DNA of 64,000 bases from positions 1 to 64,000 of the forward strand of contig NZ_FOTW01000023.1 in NCBI RefSeq assembly GCF_900114705.1, read 5' to 3'. Origin of the DNA: Rugamonas rubra (GTDB taxonomy: Bacteria > Pseudomonadota > Gammaproteobacteria > Burkholderiales > Burkholderiaceae_D). The translations under genes were made by a program, and so were the position numbers. Shown piece after piece: positions 1 through 64,000 of this stretch (its first letter is position 1; every line of letters starts with the position of its first letter). The notes beneath the pieces were generated by a model, which was not told the DNA's origin, did no database searches, and saw only the letters and a program-made list of their open reading frames with translations.

Positions 1-13
1 GTACGGCTTGTCC
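1..13 (+). rRNA. rrl: 23S rRNA, 3' end only (partial)
   Basis: The first bases (GTACGGCTTGTCC) match the pattern of the extreme 3' end of bacterial 23S rRNA, equivalent to the final GAGGCTTAACC stretch in E. coli. A 5S gene follows at the spacing expected in an rRNA operon. The exact mature end is uncertain by a few bases. No tRNA is seen in the spacer. Confidence 0.7.
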
Positions 14-158
14 CTATAACCTTAGCAGGTTGTAAGAATGAGAAGTTACGTGTTCCTGAGTTGTTGAGACATACTTCATTACCCCATTCTTTACTGATAC
101 TTCTTCCCAATTTTAGAGCGCCGTCGCCCATCCGGGGACGCGCGTTCGTACAAGTCAA

Positions 159-274
159 TGCCTGATGACCATAGCAAGTTGGTACCACCCCTTCCCATCC
201 CGAACAGGACCGTGAAACAACTCTGCGCCGATGATAGTGCTGCAACCAGTGTGAAAGTAGGTTATCGTCAGGCT
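159..274 (+). rRNA. rrf: 5S ribosomal RNA
   Basis: This is the last gene of an rRNA operon that enters from the left edge. The 5' TGCCTGATGACC pairs with the 3' end around GGTTATCGTCAGGC, giving helix I. The internal stretch CCCATCCCGAACAGG is the universally conserved 5S loop B/C region, and the length of about 115 nt is normal. A strong terminator follows about ten bases later. Ends are estimated from helix I pairing. Confidence 0.95.
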
Positions 275-283
275 AGTTATTCT

Positions 284-320
284 AAAAAACCCCATCCGGT
301 GATCCGGTGGGGTTTTTTTT
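284..320 (+). terminator. Rho-independent terminator of the rRNA operon
   Basis: The stem AACCCCATCCGG pairs across a short loop with CCGGTGGGGTT and runs into an uninterrupted T tract (312-320). It sits immediately behind 5S and closes the rRNA operon. Confidence 0.9.
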
Positions 321-342
321 CGTCCATCGCTTTGGATGTAAA

Positions 343-396
343 AAACCCCGTAGGTGGATGTTGTGGCCCAGGCCATCGCATCCACCTAAGGGGTTT
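343..396. terminator. Bidirectional hairpin between 5S and the DUF1840 gene
   Basis: Long inverted repeat: AAACCCCGTAGGTGGATG on the left pairs with CATCCACCTAAGGGGTTTT on the right. The left arm is preceded by an A run and the right arm ends in T's, so it can work on both strands. Its main use is probably to stop minus-strand transcription from the gene starting at 751 before it enters the rRNA terminator. Confidence 0.75.
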
Positions 397-409
397 TCGT
401 CTATGCGGC

Positions 410-751
410 TTAGATGCCCCAGACGATGTCGTTGCCGTCCTGCTTGGCCGCGCGCAGCATTTCCAGCAACGGATATGCGCGCGCCGCGAAGCCGACGCGC
501 TGTTGCACGGCATGCTCCTGGGTTTCGCCTTCCTCCGCCTCGTGGGCGTGGATGTCGTGCTCGACATCCACATCGGGATGTTGTTTGCTGAGTGCCACCT
601 CGTGCTCGAGCAGCGACAGGGCCGTTGCCGCCTCGGCGGCGGTAATCACTCCCCGGCTAGGACTCTTGTGCAGCAGATCCAGTATGCGTTGTGCATGTTC
701 CTGATACATCAGGACTTCTGGCGATGATTTGGATTTAAAAGTAATCAACAT
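410..751 (-). CDS. DUF1840 domain-containing protein
   Basis: A 113-residue protein beginning MLITFKSKSSPEVLMYQEHA, which has the look of the DUF1840 family, a small protein of unknown function common in Burkholderiales. The start at 751 is chosen because a GGAAAG Shine-Dalgarno lies just upstream; the reading frame continues a further 33 codons upstream without family-like sequence. The middle is acidic and His/Glu-rich (VDVEHDIHAHEAEEGE), while both ends look helical. No signal peptide or membrane segment. Followed by a bidirectional hairpin. Family call from recognition of the N-terminal motif; function unknown. Confidence 0.8.
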   Translation of the reverse strand: MLITFKSKSSPEVLMYQEHAQRILDLLHKSPSRGVITAAEAATALSLLEHEVALSKQHPDVDVEHDIHAHEAEEGETQEHAVQQRVGFAARAYPLLEMLRAAKQDGNDIVWGI

Positions 752-884
752 AAGTGCTTTCCGAGTCTTGTTGTTAGTAGCTTCAAACAATAGCACGACT
801 TGCCATTTTGAATACTTCAAGATGTTGACAAGGTGCTTCCGGTTCAGCAAACAAGCGGCCGTCTGTGGTCTTCGCTGTTGAAAC

Positions 885-1430
885 TTAGTTCAGTTTAAAG
901 GAGCTCAGGAAGGTGTCAACTGTCTCGCGCACAATGTGTTTTTCCCGCCCCATGATGATGACTTGATAGATCCGTTTGTCCTTGGCGACGAAGCGGCCGA
1001 TCAGTAGCATCGATTCGCCGTTGCGCGTGCCCTTCGCCTCGACGTCCAGCGTGGTTTGCTGCGCCGCCGCGCCACCGTTGCCCGACGACTGAGCCGCCAC
1101 CTTGTCGGCGGTCACGCTGGCGCCGATGTTCTTGAGCAGCGCCGTCTTCATCGCCGGCAAGGCCGCCTGCGCCTTGGCCGCGTCCGCCAGCAGCGCGCTG
1201 CCGACGGCGAAGGTGATGCCGTCGACCTCGGCGGCGGCCATGGTCATGCTCACCTCGGTGCCGGCCAGGTCGATTTTGCGCGTTTGCGTTGCCGGCTTGC
1301 CGGGGAACAGCACGGCGTAGGGGGCGTCGTTGCTGCGGTAGTCGCGCCAGTCGAACTTGGGGCTGCAGGCGGACAGGACGGCGCCGGTCAGCGCCGTCGC
1401 CAGGAGGAGGGGGAGGGAAAGTTTTCGCAT
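885..1430 (-). CDS. Putative lipoprotein, transcribed after comM
   Basis: A 181-residue protein with an N-terminal lipoprotein signal ending LTGAVLSAC, so Cys about residue 21 would be lipidated. The mature part has no domain I recognise; it reads as a small alpha/beta fold (residues about 30-180) ending SSFKLN. The start at 1430 is taken because it places a short basic n-region (MRKLS) before the hydrophobic stretch; a purine-rich GGGAGGG tract overlaps the first codons on the opposite strand. It lies 46 bp behind the comM stop on the same strand, so cotranscription is possible. Product unknown. Confidence 0.75.
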   Translation of the reverse strand: MRKLSLPLLLATALTGAVLSACSPKFDWRDYRSNDAPYAVLFPGKPATQTRKIDLAGTEVSMTMAAAEVDGITFAVGSALLADAAKAQAALPAMKTALLKNIGASVTADKVAAQSSGNGGAAAQQTTLDVEAKGTRNGESMLLIGRFVAKDKRIYQVIIMGREKHIVRETVDTFLSSFKLN

Positions 1431-1476
1431 GCTTGATGGTAGCAGGCTGCGGGGCGCGCGGGCAAACGGCACGGCC

Positions 1477-2988
1477 TCAGCGCTCGCGCAGCGCGCGCCG
1501 GTACTGTATCGCCTCGCCCACATGCGCCATGGTGATGGTGCGTGCGCCGTCCAGGTCGGCGACGCTGCGGGCCACGCGCAGCACGCGGTGGTAGGCGCGC
1601 GCCGACCATTGGAATTGCTGCATGGTGCTGCGCAACAGATGTTCGCCGGCGCGGTCCGGTTTGCAGTGGCGGTCTATATCGCGCGGCAGCAGTTGCTGGT
1701 TGCTCTTTTGTTGGCGCTGCAGTTGCCGCAGCCGGGCCTGTTCGACGCGCGCCGCGATGACGGCGCTGCTGTCGCCGTCGGCCGGCGCGGCCAAGGTCTC
1801 CGGCTCCACCTCGGCCATTTCGAGCTGGATGTCGATGCGGTCGAGCAGCGGGCCGGAGATGCGGCCCTGGTAGCGCAGGATGGTATCGGGCGAGCAGCGG
1901 CATTGGCCGCTGGCATGGCCCAGGTAGCCGCAGGGGCAGGGATTCATCGCGGCGATCAGCTGGAAGCGGGCGGGGAACTCGGCCTGGCGCGCCGCGCGCG
2001 AAATGACGATGCGGCCCGATTCCATCGGTTCGCGCAGCACGTCGAGCACACGACGGTCGAATTCGGCCAGCTCGTCGAGGAACAGCACGCCGCAATGGGC
2101 CAGCGAGATCTCGCCCGGCCGGGGTTGGCTGCCGCCGCCGACCAGGGCCGGCCCCGAGGCGGTGTGGTGCGGCGCGCGGAACGGCCGGCGCTTCCACAGC
2201 TCGGGGTTGAAGCGGCCACAGAGCGATTGCACGGCGGCCGACTCCAACGCCTCCTCGTCGCTCATCGGCGGCAACAGGCCGGCGAAGCGGCTGGCCAGCA
2301 TGGTCTTGCCGGTGCCGGGCGAGCCGACCAACAGCACGCTGTGGCCGCCCGCCGCCGCCACCTCCAGCGCGCGCTTGGCGAACAACTGGCCTTTCACCTC
2401 GGCGAAGTCGGCGTACTCGGCGGCCGCCAGCAGCAGGCTGGGCTGGTGGCGCTGCAGGGCTGCGTCCGGCGTCAGCGCGGCGAAGTGGGCGCACACTTGC
2501 AGCAGCGAGCGGGCCGGGTAGATGGCGGCGCCGGCCACCAGGGCCGCCTCGTCGGCGTTGGCCTGCGGCACGATGAAGGCGTGCTCGGCGCCGTCGCGGC
2601 GCATGGCGAAGGACATCGCCAGCGCGCCGCGGATGGGCCGCAACTCGCCCGACAGCGACAGTTCGCCGGCGTATTCATAGCGGTGCAACTGGCTGGAGGG
2701 AAGCTGGCGCGAGGCGGCCAGGATGCCGAGCGCGATCGGCAGGTCGAAGCGGCCGGATTCCTTGGGCAGGTCGGCCGGCGCCAGGTTGACGGTGATGCGC
2801 TGGGCCGGCATCTCGAAGCCGCCGTTCTGGATCGCCGCGCGGACCCGGTCGCGCGCCTCTTTGACCTCGGTCTCGGGCAGGCCGACGATGGTGAAGGAGG
2901 GCAGGCCGTTGGCCAGATGCACCTCGACGCTCACTTCCGGCGCCTCCATGCCGGCCAGGGCGCGGCTTTTCAGCACGGCTAAGCTCAT
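1477..2988 (-). CDS. comM: YifB-family Mg chelatase-like AAA ATPase ComM
   Basis: 503 residues, full length for the family. ComM is the hexameric helicase that extends branch migration of incoming DNA during natural transformation. The N-terminal Lon-like/ChlI domain (about 1-170) carries the family-typical FTIVGLPETEVKEARDRVRA. It is followed by an AAA+ core with Walker A GSPGTGKT at residues 222-229 and Walker B VLFLDELAEF near 290. The C-terminal Mg-chelatase domain ends with ARSVADLDGA. A dprA gene begins at the far right edge of the window, so two transformation genes are present, which suggests (does not prove) competence. Upstream is a 314-bp region shared with ubiK. Confidence 0.96.
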   Translation of the reverse strand: MSLAVLKSRALAGMEAPEVSVEVHLANGLPSFTIVGLPETEVKEARDRVRAAIQNGGFEMPAQRITVNLAPADLPKESGRFDLPIALGILAASRQLPSSQLHRYEYAGELSLSGELRPIRGALAMSFAMRRDGAEHAFIVPQANADEAALVAGAAIYPARSLLQVCAHFAALTPDAALQRHQPSLLLAAAEYADFAEVKGQLFAKRALEVAAAGGHSVLLVGSPGTGKTMLASRFAGLLPPMSDEEALESAAVQSLCGRFNPELWKRRPFRAPHHTASGPALVGGGSQPRPGEISLAHCGVLFLDELAEFDRRVLDVLREPMESGRIVISRAARQAEFPARFQLIAAMNPCPCGYLGHASGQCRCSPDTILRYQGRISGPLLDRIDIQLEMAEVEPETLAAPADGDSSAVIAARVEQARLRQLQRQQKSNQQLLPRDIDRHCKPDRAGEHLLRSTMQQFQWSARAYHRVLRVARSVADLDGARTITMAHVGEAIQYRRALRER

Positions 2989-3302
2989 CGGATTCCTCGC
3001 TCGGGAAGGACGGGACTGCAGCTGAAATCGTAGAGCGCGGCGGGCGCGGCGCCTTGCGCCAGACTAAGCGCGCGGCTGTTTCAAGCGGAAGGAGGTGGCG
3101 GGGTGGGCCTCGGCCTGTCAATTTCGCAACAGTAGCGATGCGCTAGTCGCGCCCGGCGTGCCGGCGTCACGCGGCGGTCATGCGTTTGCGCCATGCTGGT
3201 GCCATGGCCGCACCACGGCGGTCGCGTGTTGGCCGTGCATTGGCCGTGCATTGGCCGCAGACGGGCCGGGCATCGGCCGCGTCGGCGCAGGTGGGCGGGT
3301 GC
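2989..3302. other. Intergenic region between ubiK and comM
   Basis: About 310 bp without a credible gene. The only structure seen is a short tandem repeat at 3229-3257: two perfect copies of the 11-mer TTGGCCGTGCA and a partial third. It must contain the comM promoter (minus strand), but I see no convincing -35/-10 pair. Confidence 0.6.
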
Positions 3303-3548
3303 TTACTTCGCGCCGTCGAGGCGCGCTTCCAGCTCGGCCAGGCGGGCTTCCACCGCTTCGAGCTTGCTGCGGGTCTTGGCCAGCACCTGGGCCTGGATGT
3401 CGAACTCCTCGCGGGTGACCAGATCGAGACGTGAAAAACCCTGGGTCATCATCGATTTGACGTTCTTTTCGATGTCTTTGGCCGGCGAGTTCTCGATGGC
3501 TTGGTTGATCTTGCTCTGCAAGTCGTTAAAAAAAGTATTCATATCCAT
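3303..3548 (-). CDS. ubiK: UbiK/BMFP accessory factor
   Basis: An 81-residue protein starting MDMNTFFNDLQSKINQAIE. It belongs to the membrane fusogenic/BMFP family (YqiC), of which UbiK assists the cytosolic ubiquinone biosynthesis complex (UbiJ-UbiK). The N-terminal half is amphipathic; the C-terminal half (about 45-78) is a heptad-rich coiled coil (AKTRSKLEAVEARLAELEAR) used for trimerisation. The start at 3548 is preferred because AAGGA lies about seven bases ahead of it; an in-frame ATG two codons later is also possible. It is divergent from the nitrogen operon and shares its control region. Confidence 0.85.
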   Translation of the reverse strand: MDMNTFFNDLQSKINQAIENSPAKDIEKNVKSMMTQGFSRLDLVTREEFDIQAQVLAKTRSKLEAVEARLAELEARLDGAK

Positions 3549-3577
3549 GATAGTCCTTGATGTGGCCGACAATGCAA

Positions 3578-3594
3578 CGCACCATTGCAGTGCA
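3578..3594 (+). promoter_or_regulatory. Putative NtrC binding site
   Basis: The palindrome GCACCATTGCAGTGC (GCAC-N7-GTGC) has the same architecture as the enteric NtrC enhancer site at glnA. A weaker half-site (TGGTGC) follows at about 3607-3612. It lies about 125 bp upstream of a sigma-54 -24/-12 element, a usual enhancer distance, and the operon behind it encodes PII and an ammonium channel. Confidence 0.7.
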
Positions 3595-3716
3595 CTTCGG
3601 CCTAATGTGGTGCGAATTTTTGATACTGACTAGTGCGCCGACCGCGATTCTCACCTCAGCCTGCCTCAATCCGCTTGCCTAGACACGGTTGCAACTGCCT
3701 GTCCACCAACATTAGC

Positions 3717-3732
3717 TGGCACGCATTCTGCT
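3717..3732 (+). promoter_or_regulatory. Sigma-54 (-24/-12) promoter of the glnK-amtB operon
   Basis: TGGCACGCATTCTGCT fits the RpoN consensus TGGCACG-N4-TTGCW with one mismatch. The invariant GG and GC dinucleotides have the correct spacing. It ends 80 bp before the first ATG of the operon (3813). Confidence 0.85.
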
Positions 3733-3812
3733 ACAGGTACTGATGAAAGCTTTTGATCAGCCTAGATTTTAAACCGCAACCGCTACCCAAGTTCAATTCA
3801 AAGGAAATCGCC

Positions 3813-4918
<1,106 letters not shown>

Positions 4919-4929
4919 GGGGAACATTG

Positions 4930-6480
4930 ATGAAAAAAACAATAACCAAGTTGCTAGCTGGGGTCGCTTTCCTGTTCGCATGTAACCTCGCCGCGCCGGC
5001 CTTCGCCGCCGACGAGGCCAAGCCGGCCGAGGCCGCGCCGGCGGCGGCCGCCGCCGCGCCCGAAGTTGCTCCCGCCGCCGCTCCGGTAGCCGCGCCGGCC
5101 GCCGCCCCGGCCGCCGCCGCGCCGGCCGAGGCGCCGGCCGCCGCCGCGCCCACCCCGAACAAGGGCGACACGGCCTGGATGATGACCTCGACCATGCTGG
5201 TCATCATGATGACCATCCCCGGCCTGGCCCTGTTCTACGGCGGTCTGGTACGCTCGAAAAACATGCTGTCGATCCTGTTGCAAGTGTTCATGGTCTTCGC
5301 CGTCATCATCGTGCTGTGGTGCATCTACGGCTACTCGCTGGCCTTCACCGAGGGCAACGCCTTCTACGGCAAGTTCGACCGCCTGTTCCTGAACGGCATC
5401 TGGGACCCGACCAAGGCCGCCTTCTCCACCGCCGCCACCTTCAGCAAGGGCGTCGTGCTGCCCGAGTTCGTCTTTGTCGCCTTCCAGGCCACCTTCGCCG
5501 CCATCACCTGCGCGCTGATCATCGGCGCCTTCGCCGAGCGCGCCAAGTTCGTCGCCGTGCTGGCCTTCGTCGTGCTGTGGTTCACCTTCTCCTACCTGCC
5601 GATCGCCCACATGGTCTGGTTCTGGACCGGTCCGGACGCCATCAAGGACGCCGCTAGCGCCGTCACCGAAGGCGCCAAGGCCGGCTGGCTGTTCCAAAAA
5701 GGCGCGCTGGACTTCGCCGGCGGCACCGTGGTGCACATCAACGCCGCCGTCGCCGGCCTGGTCGGTGCCTTCATGATCGGCAAACGCGTCGGCTACGGCC
5801 GTGAATCGATGGCGCCGCACTCCTTGACCATGACCATGATCGGCGCTTCGCTGCTGTGGGTCGGCTGGTTCGGCTTCAACGCCGGCTCGGCGCTGGAAGC
5901 GGGCGACGTCGCCGCCCTGGCCTTCATCAACACCCTGTTGGCGACCGCCGCCGCGACCGTGTCGTGGGTCGGTGGCGAATGGGTCGCCAAGGGCAAGCCG
6001 TCGATGCTGGGCGGTGCCTCCGGCGCGGTGGCCGGTCTGGTGGCCATCACCCCGGCCTGCGGTTTCGTCGGTCCGATGGGCGCGCTGGTCATCGGCCTGC
6101 TCGCCGGTGTGGTCTGCCTGTGGGGTGTGAACGGTCTGAAACGCCTGCTCGGCGCCGACGACTCGCTCGACGTGTTCGGTGTGCACGGCGTCGGCGGTAT
6201 CCTCGGCGCGCTGCTGACCGGCGTGTTCGCCTCGCCTTCGCTGGGCGGCCAGGGCATCTTCGACTACGTCAGCAACAAGATGTCGTCCGACGCCTACTCG
6301 ATCGTCGGCCAGGTGACCACCCAGGCCACCGCCGTCGGCACCACCATCATCTGGTCGGCCATCGTCTCGGTGATCGCCTACAAGCTGGTCGACGTGGTGA
6401 TCGGCCTGCGCGTGCCGGAAGAGGAAGAGCGCGAAGGCCTGGACATCACCAGCCACGGCGAGTCCGCCTACCACGCCTGA
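4930..6480 (+). CDS. amtB: Ammonium transporter AmtB
   Basis: 516 residues. Signal peptide about 1-26 (ends PAFA), then an unusual Ala/Pro/Glu-rich stretch to about residue 75, then the Amt core with eleven expected membrane segments. The twin-His pore residues are visible in GGTVVHINAAVAGL and in FGVHGVGGILGA. The gene starts at the ATG 4930, with AAGGGGA ahead; a TTG directly before it is not needed. Passes ammonium across the inner membrane and is gated by GlnK, encoded just upstream. A strong terminator follows. The Ala/Pro linker is longer than in E. coli AmtB, whose signal peptide is followed almost directly by the first helix. Confidence 0.97.
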   Translation: MKKTITKLLAGVAFLFACNLAAPAFAADEAKPAEAAPAAAAAAPEVAPAAAPVAAPAAAPAAAAPAEAPAAAAPTPNKGDTAWMMTSTMLVIMMTIPGLALFYGGLVRSKNMLSILLQVFMVFAVIIVLWCIYGYSLAFTEGNAFYGKFDRLFLNGIWDPTKAAFSTAATFSKGVVLPEFVFVAFQATFAAITCALIIGAFAERAKFVAVLAFVVLWFTFSYLPIAHMVWFWTGPDAIKDAASAVTEGAKAGWLFQKGALDFAGGTVVHINAAVAGLVGAFMIGKRVGYGRESMAPHSLTMTMIGASLLWVGWFGFNAGSALEAGDVAALAFINTLLATAAATVSWVGGEWVAKGKPSMLGGASGAVAGLVAITPACGFVGPMGALVIGLLAGVVCLWGVNGLKRLLGADDSLDVFGVHGVGGILGALLTGVFASPSLGGQGIFDYVSNKMSSDAYSIVGQVTTQATAVGTTIIWSAIVSVIAYKLVDVVIGLRVPEEEEREGLDITSHGESAYHA

Positions 6481-6518
6481 CCCTTGCATGGACCGGCCCG
6501 CCGCGCGCGGGCCAGCCG

Positions 6519-6547
6519 AAAGCGCCCCAGCCTGGGGCGCTTTTTTT
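6519..6547 (+). terminator. Rho-independent terminator after amtB
   Basis: AAGCGCCCCAG pairs with TGGGGCGCTT around a two-base loop, followed by seven T's. It closes the porin-glnK-amtB operon. Confidence 0.92.
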
Positions 6548-6658
6548 GCTTTCGGCCTTTAAAACGCGGTTTTCGCCCCGATTTGGAGTAGTTGCACGGT
6601 AATATAGATAGCCCGGTGTGCCCTGTCCCTGTCCGGCACGCATATTAAGGAAGTAACC

Positions 6659-7960
6659 ATGGTTCCCCATCTCGTCACGGCCCTGACCGGACCGCTGCTC
6701 GACCTCGAAGAAAAAATCCTGGCCGCCACGCCGGCCATCGAACGCTGGTTCCGACTCGAGTGGCAGGAGCACACGCCGCCGTTCTATTGCTCGGTCGACA
6801 TGCGCAACGCCGGCTACAAGCTGGCCCCGGTCGACACCAACCTGTTCCCCGGCGGCTTCAACAACCTGGCCACCGAGATGCTGCCGCTGTCGGTGCAGGC
6901 CGCCATGGCCGCCATCGACAAGTATTGCCCCGACGCGCGCAACCTGCTGTTGATCCCCGAGGTGCGCGAGCGCCATCCGCTGTACCTGCAGAACGTGGCG
7001 CGGCTGATGCAGATCTTCCGCCAGACCGGGCTGCACGTGCGGCTCGGCTCGCTGTCGCCGGAGATCACCCAGCCGACCCCGCTGGCCCTGCCAGACGGCA
7101 ACATGCTGGTCATCGAGCCCTTGGTGCGCTCGGCCAACGGCCGCCGCCTGGGGCTGAAGGACTTCGACCCCTGCACCATCCTGCTCAACAACGACCTGTC
7201 GGCCGGCATCCCGGAGATCCTGCAGAACATCCACGAGCAGAGCCTGCTGCCGCCGCTGCACGCCGGCTGGGCGCTGCGGCGCAAGAGCAACCACCTGGCC
7301 GCCTACGACGAGGTGGCCAAGAAGTTCGGCAAGCTGATCGGCGTCGACCCGTGGATGCTCAACCCCTTCCACGCCAAGTGCGGCGAGGTCAACCTGCGCA
7401 CCGGCGAGGGCGAGGACTGCCTGATCGCCAACATCGACACCCTGCTGGCCAAGATCAAGAAGAAGTACAAGGAATACGGCATCAAGGAGCACAAGCCCTT
7501 CGTCATCATCAAGCCCGACGCCGGCACCTACGGCACCGGCATCCTGACCATCAAGGACTCGGCCGAGATCAAGGCGCTGACGCCGGCCCAGCGCGAGCGC
7601 CTGTCGGTGGTCAAGGACGGCAAGGTGGTCAGCGACATCATCATCCAGGAGGGCGTGCCGACCTTCGAGAGCATCAAGGACGCCGTCGCCGAGCCGGTGG
7701 TCTACATGATCGACCGCTACGTGGTCGGCGGCTTCTACCGCGTCCACGCCGAGAAGGGCGTCGACCAGAACCTCAACGCGCCCGGCTCGCAATATGTGCC
7801 GCTGGCCTTCGCCCAGCAGCACGCCGTGCCCGACCTGAAAGCCAAGCCCGGCACGGCGGCGCCGAACCGCTTCTACGTCTACGGCGTGGTGGCCCGGCTG
7901 GCCCTGCTGGCGGCCTCGCTGGAGATGGAACGCACCGATCCGAACCCGGAAGTCTACTGA
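6659..7960 (+). CDS. gshA: Glutamate-cysteine ligase, betaproteobacterial type
   Basis: 433 residues. First step of glutathione synthesis (gamma-glutamylcysteine from Glu and Cys, ATP-dependent). It is not related to E. coli GshA in sequence; it matches the TIGR02049 type of beta/acidithiobacilli, with PPFYCSVDMRNAGYKLAPVD near the N-terminus and ATP-grasp-like KPFVIIKPDAGTYGTGI in the middle. The start ATG at 6659 is preceded by AAGGAAG. gshB follows 82 bp later in the same direction, so the two steps of the pathway are adjacent. No terminator is seen between them. Confidence 0.93.
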   Translation: MVPHLVTALTGPLLDLEEKILAATPAIERWFRLEWQEHTPPFYCSVDMRNAGYKLAPVDTNLFPGGFNNLATEMLPLSVQAAMAAIDKYCPDARNLLLIPEVRERHPLYLQNVARLMQIFRQTGLHVRLGSLSPEITQPTPLALPDGNMLVIEPLVRSANGRRLGLKDFDPCTILLNNDLSAGIPEILQNIHEQSLLPPLHAGWALRRKSNHLAAYDEVAKKFGKLIGVDPWMLNPFHAKCGEVNLRTGEGEDCLIANIDTLLAKIKKKYKEYGIKEHKPFVIIKPDAGTYGTGILTIKDSAEIKALTPAQRERLSVVKDGKVVSDIIIQEGVPTFESIKDAVAEPVVYMIDRYVVGGFYRVHAEKGVDQNLNAPGSQYVPLAFAQQHAVPDLKAKPGTAAPNRFYVYGVVARLALLAASLEMERTDPNPEVY

Positions 7961-8042
7961 GCGCGGCGCACGGCCGGGGCCGCCCGAGGTGCCGGTGGCC
8001 GACATCGGCTAAAATCAGGCATTACCCAGATTGGATGCGCCC

Positions 8043-8981
8043 ATGAAAATCGCTTTCCTCGCCGATCCCTTGGCAGGTTTCAAGACCTACAAGGATTCGA
8101 CCTACGCCATGATGGTCGAGGCCGACCGCCGCGGCCACGCCGTCTACGCCTTCGAACAGCAGGACATGGCGCTCGACGGCGGCAGCGTGTTCGCCAACGC
8201 CGCCCGCCTGACGCTGACCGGCGACAGCCACGACTGGTACCGCGCCGCGCCGGCGCACGAGACCGACCTGTCGACCTTCGACGCCATCATCCAGCGCAAG
8301 GACCCGCCGTTCGACATGGAGTACATCTACGGCACCTACCTGCTCGAGCTGGCCGAGCGGCAGGGCGCGCGGGTGTTCAACAAGCCCTCGGCGATCCGCG
8401 ACCACAACGAGAAGCTGGCCATCGCCCAGTTCTCGCGGTACACCGCGCCGACCCTGGTGACCTCGAACGAGGCGCGCATCCGCGCCTTCCAGGCCCACCA
8501 CGGCGACATCATCCTCAAGCCGCTCGACGGCATGGGCGGCGCCGGCGTGTTCCGCATCAACGCCGAGGGCCTGAACCTGGGCGCCGTGGTCGAGACGCTG
8601 AGCGACAACGGCCGCCGCACCATCATGGCGCAGCGCTACATTCCGGAGATCGTCAAGGGCGACAAGCGCATCCTTGTCATCAACGGCAAGGCGGTGCCGT
8701 TCTCGCTGGCGCGCATCCCCCAGGCCGGCGAGGTGCGCGGCAACCTGGCCGCCGGCGGCACCGGCGTGGCCCAGCCGCTGACGGCGCGCGACCGCGAGAT
8801 CGCCGAGGCGCTCGGCCCCGAACTGGCCAGCCGCGGCCTGTTGCTGGTAGGATTGGACGTGATCGGCGACTTCCTCACCGAGGTCAACGTCACCAGCCCG
8901 ACCTGCTTCCAGGAGATCGCCCAGCAGACCGGCTTCGACGTCGCCGCCATGTTCATCGACGCGGTGGAGCAGGCGCGATGA
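8043..8981 (+). CDS. gshB: Glutathione synthetase
   Basis: 312 residues, the usual GshB length. Joins gamma-glutamylcysteine and glycine. The N-terminal MKIAFLADPLAGFKTYKDST is the prokaryotic GSH synthase start; ATP-grasp motifs are visible in DIILKPLDGMGGAGVFR and in the metal-binding end DFLTEVNVTSPTCFQEI. Start 8043 is chosen by homology to the family N-terminus although no clear Shine-Dalgarno precedes it; an in-frame ATG four codons upstream (8031) is possible. It lies downstream of gshA and upstream of the PTS genes, an order I recall as common in Burkholderiales. Confidence 0.96.
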   Translation: MKIAFLADPLAGFKTYKDSTYAMMVEADRRGHAVYAFEQQDMALDGGSVFANAARLTLTGDSHDWYRAAPAHETDLSTFDAIIQRKDPPFDMEYIYGTYLLELAERQGARVFNKPSAIRDHNEKLAIAQFSRYTAPTLVTSNEARIRAFQAHHGDIILKPLDGMGGAGVFRINAEGLNLGAVVETLSDNGRRTIMAQRYIPEIVKGDKRILVINGKAVPFSLARIPQAGEVRGNLAAGGTGVAQPLTARDREIAEALGPELASRGLLLVGLDVIGDFLTEVNVTSPTCFQEIAQQTGFDVAAMFIDAVEQAR

Positions 8982-9047
8982 GCCGGCCGGCGACTAATTG
9001 CGCGGCGCGCGTTGCAAAACGCTCGCCCTCACTGGCGGAATAGGCAT

Positions 9048-9455
9048 ATGGTTGGCATACTGCTGATGACACACGCGCCGCTGGGCCAGGCCTTCATCGC
9101 CGCCTGCGCCCACGTGTTCCGCGGCCCGACCGAGCGGCTCGAGGCGATCGACGTCACCGCCGACCAGGACCTGGGCGAGGTGCAGACGCTGGCGGCGGCG
9201 GCCATCTGCCGCCTCGACGAGGGCGACGGCGTGCTGGTGATCACCGACGTCAAGGGCGGCACGCCGGCCAACTGCTGCAACAAACTGGCCGACGCCGGCC
9301 GCGTCGAGGTGATCGCCGGCATCAGCCTGCCGATGCTGCTGCGCGCCATCACCTACCGGCGCGACGCGCTCGACGTGGTGGTGGAAATGGCCCTGGCCGG
9401 GGCGCAGAACGGCGCGGTGCGGGTCGACAACCGCATCCGCGTGGGACAGAACTAG
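9048..9455 (+). CDS. PTS EIIA component, mannose-family type
   Basis: 135 residues, a stand-alone EIIA-Man domain. His9 in MVGILLMTHAPLG is the phospho-acceptor. GVLVITDVKGGTPANCCNKL is the family signature. No EIIB, EIIC or EIID gene is present, and HPr and EI follow, so this is likely a regulatory phosphorelay rather than a sugar importer, as known for other betaproteobacterial EIIA-Man/HPr/EI sets. Start 9048 follows a weak CGGAATA site. A terminator-like hairpin separates it from ptsH. Confidence 0.9.
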   Translation: MVGILLMTHAPLGQAFIAACAHVFRGPTERLEAIDVTADQDLGEVQTLAAAAICRLDEGDGVLVITDVKGGTPANCCNKLADAGRVEVIAGISLPMLLRAITYRRDALDVVVEMALAGAQNGAVRVDNRIRVGQN

Positions 9456-9460
9456 GGTAG

Positions 9461-9490
9461 CCGCCGCGCCGGCCGTGGCGGCGGTTTTTT
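9461..9490 (+). terminator. Hairpin with T-run between EIIA and ptsH
   Basis: CCGCCGC pairs with GGCGGCGG across GCCGGCCGT and is followed by six T's. It sits between the EIIA stop (9455) and the ptsH start (9520) and should reduce read-through into ptsH-ptsI. Confidence 0.7.
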
Positions 9491-9519
9491 GCAGTGCGCA
9501 CTGATTGAGACGAGAAAAA

Positions 9520-9789
9520 ATGATTCAACAAGAACTTGAGATTATCAACAAGCTTGGCTTGCATGCGCGCGCCTCGGCCAAGTTCACCCAGTTGGCGGCG
9601 AAGTTCCAAAGCGACGTCTGGCTCACCCGCAACGCCAGGCGCATCAACGCCAAGTCCATCATGGGCGTGATGATGCTGGCCGCCGGCAAGGGCGCCAAGG
9701 TCACGCTGGAGGCCGACGGCAGCGACGAGCAGGACTGCATCACCGCCTTGTCCGCACTGGTCAACGACAAGTTTGGCGAAGGCGAGTAA
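9520..9789 (+). CDS. ptsH: Phosphocarrier protein HPr
   Basis: 89 residues. His15 in INKLGLHARASAKF is the site phosphorylated by EI, and Ser46 in AKSIMGVMML is the position of the HPr kinase site. Transfers phosphate from EI to EIIA proteins in the cytosol. Start 9520 gives the family-normal N-terminus. Its stop codon shares one base with the first possible EI start (9789). The neighbourhood suggests a regulatory PTS. Confidence 0.95.
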   Translation: MIQQELEIINKLGLHARASAKFTQLAAKFQSDVWLTRNARRINAKSIMGVMMLAAGKGAKVTLEADGSDEQDCITALSALVNDKFGEGE

Positions 9790-11576
9790 TGCCCGCTGAG
9801 AACAGCCGCCCCCGTACTCTGACAGGTCCACCGATGGCATCGTTCACGCTTCACGGCATTCCCGTCTCCCGCGGCATCGCGATCGGCCGGGCCCACCTGC
9901 TGGCGCCGGCCGCGCTCGACGTCAAGCACTACCTGGTCACCGAGGAGCACCTCGAGGCCGAGGTGCGCCGCCTGCAGCAGGCGCTGGCCGCCGTGCACAA
10001 GGAGCTGCAGACCTTGTGGCTGGAGCTGCCCAAGGACGCCCCCACCGAGCTGGGCGCCTTCATCGACGTGCACGCCCTGATCCTGTCGGACCCGATGATC
10101 TCCGAGGCGCCGCTCGACATCATCCGCAGCCGCCACTACAACGCCGAATGGGCGCTGCTGACCCAGATCGACGAGTTGTCGGCGCAGTTCGACGAGATCG
10201 AGGACCCCTACCTGCGCGAGCGCAAGGCCGACATCCAGCAGGTCGCCGAGCGCGTCCTGAAGGTGCTGCTGGGCAGCGAGCAGACCCTGCCCAAGACGCT
10301 GGGCGAGGAGCAGTTCCAGGCGCAGATGATCGTCGTCGCCCACGACATCTCGCCGGCCGACATGCTGCAGTTCCGCGACCGCAGCTTCGTCGGCTTCGTC
10401 ACCGACGTCGGCGGGCAGAACTCGCACACCGCCATCGTCGCGCGCAGCCTGGACATTCCGGCGGCGGTCGGCATGTCGCAGGCCTCCGCCCTGATCGAGC
10501 AGGACGACTGGCTGATCATCGACGGCGACGCCGGCGTGGTCATCGCCAACCCCAGCACCCTGGTGCTGGAGCAGTACCGCGAACGCCAGGGCGCGCTGCA
10601 ACGGGCGCGCAAGAAGCTCAACAAGCTGAAGAAGACCCCGGCGGTGACGCGCGACGGCACCACCATCCTGCTGATGGCCAACATCGAGCTGCCCGACGAC
10701 TGCGCCACCGCGCTGGAGGCGGGCGCCAACGGCGTCGGCCTGTTCCGCTCCGAGTTCCTGTTCATGGGCCGCAACAGCAAGATCCCCTCCGAGGACGAGC
10801 AGTTCGAGCAGTACAAGCGCGCGGTGGTGGCGATGAAGGGCCGGCCGGTGACCATCCGCACGCTCGACATCGGCGCCGACAAGCCGCTCGACCAGAGCGA
10901 GCACACCGCGCTCAACCCGGCGCTGGGCCTGCGGGCGATCCGCTACTGCCTGGCCGAGCCGCAGATCTTCCTGACCCAGCTGCGCGCCATCCTGCGCGCC
11001 TCGGCCTTCGGCAAGGTGCGCATCCTGATCCCGATGCTGGCGCACGCCTTCGAGATCGACCAGTCGCTGGCCATGATCGCCCAGGCCAAGGCCGAGCTGC
11101 GCGAGGCCGACATCAAGTTCGACGACGCCGTCGAGGTCGGCGCCATGATCGAAATCCCGGCCGCCGCGCTGGCGCTGCCGATGTTCGTCAAGCGGATGGA
11201 CTTCCTGTCGATCGGCACCAACGACCTGATCCAGTACACCCTGGCCATCGACCGGGTTGATTATGAGGTGGCGCACCTTTACAATCCACTCCATCCGGCG
11301 GTGCTGCAACTGATCGCCATGACCATCGCCGCCGGCCACAAGGCCGGCATCGACGTCGCCGTGTGCGGCGAGATGGCCGGCGACGTCAAGCTGACCCGCC
11401 TGCTGCTGGGCATGGGCCTGCGCGAGTTCTCCATGCATCCGGCCCAGCTGTTGTCGGTCAAGCAGGAGATCCTCAACAGCGACCTGGCGCGCATCACGCC
11501 GCAGACCCGCAAGGTGATGCGGGCGATGGAGCCGGCGGTGATCGCCGAGGCGGTCGAACAACTGCAACGCCTGTAA
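9789..11576 (+). CDS. ptsI: PTS enzyme I (phosphoenolpyruvate-protein phosphotransferase)
   Basis: 595 residues from 9789; a later in-frame ATG at 9834 (MASFTLHGIPVSRG) would give 580. The upstream start is preferred because it overlaps the ptsH stop by one base and has AAGGCGAG before it. Takes phosphate from PEP onto the active-site His (SHTAIVARS, His213 in this numbering) and hands it to HPr. The PEP-binding C-terminal TIM barrel shows VGLFRSEFLFMGR, FLSIGTNDLIQYTLAIDR and the Cys-containing VAVCGEMAGD. Full length. Operon partner of ptsH. Confidence 0.95.
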   Translation: MPAENSRPRTLTGPPMASFTLHGIPVSRGIAIGRAHLLAPAALDVKHYLVTEEHLEAEVRRLQQALAAVHKELQTLWLELPKDAPTELGAFIDVHALILSDPMISEAPLDIIRSRHYNAEWALLTQIDELSAQFDEIEDPYLRERKADIQQVAERVLKVLLGSEQTLPKTLGEEQFQAQMIVVAHDISPADMLQFRDRSFVGFVTDVGGQNSHTAIVARSLDIPAAVGMSQASALIEQDDWLIIDGDAGVVIANPSTLVLEQYRERQGALQRARKKLNKLKKTPAVTRDGTTILLMANIELPDDCATALEAGANGVGLFRSEFLFMGRNSKIPSEDEQFEQYKRAVVAMKGRPVTIRTLDIGADKPLDQSEHTALNPALGLRAIRYCLAEPQIFLTQLRAILRASAFGKVRILIPMLAHAFEIDQSLAMIAQAKAELREADIKFDDAVEVGAMIEIPAAALALPMFVKRMDFLSIGTNDLIQYTLAIDRVDYEVAHLYNPLHPAVLQLIAMTIAAGHKAGIDVAVCGEMAGDVKLTRLLLGMGLREFSMHPAQLLSVKQEILNSDLARITPQTRKVMRAMEPAVIAEAVEQLQRL

Positions 11577-11769
11577 CACACCGTCGCGCGGACTGTCATC
11601 TGGCCGCCGCGACGGGGCCGGAGCTACAGACCGGCGAGACGGCGCACCTGCCGACCGCGCGGCGGTCCGGGCGGCGCCGATACTGTAAGCTGTCAGCCTG
11701 CGCCGCCCATCCTCGCGGCGGCGCATCATTTTTGGCCCGTGGGGCCGCTCCACTACCATCGACAATTTT

Positions 11770-12975
11770 ATGCGATCCATTGGATACGTCACCCCGCAAA
11801 CCATGCACTTCGCCGAGCCGCTGCGGCTGCAAAGCGGCGCCGCGCTGGCCGACTACACGCTGATGTACGAGACCTACGGCACGCTCAACGCCGACCGGTC
11901 GAACGCCGTGCTGGTCTGCCATGCCCTCAACGCCTCGCACCACGTCGCCGGCGAGTACCAGGGCCAGCCCAAGAGCACCGGCTGGTGGGACAACATGGTC
12001 GGCCCCGGCAAGCCGCTCGACACCGACAAATTCTTCGTCATCGGCGTCAACAACCTCGGTTCCTGCTTCGGCTCGACCGGGCCGATGCACACCAACCCGG
12101 CCAGCGGCAAACCCTACGGCGCCAGCTTCCCGGTGGTGACGGTGGAGGACTGGGTGGCGGCGCAGGCGCGCCTGGCCGACCGCCTCGGCATCGTCCAGTT
12201 CGCCGCCGTGATGGGCGGCTCGCTGGGCGGCATGCAGGCGCTGGCCTGGAGCATCCTGTTCCCGGCGCGGCTGCGCCACTGCGTGGTGATCGCCTCGACG
12301 GCCAAGCTGTCGGCGCAGAACATCGCCTTCAACGACGTGGCGCGCCAGGCCATCCTGTCCGACCCCGACTACCACGGCGGCGACTTCTACGCCCACGGGG
12401 TGGTGCCGAAGAACGGCCTGCGGGTGGCGCGCATGGTCGGCCACATCACCTACCTGTCGAACGACGACATGGCGGAAAAGTTCGGCCGCAAGCTGCGCGA
12501 CGTGGCCGCCGGCGGCGACTACAAGTTCGACTTCGGCGTCGACTTCGAGATCGAGTCCTACCTGCGCTACCAGGGCGACAAGTTCTCCGAGTACTTCGAC
12601 GCCAACACCTACCTGCTGATCACCAAGGCGCTCGACTACTTCGACCCGGCGCGCGGCCACGGCGGCGACCTGGCCAAGGCGCTGGCCGGCACCCGGGCCA
12701 AGTTCTTCCTCGCCTCGTTCACCACCGACTGGCGCTTCTCGCCCGAGCGCAGCCGCGAGATCGTGCAGGCGCTGGTGTGCAACCGGCGCAGCGTGACCTA
12801 CGCCGAGATCGACGCGCCGCACGGCCACGACGCCTTCCTGCTGGAGGACCCGCGCTATATGGACATGGTGCGCGCCTACTACCAACAGGTGTGGCTGGAA
12901 ACCGCCACGGCAGGCAAGGGCGCCGCCACGGCGGCGCCATCGATCAAGGCAGCAAGCGGCAAGGAGCACGCATGA
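11770..12975 (+). CDS. metX: Homoserine O-acyltransferase MetX
   Basis: 401 residues, alpha/beta-hydrolase fold. First committed step of methionine synthesis: acylates homoserine. Nucleophile Ser151 is in [12 protein letters not shown]; the other triad members lie in [13 protein letters not shown] (Asp) and [13 protein letters not shown] (His). Whether acetyl-CoA or succinyl-CoA is used cannot be settled here; many betaproteobacterial MetX enzymes use succinyl-CoA. The stop codon overlaps the metW start (ATGA, 12972-12975), so the two are translationally coupled. The 193 bp upstream of metX show no recognisable SAM riboswitch. Confidence 0.95.
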
Positions 12976-13583
12976 ACTTCGACCAACTGAGCAGCGCCCG
13001 GCCGGACCTGGCCTTCATCGCCCACTGGGTGCCCAAGTCGGCCCACGTGCTCGACGTCGGCTGCGGCGACGGCGTCATGCTCGACTATCTGCAGAGCGAC
13101 AAGCAGTGCAGCGGCTACGGCATCGAGATCGCCGACGACAAGGTGCTGGCCAGCACCCAGCGCGGCGTGCAGGTGATCCAGCAGGACATGGAGAAGGGCC
13201 TGGCGCTGTTCGGCGACGACTCCTTCGACACCGTGCTGTGCCTGTCCTCGCTGCAGATGATGAAACACGTCGAGCGCCTGCTGCGCGACATCGTCCGGGT
13301 CGGCAAGGAGGCCATCGTCTCCTTCCCCAACTTCGCCTACTGGCCGCACCGGGTGGCGCTGCTGAAGGGCCGCATGCCGGTCTCGAAGTCGCTGCCCTAC
13401 CAGTGGTACGACACGCCCAACGTGCGCTGCGCGACCATCAAGGACTTCCGCCAGCTGGCCGAGGAGTGCGGCCTGGAGGTCATCGACTGCGTCGCCCTGG
13501 CCGAGGGCCGCACCGTCAGCGTGCTGCCCAACCTGCGCGGCGACCTGGCCGTGTTCCGCCTGCGCAAAAAGGCGGTGCATTGA
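12972..13583 (+). CDS. metW: Methionine biosynthesis protein MetW
   Basis: 203 residues, a class I SAM-methyltransferase-like protein. Motif I is [16 protein letters not shown] near residue 30; motif IV region [17 protein letters not shown] and the MetW-typical [12 protein letters not shown]-like segment ([16 protein letters not shown]) are present. MetW is known as a partner that stimulates MetX in proteobacteria. ATGA overlap with metX upstream, TGATG overlap with ampG downstream, so translation is coupled across all three. Product assignment is firm; the methyltransferase activity of the family is less certain. Confidence 0.95.
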
Positions 13584-14836
13584 TGTCGCCAGCGGTGCCG
13601 CCGCCGGCCGCCGGCTGGCGCACCTACCTCAACGGCCGCATCGCGGCCGTGCTGTTCCTCGGCTTCAGCTCGGGCCTGCCGCTGTTTACGCTGATCTACC
13701 TGATGCAGGCCTGGCTGGCCAAGTCCGGCCTGGACGTCAAGGCGCTCGGCCTGTTCGCGCTGGTGACCTTCCCGTACACGTTCAAGTTCCTTTGGGCGCC
13801 GCTGATGGACCGCTACAGCATCGGCAGCCTGGGGCGGCGGCGTGGCTGGATGGCGCTCAGCCAGGTCGGCCTGTTCCTGGCCATCGGCGGCATGGGCATG
13901 CTGAATCCGCTCAACCAGCTCGGCCTGGTGGCCGCCTTCGTGCTGGCGGTGGCCTTCCTGTCGGCCAGCCAGGACGTGGTGATCGACGCCTATCGCCGCG
14001 AGATCCTCAGCGACAGCGAGCAGGGCCTGGGTGCGGCGGTGATCGTCAACGCCTACAAGGCGGCCAGCCTGATCCCTAGCGCGCTGGGCCTGGTGCTGGC
14101 CGACAGCCAGCCCTGGTCCCTGGTGTTCTGGGTGGTGGCCGCCTTCATGCTGCCCGGCCTGGTGTGCACCCTGCTGATCGCCGAGCCGGCCGCCTACGGC
14201 GAGCCGCCGAAGAACCTGCAGCAGGCCATCGTGCTGCCATTCCGCGAATTCATCCAGCGCGACGGCTGGCGCCAGGCGTTGCTGATCGTCGGCTTCGTCC
14301 TTCTGTACAAGCTGGGTGACAGCATGGCCACCGCGCTGGCCACCAAGTTCTTCCTCGACATCGGCTTCACCACCAAGCAGATCGGCCTGGCGGCGAATGC
14401 CACCGGCTGGTGGGCCAGCCTGGCCGGCGGCATTGTCGGCGGCGTCTGGATGGTCAAGATCGGCATCAACCGCGCGCTGTGGGTGTTCGGCCTGCTGCAG
14501 GCGCTGGCCGTGCTCGGCTTCGCCTGGCTGGCCAAGGTGGGGCCGGACCCGCTGCTGCTGAGCGCCGTGTTCGGTTTCGAATCGTTCGCCAGCCTGGGGT
14601 TGGGCGCCGCCGCGCTGGTGGCGTTTATTTCGCGTTCGACCGACCCGCGTTACACTGCCACCCAATACGCGCTATTTTCCAGCCTGGCCGCCGTGCCGCG
14701 CACCTTTATCAATTCCTCGGTCGGCTTCATCGTCGCCGAGACGGGCTGGTTCATGTTCTTTATCGTGTGCTTCTTCCTGGCCTTTCCTGCCATGATGATG
14801 CTGCCGAAAATCGCACCATGGAATGCCAAACAATGA
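13583..14836 (+). CDS. ampG: AmpG-family muropeptide permease (MFS)
   Basis: 417 residues, about twelve hydrophobic segments. AmpG imports anhydro-muropeptides from the periplasm for wall recycling and can feed beta-lactamase induction. The family start is seen in VLFLGFSSGLPLFTLIYLMQAWL, followed by FLWAPLMDRY and the conserved SASQDVVIDAYRREIL. Start codon overlaps the metW stop (TGATG); its own stop overlaps the next start (ATGA). No ampC or ampR nearby, so a recycling role is the simplest reading. Confidence 0.9.
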   Translation: MSPAVPPPAAGWRTYLNGRIAAVLFLGFSSGLPLFTLIYLMQAWLAKSGLDVKALGLFALVTFPYTFKFLWAPLMDRYSIGSLGRRRGWMALSQVGLFLAIGGMGMLNPLNQLGLVAAFVLAVAFLSASQDVVIDAYRREILSDSEQGLGAAVIVNAYKAASLIPSALGLVLADSQPWSLVFWVVAAFMLPGLVCTLLIAEPAAYGEPPKNLQQAIVLPFREFIQRDGWRQALLIVGFVLLYKLGDSMATALATKFFLDIGFTTKQIGLAANATGWWASLAGGIVGGVWMVKIGINRALWVFGLLQALAVLGFAWLAKVGPDPLLLSAVFGFESFASLGLGAAALVAFISRSTDPRYTATQYALFSSLAAVPRTFINSSVGFIVAETGWFMFFIVCFFLAFPAMMMLPKIAPWNAKQ

Positions 14837-15729
14837 AAACCGTCAAACACACAATCGCCTTGCTGGCGCTGGCCGTCTGCGCCGGCGCCGGCGCCGCGTC
14901 CGCCCAGCCGCAAGGCGAGCCGGACGGCATCCCCGTCACCCGCATGTCGCGCATGCGCGTGTTCTCCGACCCGCAACAGTTCGAGCAGCAGTCCAAGCTG
15001 CAGTACAGCCAGCTGCTCAGCGAGGCCCAGCAAAAGCAGGCGCTGGTGCCGGCCAACCATCCGCAGGTGCTGCGCCTGCGCGCCATCGCCAAGCGGCTGA
15101 TCCCCTACGCCACGCGCTGGAACCCCGAGGCGGCGCGCTGGCAGTGGGAGGTCAACCTGCTCAACTCGAAGCAGGTCAACGCCTTCTGCATGCCGGGCGG
15201 GCGCATCGCCTTCTTCAGCGGCATCCTGACCCAGCTCAACCTGACCGACGACGAGGTGGCCATCGTCATGGGCCACGAGATCGGCCACGCGCTGCGCGAG
15301 CACGGCCGCGAGCGCGCCGCCAAGTCGGAGGCCACCAACCTGGTCGGCAAGCTGGCCGGCGCCGGCCTGTCGGCCTGGCTCGGCGTCGACCCGCGGCTGA
15401 CCGGCGCCGCCACCAACGCGGCGGCCCAGCTGACCGTGCTGCACTTCTCGCGCGAGGAGGAGACCGAGGCCGACATGGTCGGCATCGACCTGGCCGCGCG
15501 CGCCGGCTACGACCCGCGCGCCGGCATCGCGCTGTGGGAAAAAATGGGCGCCGTCAGCCAGGGCCAGGGCCAGCCGCTACCCTTCCTGTCGACCCACCCG
15601 AGCGGCGACAGCCGCATCGCCGAGATGAACAAGAACATGGCGCTGGTGCTGCCGGTGTACGCGCGCGCCAAGGGCGTCAACCCGAACGCGCTGCCGGCCT
15701 ACCGGACCAGCGCCGTCGCCACGCGCTGA
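14833..15729 (+). CDS. M48-family zinc metallopeptidase (periplasmic)
   Basis: 298 residues. Signal peptide about 1-24 (ends GAASA). Zinc motif HEIGH at residues 148-152 with the third ligand in the downstream EEETEADMVGIDLA; the substrate-side FCMPGGRIAFFSGIL is typical of M48B/LoiP-like peptidases. It is therefore a secreted protease likely acting in envelope quality control, not the membrane-spanning HtpX. It starts inside the ampG stop (ATGA). Conserved STHPSGDSRI near the C-terminus. Confidence 0.92.
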   Translation: MKTVKHTIALLALAVCAGAGAASAQPQGEPDGIPVTRMSRMRVFSDPQQFEQQSKLQYSQLLSEAQQKQALVPANHPQVLRLRAIAKRLIPYATRWNPEAARWQWEVNLLNSKQVNAFCMPGGRIAFFSGILTQLNLTDDEVAIVMGHEIGHALREHGRERAAKSEATNLVGKLAGAGLSAWLGVDPRLTGAATNAAAQLTVLHFSREEETEADMVGIDLAARAGYDPRAGIALWEKMGAVSQGQGQPLPFLSTHPSGDSRIAEMNKNMALVLPVYARAKGVNPNALPAYRTSAVATR

Positions 15730-15736
15730 GGTGGCC

Positions 15737-16645
15737 ATGGGACGACAACAGCAGGGCCACGGCAAGGCGCCGCTGCCGATGCGCGACGGCGTCGCCGCCA
15801 GCTACCTGTGGCTGCCCGAGGGCCAGTGGCCGGACATGCTGACCTTCATGGTGCAGCGCTACCCCGACGTCAACGAGGCCTCGTGGCGCGAGCGCATGGC
15901 GCGCGGCGACGTGGTCGACGCCGACGGCACGCCGCTGCATCCGGCCAGCGCCTATCGGCGCGGCATGCGCATCTTCTACTACCGCGAGTTGGAGCGCGAA
16001 ACGCCGATCCCCTTCAGCGAGCAGATCCTGTTCCAGGACGAGCACCTGGTGGTGGTCGACAAGCCGCACTTCCTGCCGATGATCCCGACCGGCCGCTTCC
16101 TGCACGAGACCTTGCTGGTGCGCCTGAAGAAGACCCTGGGCGAGGAGGAGCTGACGCCGATCCACCGGCTCGACCGCGAGACGGCCGGCGTGGTGATTTT
16201 TTCGCGCCGCCAGTCCAGCCGGGGCGCCTACCAGTCGATGTTCCAGAAGCGCGTCATCGAGAAGGAATACGAGGCGCTGGCGCCACGGCTGGAGGGGCGC
16301 GAGTTCCCCTTCACCTACCGCAGCCGGATGGTCGACGGCGACAAGTTTTTCCTGATGCGCGAGGAGCCGGGCGAGCCGAACTCGGAGACGCTGATCGACG
16401 TCATCGAGCACCGCGCCGACGCCACCTTGTACCGCTTGCGGCCGCACACCGGGCGCAAGCACCAGCTGCGCGTGCATTTGTCCTCGCTGGGCATCCCCAT
16501 CGTCAACGACGCCTTCTATCCGGTGGCGCTGCCGTGCAAGCAGGACGACGTGTCGCAGCCGCTCAAGCTGCTGGCGCGGGCGATCGCCTTCACCGATCCG
16601 CTGAGCGGGCTGCGCCGCGAGTTCGCCAGCGCCCGCTCCTTGTAG
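15737..16645 (+). CDS. RluA-family pseudouridine synthase
   Basis: 302 residues. The catalytic Asp is in TPIHRLDRETAGVVIF, and the C-terminal RLRPHTGRKHQLRVHL completes the RluA fold. An S4-like N-terminal part (WRERMARGDVVDADG) precedes it. It isomerises uridines in rRNA or tRNA; which RNA cannot be told from sequence. The ATG at 15737 is chosen because GAGGTGG sits at good spacing; a GTG two codons earlier (15731) is an alternative. Last gene of the metX cluster. Confidence 0.9.
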   Translation: MGRQQQGHGKAPLPMRDGVAASYLWLPEGQWPDMLTFMVQRYPDVNEASWRERMARGDVVDADGTPLHPASAYRRGMRIFYYRELERETPIPFSEQILFQDEHLVVVDKPHFLPMIPTGRFLHETLLVRLKKTLGEEELTPIHRLDRETAGVVIFSRRQSSRGAYQSMFQKRVIEKEYEALAPRLEGREFPFTYRSRMVDGDKFFLMREEPGEPNSETLIDVIEHRADATLYRLRPHTGRKHQLRVHLSSLGIPIVNDAFYPVALPCKQDDVSQPLKLLARAIAFTDPLSGLRREFASARSL

Positions 16646-16683
16646 CCGACCGCAGGTGTGCGGCGAGACCCACAGGCGCAACC

Positions 16684-16713
16684 CTAGGGTCAGACCCTAG
16701 GGTCTGACCCTGG
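16684..16713. repeat. REP-like palindromic repeat, copy 1
   Basis: A 30-bp unit containing a perfect 26-bp palindrome made of two 13-mers, AGGGTCAGACCCT and AGGGTCTGACCCT, each nearly self-complementary. An identical 30-bp copy lies at 57023-57052. It sits between the convergent pseudouridine synthase and xth genes. Confidence 0.9.
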
Positions 16714-16763
16714 TTCTTCGCCGCCGGGGTTCGCCGGCATCCCCGGCGCCTTGAAGTCCCGCC

Positions 16764-16790
16764 AAAAAAAACGCCGGCGGATGCCGGCGT
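16764..16790 (-). terminator. Rho-independent terminator of xth
   Basis: Read on the minus strand, CGCCGGC-ATCC-GCCGGCG is followed by eight T's. It begins 9 bases after the xth stop codon. Confidence 0.9.
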
Positions 16791-16798
16791 CGTTGGTT

Positions 16799-17569
16799 TT
16801 ACAAACGGTAGTCGATGGTCAGCGGCGCGTGGTCGGAGAAGCGCTCGTCCTTGTAGATCGACACCGCCTTGGCCTGCGCCGCGATGCCCGGGGTGGCGAC
16901 GTGGTAGTCGATGCGCCAACCGACGTTCTTGGCCCAGGCCTGGCCACGGTTGCTCCACCAGGTGTACTGCTCCTCGCGCTTGTCGATGCCGCGGTGGACG
17001 TCGACATAGCCGGCCTCGTCGAACACGCGGGTCAGCCAGGCGCGCTCCTCGGGCAGGAAGCCGGAGTTCTTCTTGTTGCCCTTCCAGTTCTTCAGGTCGA
17101 TCTCGTGGTGGGCGATGTTCCAGTCGCCGCAGATGACCACCTCGCGGCCCTCGGCGCGCAACTCCAGCAGGTGCGGCAGGAACAGGTCCATGAAACGGAA
17201 CTTGGCCTCCTGGCGCTCCGGCGACGAGGAGCCGGACGGGCAGTACACCGAGATCACGGTCAGCGAGCCGAAGTCGCAGCGCACATAGCGGCCCTCGGCG
17301 TCGAACTCAGGGCTGCCGAAGCCGATCCGCACCTGGTCCGGCGCGCTCCGGCTGTAGATGCCGGTGCCGGAGTAGCCCTTCTTCTCGGCGTAGTGGAAGT
17401 TGCCGTGGTAGCCGGGCGGATTGAGGAAGTCCTCGCTCATGTCGGGCGCCTGGGCCTTCAATTCCTGCACGCAGACGAAGTCGGCGTCCTGCGCCGCCAT
17501 CCAAGTGAAGAAGCCTTTTTTGGCGGCGGAGCGGATTCCGTTCAGGTTGGCGGAAATGATTTTTGGCAT
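16799..17569 (-). CDS. xth: Exodeoxyribonuclease III
   Basis: 256 residues, full length for the family. AP endonuclease and 3'-5' exonuclease of base-excision repair. Active-site motifs of the exonuclease-endonuclease-phosphatase fold are clear: ISANLNGIRSA at the start, VCVQELKAQ (metal Glu), VVICGDWNIAHHEIDLKN, and the C-terminal FSDHAPLTIDYRL with the catalytic His. Monocistronic: terminator behind, pyrE divergent in front. Confidence 0.96.
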   Translation of the reverse strand: MPKIISANLNGIRSAAKKGFFTWMAAQDADFVCVQELKAQAPDMSEDFLNPPGYHGNFHYAEKKGYSGTGIYSRSAPDQVRIGFGSPEFDAEGRYVRCDFGSLTVISVYCPSGSSSPERQEAKFRFMDLFLPHLLELRAEGREVVICGDWNIAHHEIDLKNWKGNKKNSGFLPEERAWLTRVFDEAGYVDVHRGIDKREEQYTWWSNRGQAWAKNVGWRIDYHVATPGIAAQAKAVSIYKDERFSDHAPLTIDYRL

Positions 17570-17721
17570 GGTCGTCGGATCGGAAAAAAGGGGATAAGTG
17601 GGGCGCGCACGGCGCGCGAGGCGCTAGTTTATCGCGTTTCTTCCATCGCTGCGGACAGGCATTGATTGTCGCGCCGGGGCGGCGGGATTAAAATACAGGC
17701 ACTTTTATGATACGGGGCATT

Positions 17722-18387
17722 ATGAACAACTTACGGCAGGAATTTATCGCTTTCTCGGTCGCCACCGGCGTGCTGCGCTTTGGCGACTTCACCACCAAGG
17801 CGGGGCGCCAGTCGCCGTACTTCTTCAATGCCGGCCTGTTCCACGACGGCGCCACCCTGGCCCAACTGGCCCAGTTCTACGCCCAGACCCTGCTCGACTC
17901 CGGCGTCGAGTTCGACATGCTGTTCGGCCCGGCCTACAAGGGCATCACGCTGGCCTCGGCCACCGCCGTGGCGCTGGCCGGCAAGGGCCGCAACACCTCG
18001 TTCGCCTTCAACCGCAAGGAAGCCAAGGACCACGGCGAGGGCGGCACCATCGTCGGCGCCAAGCTGCAGGGCAAGGTCGTCATCATCGACGACGTGATCT
18101 CGGCCGGCACCTCGGTGCGCGAATCGGTCGACATGATCCGCGCCGCCGGCGCCGAACCCTGCGCCGTGCTGATCGCGCTGGACCGCATGGAGCGCTCGGG
18201 CAAGGACGGCGCGCTGTCGCCCAGCTCGGCGGTGCAGGAGGTCAGCAAGACCTACAACATCCCGGTCATTTCGATCGGCAACCTGGACGATTTGTTCAGC
18301 TACCTGAACGGCGCCGGCGCCGATCCGCAATTGCAGCAGTTCAAGGACGCGGTGGCGGCCTACCGTAGCCGTTACGGCGTGCAATAA
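17722..18387 (+). CDS. pyrE: Orotate phosphoribosyltransferase
   Basis: 221 residues. Makes OMP from orotate and PRPP in pyrimidine synthesis. The PRPP loop is VVIIDDVISAGTSVRES; FFNAGLFHDG and FGPAYKGITLA are family-typical. Start 17722 (MNNLRQEF) is chosen because a GGGG element precedes it; an ATG five codons upstream is also in frame. Single gene, divergent from xth. No attenuator-like terminator is seen ahead of it. Confidence 0.96.
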   Translation: MNNLRQEFIAFSVATGVLRFGDFTTKAGRQSPYFFNAGLFHDGATLAQLAQFYAQTLLDSGVEFDMLFGPAYKGITLASATAVALAGKGRNTSFAFNRKEAKDHGEGGTIVGAKLQGKVVIIDDVISAGTSVRESVDMIRAAGAEPCAVLIALDRMERSGKDGALSPSSAVQEVSKTYNIPVISIGNLDDLFSYLNGAGADPQLQQFKDAVAAYRSRYGVQ

Positions 18388-18525
18388 TCCAAGCGGGCGG
18401 CGCAGGCGAAACACCGTTGCGTTGGCGTGGACTTTGAAATTGCTTTGGTGTAACCTTTACCGGAACGCACGTTTGGACGTTTATTCAACACCGACCACCC
18501 TGGTCGAGGAGACGAAGGCACAACC

Positions 18526-18900
18526 ATGAACATTGCAACCCTGAAAGTCAACGGCGACGACGACGCACTGGCCGACATCCGCGACGGCCTGCCGGCCGAA
18601 CCGGACGGCAGCTGGCAAAAAGGCGACGTGCGCCCGGACGGTCGGGTGCGCATCGACTCCGGCTTCTACGTCAGCCTGGGCACGGACAAGAACCCGGACA
18701 AGCTGCTCAAGCAGGTGCGTTCCTTCCTGGCCGAGTGCACCGCGCGCGGCATCCACTTCGAACGCTCGGACGTGGCGGCCGAACTGCGCATCGCCTTCAC
18801 CGTCGACGATCCGAGCAAGCCGACGCCGACGCTGGACTTCCTGCTGGCCGACCTGGCCCTGCTGGTGGAAACCGGCATCTCGCTGAGCATCACGGCCTAA
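18526..18900 (+). CDS. Small DUF4279-like protein
   Basis: 124 residues, soluble, no signal peptide. The arrangement LPAEPDGSWQKGD near the start, FYVSLGTDKNPDKLLKQVRSFL in the middle and a C-terminal LADLALLVETGISLSITA resembles the DUF4279 family, which includes proteins suspected to be immunity factors. Function is unknown. The start follows a GAGGAGA-type site (18507-18513). It stands alone between pyrE and a hydrolase gene; no toxin gene is next to it, so an immunity role has no support here. Confidence 0.6.
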   Translation: MNIATLKVNGDDDALADIRDGLPAEPDGSWQKGDVRPDGRVRIDSGFYVSLGTDKNPDKLLKQVRSFLAECTARGIHFERSDVAAELRIAFTVDDPSKPTPTLDFLLADLALLVETGISLSITA

Positions 18901-19017
18901 GACCCTTGCCGGGTCGCCGGCACGGCGCCGACCCGCTCGGCGCCGCGCGGTGTTGCGCGCAAGCACCAACCAACGCTACACTGTCAGTTTTGCCAAAAGC
19001 ATAACTGGAGCCTGCCC

Positions 19018-19869
19018 ATGCGTTTTTCCGAAGACCGTTACGCCGCCCTCCCGGTCGGCGGCCAGACCGAACGCAAGATCCATGTGTGGGAACCGGCCGC
19101 GCCGCGCGCCGTCATCCTGGCGCTGCACGGCGGCATGGCCCATGCCGGCGACTACGTCACGCCGGCGCTGTATTTCCGCGCCCACGGCATCGCCACCGTC
19201 AGCTACGACATGTGCGGCCACGAGGGCGCGCACCGCGCCGACATTCCCGGTTTTCAAGTCTTCCTCGACGAAGGTGAAAAATTTTTAAGCTGGGTCAAGC
19301 GCAACTACCCCGGCCTGCCGATCTATGTGATGGGCCACTCGATGGGCGGCCTGATCGCCACCCACCTGGGGCTGGAGCGCTTCCCGGCCGATGCGGCCAT
19401 CAAGGGCTTCATCCTGTCGTCGCCGTACTACGTCAACGCGATCAAGGTCTCGCCGGTCCTGCAGGCGCTGTCCGGCGTGCTGGCCAAGCTGGCGCCGACC
19501 ATGAAGGTGCCGCTGGCGCCGCTGGCCGAGGTGCTGACGCACGACCGCGCGATCACCGCGCGCCACCAGGCCGACGAGCGCGACAACATCCGCGCCAGCG
19601 AGATCACGGTGCGCTTCGCCCACGCCCTCGGCCAGGCCCAGCTGGGGCTGGCCGACAAGCTGCCGGCCTGGCGCTATCCGCTGTTCGCCGCCATCGCCGG
19701 CGACGACCGCCTGGCCGACTCGGCCGCCAGCGAGGCGATGCTGGCCAAGTTGCCGGCCGGCCTGCTGGAACTGCACCGCTACCCGGCGAACTTCCACGAG
19801 AACTTCAACGAACTCAACCGTGAAGAGATCTTCGCCCAGATCCTCGACTGGATCGACAGGCACGGCTAG
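19018..19869 (+). CDS. Alpha/beta hydrolase (monoacylglycerol lipase-like)
   Basis: 283 residues. The oxyanion region ILALHGGMAHAG and the nucleophile elbow GHSMGG (Ser108) are clear; the acid and His lie in AIAGDDRLAD and the C-terminal PANFHENFNEL. The overall pattern fits the serine aminopeptidase/Hydrolase_4 group that contains lysophospholipases and monoacylglycerol lipases. No signal peptide, so cytosolic. The substrate is not predictable. Monocistronic as far as seen; an AT-rich gap separates it from the next gene. Confidence 0.85.
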   Translation: MRFSEDRYAALPVGGQTERKIHVWEPAAPRAVILALHGGMAHAGDYVTPALYFRAHGIATVSYDMCGHEGAHRADIPGFQVFLDEGEKFLSWVKRNYPGLPIYVMGHSMGGLIATHLGLERFPADAAIKGFILSSPYYVNAIKVSPVLQALSGVLAKLAPTMKVPLAPLAEVLTHDRAITARHQADERDNIRASEITVRFAHALGQAQLGLADKLPAWRYPLFAAIAGDDRLADSAASEAMLAKLPAGLLELHRYPANFHENFNELNREEIFAQILDWIDRHG

Positions 19870-19999
19870 GCGGATTCTTGCTTTTGTTGAATTGTTGGCA
19901 CACAATTAACAAAAAATAAGAAAATATTATCGGATTCGGTATCATGCGGGCTCGCGCCGCTTGTGCGGCACTTGCCCCGTTCACACCAAGGAATCCGAC

Positions 20000-20539
20000 A
20001 TGAAAAAGCTGTTCTGCGCCGCGCTGCTCGCGGCCTCGTTCGCCTCGGCCGCACAGGCCGAGGTCTACAATTTCTCCTACACCTTCGGCGGCAACGGCCT
20101 GGTCATCGACGGCTCGATGAACGGCACGCTGCACGGCGACCTGCTGGACGACATCTCCGACGTCAAGATCAACTTCAACGGCAACGCCTTCAGCGGCACG
20201 CTGTACCAGGCCGCCTGGAACGAGCAGACCAACAATTGGGACAACACCTTGGGCGCGGTGGTCTCCACCAACGCCGCGAAGAACAACTTCGTCTTCGTCG
20301 ACGCCAGCGAGCCGGCCAATTTCCACAACAACTACTTCTACTTCACCAACAACTCGAGCATCGGCAGCGAGGTCTTCGCCGTCAGCTACAGCCGGGGCGA
20401 CATCGCGCTGGACAACCCGGCCAACGCCCACGGCGGCTGGTCGCTGGCGGTGTCGCCGGTGCCTGAGCCGGCCGGGGGCGCCATGTTGCTGGCCGGCCTG
20501 GGCCTGATGGGCGTGCTGGCGCGGCGCCGCCGGATGTAA
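20000..20539 (+). CDS. PEP-CTERM sorting domain protein
   Basis: 179 residues. Signal peptide 1-20 (ends AAQA), a beta-rich middle of about 130 residues rich in Asn/Gly without recognised domain, then the tripartite PEP-CTERM: VPEP at 154-157, a hydrophobic helix (AMLLAGLGLMGVLA) and a terminal Arg cluster (RRRRM). Such proteins are processed by an exosortase and usually belong to exopolysaccharide/biofilm systems; the exosortase gene is outside this window. The start at 20000 follows AAGGAAT. The upstream 130 bp are AT-rich and probably hold its promoter, but no clean -35/-10 is visible. Confidence 0.93.
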   Translation: MKKLFCAALLAASFASAAQAEVYNFSYTFGGNGLVIDGSMNGTLHGDLLDDISDVKINFNGNAFSGTLYQAAWNEQTNNWDNTLGAVVSTNAAKNNFVFVDASEPANFHNNYFYFTNNSSIGSEVFAVSYSRGDIALDNPANAHGGWSLAVSPVPEPAGGAMLLAGLGLMGVLARRRRM

Positions 20540-20696
20540 GGGCGAAGGCAGTGCGCAACCGGCGGGCGCCGGCGCGGCCGTCCATGTTGCCACCGAGGGG
20601 AGTCGCTCTATGAGAGAATATGTCATCGCGTAGCCAGCGAAGGGGTGTTGCATAGCACCCGGTGACAACAGCGAACGACCACACAGAGCCTATCCC

Positions 20697-22067
20697 ATGC
20701 CAGAATTGAGTATTCAGACCTTGCGGCTACGCGACTATCGCTGCTTCGAGGATGTCGAGATCGAATTCCATGACAAGTTGACGGTACTCATTGCTTCGAA
20801 CGGGGCCGGTAAAACCTCCATTCTGGACGCCATTGCCGTCGCGTTCGGACCGTATGTGGGGGCATTCGACGAGGGGGTGGACAAGCGCTTCCTGCCCAGC
20901 GATATCCGCCTGTCCCGCGTGCGGGCGACCAGCAGCAATGAGATGGAGTACGCCGCCGGCGGCGCGTGGCTGGAGGCCACCGGCCGCATTGGCGACGCCA
21001 CATTGCGACCTTGGCGGCGCAGCCTCGCCGGTCCTGCCAAGGCCAAGACCACCAGCAAGGACGCCAAGCGGCTGACCGATTTGGGCAAGGCCTTGCAGGT
21101 TAGGGTGCGCACGCCGGATACCGAGACGGCCTTGCCGCTGCTTGCCTACTATGGCACAGGGCGGCTCTGGCAGCGCAAGAATTTGACGGACGGCGGCAAA
21201 CTGCATCGGACCACGCGCACCGTCGGCTACTCGAATTGTCTGGACCCTGCCTCTAGCTACAAGGCGCTGGTCGCCTGGTTCCGCTACTGGAGCACCAACT
21301 CGCTGAAAGCGCAGGTCGACGCCAGCAGGAACGGGCAAGCCTATCAGGCCAACGAGTTCGATGACTATATTCGTTCCGTCGCCTCGGCGGTCGATGCCTG
21401 TCTTGCCCCGGCCGGTTGGAAGGACATCGCCTATTCCCTGGCGCAGGAGCAACTTGTCGCCCACCACGACAAGCATGGTGAGCTGCCGGTGGAGCTGTTG
21501 AGCGACGGCATACGAAACATGATAGGCATGGTGGCCGATATCGCCTTCCGCGCCACCAAGCTCAATCCCCATTTCGGTGCTGCCGCGTCGAAGCGGACTT
21601 CCGGCGTCGTGCTGATTGACGAGGTGGACATGCACCTGCATCCCGAATGGCAGCAATCGGTATTGCACAGTCTGACGACGGCGTTCCCCTTGATACAGTT
21701 CATTGTCACCACGCACAGCCCGCAGGTCATTTCGTCTGTGCCCTCCGAAAGCGTGCGGGTACTGTCGGACTTCGCCGTGTTCAGCGCACCGCCGGGCACC
21801 GAGGGGGCGGAATCGTCGCGTGTGCTCAAGCGCGTTTTCGACGTGGCGCCGCGCCCGCATATCGAGGCGACTCATGAGTTGGAGCGCTATTTGGCGCTGG
21901 TCTACGCCGACCAGTGGGACAGCGCGCCGGCCCAGGCGCTGCGGGTGAAGTTGGATGAGCGTTATCGCGGCGAAGAGCCGGCGCTGACGGAGGCCGACCT
22001 GCATATCGAGAACCGGAAGTGGGAGCGCTCGCTGGAGGCCGGGGCGACGCATGAAGACCCTGCTTAA
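20697..22067 (+). CDS. Septu-like ATPase (PtuA-type, COG3950-like AAA)
   Basis: 456 residues, ABC/SMC-like ATPase without membrane part. Walker A ASNGAGKTS at 33-41, ABC-type signature LSDGIRN at 268-274, Walker B VVLIDEVDMHLHPEW at 304-318 with Glu309 catalytic, and H-loop TTHSP around His340. This is the OLD/RecF-like AAA_21 architecture. Its gene overlaps by 17 bp a TIGR02646-type HNH nuclease gene. ATPase plus HNH nuclease is the composition of the Septu (PtuA-PtuB) anti-phage system and of the PtuAB effectors of some retrons; no reverse transcriptase is present, so a stand-alone Septu-like system is inferred. Base composition is less GC-extreme than the neighbours. A weak ribosome site precedes the ATG. 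Confidence 0.8.
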   Translation: MPELSIQTLRLRDYRCFEDVEIEFHDKLTVLIASNGAGKTSILDAIAVAFGPYVGAFDEGVDKRFLPSDIRLSRVRATSSNEMEYAAGGAWLEATGRIGDATLRPWRRSLAGPAKAKTTSKDAKRLTDLGKALQVRVRTPDTETALPLLAYYGTGRLWQRKNLTDGGKLHRTTRTVGYSNCLDPASSYKALVAWFRYWSTNSLKAQVDASRNGQAYQANEFDDYIRSVASAVDACLAPAGWKDIAYSLAQEQLVAHHDKHGELPVELLSDGIRNMIGMVADIAFRATKLNPHFGAAASKRTSGVVLIDEVDMHLHPEWQQSVLHSLTTAFPLIQFIVTTHSPQVISSVPSESVRVLSDFAVFSAPPGTEGAESSRVLKRVFDVAPRPHIEATHELERYLALVYADQWDSAPAQALRVKLDERYRGEEPALTEADLHIENRKWERSLEAGATHEDPA

Positions 22068-22869
22068 GTCGGCCCCGCCGAACGAGTTGACGCGCTTCGC
22101 CACCGCCTTTCCGGCTGAAGACTGGGACAATGATTTCCGCAACTATTCAGCTGCGCCGAATCAGCCGGGACACGACTACCGTGAAATCAAGAAGCGGCTG
22201 ATCGCGGATCAAGGCGGACTGTGTGCGTACTGCGAGAGGCTGATCGCCGGCTTGTCGGTTGACCAGCAGAAGGTCGAACACATCCACCCGAAATCGGACA
22301 AGTCCAACGCCGCGCTCAACTGGGGTTTGATGTGGACGAACATCGTCGCCGTATGCACCGGTGGCGAGCACGATGACAAATCGTTGCACCCCCTGCCGCG
22401 CAATCTGAGTTGCGACTCCCACAAGAACCACTGGCTGTCGAAGGCGGCCAGGACACCCCAGTTGGCGGCGATGCTGGCCGCGTTGATCAATCCGCTGCAG
22501 CTAGCTGCTTTTCCATGCCTGTTCGATTTCGACAAGGCGGATGGGCGCCTGTTTCCGAACGACGACCTTTGTTTGCAGGTCGATGCGGCGGCCGCGCTCG
22601 CCCTGGGAACGACCAGGGAGCGTTTGACAGTCACGATAGAAACGGCGCTGAACCTCAATTGCGACAGGTTGCGCACCGAGCGCAAGCTCGTGTTGAACGA
22701 GTATAACCGGGCGGTTACCGAGGCCAGGCGGCGCAACGACATCCACTTCAAGACCAAGCTGGCGGCCCGCTGGTTCGGCAGCAGGTGGCCGAGCTATTTC
22801 ACGACGCGCCGCATCCTGTTGGGGGGCGCTGCCGAGCAGTATTTGCGCGGGATCGCGTATCGGGGCTGA
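22051..22869 (+). CDS. Septu-like HNH nuclease (PtuB-type, TIGR02646-like)
   Basis: 272 residues. The N-terminal half carries a zinc-HNH: Cys58-x2-Cys61 (CAYCE), VEHIHPKS with His77/His79, NWGLMWTNIVAVC with Asn97 and Cys102, then SCDSHK with Cys121. This matches the TIGR02646 HNH family. The C-terminal half (about 130-272) has no motif I know and may contact the ATPase. The start lies within the end of the ATPase gene (17-bp overlap) and uses the GGAGG at 22034-22038. The pair therefore makes one translational unit followed by a terminator. Confidence 0.8.
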   Translation: MKTLLKSAPPNELTRFATAFPAEDWDNDFRNYSAAPNQPGHDYREIKKRLIADQGGLCAYCERLIAGLSVDQQKVEHIHPKSDKSNAALNWGLMWTNIVAVCTGGEHDDKSLHPLPRNLSCDSHKNHWLSKAARTPQLAAMLAALINPLQLAAFPCLFDFDKADGRLFPNDDLCLQVDAAAALALGTTRERLTVTIETALNLNCDRLRTERKLVLNEYNRAVTEARRRNDIHFKTKLAARWFGSRWPSYFTTRRILLGGAAEQYLRGIAYRG

Positions 22870-22895
22870 CGCTGGCGCGGCCGTTGTTGTTGGCA

Positions 22896-22928
22896 ATGAA
22901 AAAGGACGCACGCTGCGTCCTTTTTTCA
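22896..22928. terminator. Bidirectional terminator between the Septu-like pair and gatB
   Basis: AAAAAGGACGCA pairs with TGCGTCCTTTTTT around a CGC loop; A-run on the left and T-run on the right let it serve both converging transcripts. Confidence 0.93.
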
Positions 22929-22954
22929 TTATTCCCGGCTAGCTCGCTTCACAC

Positions 22955-24415
22955 TCAGCCCGCCAGTTTTTGCTTCAGCAGCTCGGTCAGCTGGGCCGGG
23001 TTGGCCTTGCCTTTCGAGGCCTTCATGGCCTGGCCGATCAGCGCGTTGATGGCAGCCTCCTTGCCGGCGCGGTACTGCTCGACCGACTTGGCGTTGGCCG
23101 CCAGCACCTCGTTGACGATGGCTTCGAGCGCGCCGCTGTCGGAGATCTGCTTGAGGCCCTTGGCCTCGATGATGGCGTCGACCAGCTGCTCGTCGGCCGA
23201 CTTGGCCTCCCACATCGCGGCGAACACCTCCTTGGCGATCTTGTTGGAGATGGTGCCGTCGGCGATGCGTTGCAGCATCAGCGCCAGCTGCGCGGCCGAC
23301 ACCGGCGCGGCGGCGATCTCGACGCCCTCGCGGTTCAGGGTCGAGGCGACGTCGCCCATCAGCCAGTTGGCGGCCGCCTTGGCGTGGTCCTTGCCGGCCT
23401 TGGCCACCACCGCCTCGAAGTAGCGCGCCATCTCGAGCGACTGGGTCAGCACCAGCGCGTCGTAGTCGGACAGCGCGTAGTCGGCGCCGAAGCGGGCGCG
23501 CATGGCGTCCGGCAGTTCCGGCATGGCGTCCTTGACGCGGGCGATCCATTCCGGCGAGATCATCAGCGGCGGCAGGTCCGGGTCGGGGAAGTAGCGGTAG
23601 TCCTGGGCGTCTTCCTTGCTGCGCATTTCGCGCGTTTCCTTGCGGTCCGGGTCGTACAGGCGGGTCGCCTGCACCACCTTGCCGCCGTCCTCGATCAGCT
23701 CGATCTGGCGGCGCACCTCGACGTGCACGGCCTCCTCGATGAAGCGGAAGGAGTTCAGGTTCTTGATCTCGCAGCGGGTGCCCAGCTCGGTGTCGCCGAC
23801 CCGGCGCACCGAGACGTTGACGTCGCAGCGGAACGAGCCCTCCTGCATGTTGCCGTCGCACACGCCCAGCCACATCACCAGCGAGTGCAGCGCCTTGGCG
23901 TAGGCCACCGCCTCGGCGGCGCTGCGGATCTCCGGCTCGGAGACGATCTCCAGCAGCGGCGTGCCGGCGCGGTTCAGGTCGATGCCGCTCATGCCGTGGT
24001 AGTCCTCGTGCAGCGACTTGCCGGCGTCCTCTTCCAGGTGGGCGCGGGTCAGGTTGACGGTCTTGGTGACGAACTCGCCGTCCTTCTCGTAGCCGAAGGT
24101 GAGCGAGCCGCCTTGCACCACCGGGTCGGCGAACTGGCTGATCTGGTAGCCCTTGGGCAGGTCGGGGTAGAAGTAGTTCTTGCGCGCGAAGATGGACTGC
24201 GGCGCGATGGTGGCGCCGACCGCCAGGCCGAAGCGGATGGCGCGTTCGACGGCGGCCTTGTTCATCACCGGCAGCACGCCCGGCAGCGCCAGATCGACCG
24301 GGCTGGCCTGGGTGTTCGGCTCGGCGCCGAATTTGATCGGCGAACCGCTGAAGATTTTTGATTCGGTCGTGAGTTGCACGTGGTTCTCAAGACCGATGAC
24401 GACTTCCCATTGCAT
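22955..24415 (-). CDS. gatB: Asp/Glu-tRNA amidotransferase subunit B
   Basis: 486 residues, full length. tRNA-binding and glutamyl/aspartyl-phosphate-forming subunit of GatCAB, which turns misacylated Glu-tRNAGln (and Asp-tRNAAsn) into the amide form. It starts with [15 protein letters not shown] and shows [20 protein letters not shown], metal-site EEDAGKS and [12 protein letters not shown]. The YqeY-like tail domain ends in [12 protein letters not shown]. Last gene of gatC-gatA-gatB, 59 bp after gatA. Confidence 0.97.
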
Positions 24416-24474
24416 AGTGTTCTCGCTTTACTTGTTGGCCCGCGGGCCGAATTCGTTTCGGTGGTGCCGCTGTC

Positions 24475-25959
24475 TTAGATGCCGGCCGGCGCGCGCAGGT
24501 GCCAGTCGGTGGCCAGTTGGAACTGGTGGGCGACGTTGAGCAGCTTGGCTTCGCCGAAGTGCTTGCCGATGATCTGCAGGCCGACCGGGCGCTGGCTGTT
24601 CTTCTCGCCCTGGCCGAAGCCGCAGGGGATGGACATGCCGGGCAGGCCGGCCAGGCTGGTCGACAGGGTGAAGATGTCGGCCAGGTAGGCGGCCACCGGG
24701 TCGTCGGACTTGTCGCCCAGGTCCCAGGCGACGGTCGGCGCGACCGGTCCCATGATGACGTCGCAGACCGCGTTGGGGCCGTTCAGCACCGCCTCGAAGT
24801 CCTGCGCGATCAGGCGGCGGATCTTTTGCGCCTTCAGGTAGTAGGCGTCGTAGTAGCCGTGGCACAGCACGTAGGTGCCGACCATGATGCGGCGCTTGAC
24901 CTCGGCGCCGAAGCCTTCGGCGCGGGTCTTCTTGTACATGTCCTGCAGGTCCTTGTACTCGGCGGCGCGGTGGCCGTAGCGCACGCCGTCGAAGCGCGAC
25001 AGGTTGGACGAGGCCTCGGCCGGGGCGATCATGTAGTAGGCCGGGATAGCCAGCGCGGTGTTGGGCAGCGAGATGTCGACCAGGCTGGCGCCCAGCTTCA
25101 CATACTGCGCCAGCGCGGCGCGCACGGCCTGTTCGACGTCGGCCGCCAGGCCTTCGCCGAAGTATTCCTTGGGCACGCCGATGCGCAGGCCGGTCAAGGG
25201 GGCGTTCAGCTCGCGCGTGAAGTCCTCGTCGACGCCGCCTTGTTCAGGCGTCAGGCTGGTCGAGTCGCGCTCGTCGAAGCCGGCCATGGCGTTGAGCAGC
25301 AGGGCGCAGTCCTCGGCGGTCTGGGCGATCGGGCCGCCCTGGTCGAGCGAGGAGGCGAAGGCGATCATGCCGAAGCGCGAAACGCGGCCGTAGGTCGGCT
25401 TGATGCCGGTCACGCCGCAGAAGGCGGCCGGCTGGCGGATCGAGCCGCCGGTGTCGGTGGCGGTGGCGCCCGGCGCCAGGCGCGCGGCGACGGCGGCGGC
25501 CGAGCCGCCCGAGGAGCCGCCCGGCACGGCGCGGGTGTCCCAGGGGTTCTTGACGGCGCCGAAGGCCGAGTTCTCGTTGGCCGAGCCCATGGCGAACTCG
25601 TCGCAGTTGAGCTTGCCCAGGGTGACCATGCCGGCGGCCTTGAACTTCTCCACCACGGTGGCGTCGAAGGGGCTGACGTAGTCGGCCAGCATCTTCGAGC
25701 CGGCCGTCGAGCGCCAGTCGCGCGTGACGAAGATGTCCTTGTGGGCGATCGGCACGCCGGTCAGCGGCGTGGCGTTGCCGGCGGCGAGGCGGGCGTCGGC
25801 GGCGGCGGCCTGGGCCAGGGTCAGCGCGCGGTCGACGTGCAGGTAGGCGTTCAGCTGGCTCGCCTCGATGCGGTCGAGGAAGTGGCCGGCCAGTTCGGTG
25901 GCGGAGATGGCTTTGCTTTGCAGCAGAGTCGACAGCTCTTTGATGGTTTTAGTGTGCAT
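24475..25959 (-). CDS. gatA: Asp/Glu-tRNA amidotransferase subunit A
   Basis: 494 residues. Glutaminase subunit of the amidase-signature family that supplies ammonia to GatB. The Ser-cisSer-Lys triad lies in [11 protein letters not shown] (Lys), [12 protein letters not shown] (Ser cluster) and [12 protein letters not shown] (nucleophile Ser). Start 25959 (MHTKTIKEL) is the family-like one; a TTG five codons earlier is the only upstream alternative and neither has a good ribosome site. About 115 bp separates it from gatC. Confidence 0.96.
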
Positions 25960-26075
25960 GGCGGATCTATTCAATTCGGTCGGTGGCGGGGATCGTCGGT
26001 GCTCGGCGCGGGCCGGGCCGGCGCGCGGGCGCGGGTCCGGGGCGGGCGTGCGGGCGCGCAGGCGCGCTTAGGCGA

Positions 26076-26378
26076 TCACTCGATCACCTTGGGCACCAGG
26101 TACAGGCCGTCCTGGGTCTTCGGCGCGACGGCCTGGTAGTCGGCGCGGCGGTTGCCCTCGGTGGCGACGTCCTCGCGCAGGCGCAGGGCGATGTTGTTCA
26201 TGTGGGCCGCCAGCGGATGGCTGAGCGGCGCGACGCCGTCGGTATCGACCGCCTGCATCTGTTCGGCCAGCGCGAAGATGCCGTTCAGTTGGCCCAGCGC
26301 GGTGGCGGCCTGCTCCTCGCTCATCTCAAGTTGGGCCAGGTGGGCGATGCGTTTTACGTCGGATAGGGTCAGGGACAT
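26076..26378 (-). CDS. gatC: Asp/Glu-tRNA amidotransferase subunit C
   Basis: 100 residues. Small subunit that wraps and stabilises GatA-GatB. It shows the family features [39 protein letters not shown] and LREDV, with the C-terminal FLVPKVIE-like end (LYLVPKVIE). First gene of the gatCAB operon. The start at 26378 is preferred over a non-conserved upstream codon at 26405. Divergent from mreB. Confidence 0.95.
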
Positions 26379-27725
<1,347 letters not shown>

Positions 27726-27732
27726 TCACCAC

Positions 27733-27766
27733 GCGGGGCCGCCAAACAGCGGCCCCGCTGCAATTT
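27733..27766 (+). terminator. Hairpin between mreB and mreC (partial terminator?)
   Basis: GCGGGGCCGC pairs perfectly with GCGGCCCCGC around CAAACA, followed by TGCAATTTT. The T-run is imperfect, so partial termination that lowers mreCD relative to mreB is more likely than full termination. Confidence 0.6.
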
Positions 27767-27825
27767 TGGATGCGGTGATAGGATAGCCGGTTCGTTGGCG
27801 CGCGAGCGCCGGATTATTGGAAGTC

Positions 27826-28989
27826 ATGGAATACAGTCCTCCGCCACTTTTCAAACAAGGCGCCTCGGCCCGGGGCAAGATGACGGTGTTCGCCTGCATA
27901 TCGATCGCGCTGCTGCTGATCGATTCGCGCATGCATTCGCTGGCCACGCTGCGCACCACCGTCGGCACCGCGCTGTACCCGCTGCAAATGGTCGCGCTGC
28001 TGCCGCGCGACGCCATCTACGGCATGGGCGATTATTTTTCCAGCCTGGCGGCGCTGGAGAAGCAGGTGCGCGAACTCAAGCGCCAGCAGATCGCCACCTC
28101 GCAGGCGCTGCAGCAGGCGCAACTCAATTCCGTTGAAAACAACCATCTGCGCAAGCTGATGGACGCGCACGAGCGCCTGCCGGTCAAGTCGATGCTGGCC
28201 GAGGTGCTGTACGACGCGCGCGACGTCAACAGCCGCAAGATCGTGCTCGACCGCGGCACCCAGCAGGGCGTCGCGCTGGGCCTGCCGGTGATCGACAACC
28301 AGGGCGTGGTCGGCCAGGTGACGCGGGTGTTCCCGTTCACCTCCGAGGTCACGCTGCTGACCGACAAGGAGCAGGCCATTCCGGTGCAGCTGCTGCGCAA
28401 CGGCCTGCGCAGCGTGGCCTACGGCCGCGGCAAGGCCGGCACGCTGGAGCTGCGCTTCACCGCGCCCAACGCCGACATCCAGGTCGGCGACATCGTCGTC
28501 ACCTCGGGCTTGGACGGGGTCTACCCGGCCGGCCTGGCGGTGGCCCGCGTCAGCCAGGTGGAGAACAGCGCCGGCGGCTCGTTCGGCGGCGTGGTCTGCC
28601 AGCCGCTGGCCGGCATCGCCAACAACACCCAGCTGCTGATCCTGATGTCGACGCCGGACCTGCCGGCCCGGCCGCCGGAGGAGGAAGTGCGCACGCTGAA
28701 AAAACACGCCGGCAAGATGGGCCCGATCAAGGAGGCGCCGAAGGAGGGCGCCGCCGCACCTGCCGCAGCGGCCGGCGCGCCGGCGGCGGCCACCGCCGCC
28801 ACCGTGATCACGCCGGCCGCCAGCGGCGCCAAGCCGGCGGCGCCGGCGCCAACGCCGGCCACCAGCGGCGCCAAGCCGGCAGCGGCCAGCGGCGCCGCGC
28901 CGGCCGCCATCGCCACCACAAGCGCCGTCAAGCCGGCGGCGGCCACCGCCGCGCCGGCCAGCACCAAACCGAAAGAGGAGGCGCGATGA
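27826..28989 (+). CDS. mreC: Rod shape-determining protein MreC
   Basis: 387 residues. Bitopic inner membrane protein with a periplasmic part that bridges MreB/MreD and PBP2. Membrane helix about 22-38, coiled coil about 65-110 (LEKQVRELKRQQIATSQALQ), beta-barrel domain about 120-280 with VLDRGTQQGVALGLPVIDNQG-type sequence. An Ala/Pro/Lys-rich tail of about 100 residues follows, with SGAKPAA repeated, which is absent from short MreC proteins. Its stop overlaps the mreD start by four bases. Confidence 0.95.
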   Translation: MEYSPPPLFKQGASARGKMTVFACISIALLLIDSRMHSLATLRTTVGTALYPLQMVALLPRDAIYGMGDYFSSLAALEKQVRELKRQQIATSQALQQAQLNSVENNHLRKLMDAHERLPVKSMLAEVLYDARDVNSRKIVLDRGTQQGVALGLPVIDNQGVVGQVTRVFPFTSEVTLLTDKEQAIPVQLLRNGLRSVAYGRGKAGTLELRFTAPNADIQVGDIVVTSGLDGVYPAGLAVARVSQVENSAGGSFGGVVCQPLAGIANNTQLLILMSTPDLPARPPEEEVRTLKKHAGKMGPIKEAPKEGAAAPAAAAGAPAAATAATVITPAASGAKPAAPAPTPATSGAKPAAASGAAPAAIATTSAVKPAAATAAPASTKPKEEAR

Positions 28990-29498
28990 ACCGCCCGCAC
29001 TATATTCTGCTGCCGGTCAGCCCGCTGTTCATCGCCTTCAGCCTGTTCTGCGCCTTCCTGCTCAACCTGCTGCCCTGGGGCGGCTTCATCGGCGCGCCCG
29101 ACTTCGTCGCGCTGGTGCTGGTGTTCTGGGGCGTGCACCAGCCGCGCAAGGTCGGCATCGGCACCGCCTTCTTCCTCGGCCTGCTGATGGACGTGCACGA
29201 CTCGACCCTGCTGGGCGAGAACGCGCTGGCCTACACGCTGCTGTCCTACTTCGCCATCATGCTGCATCGCCGCGTGCTGTGGTTCCCGCTGCTGACCCAG
29301 GCCATGCACGTGTTCCCGCTGCTGTTGCTGGCGCAGTCGGTGCAGATGCTGGTGCGCTTCTTCGCCTCCGGCAAATTCCCCGGCTGGTTCTATTTCATCG
29401 AAAGCGTGGTGGCGGTGGCCTTGTGGCCGATCGCCACCTGGCTGCTGCTGGCACCGCAGCGGCGCGCGGTCGACCGCGACCACACGCGGCCGATTTGA
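28986..29498 (+). CDS. mreD: Rod shape-determining protein MreD
   Basis: 170 residues, about five or six membrane segments, no soluble domain. Partner of MreC in the elongasome. The family look is in LNLLPWGGFIGAPDFVALVLVFWGVHQPRKVG and FLGLLMDVHDSTLLGENALAY. ATGA-type overlap with mreC ensures coupled translation. mrdA follows 70 bp later. Confidence 0.94.
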   Translation: MNRPHYILLPVSPLFIAFSLFCAFLLNLLPWGGFIGAPDFVALVLVFWGVHQPRKVGIGTAFFLGLLMDVHDSTLLGENALAYTLLSYFAIMLHRRVLWFPLLTQAMHVFPLLLLAQSVQMLVRFFASGKFPGWFYFIESVVAVALWPIATWLLLAPQRRAVDRDHTRPI

Positions 29499-29568
29499 AG
29501 CGGCTGGTTGCGGCGGCGGCGCCGCGCCGCCGTCCCACTGTGTCACTTTGAGGTGTTGAGTCCCCCGC

Positions 29569-31824
29569 ATGACTGAAATTAAGAATACGGAACGCGAGCT
29601 GCACTTGTTCCGCCTGCGCCTGACGGCGCTGGGCGCTCTGGTGTTCGTCTGCTTCGCGCTGCTGCTGGCGCGCTTCGTCTGGCTGCAGGTGATCAAGCAC
29701 AGCGACTACGCCGCCCAGGCCGAGGACAACCGCATCGCCGTGGTGCCGATCGTGCCCAACCGCGGCCTGATCCTCGACCGCAACGGCGTGGTGCTGGCGC
29801 GCAACTACTCGGCCTACACGCTGGAGGTGACGCCGTCCAAGCTGCGCGTGCCGCTCGACGAGACCATCGACGAGCTGGCCAAGCTGGTCGAGGTCGACAT
29901 CAAGGACCGCAAGCGCTTCAAGAAGCTGCTCGAGGAGTCGAAGAACTTCGAGAGCGTGCCGCTGCGCACCCGCCTGAGCGACGAGGAGGTGGCGCGCTTC
30001 ACCGCGCAGCGCTTCCGCTTCCCCGGCGTGGAGATCCAGGCGCGCCTGTTCCGCCAGTATCCGCTGGGCGAGACCGCCTCGCACGTGATCGGCTTCATCG
30101 GCCGCATCAACCAGGGCGAGGCCAAGGCCATCGAGGCGCGCGAGGACGCCGCCAACTACAACGGCACCGACCATATCGGCAAGGAGGGCCTGGAGAAAAG
30201 CTACGAGCGCCAGCTGCACGGCACCACCGGCTACGAGGAGGTCGAGGTGTCGGCCGGCGGGCGGGCCATCCGCACGCTGTCGCGCACCCCGGCGGTGCCG
30301 GGCAACAACCTGATCCTGTCGGTCGACATCGAGCTGCAGAAGGTGATCGAGGAGGCCTTCGGCGAATGGCGCGGCGCGCTGGTGGCGATCGAGCCGTCGA
30401 CCGGCGACGTGCTGGCCTTCGTCTCGCGGCCCGGCTACGACCCCAACCTGTTCGTCGACGGCATCGACCAGCAGAGCTGGTCGGAGCTGAACAACTCGCT
30501 GGACCGGCCGATGGTCAACCGGCCGCTGTCGGGCACCTACGCGCCCGGCTCGACCTTCAAGCCCTTCATGGCGCTGGCCGCGCTGGAGACCGGCAAGCGC
30601 ACCACCAGCCAGGCGATCTTCGACCCCGGCTTCTACATGCTGGGCGGGCACCGCTTCAACGACGACCTGCGCGGCGGCCACGGCACGGTCGACATGCGCA
30701 AGTCCATCGTGGTGTCCTGCAACACCTACTACTATGTGCTCGGCCACGACATGGGCATCGACCAGATCCACGACTTCATGAAGCCGTTCGGCTTCGGCCA
30801 GCCGACCGGCATCGACCTGGAGAACGAGAAGATCGGCGTGCTGCCGTCGCAGGCATGGAAGCGGGCCCGCTTCAAGGGCGCCTCGGCGCAGAAGTGGGTC
30901 GGCGGCGACACCATCTCGGTCAGCAACGGCTCCGGCTACAACAACTACACGCCGCTGCAGATCGCCCACGCCGTGGCCAACCTGGCCAACAACGGCGTGG
31001 TGATGAAGCCGCACCTGGTCAAAATCGTCGAGGACGGCGCCACGCGGGCGCGCCAGCTGACGGTGGCCAAGGAGAGCTACCGCATCCCGCTCAAGCAGGA
31101 GAACATCGACTTCATCAAAAACGCCATGGTCGGCGTGACCAGCGAGCCGGGCGGCACCGCCTACCGCGTCTTCGCCAACGCCGGCTACACGGTGGGCGGC
31201 AAGACCGGCACGGCGCAGGTGATCGCGATGAAAAAGAACGAGAAGTACAACGCCGCCAAACTGGCCGAGCGCCTGCGCGACAACTCGCTGTTCACCGCCT
31301 TCGCGCCGGCCGACAAGCCGCGCATCGTCATCGCCATGGTGGTGGAGAACGCCGGCTTCGGCGCCGCCATCGCCGCGCCGATCGCCCGCAAGGCGCTCGA
31401 CTACTACCTGCTGGGCAAACGCCCGACGGAAAAGGAGACCACCAAGGTGCCGAAGGAGGACGCCGAGACGCTGGCGCCGGTGGAGGAGCCGAGCTCCGAG
31501 GAGGTGGCGGCGGCGATCGAGCTGGCCAAGCGGCCGGCGGCAGGCGCGGCGGCGCCGGCCCCGGCCCCGGCGGCAGCGGTGGCGGCTGCCCCGGCCAAGG
31601 TGCCGGCCCCGGCCCCGGCGCTCATCTCGCCGACCGGCCCGGCGCCCGCGGCGGGCAAGAACCCGGCCGCCGCGGCGCCGAAGAATCCCGCCCCGGCGCC
31701 GGCCAAGACTCCCGCAACCGCGCCGGCGCCGGCGGCGACCCCGGCGCCGCTGCCGCGCGCGCCGGCCGCCCCGGCGCCGACGACGCCGGCCGCGCCGGTG
31801 GCGCCCGAGCGCAAGAAACAATAA
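29569..31824 (+). CDS. mrdA: Penicillin-binding protein 2 (elongasome transpeptidase)
   Basis: 751 residues, longer than the roughly 630 of E. coli PBP2. Membrane anchor about 20-37, pedestal domain about 55-240, transpeptidase domain about 250-620 with catalytic STFK at 328-331, SCN at 383-385 and KTGT at 545-548. Cross-links lateral wall peptidoglycan together with RodA, encoded 10 bp downstream. The last 130 or so residues are a low-complexity Ala/Pro tail, similar in style to that of MreC. The substrate domain is complete. Confidence 0.97.
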   Translation: MTEIKNTERELHLFRLRLTALGALVFVCFALLLARFVWLQVIKHSDYAAQAEDNRIAVVPIVPNRGLILDRNGVVLARNYSAYTLEVTPSKLRVPLDETIDELAKLVEVDIKDRKRFKKLLEESKNFESVPLRTRLSDEEVARFTAQRFRFPGVEIQARLFRQYPLGETASHVIGFIGRINQGEAKAIEAREDAANYNGTDHIGKEGLEKSYERQLHGTTGYEEVEVSAGGRAIRTLSRTPAVPGNNLILSVDIELQKVIEEAFGEWRGALVAIEPSTGDVLAFVSRPGYDPNLFVDGIDQQSWSELNNSLDRPMVNRPLSGTYAPGSTFKPFMALAALETGKRTTSQAIFDPGFYMLGGHRFNDDLRGGHGTVDMRKSIVVSCNTYYYVLGHDMGIDQIHDFMKPFGFGQPTGIDLENEKIGVLPSQAWKRARFKGASAQKWVGGDTISVSNGSGYNNYTPLQIAHAVANLANNGVVMKPHLVKIVEDGATRARQLTVAKESYRIPLKQENIDFIKNAMVGVTSEPGGTAYRVFANAGYTVGGKTGTAQVIAMKKNEKYNAAKLAERLRDNSLFTAFAPADKPRIVIAMVVENAGFGAAIAAPIARKALDYYLLGKRPTEKETTKVPKEDAETLAPVEEPSSEEVAAAIELAKRPAAGAAAPAPAPAAAVAAAPAKVPAPAPALISPTGPAPAAGKNPAAAAPKNPAPAPAKTPATAPAPAATPAPLPRAPAAPAPTTPAAPVAPERKKQ

Positions 31825-31834
31825 GGACAACCCT

Positions 31835-32947
31835 ATGCGTATCAACGAAAGGCGTTCGCTGTGGCGTCGCCTGCGACCCTATTTCACCGTGTTCGACGGC
31901 CCGCTGGCGCTGATCATCATCCTGCTGCTGTCGACCGGCCTGGTGACGCTGTACTCGGCCGGCATCGGCATCCCCGGCAAGGTCGAGGACCAGCTGCGCA
32001 ACATCGTCATGTCCTTCCTGGTGATGTGGATGGTGGCCAACATCAGCCCGCAAACGATGATGCGCATCGCCGTGCCGGTGTACATCGTGGCGGTGCTGCT
32101 GCTGGTGGCGGTGGCGCTGTTCGGCACCATCAAGCTGGGCGCGCGGCGCTGGCTGCACGTCGGCATCGACATCCAGCCGTCCGAGTTCATGAAGATCGCC
32201 ATGCCGCTGATGCTGGCCTGGTTCTTCCAACAGCGCGCCGGGCAGCTGCGCTGGCACTCCTACGCCATCGCCGCCGTGCTGCTGGCCATACCGGTCGGCC
32301 TGATCGCCAAGCAGCCCGACCTGGGCACCGCCCTGCTGGTGGTGGCCGCCGGCTTCAGCGTGATCTTCCTGGCCGGCCTGTCGTGGAAGGCGCTGGCCGG
32401 GCTGGCGGTGGCGGTCGGCGCCAGCCTGCCGGTGGTCTGGTCGGTGCTGCACGACTACCAGCGCGAGCGCGTGATGACGCTGATCGACCCCACCTCGGAC
32501 CCGCTGGGCAAGGGCTTCCACATCATCCAGTCGACCATCGCGGTCGGCTCGGGCGGCATCACCGGCAAGGGCTGGACGCACGGCACCCAGGCCCACCTGG
32601 AGTTCATCCCCGAGCGCACCACCGACTTCATTTTCGCCGTCTTCTCCGAGGAGTTCGGCCTGGCCGGCAACCTGGTGCTGATGCTGCTGTACCTGCTGCT
32701 GATCGGGCGCGGCCTGATGATCGCCGGCAACGCGCCGAACTTTTTCACGCGCCTGCTGGCCGGCGCCATCACCATGATTTACTTCACCTACGCCTTCGTC
32801 AACATGGGCATGGTCAGCGGCATCCTGCCGGTGGTCGGCGTGCCGCTTCCCTTCATGAGCTACGGCGGCACCGCGCTGCTGACCCTGGGGCTGGGCGCCG
32901 GTATTTTGATGAGCATTCAACGCCACCGCAAGCTGGTACAAACCTGA
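31835..32947 (+). CDS. rodA: Peptidoglycan glycosyltransferase RodA
   Basis: 370 residues, ten predicted membrane segments, SEDS family. Polymerises lipid II with PBP2. Signature residues in GARRWLHVGIDIQPSEFMKIAMPL, AKQPDLGTALLV, and the C-terminal GVPLPFMSYGGTALLTLGLGAGIL. The start follows AAGGACA. Its stop shares a base with an in-frame ATG of rlpA, so the two are probably cotranscribed. Confidence 0.97.
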   Translation: MRINERRSLWRRLRPYFTVFDGPLALIIILLLSTGLVTLYSAGIGIPGKVEDQLRNIVMSFLVMWMVANISPQTMMRIAVPVYIVAVLLLVAVALFGTIKLGARRWLHVGIDIQPSEFMKIAMPLMLAWFFQQRAGQLRWHSYAIAAVLLAIPVGLIAKQPDLGTALLVVAAGFSVIFLAGLSWKALAGLAVAVGASLPVVWSVLHDYQRERVMTLIDPTSDPLGKGFHIIQSTIAVGSGGITGKGWTHGTQAHLEFIPERTTDFIFAVFSEEFGLAGNLVLMLLYLLLIGRGLMIAGNAPNFFTRLLAGAITMIYFTYAFVNMGMVSGILPVVGVPLPFMSYGGTALLTLGLGAGILMSIQRHRKLVQT

Positions 32948-32958
32948 TGAGGAACGCC

Positions 32959-34014
32959 ATGATTCCAATGACGACGCCGCGCAAGGAGACCCCGGCGCGC
33001 CTGACGCCGGCCCTGCCGGCCCTGCTGACCCTGTTGCTGGCGCTGGCCGGCTGTTCCAGCGTGCCGCTGAGCTCGACCGCGCCGGCCGCCCACACGCCGG
33101 CGCCGGCGCCGGCCACGGCGGGCAAGGCGAGCCGGCCCGAAGCGGGCACGCCGGCACTGCCGGCGGCCGGTTCCGGCCGGGGCGGCTACTACCAGGACGA
33201 CGGCCCGGGCGAGAACCCGCCGCCCAACCTGGCCGCCGTGCCGGACGCCGAGGTGCGCAACGATCCGCCGCTGCCGCGTTCGAACCGGCCCTACGTGGTG
33301 TTCGGCAAGACCTACACGCCGATGACCGACAACCAGCCCTACACGCAGCGCGGCATCGGCAGCTGGTACGGCAAGAAGTTCCACGGCCAGCGCACCTCGT
33401 CGGGCGAGCTGTACGACATGTACAAGATGACGGCGGCCCATCCGACGCTGCCGATTCCCTCGTATGCGCGGCTGACCAACCTGGTCAGCGGCAACCAGGT
33501 GGTGGTGCGCATCAACGACCGTGGTCCCTTCCACGCGAACCGGGCGATCGACGTGTCCTACACGGCGGCGCTGAAACTGGGCCTGCTGGGCAAGGGCAGC
33601 CACGAGCTGCAGATCGAACGCATCCTGCCCAACGAGATCGAGCGCATGATCGCCGGGCGCGGCAGCAAGCCGACGCCGTCGCAGCCGTCGCAGCCGCAGC
33701 CATCGCAGCAGCAATTGGTGCTGGTGCCGGCGGCGGTGTCGCCGCCGACGGCCGCCTTGGCCGCCGTCAGCGGCGGCGCGGCGCCGGTCACCGCCGGCTT
33801 CTATCTGCAACTGGGGGCGTATGCGCGGGCGGAGAACGCCGAGTCGGCGCGCAGCCGCCTGCTGCAGGCCGGCTTGAGGGCCTTGGAGGTGGTGCAGGGT
33901 GGCTCGGTGCACCGGCTGTTCAGCGGGCCGTTCGCCAGCCGCCAGGAAGCGAGCGAGGCGGCGCAAGGGCTGCCCGCCGCCTTGAGCCTGAAACCGATCA
34001 TCATCCAGCGCTGA
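32959..34014 (+). CDS. rlpA: Endolytic transglycosylase RlpA (rare lipoprotein A)
   Basis: 351 residues. Lipobox LALAGC with Cys32. After a Pro/Ala-rich linker comes the double-psi beta-barrel (about 130-235: GIGSWYGKKFHGQRTSSGE and VVRINDRGPFHANRAID, with the catalytic Asp of RlpA lytic transglycosylases). A second low-complexity linker (Ser/Gln/Pro) leads to a C-terminal SPOR domain (about 278-350: GFYLQLGAYARAENAESARSRL) that binds denuded septal glycans. Start 32959 is chosen for GAGGA at six bases; ATGs at 32947 and 32968 are alternatives. Last gene of the shape cluster. Confidence 0.94.
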   Translation: MIPMTTPRKETPARLTPALPALLTLLLALAGCSSVPLSSTAPAAHTPAPAPATAGKASRPEAGTPALPAAGSGRGGYYQDDGPGENPPPNLAAVPDAEVRNDPPLPRSNRPYVVFGKTYTPMTDNQPYTQRGIGSWYGKKFHGQRTSSGELYDMYKMTAAHPTLPIPSYARLTNLVSGNQVVVRINDRGPFHANRAIDVSYTAALKLGLLGKGSHELQIERILPNEIERMIAGRGSKPTPSQPSQPQPSQQQLVLVPAAVSPPTAALAAVSGGAAPVTAGFYLQLGAYARAENAESARSRLLQAGLRALEVVQGGSVHRLFSGPFASRQEASEAAQGLPAALSLKPIIIQR

Positions 34015-34038
34015 TTCGGCGCAGGCGCGCGGCCATCG

Positions 34039-34734
34039 CTACTTGCAGGCGCGCGCTTCGGTGCCGGGGTGGCCGGCGCGCAGCTGTTCCAGCTTGCCCT
34101 TGAGGGTGGCGTCGACGTCGCGGAACTGGTAGGCCAGCAGCTTGCTGCCGCTCATGCGCGGCGCCAGCTTGGCGCTGCGCACGCCCTGTTTCTGCAGGGC
34201 CGCCAGCAGGTTCTGCGCCGCCGGCTCGGTCTTGAACACCCCCAGCGAAATCGCCCAACGCATGGCCGAGTTGTCGGACATGACGAAGTAGTTGGTCACG
34301 CCCAGCTGTTTGAGCTCGGCCGCCTTCTTGTCGGCGGCTTCCTTGCTGCCCTGCGGCGGGACGAACACGATGTAGCTCGACACCTCGGTGCCGGGCAGGT
34401 TGTGGCGGGCCTGGCGGTCGCCCAGGCCCAGCGGCGCCAGCTGGGCCTCGAAGCGGCGCGCGTCGGCCAGGACGAAATTGCCGATCTCGAGGCAGGCCAG
34501 CAGCTGCGGTGGCGCCGGCTTGGCCGCCGCCGCAGGGCCGCCGGCAGTATCGGCCGCACCGGCCGCGCCGTTGGCCCGCTCGGCCGAGACCAGCGTCAGC
34601 CTGCCACCGTTGAGTTGGTTGCGCAGCCGCGCCGGTTCGCGCTCGTTGCCGCTGAAATGGCCGAGGTAGCCCTGGCCGTAGGCGAACAGGGCGGCGTTTG
34701 CGGCGAGCAGCGACCAGAAGATAAATTTCAGCAC
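34039..34734 (-). CDS. SPOR-domain membrane protein
   Basis: 231 residues, likely bitopic: N-terminal hydrophobic segment (residues 1-22, LKFIFWSLLAANAALFAYG) then a periplasmic part. The C-terminal two thirds read as a SPOR-type repeat fold (IVFVPPQGSKEAADKKAAELKQLG, ISLGVFKTEPAAQNLLAALQKQG). A GTG start at 34734 preceded by GGGAT is preferred; a TTG at 34746 directly after the coaX stop is the alternative. It follows coaX on the same strand. Role in wall or division is inferred only from the domain. Confidence 0.8.
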   Translation of the reverse strand: MLKFIFWSLLAANAALFAYGQGYLGHFSGNEREPARLRNQLNGGRLTLVSAERANGAAGAADTAGGPAAAAKPAPPQLLACLEIGNFVLADARRFEAQLAPLGLGDRQARHNLPGTEVSSYIVFVPPQGSKEAADKKAAELKQLGVTNYFVMSDNSAMRWAISLGVFKTEPAAQNLLAALQKQGVRSAKLAPRMSGSKLLAYQFRDVDATLKGKLEQLRAGHPGTEARACK

Positions 34735-34746
34735 GGGCGATCCCAA

Positions 34747-35496
34747 TCAGGCGCTGCCGGCGGCAGCATGCAAACCGATGAGCACGACGTTGTCGACGAC
34801 GCGGTGGGCCACCTTCAAGGTCGGCGCGATGAAGGGCGCGGCGCCGCCGGAGACGATGCAGTCGCTGGCCTGGTGCAGCGCGACGGCGTGTTCGATGGCG
34901 CCGCCCTGGGCCGCCAGGCAGCCGCTGAGGATGGCGTCGTCGGTGTTGTCGGCGAATCCGGCGGGCAGCTTGGCGTCTGGCGCGATCTGTGGCAACTGCG
35001 CCGTGTTGCGCGCCAGTGAGCTGGCCATCAGCGCCAGGCCGGGCAGGATCATCCCGCCGAGGAAGACGCCGTCGGCGCTGACGGCGTCGATGGTGGTGGC
35101 GGTGCCGCAATTGGCGACGATGACGGCGCGTCCCGGCGCCAGCGCGCGCGCGGCGATGGCGGCGGCGAAGCGGTCGCAGCCCAGCTGGGCCGGATTGCGG
35201 TAGCCGTTGCGCACGCCGGCCAGCTCGGCCACCGAGGCGAACCAGAGCACCGCCGGCGCCGGCAGGGTGGACGGCAAGATCAATTGCAGCTGGGCGCGCA
35301 GGCCGGCGCCGGCGACATTGGCCAGCAGCGCGCGGTGGATGTGGCGGCCGGCCAGCGCGGCGTTCCAGGCGGCCGGCAGTTGGCCCAGCTCGGCGTGCGG
35401 CACGGCACCAAAGGCGCGCCAGGCGCCCAGCGCGGCGCCGACCTCCACCAGGGCCCATTTGATGCGGGTATTGCCGGCGTCGATCAGCAGGATCAT
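34747..35496 (-). CDS. coaX: Type III pantothenate kinase
   Basis: 249 residues, acetate-kinase/ASKHA fold. First step of CoA synthesis. ILLIDAGNTRIKWAL is the phosphate-1 loop; GCDRFAAAIAA carries the catalytic Asp; VIVANCGTATTIDAV and GGMILPGLALM complete the signature. The start overlaps the birA stop by four bases (ATGA). Followed by a SPOR gene in the same operon. Confidence 0.95.
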   Translation of the reverse strand: MILLIDAGNTRIKWALVEVGAALGAWRAFGAVPHAELGQLPAAWNAALAGRHIHRALLANVAGAGLRAQLQLILPSTLPAPAVLWFASVAELAGVRNGYRNPAQLGCDRFAAAIAARALAPGRAVIVANCGTATTIDAVSADGVFLGGMILPGLALMASSLARNTAQLPQIAPDAKLPAGFADNTDDAILSGCLAAQGGAIEHAVALHQASDCIVSGGAAPFIAPTLKVAHRVVDNVVLIGLHAAAGSA

Positions 35497-36326
35497 GCGT
35501 CCGCCAGTCGCAAGGAGACGTCGCCGGAGAGGATCTCGACGCGGCCGGCGGCGGTGTCGAGCAGCAGGCGGCCGATGGCGTCGACGCCGGCGGCGCGGCC
35601 CTGTTGCAGCACGCGGCCGGCGTCGACGATGCTGACCTCGCGGCCGTGCCAGGCGTGCAGCGCGTTCCAGCGCTCGCAGAAGGGGGCGAAGCCGGTGTCG
35701 TCGAATTCGGCCAGCACGGCGGCCAGGCGGCTGAGCAGGGTGGCCAGCAGCAGGTTGCGCTCCATCTGCGCCAGCCACGGCGCGGCGGCGACGCTGCGGC
35801 CGATGTCTTGTTCCAGCTGGTCCGGCATCAGCAGGTTGATGCCGGCGCCGACCACCGCCCAGACGGCGCCGTCCGGCGCGCTCTGCATCTCCACCAGGAT
35901 GCCGGCCAACTTGTCGCCGTCGCGCAGCAGGTCGTTGGGCCATTTCAAGCGCACCGGCACACCCAGGCCGACTATGGTTTCGGCCAGCGCCACGCCCACC
36001 GCCAGCGGCAGGCCGACCAGGTTGCGCATGGGGCCCTTGAAGCGCCAGGCCAGCGAGAAGGTCAGGCTGGCGCCGGGCGCCGACAACCAGGGCCGGCCGG
36101 CGCGGCCGCGTCCGGCGGTCTGCCGCTCGGCGACGCGCAGCAGCGGGCCGGGCAGGGTGGCGACGCGGGCCAGCAGGTCGGCGTTGGTGGAGCCGGTTTC
36201 GGCCACCACCTCGATCGCCACATGGCTGGCGCTGCCGGCGCAGTGGGCGGCGATGGCGGCGGCGGACAGGGCGGCGGCGCCGGCGTTGTTGGCGTTGGCG
36301 TCGGTGGTGTGGGCGGCGGTGCTCAT
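35493..36326 (-). CDS. birA: Biotin-[acetyl-CoA carboxylase] ligase
   Basis: 277 residues. Activates biotin and attaches it to carboxylase BCCP. The core starts with ETGSTNADLLARV, then RQTAGRGRAGRPWLS (biotinyl-AMP loop) and RLKWPNDLL. A SH3-like tail (VDAIGRLLLDTAAGRVEILSGDVSLR) ends the protein. The N-terminal 40 residues are Ala/Thr-rich and contain no winged helix, so this is a monofunctional ligase and not a repressor. Start overlaps the upstream SDR stop by four bases. Confidence 0.94.
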   Translation of the reverse strand: MSTAAHTTDANANNAGAAALSAAAIAAHCAGSASHVAIEVVAETGSTNADLLARVATLPGPLLRVAERQTAGRGRAGRPWLSAPGASLTFSLAWRFKGPMRNLVGLPLAVGVALAETIVGLGVPVRLKWPNDLLRDGDKLAGILVEMQSAPDGAVWAVVGAGINLLMPDQLEQDIGRSVAAAPWLAQMERNLLLATLLSRLAAVLAEFDDTGFAPFCERWNALHAWHGREVSIVDAGRVLQQGRAAGVDAIGRLLLDTAAGRVEILSGDVSLRLADA

Positions 36327-37102
36327 GGCAGCGGCTGGCGGGTCTTGTGTGGCGCCCTGGCGAAGGCCAGGTCGTACAGGGTGTTGGGCAGCAGGCGCAG
36401 CAGCTTGGCCACCACGCCCATTTGCCAGGGGATCACGGCGTAGCTGCTGCCGCCGGCGATCTTGCGCAGCGCGGCGGCGGCGAAGCGCTCGACCGGCATC
36501 AGGAAGGGCATCGGATAGGTGTTCACCTTGGTCATCGGCGTGTCGATGTAGCCGGGGCACAGCGTCACCACCTTGATGCCGTAGGGGCGCATCTCCAGCC
36601 GCAGCGATTCGCAGTAGCTGATGACGGCGGCCTTGGAGGCGCTGTAGGCCTCGGCGCCGGGCAGGCCGCGTATGCCGGCCACGCTGCCGATGCCGACCAG
36701 GCGCGCCGGCGTGCGCTGCGCCCGCATGGTGGCGATGAAGGGGGCGAAGGTGGCGGCGGTGGCGAGCAGGTTGGTGGCGATGATGGTGTCGAACACCGCC
36801 AGGTCCTCGGCGTGTTCGGTCAGGGTGCCGGCCGAGACGCCGGCGTTGGCCACCACCACGTCGATGCCGCCGGCGTGGGCCAGGAAGTCCCGCGCGGCGG
36901 CGGCGATGGCGGCGTGGTCGCGCACGTCGACGCTGTAGGCGCGGTGGCGTTCGGGGTGGGGCAGGCCGGCGACCAGCGTGTCGAGCGCGTCGCGGCGGCG
37001 CGCCAGCAGGCCCAGGGTGGCGCCCTCGGCGGCGTAGCGCGCCGCCAGCGCGGCGCCGATGCCGCTGGAGGCGCCGGTGATGAAGACGCGCTGCGGCGTC
37101 AT
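36323..37102 (-). CDS. Short-chain dehydrogenase/reductase
   Basis: 259 residues, classical SDR. Rossmann motif FITGASSGIGAALAARY, NAG motif VVVANAGVS, catalytic Ser-Tyr-Lys in VGIGSVAGIRGLPGAEAYSASKAA. The C-terminal helix region (VAKLLRLLPNTLYDLAF) looks like membrane-peripheral SDRs of the YbbO/DltE type. Arg cluster after the first strand (LARRRD) suggests NADP(H). Substrate unknown. Sits directly upstream of birA with a four-base overlap; no pathway link is evident. Confidence 0.88.
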   Translation of the reverse strand: MTPQRVFITGASSGIGAALAARYAAEGATLGLLARRRDALDTLVAGLPHPERHRAYSVDVRDHAAIAAAARDFLAHAGGIDVVVANAGVSAGTLTEHAEDLAVFDTIIATNLLATAATFAPFIATMRAQRTPARLVGIGSVAGIRGLPGAEAYSASKAAVISYCESLRLEMRPYGIKVVTLCPGYIDTPMTKVNTYPMPFLMPVERFAAAALRKIAGGSSYAVIPWQMGVVAKLLRLLPNTLYDLAFARAPHKTRQPLP

Positions 37103-37130
37103 GCTGTGTGGGCGCCGGTCGCGGGCATGC

Positions 37131-37814
37131 TTATTTCTTTTCCGCTTTCGCTTTCGCCAGCAGCACGTCCATCACCTGCAGCACCTCGGTGTGCAGCTGG
37201 GCTTCGGTGGTGGCGGATTTTTTCTCGTCGTCGGCCATCGAGGGCGAGGTGATGAAGCGGCCGTCGACGGCCAGCATCGGCCACGAGTCGATCTGGTAGG
37301 CGGCCATCATGGCGCTGGCCTTGCGCACGCGGCCGGCCACGCCGAAGGAACGGTAGGTGTCGACGAACTTCTGCTTGTCGACGCCCTGCTTGACGATGAA
37401 GTCGAAGACCTGCTCGTCGCGGTTCAGGCGGTTGTGGGCGAGGTGCATCTCGTCGAAGATCTTGTTGTGCATCTGCTCGCTCAACAGGCCCATCGCGTCG
37501 AGCGTGTAGAACAGCTTCTGCTGCGGCGCCACGCTCTCGTCGCGGCCGACGTGGACGCGCTTGTAGACGATGTTGTCGCCCTGTTTTTTGACCCAGGCCG
37601 CCAGCGCCGGCTCGAAGGAGTGGCAATGCGGGCAGTAATAGGCGAAGAACTCGGTGATCTCGATCTTCTTGCCCGACTCGGTCGGCTGCGGCGCGGACAG
37701 CAGCTGGTATTCGACGCCGGCCTTCGGCGCCGCCGGCGAGGCCGAGGCGGAGCCGGCGACCAGGGCCAAGGTGCCCAGCGCCAGCGCGCCCACTACCCGT
37801 TTCAGAATTCGCAT
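37131..37814 (-). CDS. dsbA: Thiol:disulfide interchange protein DsbA
   Basis: 227 residues. Signal peptide about 1-25 (ends GSASA). Catalytic CPHC at residues 61-64 in EFFAYYCPHCHSFEP, cis-Pro loop in QIDSWPMLAVDG. Oxidises cysteines of periplasmic proteins and is reoxidised by DsbB (not in this window). It follows the SPOR gene at 38580 on the same strand with a 28-bp gap. Confidence 0.95.
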   Translation of the reverse strand: MRILKRVVGALALGTLALVAGSASASPAAPKAGVEYQLLSAPQPTESGKKIEITEFFAYYCPHCHSFEPALAAWVKKQGDNIVYKRVHVGRDESVAPQQKLFYTLDAMGLLSEQMHNKIFDEMHLAHNRLNRDEQVFDFIVKQGVDKQKFVDTYRSFGVAGRVRKASAMMAAYQIDSWPMLAVDGRFITSPSMADDEKKSATTEAQLHTEVLQVMDVLLAKAKAEKK

Positions 37815-37842
37815 CGTTACTCCCTCGGTATGTTGGCTGGGC

Positions 37843-38580
37843 TTACTTTTGATTGCGCACGACGGCGACGTCGACGCCGTTTTCCGACAGTTTGCTGCGT
37901 ACCCGGTTCATCGACTCGACCTGGTTGAACGGGCCCATGCGCACACGGTGCAGCACGCCTGTGTCGGTGCTGCGGTCGGAGATGGTGGCCTCGAAACCGA
38001 GCAGGGCCAGCTTGGCGCGCGCGCTCTCGGCGTCGCCGATTTCGCGGAAGGCGCCGGCCTGCAGATAGTAGGTGTACTTCTCGTCGGCGGCGGCGGCCGG
38101 CGGCGTTGTGCCGGCCGGCTTGGTCGCCGCTGTCTTCGGCGGCGGGGTGATGCGGTCGACCACGGCCTGCAGCGGATCGGCGGCCGGCGCCTTCGGCTCC
38201 GGCTTGGCCTCCACCCGGGCGGGCGGCTTGGGCTCGGGCTGGGCCTCGACCCGGGTCTCCGGCTTGGTGTCTGGCTTAGTGTCCGGCTTAGTGTCCGGTT
38301 TGGCTTCGCGCACAAAATCCTTGGCCGCTTCGCGCGCCGCTTCCTTGTTGCCGTACATCGGCTTGTTCGGATCGGCCACCTGGCCCGCCGTCGGCTCGCT
38401 CGACTTGCCGTTGCGGCCGTTCTTGTCGGTGAAGGGCGTGGCGCCCTTGGTGATGGCCAGCGCGACGATGACGGCGATGACCAGACCGATGACCAGGCCG
38501 ATGATGATGCCGACCAGGGTGTTGCCCTGTTGGCGGCGCGACGGAAGGCGGGCGGGGGTGTGGCGGAAGCGGAAATTCAT
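37843..38580 (-). CDS. SPOR-domain (FtsN-like) membrane protein
   Basis: 245 residues. Cytosolic start with Arg-rich segment, membrane helix about 22-44 (GIIIGLVIGLVIAVIVALAI), then a Lys/Pro/Glu-rich periplasmic linker including four KPDT/KPET units encoded by a tandem 12-bp repeat (38261-38302), then a C-terminal SPOR domain (about 168-243, YYLQAGAFREIGDAESARAKL). This FtsN-like order suggests a role at the division septum. It follows argS by 21 bp on the same strand. Confidence 0.88.
   Translation of the reverse strand: MNFRFRHTPARLPSRRQQGNTLVGIIIGLVIGLVIAVIVALAITKGATPFTDKNGRNGKSSEPTAGQVADPNKPMYGNKEAAREAAKDFVREAKPDTKPDTKPDTKPETRVEAQPEPKPPARVEAKPEPKAPAADPLQAVVDRITPPPKTAATKPAGTTPPAAAADEKYTYYLQAGAFREIGDAESARAKLALLGFEATISDRSTDTGVLHRVRMGPFNQVESMNRVRSKLSENGVDVAVVRNQK
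38261..38302. repeat. 12-bp in-frame tandem repeat in the SPOR gene
   Basis: About three and a half copies of GGCTTAGTGTCC-like units on the plus strand, encoding KPDT-KPDT-KPDT-KPET on the minus strand. Copy number could vary between strains and lengthen or shorten the periplasmic linker. Confidence 0.8.
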
Positions 38581-38601
38581 TGTGCGTGATGTCCTTCGCG
38601 A

Positions 38602-40311
38602 TTACATTTTGTTCGGAGCGGAGACGCCGATCAGCGCCAGGCCGTTGCGCAGCACTTGGCGGGTCGCCACCATCAGCGCCAGGCGGGCCAGCTTGAGCGC
38701 CTCGTCGTCGACCAGCACGCGCTCGGCGAAGTAGAAGCTGTGCAGGTTGGCGGCCAGCTCGCGCAGGTAGAAGGCGACCTGGTGCGGGCCCAGTTCGGCC
38801 TGGGCGCGCGCCAGCATGTCCGGGTAGGCGGCCAGGGTGGCCAGCAGCGTCGCCTCGGACGGTGCCGTCAGCGGCGCCAGGTCGACGCCGGCCAGGCTGG
38901 CGACGTCGCCGCCCCACTGTTCGAGCATGCGGCAGATGCGGGCGTGGGCGTACTGCACGTAATACACCGGGTTCTCGTCCGAGGTCTTCAGGGCGACGTC
39001 GACGTCGAAGACGAACTCGGTGTCGGCCTTGCGCGAGATGAGGAAGAAGCGCACCGCGTCGCGGCCCTTGGCGATGTCGCCGCCGCCGGACCATTCGATC
39101 AGGTCGCGCACGGTGACGTAGGAGCCGGCCCGCTTGGAGATCTTGACCTCCTCGCCGTCCTTCATCACGGTGACCATCTTGTGCAGCACGTAGTCGGGGT
39201 AGCCCTGCGGCACGCCCAGGTCGACCGCCTGCAGGCCGGCGCGCACGCGGGCGATGGTGCCGTGGTGGTCGGAGCCCTGCACGTTGATGGCCTGGATGAA
39301 GCCGCGCTGGAACTTGACGATGTGGTAGGCGACGTCCGGCACGAAGTAGGTGTAGCTGCCGTCGCTCTTGCGCATGACGCGGTCCTTGTCGTCGCCGTAG
39401 TCGGTGGTGCGCAGCCACAGCGCGCCCTCCTGCTCGTAGGTCTTGCCGGCCTTGACCAGGGTCTCGACGGCGCTGTTGACCTTGCCGTCGGCGTACAGCG
39501 ACGATTCGAGGTAGTAGTTGTCGAACTTGACGCCGAAGGCCTGCAGGTCCATGTCCTGCTCGTTGCGCAGGTAGGTGACGGCGAAGGCGCGGATCGAGTC
39601 GATGTCGTCGACGTCGCCCGAGGCGGTGGCCGGCTGGCCGTCGCTGGCCGAGACGGTCTTCTTGGCGAGGAAGTCGGTGGCGATCTCGGCGATGTAGTCG
39701 CCGTTGTAGGCCGACTCCGGCCATTCGGCGTCGCCCGGCTTGAAGCCGCGCGCGCGCGCCTGCACCGAGTTGGCCAGGGTCTGGATCTGCACGCCGGCGT
39801 CGTTGTAGTAGAACTCGCGGGTGACCTGGTAGCCCTGGGCGCCGAACAGCGACGACAGGGCGTCGCCCAGCGCGGCCTGGCGGCCGTGGCCGACGTGTAG
39901 CGGGCCGGTCGGGTTGGCCGAGACGAATTCGATGATGACCTGCTTGCCGGCGCCGGCGGCGCTCTGGCCGAAGGCGGCGCCCTGCTCGAGCACGCTGTTG
40001 ACCACGGCCTGCTTGGCGGCGTCGGTCACGCGCAGGTTGATGAAGCCGGGGCCGGCGATGTCGGCCGAGGCCACCAGGCCCTGGCCGGCCGGGTTGGCCA
40101 GCAGCGCGGCGACGATCTGGGTGGCCAGTTCGCGCGGGTTCATCTTCAGCTGTTTGGCCAGTTGCATGGCGATGTTGCAGGCCACGTCGCCGTGCGAGGG
40201 GTCGCGCGGACGCTCCAGCACGACGTTGGCGGTGACACTGGTGCCGGCCAGGACGGGGGCGAGGGCGGCCTGGAACAGGGCGGTGATTTCTTGTTTTTGG
40301 TGGGCGAGCAT
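38602..40311 (-). CDS. argS: Arginyl-tRNA synthetase
   Basis: 569 residues, class I. HIGH motif variant in [18 protein letters not shown]-like [12 protein letters not shown]-terminal Arg-S additional domain (about 1-100) and C-terminal DALR anticodon-binding domain ending [10 protein letters not shown]. Charges tRNA-Arg. The gene begins after a long non-coding region with a perfect TATAAT on this strand at 40399-40404. First gene of a minus-strand run argS-SPOR-dsbA. Confidence 0.97.
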
Positions 40312-40391
40312 GAGCGGGTTGGCGGCCGGGCCGCGCTAAATGAAAACATCCGAAAGCGAAAACGGCAGGCACACTGGGGCGCCGGCCAAAC

Positions 40392-40420
40392 AGCGGTAAT
40401 TATAACGGTTTGATACCGCT
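40392..40420 (-). promoter_or_regulatory. argS -10 element flanked by an inverted repeat
   Basis: On the minus strand a perfect TATAAT (40399-40404) lies inside a palindrome: AGCGGTA (40392-40398) and TACCGCT (40414-40420). The -35 at 17 bp is poor, which would fit an activator- or repressor-controlled promoter. Regulator unknown. Confidence 0.55.
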
Positions 40421-40470
40421 TTGGCGTGCCCCGGTCGGCGCGGCGCGGCGGCGGCCGGGCGGCGCCGGCG

Positions 40471-40540
40471 AAACGGCGGCCAACGGGCCAAACGGCGGCA
40501 AACGGCGGCAAACGGCGGCAAACGGCGGAAAACGGTGCGG
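40471..40540. repeat. 10-bp tandem repeat in the argS | rsmB gap
   Basis: Three perfect head-to-tail copies of AACGGCGGCA (40491-40520), flanked by degenerate copies on both sides. It lies in a 467-bp gap without genes. The rest of the gap is GC-rich apart from an AT-richer stretch near 40680-40715 with a TATACT that may be the rsmB -10. Confidence 0.85.
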
Positions 40541-40778
40541 CGGCGGGGCGCGCCGGCCGTGAATCGGGCAAACTGTGGCGAATCGGGACGATTTGTTGAC
40601 TTAATGCAAGCAATCGCGCCGCGCCCGCCGGCAGGGGCTACAATCGACTTTGCGTGCCTTGCCGTATTTTTTGGCGGGTTTGCTGCGGATTTGCTACCCA
40701 TTTGCTTGTATACTGCGCGCTCGCGCCTGCCGGCCCGTTTTTGGACCGCGCGCGGCAACAACCCAGGAACCCCAGAAT

Positions 40779-42182
40779 ATGAACAAGCGCCCGACGCTCT
40801 CCTTGAAAACCGCCGCCCCGGCCGCCGCGCCCAAGCTGCGCGCCAGCCACGCGCGGGCGCTCAAACCGGCGCCGCAGAGCGCTTTCAAGACCGGCCTGAA
40901 GGCCGACTCGCTGGCGCTGAGCCTGCTCGGCGCGGCGCAGGCGGTGGCCCAGGTGCGCACCGGCACGGCGCTGCCGCAGGCGCTGGCCACGGTGTTCGCC
41001 AAGCACGACGCGCTGCCGCAGGCGCGCGGCGCGATGCAGGACATCGCCTACCGCTGCATGCGCCAGCTGGGCCAAAGCGAGACCCTGATCGGCCTGCTGG
41101 CGCCGAAGGCGCCCGAGCCGCTGGTGGGCGCGCTGCTGGCCTGCGCGCTGGCGCTGATCACCGCGCCGGACGCCAACGCGCCCTACGAGGAGTTCACCGT
41201 GGTCGACCAGACCGTGACGGCGGCCGACGCCCACCCCGACACGGCGCGCGCCAAGGGCATGGTCAACGCCGTGCTGCGCCGCTTCCTGCGCGAGCGGCGC
41301 GAGCTGCTCGAGACGGCCCTGCAGCAGCCGCTGGCCAAGTGGAACTACCCGCAGTGGTGGATCGACGCGGCGCGCGCCGCCTGGCCGCAGCAGTGGCAGC
41401 AGATCCTCGCCGCCGGCGACGGCGCGCCGCCGCTGACGCTGCGCGTCAACCCGCGCCGCGGCACGGTCGAGGCCTACCTGGCCCGCCTGGCCGAGGCCGG
41501 CATCGAGGCCGACCGCATCGGCCCGTGGGCGGTGCGCCTGGCCAAGCCGGTCGGCGTGGCGCTGATCCCCGGCTTCGCCGACGGCCTGGTCTCGGTGCAG
41601 GACGCCGGCGCCCAACTGGCCGCGCCGCTGCTCGACGTGGCCGACGGCATGCGCGTGCTCGACGCCTGCGCCGCGCCCGGCGGCAAGACCTGCCACATCC
41701 TCGAGCTGGCCGACGCGGCCGTGACGGCGCTGGACGCCGACGCCAAGCGCCTGCAGCGGGTCGGCGAGAACCTCGAGCGGCTCGGCCTGGCCGCCACCCT
41801 GCTGGCGGCCGAGGCGCAGTCGGCCGACTGGTGGGACGGCCAGCCCTTCGACCGCATCCTGGCCGACGTGCCCTGCACCGCCTCGGGCATCGTGCGGCGC
41901 CACCCGGACATCCGCTGGCTGCGCCGCAAGGGCGACGCGCTCCAACTTGCAACACTTTCGGCCAAAATTCTCGACAACCTTTGGCAGATGCTGCGGCCCA
42001 ATGGTAAATTGCTCTTCGTGACATGTTCCTTGTGGCCACAGGAATCGGAAGCGCAGGCCGCCGCCTTCGCGCTGCGCAACGGGGCGACCCGGCTCGACGC
42101 GCCTGGCCAACTGCTCCCCGCCGGTGGGCCGGAACAAGATCACGACGGGCTGTTCTACGCGCTGTTCGAGAAAAATGCGTAA
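40779..42182 (+). CDS. rsmB: 16S rRNA (cytosine-967-C5)-methyltransferase RsmB
   Basis: 467 residues. The NusB-like N-terminal domain (about 35-190) is followed by the SAM domain: VLDACAAPGGKTCHILELAD, PCTASGIVRRHPDIRW with one catalytic Cys and FVTCSLWPQESE with the other. The first 40 residues are an extra basic Ala/Lys-rich stretch. Start 40779 gives the first plausible Met close to the NusB domain. Its last 8 bp overlap the DUF4390 start. Confidence 0.93.
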   Translation: MNKRPTLSLKTAAPAAAPKLRASHARALKPAPQSAFKTGLKADSLALSLLGAAQAVAQVRTGTALPQALATVFAKHDALPQARGAMQDIAYRCMRQLGQSETLIGLLAPKAPEPLVGALLACALALITAPDANAPYEEFTVVDQTVTAADAHPDTARAKGMVNAVLRRFLRERRELLETALQQPLAKWNYPQWWIDAARAAWPQQWQQILAAGDGAPPLTLRVNPRRGTVEAYLARLAEAGIEADRIGPWAVRLAKPVGVALIPGFADGLVSVQDAGAQLAAPLLDVADGMRVLDACAAPGGKTCHILELADAAVTALDADAKRLQRVGENLERLGLAATLLAAEAQSADWWDGQPFDRILADVPCTASGIVRRHPDIRWLRRKGDALQLATLSAKILDNLWQMLRPNGKLLFVTCSLWPQESEAQAAAFALRNGATRLDAPGQLLPAGGPEQDHDGLFYALFEKNA

Positions 42183-42801
42183 GCGTGTTGCCCGTCATTT
42201 CACTACGCAACCTGCGAGCATCGGCCCACACGTGACACGATTTTTCCGACTCCTCGCCTGGCAGCTGCTGATGGTGCTGGCCTGCGCGCTGCCGCGGGCG
42301 GCGCACGCCGCCGAAGGCGTCGAGATCAAGCGCGCCTACGTCGAGGCGGCCGAGGAGGGCTACCGGCTGGGGGCGGTCTACGGCTTCGAGCTCAACCACG
42401 GGCTGGAGGACGCCATCCAGTTCGGCGTGCAGCTCTACTTCACCACCGAGATCGAGTTCACCCGGCCGCGCTGGTACTGGCTCGACGAGAAGGCCATCGT
42501 GGCGCGGCAGACCTCGCGCATCTGGTACAACGTGCTGACGCGGCAGTACCACGTCTCCATCATCGGCAGCGTGCAGCAGAGCTTTTCCACCCTCGAGGAC
42601 GCGCTGTTCCTGATCCGCCGGCCGAGCCGCTGGCTGGTGGCGCCGCGCGGCGCGCTGAAGGTGGGCGAGACCTACAACGTCACCGTGCGCATGGGCATCG
42701 ACCGCAACTATCTGCCCAAGCCGATCCAGGTCAACGCCTTCAACAACAGCGAATGGCGCCTGGCGTCGGACAAGAAGACCTTCCAATATAAGGCGGAGTG
42801 A
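42175..42801 (+). CDS. DUF4390 protein upstream of NtrY
   Basis: 208 residues. Signal-like hydrophobic segment about 22-42 (FFRLLAWQLLMVLACALPRAAHA), so exported to the periplasm. Mature part is beta-rich with FELNHGLEDAIQFGVQLYFTTEIEFTRPRWYWLDEK, the mark of DUF4390. Family function unknown, but it is routinely found between rsmB and ntrY in betaproteobacteria. Start 42175 overlaps rsmB; a GTG at 42232 would leave a more compact signal peptide. Stop is immediately followed by the GTG start of ntrY. Confidence 0.87.
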   Translation: MRKRVARHFTTQPASIGPHVTRFFRLLAWQLLMVLACALPRAAHAAEGVEIKRAYVEAAEEGYRLGAVYGFELNHGLEDAIQFGVQLYFTTEIEFTRPRWYWLDEKAIVARQTSRIWYNVLTRQYHVSIIGSVQQSFSTLEDALFLIRRPSRWLVAPRGALKVGETYNVTVRMGIDRNYLPKPIQVNAFNNSEWRLASDKKTFQYKAE

Positions 42802-45093
42802 GTGAATAAGGCTTTGCGGTATGTGTTCGTCGTGGTCGGCGCCATCGTTAGTATCCTGCTCTTCCTGCTGGCCTCGGCGTCCGACAATTCCGGCCTGTTC
42901 GACCGCTACTATTCCTGGCTGCTGGGGCTGAACGCGGCGGTCGCCGTGGCGCTGCTGGTGCTGGTGTCGGTGTCGCTGTTCCGCCTCTACCTGCGCTTCA
43001 AGAGCGGCAAGTTCGGCTCCAAGCTGATGACCCGGCTGGTGCTGCTGTTCGCCGCCATCGGCGTGTTGCCCGGCCTGGTGATCTTCCTCGTCTCGGTGCA
43101 GTTCGTCTCCCACTCGATCGACTCCTGGTTCAACGTGCACATCGAGGAGGCCCTCGAGTCCGGCCTGAACCTGGGCCGCGCCGGCCTCGACACGGCCCTG
43201 GCCGAGCTCGACGCGACGGCGCGCAAGACCGGCCAGCAGCTGGCCGACCAACCCTTCGGCAGCGAGCCGGCGACCCTGGCGCGCCTGGTCAAGCAGCAGG
43301 CCGGCATGCAGAACGCCATGATCGTCGACGCCGACGGCGGCCTGATCGTCAGCGCCCGGGCGCGCCAGAGCGGCAACCTGAGCGCCGACCTGCCCACCAG
43401 CGCCATGCTGGCGACGGCCAAGAGCGAGGCGGCCTACGGCGCCGCCGAGGGCGGCAACGAGCTGCGCAGCGACATGGTCAACCCGCCCGGCGCGCCCGAG
43501 CTGGTCAACAACCTGCGCCTGCGCGTGCTGCTGGCCATCCCCGACCACGTGCAACCCAACGGCACCCACCTGGCGCCGCGCTACCTGCAGCTGATCCAGC
43601 TGGCGCCGGCCCTGCTGGCCAGCAACGGCGAGACCATCCGCAGCGCCTACAGCGAGTACAAGGAGCGCTTCGTGGCCCGCGTCGGCCTGCGCAAGATGTA
43701 CATCGAGACGCTGACCCTGACCCTGCTGCTGGCCGTGTTCGGCGCCATCGCCAGCGCCTTCCTGATCGCCAGCGACCTGGCCCAGCCGCTGCTGCTGTTG
43801 GCCGAGGGCACCCGCGCGGTGGCCGAGGGCGACCTGTCGCCGCGCCCCATCGTCGCCACCTCGGACGAGCTGGGCACCCTGACGCAGTCCTTCAACACCA
43901 TGACGCGCCAGCTGTCGGACGCGCGCAGCGCCGTCGAGCAGAACCGCGCCGCGCTGCAGAACGCCAAGGCCCACCTGGAGTCGGTGCTGGCGAACATGTC
44001 GGCCGGCGTGATGGTGTTCGACAGCGAGTTCCACGTGGTCAGCTGCAACGACTCGGTCGAGCGCATCCTGCAACTGGCCGGGCCGACCCTGATCGGCCAG
44101 CAGCTCGAGCAGGTCGCCGGCCTGCAGGACTTCGGCGCCGCCGTGGTCGGCGCCTTCTCGGCGCAGAGCGCGCAGTCGGCCGCCGGGCGCGCCGCGCCAA
44201 GGCAGCACTGGCAGCGCCAGATCGAGCTGCCGCGCCGGCCCGGCGCCGTCGAGGAGCACGAACTGACCCTGCTGACGCGCGGCTCGCGCCTGCCGGCCGA
44301 GAGCGGCAGCAGCTACCTGGTGGTGTTCGACGACATCTCCGACGTCATCTCGGCGCAGCGCTCGATCGCCTGGGGCGAGGTGGCGCGCCGGCTGGCGCAC
44401 GAGATCAAGAACCCGCTGACGCCGATCCAGCTGTCGGCCGAACGCATGCAAATGAAGCTCGAGCACAAGCTCGACGGCGCCGACGCCGCCCTGCTCAACA
44501 AGGGCACGGCGACCATCGTCAACCAGGTGGCGGCGATGAAGCGCATGGTCGACGACTTCCGCGACTACGCCAAGACGCCGCCGGCGGTGCTCGGCACGCT
44601 CGACCTGAACGGCCTGGTCGACGAGATCCTGCACCTCTACAGCAATGGCGAGGGCGACGACATCATCCACCCGCAGCTGGCGCCCGGCCTGCCGCTGGTG
44701 ATGGGCGACGAGACCCAGTTGCGCCAGGTGATACACAACCTGCTGCAGAACGCCCAGGACGCCATGGCCGAGCTGCCCGAGGGCGCCGCGCAAGCACGCA
44801 TTGACGTGGTCACCGAAGCCATTCATTATCAGGGCGCGGACGGTGCCACGCGCACCGCCGTGCGCCTGGCCATCGTCGACAACGGCCCCGGCTTCGCGCC
44901 GAAAATCCTGGCGCGGGCGTTCGAACCGTATGTCACCTCGAAGGCGCGCGGCACCGGCCTGGGCCTGGCGATGGTGAAAAAGATTATCGACGAACATGGG
45001 GGCAGGATCGATATCCAGAACCATGTCGATAGAAGTGGCGCGTCAGTGGTGATTTTGCTGTTAAAGTTAGCACCGGCGACGCAAATTACCTAA
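42802..45093 (+). CDS. ntrY: NtrY-type sensor histidine kinase
   Basis: 763 residues. Three to four membrane segments (about 7-25, 40-62, 76-100, 303-325) with a periplasmic loop of about 200 residues, then HAMP (about 320-375), PAS (about 400-510), HisKA with the phospho-His in RRLAHEIKNPLTPIQLS, and HATPase with DNGPGFAPKIL and GTGLGLAMVKKI. Starts with GTG immediately after the DUF4390 stop with GGAG in front. NtrY-NtrX pairs respond to nitrogen, redox or envelope state in different bacteria. Partner ntrX follows 57 bp later. Confidence 0.93.
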   Translation: MNKALRYVFVVVGAIVSILLFLLASASDNSGLFDRYYSWLLGLNAAVAVALLVLVSVSLFRLYLRFKSGKFGSKLMTRLVLLFAAIGVLPGLVIFLVSVQFVSHSIDSWFNVHIEEALESGLNLGRAGLDTALAELDATARKTGQQLADQPFGSEPATLARLVKQQAGMQNAMIVDADGGLIVSARARQSGNLSADLPTSAMLATAKSEAAYGAAEGGNELRSDMVNPPGAPELVNNLRLRVLLAIPDHVQPNGTHLAPRYLQLIQLAPALLASNGETIRSAYSEYKERFVARVGLRKMYIETLTLTLLLAVFGAIASAFLIASDLAQPLLLLAEGTRAVAEGDLSPRPIVATSDELGTLTQSFNTMTRQLSDARSAVEQNRAALQNAKAHLESVLANMSAGVMVFDSEFHVVSCNDSVERILQLAGPTLIGQQLEQVAGLQDFGAAVVGAFSAQSAQSAAGRAAPRQHWQRQIELPRRPGAVEEHELTLLTRGSRLPAESGSSYLVVFDDISDVISAQRSIAWGEVARRLAHEIKNPLTPIQLSAERMQMKLEHKLDGADAALLNKGTATIVNQVAAMKRMVDDFRDYAKTPPAVLGTLDLNGLVDEILHLYSNGEGDDIIHPQLAPGLPLVMGDETQLRQVIHNLLQNAQDAMAELPEGAAQARIDVVTEAIHYQGADGATRTAVRLAIVDNGPGFAPKILARAFEPYVTSKARGTGLGLAMVKKIIDEHGGRIDIQNHVDRSGASVVILLLKLAPATQIT

Positions 45094-45150
45094 CGTTTCA
45101 ATGACAATAAATTCATTGCCGCAACAAGACGGCGAGGAAGGCAGGGATAG

Positions 45151-45858
45151 ATGGCAAACATTCTGGTAGTGGACGATGAAATGGGCATCCGCGAGTTGCT
45201 CTCGGAAATTCTGAGCGACGAGGGGCACGCGATACAACTGGCCGAGAACGCGCAACAAGCGCGCGAGGCGCGAGCGGGCGGCGCGCCCGACCTGGTGCTG
45301 CTCGATATCTGGATGCCGGATACCGACGGCGTCACCCTGCTCAAGGAGTGGCAACGCGACGGCCTGCTGACCATGCCGGTCATCATGATGTCCGGCCACG
45401 CGACGATCGACACGGCCGTCGAGGCCACCCGCATCGGCGCGCTGAACTTCCTCGAGAAGCCGATCGCGCTGCAGAAGCTGCTCAAGGCGGTGCAGCAGGG
45501 CCTGACGCGGGCGCAGGAGACGGTGCGCGCCCCGGCGCTGGCACCGCGTCCGGCGGCCCCGGCACCGGCCGAGGAGGCCAACGGCTTCGGCCAGCCGATC
45601 CTGGTGGCGGCCGGCGCGCGCGGCGGCGCCCAGGTGGTGGCCGGCGGCGACAGCCACAGTTTCAACCTGTCGTTCGACCTGCCGTTGCGCGAGGCGCGCG
45701 ACGCCTTCGAGCGCATGTATTTCGAGCACCACCTGGGACGCGAGGGCGGCAGCATGACCCGCGTGGCCGAGAAGACCGGCCTCGAGCGCACCCACCTGTA
45801 CCGCAAGCTCAAGCAACTCGGCGTCGAGCCGGGCAAGCTGGCGAAAAAGAACGCGTGA
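45151..45858 (+). CDS. ntrX: Short NtrX-type response regulator without AAA+ domain
   Basis: 235 residues. Receiver domain 1-120 with acidic pocket (DDE at 8-10), phospho-Asp52 in LLDIWMPDTDG, and the conserved IMMSGHATIDTAVEAT. A linker of about 60 residues follows, then a Fis-type helix-turn-helix at about 195-232 (MTRVAEKTGLERTHLYRKLKQLG). The central sigma-54-activating AAA+ domain of alphaproteobacterial NtrX is missing, so it cannot activate sigma-54 by ATP hydrolysis. I recall such short NtrX in other betaproteobacteria, so this is probably not a local deletion. Stop overlaps the next start (GTGA). Confidence 0.9.
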   Translation: MANILVVDDEMGIRELLSEILSDEGHAIQLAENAQQAREARAGGAPDLVLLDIWMPDTDGVTLLKEWQRDGLLTMPVIMMSGHATIDTAVEATRIGALNFLEKPIALQKLLKAVQQGLTRAQETVRAPALAPRPAAPAPAEEANGFGQPILVAAGARGGAQVVAGGDSHSFNLSFDLPLREARDAFERMYFEHHLGREGGSMTRVAEKTGLERTHLYRKLKQLGVEPGKLAKKNA

Positions 45859-46310
45859 ACGCGGGCGTGGCGGCCGTCGGCCGCGGCGCCGGTGCGCCGG
45901 CGCCGCGGCGCGCCGTGCCGACCACCCTGGTCCACGGCGGCAACGCCGGCGTGCGCGAGGCGGCCATCGCCGCCTTGCTGCGCCCCGGCGCGGCCGACGC
46001 CGTCATCCTCGAGGGCCTGGCCGACGGCAACGGCGCGCTGGCCGAGCTCGGTCGCGCCCCTGCGGCGCCGCCATCCCCTTCATCTTCCCCGTCTTCCTTC
46101 CCGCATATTGTGCGCATCGCCCCCGGTTGCCTGTGCTGTAGCGGGAATTTGGTTTTGCGCGTAACATTGAATCGTGTGCTGCGCCTCGCTCCCGCCCAGC
46201 TCTACATCAGCCTGGCCGACGCCAGCCACCTCGAACAGCTGCGCCAGTGGCTGTCCGACGCCCCCTACGGCGAGTTGCTTGCTCTACAACCCGACATCGC
46301 GGCCAGATAG
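45855..46310 (+). CDS. Degenerate CobW-like protein with GCLCC motif
   Basis: 151 residues from a GTG that overlaps the ntrX stop. The order of elements resembles the CobW/COG0523 metallochaperone GTPase: a first strand TTLVHGGNAG where the P-loop should be, a second strand AVILEGLADG where Walker B would be, and GCLCC (91-95) followed by VLRVTLNRVLRL, then LYISLADASHLEQL. The P-loop GxxxxGK[ST] is not present, so GTP hydrolysis is unlikely. The CxCC metal motif is intact. Half the usual length. A metal-binding relic or a specialised metal-sensing protein are both possible. Confidence 0.65.
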   Translation: MNAGVAAVGRGAGAPAPRRAVPTTLVHGGNAGVREAAIAALLRPGAADAVILEGLADGNGALAELGRAPAAPPSPSSSPSSFPHIVRIAPGCLCCSGNLVLRVTLNRVLRLAPAQLYISLADASHLEQLRQWLSDAPYGELLALQPDIAAR

Positions 46311-46441
46311 CACGCCGCCTGCCCACAGATCCGCCGGCTCCGGCCGGATAGCGCTCTCGATCTTGAAAATGAGGCCAGCGAGCCCCAAATCGATTCCGAA
46401 CGGCGGAGTGCATGCTCCGTCCCTTGAGAAAAGGATGCACT

Positions 46442-46699
46442 ATGAACCTCATCTACAATAGCGAGCAATACAGCGTGGTCGAGTTCGGCGTCGACCGCGA
46501 GTTGGACGCCCTGCGCTTCGGCGGCTACGAGATCGTCGACAAGGGCGGCAAGCGGGAAATCTTCATCGCCGGGGAGCTGGCGCAAACCTTCCGGCGCGAC
46601 GTCAACGAGTTGATCGCCGGCGAACCGACCATGGCGGAGATCGACGAGTTCCTCGGCAGCTACGACTCGCTGATGAGCCAACCGGTGCTGCTGCACTAG
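46442..46699 (+). CDS. DUF3567 protein (BTH_I0359-like)
   Basis: 85 residues starting MNLIYNSEQYSVVEFGVD, the signature of the DUF3567 family, a small protein of unknown function found across Burkholderiales. No signal peptide or membrane segment; contains a compact alpha/beta core with GGYEIVDKGGKREIFIAG. The start follows AAAAGGATG. A small GGAG/CTCC hairpin sits about 25 bp upstream of the start. Confidence 0.87.
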   Translation: MNLIYNSEQYSVVEFGVDRELDALRFGGYEIVDKGGKREIFIAGELAQTFRRDVNELIAGEPTMAEIDEFLGSYDSLMSQPVLLH

Positions 46700-46802
46700 G
46701 CCGTGCCGTGCCCCGCCGCCCACCCGCCGGCGATTTGCTGGACTGTGGGGGCGGCTGGCGCATGGCAAGGTTGTGCCGTGGGGGCAGACAACGTACCGGG
46801 TT

Positions 46803-47672
46803 TTATTTCGGTTTGTTTAGCGCATCGGGGATGAAGCCCTCTGCCGACAGGGCGCGAATCACGCCCCGAATCAGAAAATTATTGCTAAACCCTATGGTGT
46901 ACTGACGTGCCCCCTCTCGTATGGGGGCGAGCATCCGGTGTTCAACCAATTTGCGGATTTGATAGGTACGCTGGGTTTCTGTCATCCCGGGCATGGCGTC
47001 CTTCAAATCGCTGGCCTTGGCGATTCCTGCGCGGGCCGTGGTCAACAGCACCCGCTCTTCCAACTGTGTCAGTAGGGCGCGTTCGCGGGCGTAGTGCAGC
47101 GCCGGGGTCAAAATTCGCTCGATGAGGTAGTGCATATCGGTCAGTTGGTCTACCTTGCGCAATTCATCGAGCATGCCGTCAAGAACGTAGATGCACCATG
47201 TTTCGCGACCTTCAGGAGTGCCGTTGTCTGCTCGTCCCAACATGGAGTAGTAACGGTCGCGGTCGTTGCAGAACACCGCCGTCGGGTTGAGTACCCGCCC
47301 GCCCGTCTTGACGTTGAAGCCGTACTTTATGAGCAGAGTATAGGTGAGCAAACGCACCACTCGGCCGTTGCCATTGCCAAACGGATGTATCCACGCAAAA
47401 CGATGGTGAGCCAGTGCGACCTTGATGAGGTCGTATTTCGGCGGGTCGGCACGGTTGATGAAGGTTACCAACTCGCTCATGTATTGAGGAACCTGCACGG
47501 CTTCGGGGGGGAGGTGTTCAGACAGAGAAATTTGCACGGCTCCTTGCCGATACGCCCCCGGGGATGTATCGCCTTCGCGCTGAAGCTCGTGCACTGTCAT
47601 TGCATGGAGTTCACGCACAAAATGTTCCGTAACATCTTGCCCCGGTGTGAAGTTTTCTTCGATGTATGCCAA
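46803..47672 (-). CDS. Fic-family protein, N-terminally short
   Basis: 289 residues from a TTG. The Fic core is intact: [12 protein letters not shown] at 96-107 (catalytic HPFx[D/G]GNGRxxR), flap region [23 protein letters not shown], and a C-terminal winged-helix-like part with [18 protein letters not shown]. Fic proteins AMPylate targets. Relatives normally carry about 90 more N-terminal residues including the inhibitory [S/T]xxxE[G/N] helix; that part is missing, and the frame is closed by a TAG just upstream. A second frame offers ATG at 47725 (MKKFFNYEDLQNIF) that ends at 47597, which could be a frameshift remnant. Base composition is less GC-rich than the surroundings, suggesting acquisition. 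Activity uncertain. Confidence 0.75.
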
Positions 47673-47895
47673 GAGCTATCTGTAAAAATATTCTGCAAGT
47701 CCTCGTAATTAAAGAACTTTTTCATACTCTGGTAGATTGAATATCTAGAATGAATGGCTGATTGCATCTGCAATCTGGCGATCTGCTTTTCCGCACGTCA
47801 TGCGTTGATGCTTGTGGACGGTTGCGGGCAGACGTTGCGCTGTGTAGTGGAAACGAGCATTTACGCAATCGCCGGCCACATGTTAAAGTTTCCCC

Positions 47896-48675
47896 ATGTG
47901 CCAATTACTCGGAATGAACTGCAATGTCCCCACCGACATTGTTTTTAGCTTTACCGGCTTCGCCATGCGCGGCGGCCACACCGACACCCACCACGACGGC
48001 TGGGGCATCGCCTTCTTCGAGGGCGCCGGCGTGCGCCACTTCGTCGACCACCAAGCCGCCATCGCCTCGCCGGTGGCCGAGCTGATCAAGCGCTACCCGA
48101 TCAAATCGACCAACGTCATCGCCCACATCCGCAAGGCCACCCAGGGCCGGGTGGCGCTGGAGAACTGCCACCCCTTCGTGCGCGAGCTGTGGGGCCGCTA
48201 CTGGGTGTTCGCCCACAACGGCGACCTGAAGCAGTTCGCGCCGACGCTGGACGGCGCCTTCCGCCCGGTCGGCAGCACCGACAGCGAGCTGGCCTTCTGC
48301 TATCTGCTGCAACAGCTGCGCCGCCGCTTCGGCGACAGCCGTCCGCCGCTGGCGGACCTGCGCGCCGCGCTGGCCGAACTGGTGGCCGAGATCGCCGTCC
48401 ACGGCACCTTCAACATGATGTTGTCGAGCGGCGAGGAATTGTTCGCCCACTGCTCGACCCAGTTGTTCTACCTGGTGCGCCAGCATCCCTTCGTCACCGC
48501 CGAGCTGTCCGACGAGGACGTCAGCGTCGACTTTTCCCAGGTCACCACGCCGAACGACCGCGTCGCCATCATCGTCACCCAACCGCTCACCACCAACGAG
48601 CGCTGGACCGCCTTCGCGCCCGGCGAACTGAAGTTGTTTGTCGACGGCGTGCCGCAGGCGGCGCCGGCGGACTGA
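47896..48675 (+). CDS. Class II glutamine amidotransferase (YafJ-like)
   Basis: 259 residues. Cys2 at the N-terminus (MCQLLGMN) is the Ntn nucleophile; HHDGWGIAFF, VIAHIRKAT and WVFAHNGDL are the GATase-2 motifs. It is a stand-alone glutaminase-type domain like YafJ/EgtC relatives; the ammonia acceptor is not known. The 220 bp in front are AT-richer and hold no gene I can support. Confidence 0.9.
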   Translation: MCQLLGMNCNVPTDIVFSFTGFAMRGGHTDTHHDGWGIAFFEGAGVRHFVDHQAAIASPVAELIKRYPIKSTNVIAHIRKATQGRVALENCHPFVRELWGRYWVFAHNGDLKQFAPTLDGAFRPVGSTDSELAFCYLLQQLRRRFGDSRPPLADLRAALAELVAEIAVHGTFNMMLSSGEELFAHCSTQLFYLVRQHPFVTAELSDEDVSVDFSQVTTPNDRVAIIVTQPLTTNERWTAFAPGELKLFVDGVPQAAPAD

Positions 48676-48839
48676 ATTGTCCACAATTGTCCAAAACAAG
48701 CCCGGAAGTTGATGCCAAAACGTTAGTTAAAGGGAATAAATGGGGTAAAGTAGCGCTTATTCTCAGCATTGCCAACCCGTGGCTTGTGGTAGCGCTATCG
48801 CCGTTATCTCGGGTCAATCGAACAGAGTGACAGATTTCC

Positions 48840-50120
48840 ATGATTGATATTTCCAGCAATGATACGAGCCTGAAGAGTTTGCGCGTGCGCGAATTCTATC
48901 TGGGCCGCCAACCGATCCTGGATCGGAACCAAGCGCTGTTCGGCTACGAGTTGCTGTTCCGCAACGCGCCGGTCGGCCCCGCGAATATCAGCAGCGACCT
49001 GAGCGCCACCGCTTCGGTGATCGCCCACGCCGCCCAACTGGGCATGGAAAAGGTGATCGGCGACGCGCTCGGCTTCGTCAACGTCGACGCCGACGTCATC
49101 ATGAGCGACATCTTCAGCTTCCTGCCGCGCGAAAAAGTGGTGCTCGAGGTGGTCGAGACGATGAAGGTCAGCCAGCCGGTGCTCAACCGCATGGCAGAAC
49201 TGGTCGGCCTGGGCTTCTCCTTCGCCCTCGACGACGTCACCCTCGACACCGGCCATGTGCAGGCGCTGTTGCCGCTGGTCGAATACATCAAGATGGACAT
49301 GCGCGACATGCCGCTGTCGACCCTGATGAAGCTGGCGCCCCGCTTCAAGCAGGACAACAAGAAGCTGGTGGCCGAAAAGGTCGAGACGCGCGAGGAGTTC
49401 AAGAACTGCCTGGACCTGGGCTTCGACTATTTCCAGGGCTATTACTTCGCCAAGCCGGTCATCATGAGCGGCAAGAAGCTGTCGCCGTCGCAACTGGCGG
49501 TGATGGAGTTGATGACCCTGGTCACCTCCGAGGCCGACAACCTGGCCGTCGAGCGCGCCATCAAGAAGGACGTCTCGCTGGCGCTCAACCTGCTGCGCCT
49601 GGTCAACACGCCGGCCGTCGGCGTGCGCCAGCGCATCGATTCGCTGAGCCAGGCGGTGACCATCCTCGGCCGCCGCCAACTGCAGCGCTGGCTGCAGATC
49701 ATGCTGTACGCCGAGCCGGCCAAGCGCGGCCACAGCATGACGCCGCTGCTGATGCTGGCCACCACCCGTGGCCGCCTGCTCGAACTGCTGGCCAACAAGC
49801 TGCGCCCGAGCCAGCGCAACGTCGCCGACGTCGCCTTCACGGTCGGCATCATGTCGCTGATGGACACGCTGTTCGGCATTCCGATGGCGGAGATTTTGAC
49901 GCAGATCCCCGTCAACGACGAGGTGGCCGACGCGCTGATGTTCCGTGGCGGCTTCTTCGGCGACCTGCTCAAGCTGGCCGAATGCATCGAACGCATCGAG
50001 GAGCTCGAAGACCACATCGTGCCGACGCTGCGCGACCTGGCCATGTCGACCGACGAGCTGGTCGAGCTGGAGATGGCCGCCTTCGAGTGGAGCGACAACG
50101 TGGTGCGCTACGCGCTGTAG
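48840..50120 (+). CDS. EAL-HDOD signalling protein
   Basis: 426 residues. The N-terminal EAL-like domain (about 15-220) begins FYLGRQPILDRNQALFGYELLFR: the catalytic ExLxR is altered to GYELLFR, and later residues (FVNVDADVIM, ALDDVTLDTG, KMDMRD) are only partly those of active phosphodiesterases. The C-terminal HDOD domain (about 225-420) shows KKDVSLALNLLRLVNTPAVG. This YuxH-type order is usually a non-catalytic c-di-GMP or stress signalling module. A perfect hairpin terminator follows. Cytosolic. Confidence 0.9.
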   Translation: MIDISSNDTSLKSLRVREFYLGRQPILDRNQALFGYELLFRNAPVGPANISSDLSATASVIAHAAQLGMEKVIGDALGFVNVDADVIMSDIFSFLPREKVVLEVVETMKVSQPVLNRMAELVGLGFSFALDDVTLDTGHVQALLPLVEYIKMDMRDMPLSTLMKLAPRFKQDNKKLVAEKVETREEFKNCLDLGFDYFQGYYFAKPVIMSGKKLSPSQLAVMELMTLVTSEADNLAVERAIKKDVSLALNLLRLVNTPAVGVRQRIDSLSQAVTILGRRQLQRWLQIMLYAEPAKRGHSMTPLLMLATTRGRLLELLANKLRPSQRNVADVAFTVGIMSLMDTLFGIPMAEILTQIPVNDEVADALMFRGGFFGDLLKLAECIERIEELEDHIVPTLRDLAMSTDELVELEMAAFEWSDNVVRYAL

Positions 50121-50146
50121 TTCGCCGCCGATCCCGACGCAACGCG

Positions 50147-50183
50147 CAACGGCGCCGCCTTCACAGCGGCGCCGTTGTTGTTT
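50147..50183 (+). terminator. Terminator after the EAL-HDOD gene
   Basis: CAACGGCGCCGC pairs with GCGGCGCCGTTG across CTTCACA and leads into TTGTTT. The reverse complement lacks a good T-run, so it serves mainly the plus strand. Confidence 0.75.
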
Positions 50184-50217
50184 GCGGCTCGAGTGGCAAG
50201 TGCGGTCCGCCGCCCGG

Positions 50218-50595
50218 CTAGGTGGCGTGGCCGGCGCCGGGCCAGTGCTTGTGCAGTTCGGGGTCGGTGCGCATTTCCCAGATGGCCAGCACGGCCACGG
50301 CGATGCCGACGATCAGCGCACCCCACATCAGCGGGCGCTGGTCGGCCACTTTCAACACCCAGGGCGACACGGCCACCCAGATCCCCACGAGGAGGTTGAG
50401 CACCACCGCCCAGAAGAAGGTCTTGTACAGGTCGAACGCGGCGAGCACGGCGATCACCGCGCCGGAGATGAAGGCGTTCCAGGCCTCGGGTGAGGGGACG
50501 GGGTAGCTGAAGACCCAGGGTGTGATGAACAACCACAGGCCGAGCAGCAATATCAGCTGGTCTTGCCATCGTTTGACGGGTGTAGTGGTAGCCAT
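50218..50595 (-). CDS. SPW-repeat membrane protein
   Basis: 125 residues, four predicted membrane helices in two similar halves. Each half carries the SPW-type motif (FITPWVFSYP and AVSPWVLKV), as in the SPW repeat family PF03779. The start at 50595 is certain because an ideal AAAGGAGG precedes it by the right distance. Function of the family is unknown; it often appears among stress-induced genes. Divergent from the next gene, with 230 bp between. Confidence 0.88.
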   Translation of the reverse strand: MATTTPVKRWQDQLILLLGLWLFITPWVFSYPVPSPEAWNAFISGAVIAVLAAFDLYKTFFWAVVLNLLVGIWVAVSPWVLKVADQRPLMWGALIVGIAVAVLAIWEMRTDPELHKHWPGAGHAT

Positions 50596-51446
50596 AAGTA
50601 CCTCCTTTAACATTGAACAATGCCGATGCCGGCGCCGCCGCTGCGCGTGCAGCCGGCGGTGTTCATGTTTAGTCCCGCGCGGGCAAAAAAAGTTCAGCAG
50701 GCGGCGTCGGCTTGGACTGGAAGGAAAATATATTTCCTGATGGTAAAGTTTTCTGGAGGCATTCCGTTACATAAGCATAGCGACCGGTTTTTTCCGTCTT
50801 GTTTTCCTAAGCCCTGAACCTTTATTGATGACAATATCCATCAAATCCCTGATCGCGCATTGCGTCAACCAGGTGATCCGCCAGCACTATCCGGTGCAAT
50901 ATTGCTCGTTGTGCCACGTCTACGCCATCGTCGGCGCCAACCTGATCAGCATCGTGCTCGACCGCGTTTACCGGCCGGTGGCCGGGCTGGCGGCGGTCGA
51001 CTGCGGCGGCGGCCAGCTGATGCGCATGGCCGACAACGCCGCCTTCGCCAATCCGACCGGCGGCGCCTACCACTGCTGGATCGAGTCGGCCGACCGGCAC
51101 GGCGGCGACGACGTCGACGTGGTCGATCTGACCTTCCGCCACAACCACACCTATGCCGTGAAGAACGACTTCACCTGGCAACGCGAACTGCCGCCCGACT
51201 ACCTGTGGGGGCTGCGCAGCCAGATCGTGCTGCAAGCCGACATCGATGCGCTGCCCGAGTCCTTCCCCGACGGCACCGTCTGGCTGCAGGAGACCGACGA
51301 GGGCTGGGGCTGGATGATGGACCAGCTGGCGGCCCACCAGAACGCCTTCGTGGCCTTGACGGCCGAGGCGCTCAAGCTGCTGCAGGCCAGCCTGCCGCCC
51401 GACTCCGCGCTGCTGCCGGCGGCGCCGGCGGCAAGGCCCGGGGCGC

Positions 51447-55262
<3,816 letters not shown>

Positions 55263-55319
55263 TTGGTACTTTCTTTGGGCGGAGGGGCAGGCGCGCGCAT
55301 GGTCTGGCGACGGTCTAAA

Positions 55320-55341
55320 ATTATACGGCATCGCGCCGTAT
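55320..55341 (-). promoter_or_regulatory. metH promoter with palindromic operator
   Basis: On the minus strand TATAAT (55320-55325) is overlapped by a perfect palindrome: ATACGGC (55323-55329), five-base spacer, GCCGTAT (55335-55341). The -35 region is weak. This would suit repression; SahR- or MetR-type control is imaginable but the motif is not one I can name. Confidence 0.55.
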
Positions 55342-55389
55342 GCTTCAGGCCGGCGCGGCATTCCAACAACAGCGGCGCCGGCGCCGCCC

Positions 55390-56079
55390 TCAAGCGTCGC
55401 GCAGGGCGGCCAGGCGCGGCGCCGACAGCACGTCGATATAGCCGTAGCCGAGCGCGATCAAGCCCTCGGCGGCCAACCACTTCAACTCCTTCGACAGGGT
55501 CTGCCGGGTCAGCCCCAGCATCATCGCCAGCGACTCCTGCGACACCGGCACGCGCGCGCGCGGCAGCGGCGACATGGTGGCGTCGCCACGCGCCAGCAAC
55601 AGCAGGCGGCGGGCGACGCGGGCGCGGGTCGAGCGCAGCGTGACGTCCTCGACGATGCCGTACAGCAGACGGATGCGCGCCGCCAGCATGGCCGCGATGG
55701 CCTGGGCGAAAGGGCGGCGGCGCATCAGCGCGTCGAAGGCCGCGCGCGGCAGCAGCAGCACCTCGGCCGCGCCCAGCGCGGTGGCGTCGTGGGTGCGCGG
55801 CTGGCCGTCGATCAGCGAGATCTCGCCGAACCAGTTGCCGCTTTCGAGCACCACCAGGATCGCCTCCTTGCCGTCCTCGCTCAACGACGACATTTTCAGC
55901 GTGCCCGACACCAGCGCGTAGAAGCCGCCGGCCGCGTCGCCCTGGCGGAACAGCATCTCGCCCGGCTGCAGGCGCTGGCGCTCGGCGCCGCTCAGCATGC
56001 GCATGCGCTCGGCCAGCGGCAGCGCGGCGAACCAGGGGTTGGCCGACAGCGGCGCGAGCAGTTCCAGGTTCGAGGCCAT
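55390..56079 (-). CDS. Crp/Fnr-family transcriptional regulator
   Basis: 229 residues. Cyclic-nucleotide-binding-like barrel (about 15-130: [37 protein letters not shown]) and a C-terminal winged HTH (about 170-215: [29 protein letters not shown]). No Cys cluster for an Fe-S centre is seen, so it is not an FNR. Start at 56079 (MASNLELL) is family-like, though without a clear ribosome site. It is divergent from a class II aldolase and its stop lies 127 bp upstream of metH. Confidence 0.9.
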
Positions 56080-56234
56080 TTTGGCGAAATGTAAAAAATT
56101 TGACAGTTGCCAGTATAAGCCCGGAGTAAGGTGGTGGCTCTGCGCATCGGCCCCGGCCTGATCCAGCGCAAGGCCGCAGCAAGCTTGGTACAAACCCGGC
56201 GGCGCCACCACCCACCCCATACGGAGACAAACAC

Positions 56235-56990
56235 ATGGAAATCCCCTCGGTCCGACACCTGGTCAGCGATGAAGAATGGCAGTTGCGCGTCGAGCTGGCC
56301 GCCTGCTACCGGCTGGCCGCCGCCTACGGCTGGAGCGATCTGGTGTTCACCCACATCAGCGCGCGCATCCCCGGCCCCGAGCACCACTTCCTGATCAACC
56401 CCTACGGTTTGATGTTCGAGGAGATCACCGCCTCGTCGCTGGTCAAGGTCGACCAGCGGTGCAACAAGCTGCTCGACTCGCCGTTTCCGGTCAACCCGGC
56501 CGGCTTCGTCATCCACAGCGCCGTGCACGAGGTGCGCGACGACGCCGGCTGCGTCATCCACACCCACACCCGCGCCGGCGTGGCGCTCAGCGCGCAGCAG
56601 GGCGGCGTGCTGCCGATCTCGCAGCAGTCGACCTTTGTGCTGGCCTCGCTGGCCTACCACGGCTACGAGGGCGTCGCCTTCCGCGACGAGGAGAAGCCGC
56701 GCCTGCAGGCCGACCTGGGCCGCGCCAACTTCCTCGTGCTGCGCAACCACGGCCTGCTGGTGGTCGGCAAAACGGTGGCCGACGCCTTCCTCGCCATGTA
56801 CACCTTCGAGAGCACCTGCCAGATCCAGCTGGCGGCGCAGGCCGGCGGCCCGTTGACCATGGTGGCGCCGCAGATCGTGCAGGGCGTGGCCGAGGCGATG
56901 CGGGTGCAGACCGGCGGCCTGGGCGGCGCCTTCGTCTGGCCGGCGCTGGTGCGCAAGCTGGAGCGCCTGGACCCCGGCTACAAGAGCTGA
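56235..56990 (+). CDS. Class II aldolase/adducin-family protein
   Basis: 251 residues. Zinc-site and phosphate-site features of the family: LVFTHISARIPG, CVIHTHTRAGVALSA (two His) and FLVLRNHGLLVVGK (third His). Related enzymes cleave sugar phosphates or act as epimerases; this subgroup without a phosphate pocket identity is of unknown substrate. Start follows GGAGA. Divergent from the Crp/Fnr gene. Confidence 0.88.
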   Translation: MEIPSVRHLVSDEEWQLRVELAACYRLAAAYGWSDLVFTHISARIPGPEHHFLINPYGLMFEEITASSLVKVDQRCNKLLDSPFPVNPAGFVIHSAVHEVRDDAGCVIHTHTRAGVALSAQQGGVLPISQQSTFVLASLAYHGYEGVAFRDEEKPRLQADLGRANFLVLRNHGLLVVGKTVADAFLAMYTFESTCQIQLAAQAGGPLTMVAPQIVQGVAEAMRVQTGGLGGAFVWPALVRKLERLDPGYKS

Positions 56991-57022
56991 GAGCGGCGCC
57001 AAGAAACCCCTGCGGCCAAAAT

Positions 57023-57052
57023 CTAGGGTCAGACCCTAGGGTCTGACCCTGG
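57023..57052. repeat. REP-like palindromic repeat, copy 2
   Basis: Identical over 30 bp to the copy at 16684-16713, with the same 26-bp palindrome. Similarity of the flanks is seen further on: GGCGCCTT-(G)AAGT occurs about 55-65 bp downstream of the palindrome start in both copies, so the mobile unit may be about 75 bp. It lies between the aldolase stop and the next gene. Confidence 0.9.
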
Positions 57053-57169
57053 CTCTTTGCCTTAGGGTGGTTTTGGAGCCGCCGGCGCCTTAAGTAAGCG
57101 GCATCAAGCCCCTCTGCTTTGAACGCAGAGATTATGGCGACCAAATCGACAATCACGCTTCTGCTTCTG

Positions 57170-57196
57170 TTACTTGTGCGAATTTAGCACAAGTAA
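57170..57196. promoter_or_regulatory. 27-bp inverted repeat, probable operator
   Basis: TTACTTGTGC and GCACAAGTAA are perfect 10-bp arms around GAATTTA. No T-run follows, so it is not a terminator. It lies 79 bp ahead of the isochorismatase-like start and looks like the site of a dimeric repressor. No regulator gene is directly adjacent. Confidence 0.6.
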
Positions 57197-57274
57197 TGTG
57201 CTCGCCGATGGCTGGTGCGGCGGCGGGCGGACCCATAAGATGGCTGCACTCACCCATCAAAAAAGGAATCCGCC

Positions 57275-57895
57275 ATGTCCCGCACCATCCGCAGCATCGC
57301 CGGCCTGCGCGCCGCCACCAGCCTGGACGCCGCCAGCACCGCGCTGGTGCTGATCGACTTCCAAAACGAGTACTACAGCGGCCGCCTGCCGATTCCCGAC
57401 GGCCTGCCGGCGTTGCGCCAGGCCGCCCGCCTGGCCGCGCTGGCCGACCGCCACGGCATGCCGGTGTTCCACATCCAGCACATCAACCCGGCCGGCGCCG
57501 CGCTGTTCGCCGCCGGCGGCGCGCTGGCCGAGATCCACACCGAGTTGACGCCGGCACCGCATCACCACGTGCTGCACAAGAGCACCACCAGCAGCTTCGC
57601 CAGCACCGACCTGCACGCGCAGTTGCAGGCGCGCGGCATCAAAACCCTGATCATCGCCGGGCTGATGACGCACATGTGCGTCTCCACCGCCGCGCGCGAC
57701 GCGCGCCAGTTCGGCGCCAACAGCTACAACGTGATCGTCGCCGCCGACGCCTGCGCCACGCGCGACATCGACAGCTGGAACGGCGGCGTGACCAGCCATC
57801 GCGAGCTGCACAACGTCACGCTGACGGCGCTGTCGGACAACTTCGCCGACATCATGCCGACCGCCGCCATCCTCGACCTCACCGTGAAGGCCTGA
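57275..57895 (+). CDS. Isochorismatase-family cysteine hydrolase
   Basis: 206 residues. Catalytic triad positions are visible: Asp28 in VLIDFQNEYY, Lys102 in LHKSTTSSF and Cys135 in THMCVSTAARDA. Such enzymes hydrolyse nicotinamide, isochorismate, ureidoacrylate or related amides; the substrate is open. Ideal AAGGAA ahead of the start. The tautomerase starts 4 bp after its stop, so the two form an operon. Confidence 0.9.
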   Translation: MSRTIRSIAGLRAATSLDAASTALVLIDFQNEYYSGRLPIPDGLPALRQAARLAALADRHGMPVFHIQHINPAGAALFAAGGALAEIHTELTPAPHHHVLHKSTTSSFASTDLHAQLQARGIKTLIIAGLMTHMCVSTAARDARQFGANSYNVIVAADACATRDIDSWNGGVTSHRELHNVTLTALSDNFADIMPTAAILDLTVKA

Positions 57896-57899
57896 CATC

Positions 57900-58301
57900 A
57901 TGCCCATCCTGAATGTAACCCTGTCCAGCGCGCTCGACGTGGCGCAATCGACCCGCATCGCCGCCACGCTGACGCGGCTGACCAAGCAGTTGTTGCTGAA
58001 GGACGAGACGCTGACCTCGGTGGCGATCAGCCACGTCGCGCCGGCGCACTGGTTCATCGGCGCCACCGCGCTGGCGCAGTTGGAGAAGACCACCTTCCTC
58101 CTCAACATCCTGGTTACCGACGAGACCAACACCGCCAGCCAGAAGGCGGCCTATATCGCGGCGGTGTTCGCCGCGATGGCCGAGGAGCTGGGCGATTTGC
58201 ACGAGGTCAGCTACATCCACATCCACGACGCCCGCGCCGCCGCCTGGGGCTACGGCGGCTTGACGCAGCAGTATCGCGCGGTGAGGAAAACGCTGGGCTG
58301 A
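57900..58301 (+). CDS. Tautomerase-family protein
   Basis: 133 residues, beginning MPILNVTLS, so Pro becomes the N-terminal catalytic base after Met removal. Longer than 4-oxalocrotonate tautomerase (about 62) and matches the 120-140-residue tautomerase group with a C-terminal HIHDARAAAWGYGGL. Four bases separate it from the upstream hydrolase, so a shared small-molecule pathway is inferred. Its 3' end overlaps the end of the minus-strand GNAT frame. Confidence 0.87.
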   Translation: MPILNVTLSSALDVAQSTRIAATLTRLTKQLLLKDETLTSVAISHVAPAHWFIGATALAQLEKTTFLLNILVTDETNTASQKAAYIAAVFAAMAEELGDLHEVSYIHIHDARAAAWGYGGLTQQYRAVRKTLG

Positions 58302-58620
58302 AACCGTTGCACGGGTTAGCTTGTCGTCTGTGCGCCAGCGCGGCTTGTTCGGCCCGCAGCAGCAGCGCCGCCGCCACGCCCTGGCCGAGGAAGTCCGGGT
58401 GGGTGGCGATGGTGTACACCCGCGCCACCGACAGCCCGGCGCGGAACAGCAGCATGATGTAGCCGCGCAGCGCGCCGTCCTGTTCGTCGAGCAGCGTCAG
58501 CGCGCTCGCGCTTCCCAGTAGGTGGCGCCAGCTGCGCCGGCTGACGCGGTCGCCCGCGAAGCTGGCGTGTTCGATGGTCGCCAATGCGGCGGCGTCCGAG
58601 GTGGTGGCAGGGCGTATCAA
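58207..58620 (-). pseudogene. GNAT acetyltransferase, C-terminally truncated
   Basis: The frame starts with TTG at 58620 (MIRPATTSDAAALATIEHASF) and keeps the acetyl-CoA loop ATHPDFLGQGVAAALLLRAEQAAL. After LAHRRQ (about residue 99) family sequence stops and the rest is antisense to the tautomerase gene. The normal ending strand and helix (LYERLGF-type) are absent. It reads as a 3'-deleted relic rather than a working enzyme; there is no good start site either. Confidence 0.6.
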
Positions 58621-58696
58621 GTTGGCTTTCGTGCGACGGCGTCAGTGCGGCGCCGCTTCATCATGTCCATCGTGCGTGGCTTTCAGGACGGCACGT

Positions 58697-59521
58697 CTAA
58701 GCTTTTACCGCCTCTATTTCTAGTACACCGGCTATGCGGTTTAGCAGTGGAATTCTGCAGAGGAAACCATCAAGCAACACCAAAGCCGGGCCAAATACGC
58801 TGTAAATTTTGCGTATCGCATTTGGCATGCCAGTCAAATTCTTTGGTATCAAATTTGCTCGTCTAAGGTGAACCATACGGAATCCCGCCTCAGTCAAGAG
58901 GAGCTCGATTTCCGCGGCCGAATAACGACGTGGATGAGAGTAGCCGAGCTTAAGCCGCCTTACAACCGCCTCCTGCCAAGCTGCTTTCTGGGGGAGTTGA
59001 TAGATAAGAAACCTACCGTTCGGCGTAAGCACCCGAGCAATCTCCGTTAACGATTTCCGCTCGTTGCCAACCTCACCGCTACACTCATCAACATGTTCGA
59101 GCACGCCACAACTCAAAACAGCCTCAAATGTTTCTTCTTGAAAAGGCAACTGCGTTGGATGAGTGGTCCGAGTGACTTGAAGAGTATGGCAAAGGGGTAT
59201 GTCTGGTAGTACTGCGTCGTCATGACCGATGTCGAAGGAGGTAATGTTAAAGCTCCGTCTCTTAAGCAACCATGTCATTTGGCCGTAACCACAGCCCCAA
59301 TCTAGGACGCGTGGGTTCAGGTGCTTCCCAGCCGCATTCTTCGCCGTCACGGAACGCAACCTTGACTCGATGTCGTTTGCGATGCGGACATAGTTAATTA
59401 GACTGATAGGCTGGTCAAGATGCGGTAAGTGAAGGGCACGACTACGGATGCAGTCGGCGTTCTTCTTCAGGAACTCAACGTCATGTTTGTCGCCAGTAAG
59501 CTCGATTCCGCCGTAATTCAT
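58697..59521 (-). CDS. Class I SAM-dependent methyltransferase
   Basis: 274 residues. SAM motif I is VLDWGCGYGQMTWLL (72-86); the acidic strand end SFDIGHD and the motif IV region ETFEAVLSCGVLEHVDEC are clear. A C-terminal tail with hydrophobic residues (FGPALVLLDGFLCRIPLLNRIAGVL) may sit on a membrane. The base composition is clearly less GC-rich than the flanking genes, which suggests horizontal gain. Substrate unknown; such genes often belong to surface polysaccharide or natural product clusters, but none is next to it. Confidence 0.85.
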   Translation of the reverse strand: MNYGGIELTGDKHDVEFLKKNADCIRSRALHLPHLDQPISLINYVRIANDIESRLRSVTAKNAAGKHLNPRVLDWGCGYGQMTWLLKRRSFNITSFDIGHDDAVLPDIPLCHTLQVTRTTHPTQLPFQEETFEAVLSCGVLEHVDECSGEVGNERKSLTEIARVLTPNGRFLIYQLPQKAAWQEAVVRRLKLGYSHPRRYSAAEIELLLTEAGFRMVHLRRANLIPKNLTGMPNAIRKIYSVFGPALVLLDGFLCRIPLLNRIAGVLEIEAVKA

Positions 59522-59692
59522 GTAGTAATGCTTTCAAAGTAAACGTCGCTGATCCCTAATGAGTGCTCAGCTGGACGGAAGGCTCGAGTTCGGCCCACAT
59601 AGATGCATGCCATTTTCTCATATGTGGGCAACACGCGGCAGGCCTCGCGCCGCCGGTGCTGCCAACTGCGCCGGGAGCCCGCCTTAGCCCGC

Positions 59693-60595
59693 TCAGTCCC
59701 AATCGCGCTGCTGATACAGCGCGCTGGCGAAGTCGACGAACGCTCGCACCTTCGGCGACAGGTGGCGGTTCTGCGGATACAGCACGTACAGCTCGCGCGG
59801 CCGTATCGTGTAGTCGCACAGCACGCGCACCAGCTCGCCGCGCCGCACGTCCTCGTGGACGATGAACGAGGCCGTGGTGGCGATGCCGGTGCCGGCCAGC
59901 GCAGCCGTGCGCAGGGCGATGCCGGTGTTGGCGCGCAGATTGCCCTTCACCGCCACCGTCTCGCGGGCGCCGTCGGCGGACGTGAAGCTCCACTCGTTGG
60001 GCCGCTCGGCCAGCGTGTAGGTCAGGCAGTTGTGGCGCAGCAGATCGCTCGGCACGGCCGGCGCGCCGTGCTCGCGCAGGTAGGCCGGCGAGGCCACCAG
60101 CATCACCTGGCTGCTGGCCAAACGCTTGGCCACCAGGGTCGAGTCGGGCAGGTCGCGGGTGAGCCGCAGGGCGACGTCGAAGCCTTCCTCGATCAGGTCG
60201 ACGATGCGGTCGTTGCAGACCAGGTCGATGTTCAGCTCGGGATAGCGGGCGATGAATTGCGGCAGCCAGTTGGCCAGCTCCAGCGTGCCGAAGGCCATCG
60301 GCGCGTTGATGCGCAGGCTGCCGGTGGGGCGCGCCTGGTGCTGGCCGACGGCGCGGTCGGCGTCGTCGATGGCGTCGAGGATCTGCCGGCTGGCCTCGTA
60401 GTAGTCCTTGCCGGCGCCGGTCAGCACCAGGCGGCGGGTGGTGCGGTTGAGTAGTTGCGCGCCGAGCTGTTGCTCCAGCTGGCGGACCTGGCGCGAGACG
60501 ATGGTGTGCGAGATGCCGAGCGCGTCGGCGGCGGCGGTGAAGCTACCGAGTTCCACCACGCGCCGCAGCGCGCGCATCGCGGCCAGTTGATCCAT
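59693..60595 (-). CDS. LysR-family transcriptional regulator
   Basis: 300 residues. N-terminal winged HTH (about 3-60: MRALRRVVELGSFTAAADALGISHTIVSRQVRQLE) and LysR substrate-binding domain (about 90-295: GSLRINAPMAFGTLELANWLPQF). The strength of match in NAPMAFG resembles the CrgA/DhcR group. Target unknown; it is not divergent from an obvious partner. It ends at 59693, with 171 bp of gene-free sequence before the methyltransferase. Confidence 0.93.
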   Translation of the reverse strand: MDQLAAMRALRRVVELGSFTAAADALGISHTIVSRQVRQLEQQLGAQLLNRTTRRLVLTGAGKDYYEASRQILDAIDDADRAVGQHQARPTGSLRINAPMAFGTLELANWLPQFIARYPELNIDLVCNDRIVDLIEEGFDVALRLTRDLPDSTLVAKRLASSQVMLVASPAYLREHGAPAVPSDLLRHNCLTYTLAERPNEWSFTSADGARETVAVKGNLRANTGIALRTAALAGTGIATTASFIVHEDVRRGELVRVLCDYTIRPRELYVLYPQNRHLSPKVRAFVDFASALYQQRDWD

Positions 60596-60662
60596 CGGCG
60601 CCGCTCAGCGAAGCGGGCGACGCGGTGGATGGCAGGCGAGGGCGCGGCGGGCGCGCCCCGCC

Positions 60663-61619
60663 TCAGGCAAAGCGCAGCCCCTCGAGCGGGAAGCCCTTGA
60701 TGAACTCGGCGGCCGGCAGGCGCTTGCCGCCCGGCTTTTGCAGTTCGGTCAGGCGCAGCGAGCCGGCGCCGCAGGCGACCACGATGCCGAGCTGGGCGTC
60801 GGCGGCCAGCACCTGGCCGGGCTCGAAGCTGCTGTCGGCCTCGATCGCCTCGGCCGCCCAGATCTTGACCACCACGCCGTTGACCAGCGCGTGGGCGCCG
60901 GGGAAGGGGTTGAAGGCGCGGATTTTCAAGCCGACCTCGAGCGCCGGCAGGTTGAAGTCGAGCGCCGCCTCCTCCTTGCTGATCTTGGCGGCGTAGGTGA
61001 CGCCGGCCTCGGGCTGGGGCACGGCCTCCAGCGTGCCCTGCTCCATCTTGCGCAGCGCCTGGACGATCATCTTGGCGCCCAGCGCGGCCAGGCTGTCGTG
61101 CAGCATGCCGGTGTTGTCGTGCGGGCCGATGGCCACACGCTCCATCAGCAGCATCGGGCCGGTGTCCAGGCCTTCCTCCATCTGCATGATGGTGACGCCG
61201 GTCTCGTCGTCGCCGGCCTCGATGGCGCGGTGGATAGGCGCGGCGCCGCGCCAGCGCGGCAGCAGCGAGCCGTGGATGTTCAGGCAGGGCTTGATGTCCA
61301 GGGTGGCGCGCGGCAGGATCAGGCCGTAGGCGGCCACCACCATCACGTCGTAGTCGGTGGCCAGCAGGCGCTCGTGGGCGGCCTTGGCCTCGGCGGCGCG
61401 CTGCGGGTCCTTGCTGTCCATGCGCAGCGACAGCGGCTGCAGCACCTCGATGCCCTGGCTCAGCGCGAACTGCTTGACGGCGGACGGCTGCAGGTGCAGG
61501 CCGCGGCCGGCGGGGCGGTCGGGCTGGGTCAGCACCAGCGGGATCTCGAAGCCGGCCTCGTGCAGGGAGCGCAGGGCGACGGCGGCAAATTCCGGCGTGC
61601 CGGCGAAGATGACTTTCAT
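60663..61619 (-). CDS. fmt: Methionyl-tRNA formyltransferase
   Basis: 318 residues. Formylates initiator Met-tRNA. It starts [16 protein letters not shown]; the catalytic loop is [22 protein letters not shown] and the folate site includes [19 protein letters not shown]. The C-terminal OB fold ends LEGLRFA. Start 61619 has AAAGGAAA before it. Lies 85 bp behind def, the usual partner gene that removes the formyl group. Confidence 0.97.
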
Positions 61620-61703
61620 GGTGTTTCCTTTGTGTTGCACTGCGCCGGCGCCGGCCGCGCGCGTGGGCCGGCCGCTGGCGCGGCCGTTCGAATCAGCTAC
61701 CGC

Positions 61704-62246
61704 TCAGAAGCGGCGGCCCTGGGCGCGCAGCATCGCTTCGCGTTCCAGGCCGCGCTCTTCCTTCAGCATCTTGGTCTTGATGCGGTTGCGCTTGAGCGGC
61801 GACAGGTACTCGACGAACACCTTGCCCACCAGGTGGTCCATCTCGTGCTGGATGCAGACGGCCAGCAGGCCGTCGGCTTCGACTTCGAAGGGCTGGCCCT
61901 TGACGTCGAAGGCGCGCACCTTGACGCGGGAGTGGCGTTCGACGCCGTCGTAGACGCCGGGCACCGACAGGCATCCCTCATCATAGACCTCCATCTCGTC
62001 GCTGGCCCAAATGATTTCGGGGTTGATGTAGGCGACCAGCGCGTCCTTGGTCTCGGACACGTCGATGATGACCAGTTGTTCGTGCACGTCGACCTGCGAG
62101 GCGGCCAGGCCGACGCCGGGGGCGTCGTACATGGTCTCGGCCATGTCGGCGACGAGTTTTTCCAGGCGCGCATCGAAGGCGGCGACGGGTTTGGCGATCT
62201 TGTGCAGGCGCGGATCGGGGTAGCGGAGAATATTGAGTATCGACAT
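61704..62246 (-). CDS. def: Peptide deformylase
   Basis: 180 residues. Metal-binding motifs [15 protein letters not shown] (Cys ligand) and QHEMDHL (HExxH) are all complete. Removes the formyl group from nascent proteins. First gene of the def-fmt pair. Divergent from the LysM gene at 62521. Confidence 0.97.
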
Positions 62247-62520
62247 ACGTATTTGCTGGTAATGAATAGGAATGGGGTGGAGCGGTGCGCGCTGCCGTCC
62301 CTGTGCACAATGCGGGCGCCGCGCCGTGTGCCGCAGCGCGTTTCGCTTGCTAGTTCAGGGTTTTATGGGCAGAATTTGATTCAGTTCGGCAAGCCTTATC
62401 ATCCAAGAAGTCGATAGGGTAGCGTGTTCATGCTGTCTCTTGCTCTGTGGCGGGCGGGGCGTTTTGGCCCAGCCGTCGGGCGTTCGGCCTTCCGTCGTGC
62501 GGCACCTAACGGACATATTA

Positions 62521-63612
62521 ATGAAAAATTTTAGCACAGTCGGCGCCCGCCTAGGGTTTGCGGCCTTGTTTTGCACGCTGACGGGCGGCGCGGCGCAGGC
62601 GCTGGAGTGCACCTTCCGGGCCGACGCGCCGGACCAGCACACGGTGCTGGCGGGCGACACGCTGTGGGGCATCGCCGGCAAGTTTCTCGACCGGCCCTGG
62701 TGCTGGCCCCAGGTGTGGGGCATGAACCGCGAGCAGATCCGCGACCCGCACTGGATCTATCCGGGCCAGGTGGTCTACCTGGACCGCGCCAGCGGCCAGC
62801 TGCGGCTGGGCCGCCGGCTCGGCGGCGCCGGCGAGCCGGCCGCGCTGCGCCTGTCGCCGCGGGTGCGCACGGAGGGGCTGGGGCAGGACGCGGTGCAGTC
62901 GATTCCGTCCGGCGTCATCGAACCCTTCCTGACCCAGCCGCTGATCGTCGAGGGCGACGAACTGGCCGCCGCGCCGCGCGTCGTCGCCACGCAGGAGGGC
63001 CACGTGTTCCTCGGCAAGGACGACAAGGCCTATGTGCGCGGCGACCTGAAGGGCGGCACCTCGTTCCAGGTGTTCCGTCCGGGCAAGCCGCTGAAGGATC
63101 CGGTCAGCCAGGCGGTGATCGGCACCGAGGCCTTCTATCTGGGCACGCTCAAGCTGCGCCAGGAGGCGCGCCCGGGCAGCGAGGTGCACACCTTCGTCGT
63201 CGCCAGCGCCAAGGAGGAGATGGGCGTGGGCGACCAGCTGATGGCGGCGCCGCCCACGCCGATGCGCAACTACGTGCCGCATCCGCCCGAGCAGAAGGTG
63301 ACGGCGCGGGTGGTGGCGGTGTACGGCGGCGTCACCCACGCCGGGCAGAACCAGGTGGTCAGCATCAATCGCGGAAAGCTTGACGGGCTCGACATCGGCG
63401 CCGTGCTGCAGCTGTACCATGCGGGGAAGACGGTAGTCGATCCGGGCGCCAGCAAGGGCTGGCACGGCATGGGCAAGCCGCAGGTCAAGCTGCCGGACGA
63501 GGAAGTTGGCAGCTTGTTCATTTTCCGCGTGTTCAAGCATATCTCTTACGGCCTGATCATGCAGGTGACCGAGCCGGTCGAAGTGGGCGACGTCGCGCAA
63601 TCACCGGAGTAG
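62521..63612 (+). CDS. LysM peptidoglycan-binding protein
   Basis: 363 residues. Signal peptide about 1-27 (ends GAAQA), then a LysM domain about 39-87 (HTVLAGDTLWGIAGKFLDRPWCWPQVW). The long C-terminal part (about 95-360) is beta-rich and without a recognised catalytic domain; it includes HTFVVASAKEEMGVGDQLM and RGKLDGLDIGAVLQLYHAG. It is the LysM gene that commonly sits between def and dprA in betaproteobacteria. Start 62521 gives a proper signal peptide. Confidence 0.9.
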   Translation: MKNFSTVGARLGFAALFCTLTGGAAQALECTFRADAPDQHTVLAGDTLWGIAGKFLDRPWCWPQVWGMNREQIRDPHWIYPGQVVYLDRASGQLRLGRRLGGAGEPAALRLSPRVRTEGLGQDAVQSIPSGVIEPFLTQPLIVEGDELAAAPRVVATQEGHVFLGKDDKAYVRGDLKGGTSFQVFRPGKPLKDPVSQAVIGTEAFYLGTLKLRQEARPGSEVHTFVVASAKEEMGVGDQLMAAPPTPMRNYVPHPPEQKVTARVVAVYGGVTHAGQNQVVSINRGKLDGLDIGAVLQLYHAGKTVVDPGASKGWHGMGKPQVKLPDEEVGSLFIFRVFKHISYGLIMQVTEPVEVGDVAQSPE

Positions 63613-63620
63613 GCGCCACC

Positions 63621-64000
63621 GTGGCAGACACGGCACCCACCATCGCTAGCCAGCCCCTGTCGGACGTCCAGCGCGACTGGATACGGCTGGAGCGCGTGCC
63701 GGGCATCGGCCTGCTGACGGCCCGGCGCCTGCTCGAGCAGTTCGGCACGCCCGGCGCGGTGTTGCGCGCGCCGGCGGAGCGCCTGCGCGAGTTGCTGCGG
63801 CCGGCGCAGGCCGGGGCGCTGGCTCGCGCGTTGCAGCCGGACGCGGCGTTCGACGCGCACTGCGAGGCCATCGACGCCTGGCTGGCAACGCCGAACCGCC
63901 ACCTGCTGGCGCTGGATGACCCGGCCTATCCCGCCGGCCTGCGCCAACTGGCCGATCCGCCCCTGCTGCTGTACGTGGTGGGCCGGCCGGCGCTGCTGGC
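63621..64000 (+). CDS. dprA: DNA processing protein DprA (partial, cut by window edge)
   Basis: About 126 residues are visible from a GTG start at 63621, 9 bp behind the LysM stop. The N-terminal SAM-like part shows WIRLERVPGIGLLTARRLLEQFG, and the beginning of the Rossmann domain shows YPAGLRQLADPPLLLYVVG. DprA loads RecA onto incoming single-stranded DNA during transformation. Together with comM it points to a competence pathway. The rest lies outside. Confidence 0.92.
   Translation, partial: MADTAPTIASQPLSDVQRDWIRLERVPGIGLLTARRLLEQFGTPGAVLRAPAERLRELLRPAQAGALARALQPDAAFDAHCEAIDAWLATPNRHLLALDDPAYPAGLRQLADPPLLLYVVGRPALL

Follow-up and report, generated by a model that had tools for sequence, protein, structure and literature searches.

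The gene directly following ntrX in the analyzed window (a 64,000-nt stretch of Rugamonas rubra DNA, contig NZ_FOTW01000023.1) codes for a protein that profile comparisons reveal to be a homolog of the P-loop GTPases of the G3E/COG0523 superfamily, which has lost the P-loop, the base-recognition NKxD motif, and the C-terminal half of the domain but kept a metal motif of the form C-x-[C/H]-C. We term it a pseudo-G3E protein, an identity that, judging from these comparisons, is very probable. The loss of nucleotide binding together with the retention of the cysteines fits a protein that does without GTP switching yet binds metal or uses thiols, and the way the gene adjoins and overlaps ntrX is consistent with its product being made alongside NtrX. 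The most likely reading, to which we assign a probability of about 0.4, is that it acts as a nucleotide-independent metal-binding accessory of the NtrYX two-component system.

In the window, the gene is embedded in a run of same-strand genes comprising a homolog of plrP, ntrY, ntrX, and a DUF3567 gene (Table 1). That its GTG start lies within the ntrX stop codon, and that its product contains the sequence GCLCC, had both been claimed in an earlier sequence-only reading of this DNA and are confirmed. These are the only three cysteines of the protein, which has no lysine at all. The window NtrX yielded no match to an AAA+ domain in Pfam or NCBIfam. On the 3' side, 131 nt separate the end of the pseudo-G3E ORF from the ATG of the DUF3567 gene at 46442, which has a second in-frame ATG at 46412; a homolog of the latter gene in Burkholderia thailandensis, BTH_I0359, is described as a gene that cells need in order to be fully sensitive to one CDI system (PMC4364669). 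Farther along lie a Fic/DOC family gene, convergent with the cluster, and a gene for an EAL + HDOD domain protein.

Table 1. Features of the pseudo-G3E gene and its surroundings in the window
Feature	Coordinates	Strand	Details and basis
rsmB-type ORF upstream of the DUF4390 ORF	40650-42182		ORF list
DUF4390 protein, plrP homolog	42124..42801	+	ORF as listed; Pfam PF14334, E 4.7e-45
ntrY sensor kinase	42802..45093	+	Pfam HAMP, PAS, HisKA, HATPase_c; NtrY_N below cut-off
ntrX response regulator, 235 aa	45151..45858	+	receiver + Fis-type HTH; Pfam, NCBIfam
Gene for the 151-aa pseudo-G3E (CobW-like) protein, starting with GTG	45855..46310	+	ORF and family-wide matches
4-nt overlap of GTG start with ntrX stop (GTGA)	45855..45858	+	sequence
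Degenerate P-loop segment, residues 25-38	45927..45968	+	profile aligned without gaps to P-loop G3E proteins
Arg34-Glu35 replacing Lys-Ser/Thr	45954-45959	+	profile alignment; 88/88 orthologs
Invariant Glu53-Gly54	46011..46016	+	aligned to N-E of the G3E NEFG element
GCLCC, residues 91-95; Cys92, Cys94, Cys95, candidate metal site	46125..46139	+	sequence and conservation
Invariant His125, possible further ligand	46227..46229	+	88/88 orthologs and alignments
DUF3567 gene, 85 aa from ATG 46442	46442..46699	+	Pfam PF12091, E 1.7e-32 on 46436-46696
Fic/DOC family gene	46803-47672	-	Pfam PF02661, E 1.3e-18
EAL + HDOD domain protein	48840-50120	+	

Conservation was counted over 88 orthologs from the window's own family (f1), a sample tilted toward close relatives because the searches return the best matches first; L060, which comes from the same genome as L033, and L083-L086, which belong to other families, were dropped from the count. 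The Walker A P-loop (GxxxxGK[ST]) is found in none of these 88 orthologs and in none of 17 further loci, which confirms the loss of the P-loop surmised from the single sequence. The positions that align without a gap to the P-loop Lys and Ser/Thr are occupied by Arg34 and Glu35 in every ortholog. Likewise, Cys92, Cys95, Glu53, Gly54, His125, and Tyr138 are each present in 88/88, and the Arg-Glu pair and CxCC recur in all 17 further loci. His is also seen at position 125 in several P-loop G3E relatives in the profile alignments. The expectation that all three cysteines would be conserved, in contrast to the P-loop, stands for the invariant outer pair, which disposes of the opposite possibility that they vary among orthologs, and fails for the middle one, at which 63 of the 88 have Cys and 25 have His, with no other residue occurring there. 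On a tree built without that column, which is poorly resolved (44 of its 85 inner branches are open), the Cys-to-His replacement amounts to one change; hence, this exchange counts once, and we gave up reading it as recurrent support for a metal ligand. The absence of lysine from the window protein means that neither the P-loop Lys nor NKxD is possible in it, and the alignment ends before the NKxD region; at 151 aa, the protein also lacks the C-terminal CobW domain and the full length of ~300 aa or more. The CxCC metal motif of G3E/COG0523 proteins is present.

The G3E ancestry becomes apparent through the orthologs rather than through the window protein itself. Taken alone, the latter has no CobW match in either Pfam or NCBIfam at E<=1 (TilS and MerB matched only below their respective cut-offs and were put down to chance), and a PF02492 search of its own genome matched six other places, the pseudo-G3E locus not being among them. 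However, 35 of 42 orthologs match PF02492 at E<=1 (best 4e-4), and two ntrYX-linked relatives from other families (L119 and L131) exceed the PF02492 cut-off. A profile of the 42 orthologs matches 72 of 250 genomes of the order, including eight P-loop G3E proteins (L098-L101, L106, L108-L110; E 2e-13 to 2e-10 per genome), with which it aligns ungapped through the P-loop itself, with K->R and T/S->E replacements; the family ends near the point at which the GTPase domain would enter its second half. At the level of the class, 24 of 274 genomes, the own one included, match at E<=1e-5, and the relatives that were read outside the order, 14 of the 24 non-own matches listed, all keep the P-loop. The "CobW-like" label of the sequence-only reading is thus right at the superfamily level only.

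In its first half, the protein follows the G3E/COG0523 (PF02492, e.g., YjiA) order of strand, P-loop position, helix, strand, GCxCC, helix, strand, and helix, and it shares with these proteins the metal-binding Cys motif and the ungapped alignment at the P-loop. Unlike them, it is without the P-loop Lys, the Mg-binding Ser/Thr, NKxD, and the C-terminal domain, its motif may have His in place of the middle Cys, and it is far shorter (151 aa versus open frames of 309-449 aa for matches from beyond the order). AlphaFold gave a confident model (mean pLDDT 86.9, pTM 0.79), and comparison of this model with CobW-type proteins, which had been suggested earlier, gave a divided answer. Escherichia coli YjiA was retrieved by Foldseek at ranks 1, 2, and 8, but at non-significant E-values of 0.08-0.33, there being no Foldseek match at E<=0.001, and in VIA-align, YjiA (Z 7.9, rmsd 3.0, 107 aligned residues) is tied with FtsY, Sua5, and Ffh, with FtsY and Sua5 equaling or exceeding it. 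A profile search of solved structures listed no G3E protein at E<=1, and the matches to FAM96A structures (E about 0.1) were dismissed. The predicted fold on its own would therefore indicate a P-loop-NTPase-like protein at most, and it is the sequence that puts it with G3E. We also considered Glu53 as a counterpart of Glu37 of YjiA, a zinc ligand according to the title of structure 4ixn, and do not claim this, as the alignment via P-loop relatives puts Leu52 at that position, with Glu53 being one residue later. The tree with the ntrYX-linked forms is shallow (128 columns) and long-branched, for which reason we do not claim monophyly of the ntrYX-linked forms.

The gene is matched in all 36 examined genomes of the genus, the own one included, and in 205 of 245 family genomes from 36 of 44 genera in similarity searches; the 205 is a lower bound, since one family genome holds a diverged CPCC relative (L137) that the search missed. 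With most of the GTPase motifs gone and the gene missing in some lineages, one might suspect a decaying relic, a chance ORF, or a frame created by a sequencing error. A pseudogene was also suggested by stops in 17 of the listed family matches; this was rejected, as in 17/17 the stop lies at or before the gene start, the frame beyond it is open through the Arg-Glu pair and the Cys motif, and ntrX is located just upstream. Among 13 hand-chosen close pairs, dN/dS ranges from 0.16 to 0.43, with the window's own pair being the highest (0.43), and so remains under 0.5 throughout. This purifying selection makes "relic", the term used in the sequence-only reading, a misleading label. The orthologs in other genomes are similarly short (118-168 aa, in a survey whose script missed the start of the gene at L004) and share invariant residues across the 88, and an error masking a normal GTPase is excluded by the recurrence of the same P-loop loss across the 88 + 17 loci. 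Given the wide family matches, the dN/dS values, and the open gene frames in all 17 stop-bearing matches, chance, decay, and error are unlikely, and we regard an explanation of the locus in these terms as very improbable indeed.

The coupling to ntrX that had been noticed in the window extends through the family: ntrX lies directly upstream in 86/86 f1 loci checked (54 of the 55 loci L001-L055 by script, L004 found separately, and 31/31 others) and in 17/17 more. The genes overlap or nearly so; an overlap of exactly 4 nt is found in 51 of 86 rows under a first-start-codon rule, one genome being counted twice, and additionally at L004. For L056-L082 and L087-L090, both ntrX and ntrY adjoin the gene in 31/31, and a DUF3567 gene is the usual downstream neighbor (24/31). 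Outside the family but within the order, we inspected 15 stretches picked for short or degenerate frames, and ntrX is near the gene in eight of them, from f3 (L117, L127), f9 (L118, L120, L130), f10 (L119, L124), and f4 (L131). Short or degenerate relatives are accordingly found near ntrYX in four further families, one of them with a P-loop left. In L131 and L119, trkA and trkH intervene between ntrX and the gene, which are ~3 kb apart. The remaining seven stretches (L121, L122, L123, L125, L126, L128, L129) have no ntrX or ntrYX, those of L121, L125, and L129 being cut by contig ends.

Several of these relatives differ from the family in their own ways. Behind ntrX-trkA-trkH, L119 carries a 120-aa G3E-like frame (4016-4375, +) with the P-loop GAPGPGKS and CPCC, possibly an intermediate stage of GTPase loss. 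In f9, P-loop-less G3E-like ORFs of 392 and 334 aa with CICC are found near ntrX (L120:3443-4618, L130:3323-4324 (-)); L130, the only one of the two scanned with Pfam, gave one weak cobW match. Four loci from family f46 (L122, L123, L126, L128) have G3E-like ORFs of 193-210 aa with CACC and altered P-loops (e.g., GATGAEK in L122 and GAASADK in L126), of which L126 scores well above the cobW cut-off; neither ntrYX nor trkAH was matched in the fetched stretches of these four.

We sought ntrX in 12 of the 40 family genomes that gave no match, found it in nine, and read the region downstream of it in the three forward frames. One of these (L137, genome G094) has the diverged CPCC relative mentioned above; in four (L133, L134, L138, L139), ntrX is followed by a DUF3567-like frame, and in two (L132, L136) by an apparent aldo/keto-reductase, as judged by eye from the frames. 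No relative was seen in the three frames at L135, and L140 ends with its contig. Thus, ntrX is present without the gene in several genera, and the gene is therefore not indispensable to NtrYX. NtrX is short in genomes without the gene too (its open frame spans 234-255 aa in 7 of those 9), and beta-proteobacterial NtrX is described as generally lacking the AAA+ domain (PMC13001219). As this holds with the gene or without it, the idea that NtrX lost its AAA+ domain because the pseudo-G3E protein took over its role finds no support.

We propose that the gene has preserved, next to ntrYX, a G3E/COG0523 domain that is GTPase-dead, shortened at its C terminus, and able to function without a nucleotide. 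Zn(II) or a similar metal would be held at Cys92, Cys/His94, and Cys95, with His125 or an acidic residue that is invariant as a possible extra ligand, while Arg34, Glu35, Glu53, and Arg87 may fill or lock the former nucleotide pocket. The protein would be made jointly with NtrX and would act on NtrX, or on the cytosolic portion of NtrY, as a modulator that responds to metal supply, serving as a cytosolic accessory of beta-proteobacterial NtrYX alongside the periplasmic PlrP. Judging from the retained motif, metal binding is probable, whereas direct action on NtrY or NtrX is a more tentative step, with the odds for it falling a little short of even. The tie between NtrYX and iron homeostasis described in Paracoccus (PMC9409073) speaks in favor of this proposal; against it stand the genera with ntrX and no such gene, the intervening trkA-trkH in L131 and L119, and the 7 of 15 stretches without ntrYX.

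The same persistence of ntrX without the gene, and the ~3 kb between the two behind trkAH in L131 and L119, would suit a nucleotide-free metal carrier or buffer, whose target is unrelated to NtrYX and whose position behind ntrX merely ensures co-expression, and COG0523 proteins are indeed put forward as putative metal chaperones (PMC2770081). Such a carrier is nonetheless unlikely in light of the tight ntrX linkage in f1 and its recurrence in four other families. Moreover, GTP is generally regarded as the driver of metal transfer by G3E proteins. The cysteines could alternatively constitute a thiol switch, with a reversible Cys92-Cys95 disulfide reporting the redox state to NtrYX: the two invariant cysteines form a CxxC pair, and the His94 form, CLHC, is reminiscent of the CPHC motif of DsbA. 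The title of one study describes the Brucella NtrYX as a redox sensor. We consider this option improbable, as the motif descends from a metal site and residue 94 alternates only between Cys and His, both possible metal ligands, albeit by a single change. Slightly less probable again is a structural or scaffold domain, in which the metal, if any, merely holds the fold, and a partner (NtrX, NtrY, the DUF3567 protein, or RNA) is bound, with metal or without, by a conserved surface made up of the RVTLNRxLR helix and the Arg-Glu pair. Few stretches are as well conserved as the helix following the Cys motif, and the frequent adjacency of the DUF3567 gene would accord with such a partner; however, several P-loop relatives have a similar helix (LRVxLxRLLR), which is thus not specific to a new role.

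A COG0523 member devoid of a P-loop is not unprecedented, since Rv0106 of Mycobacterium tuberculosis is described as a homolog without the GTPase motifs and with the Cys motif altered to CXSC (PMC2770081, Haas et al. 2009). The family resembles Rv0106, as described there, in the former respect and differs in its invariant outer Cys pair; Rv0106 is further described as Zur-repressed, with no ntr gene named in the main text of that paper (PMC2770081). For additional components of NtrYX, there is a precedent in PlrP (DUF4390), the periplasmic third component of the Bordetella PlrSR/NtrYX system according to genetic evidence from 2026 (PMC13001219). Like the pseudo-G3E gene, plrP is a small accessory gene adjoining ntrYX with a 4-nt overlap, but its product is periplasmic, of another Pfam family, and encoded upstream of ntrY, and the window carries its own DUF4390 gene besides the pseudo-G3E gene. 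The same source describes the order rsmB-plrP-ntrYX for beta-proteobacteria and, from a comparison of 12 species that includes three beta-proteobacteria, states that the genes located 3' of ntrYX "varied"; the word GTPase is absent from its main text (PMC13001219). In contrast to such variation, one gene recurs 3' of ntrX here. Judged by title and abstract, no paper found among the open-licence PMC papers searched links ntrX or ntrY with CobW, and none in that set couples "pseudo-GTPase" with COG0523.

To our knowledge, the signal sensed by NtrYX is unsettled. A conserved protein with a metal motif, encoded immediately behind ntrX in the majority of sampled genomes from one large family, is a directly testable candidate for a further component of the system, and, as far as sequence comparison can tell, it offers a clear case of a GTPase fold that lacks nucleotide binding while its metal site is kept. 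A more far-reaching version of our proposal, which we hold to be unlikely as it stands, is that a metallochaperone GTPase of the G3E type was converted by the beta-proteobacteria into a metal receptor that needs no nucleotide and forms a built-in cytosolic subunit of NtrYX. If true, metal supply would be one signal read by this widespread two-component system, and stages of GTPase loss would survive next to the same cluster in living families, the P-loop being retained in L119 and gone elsewhere.
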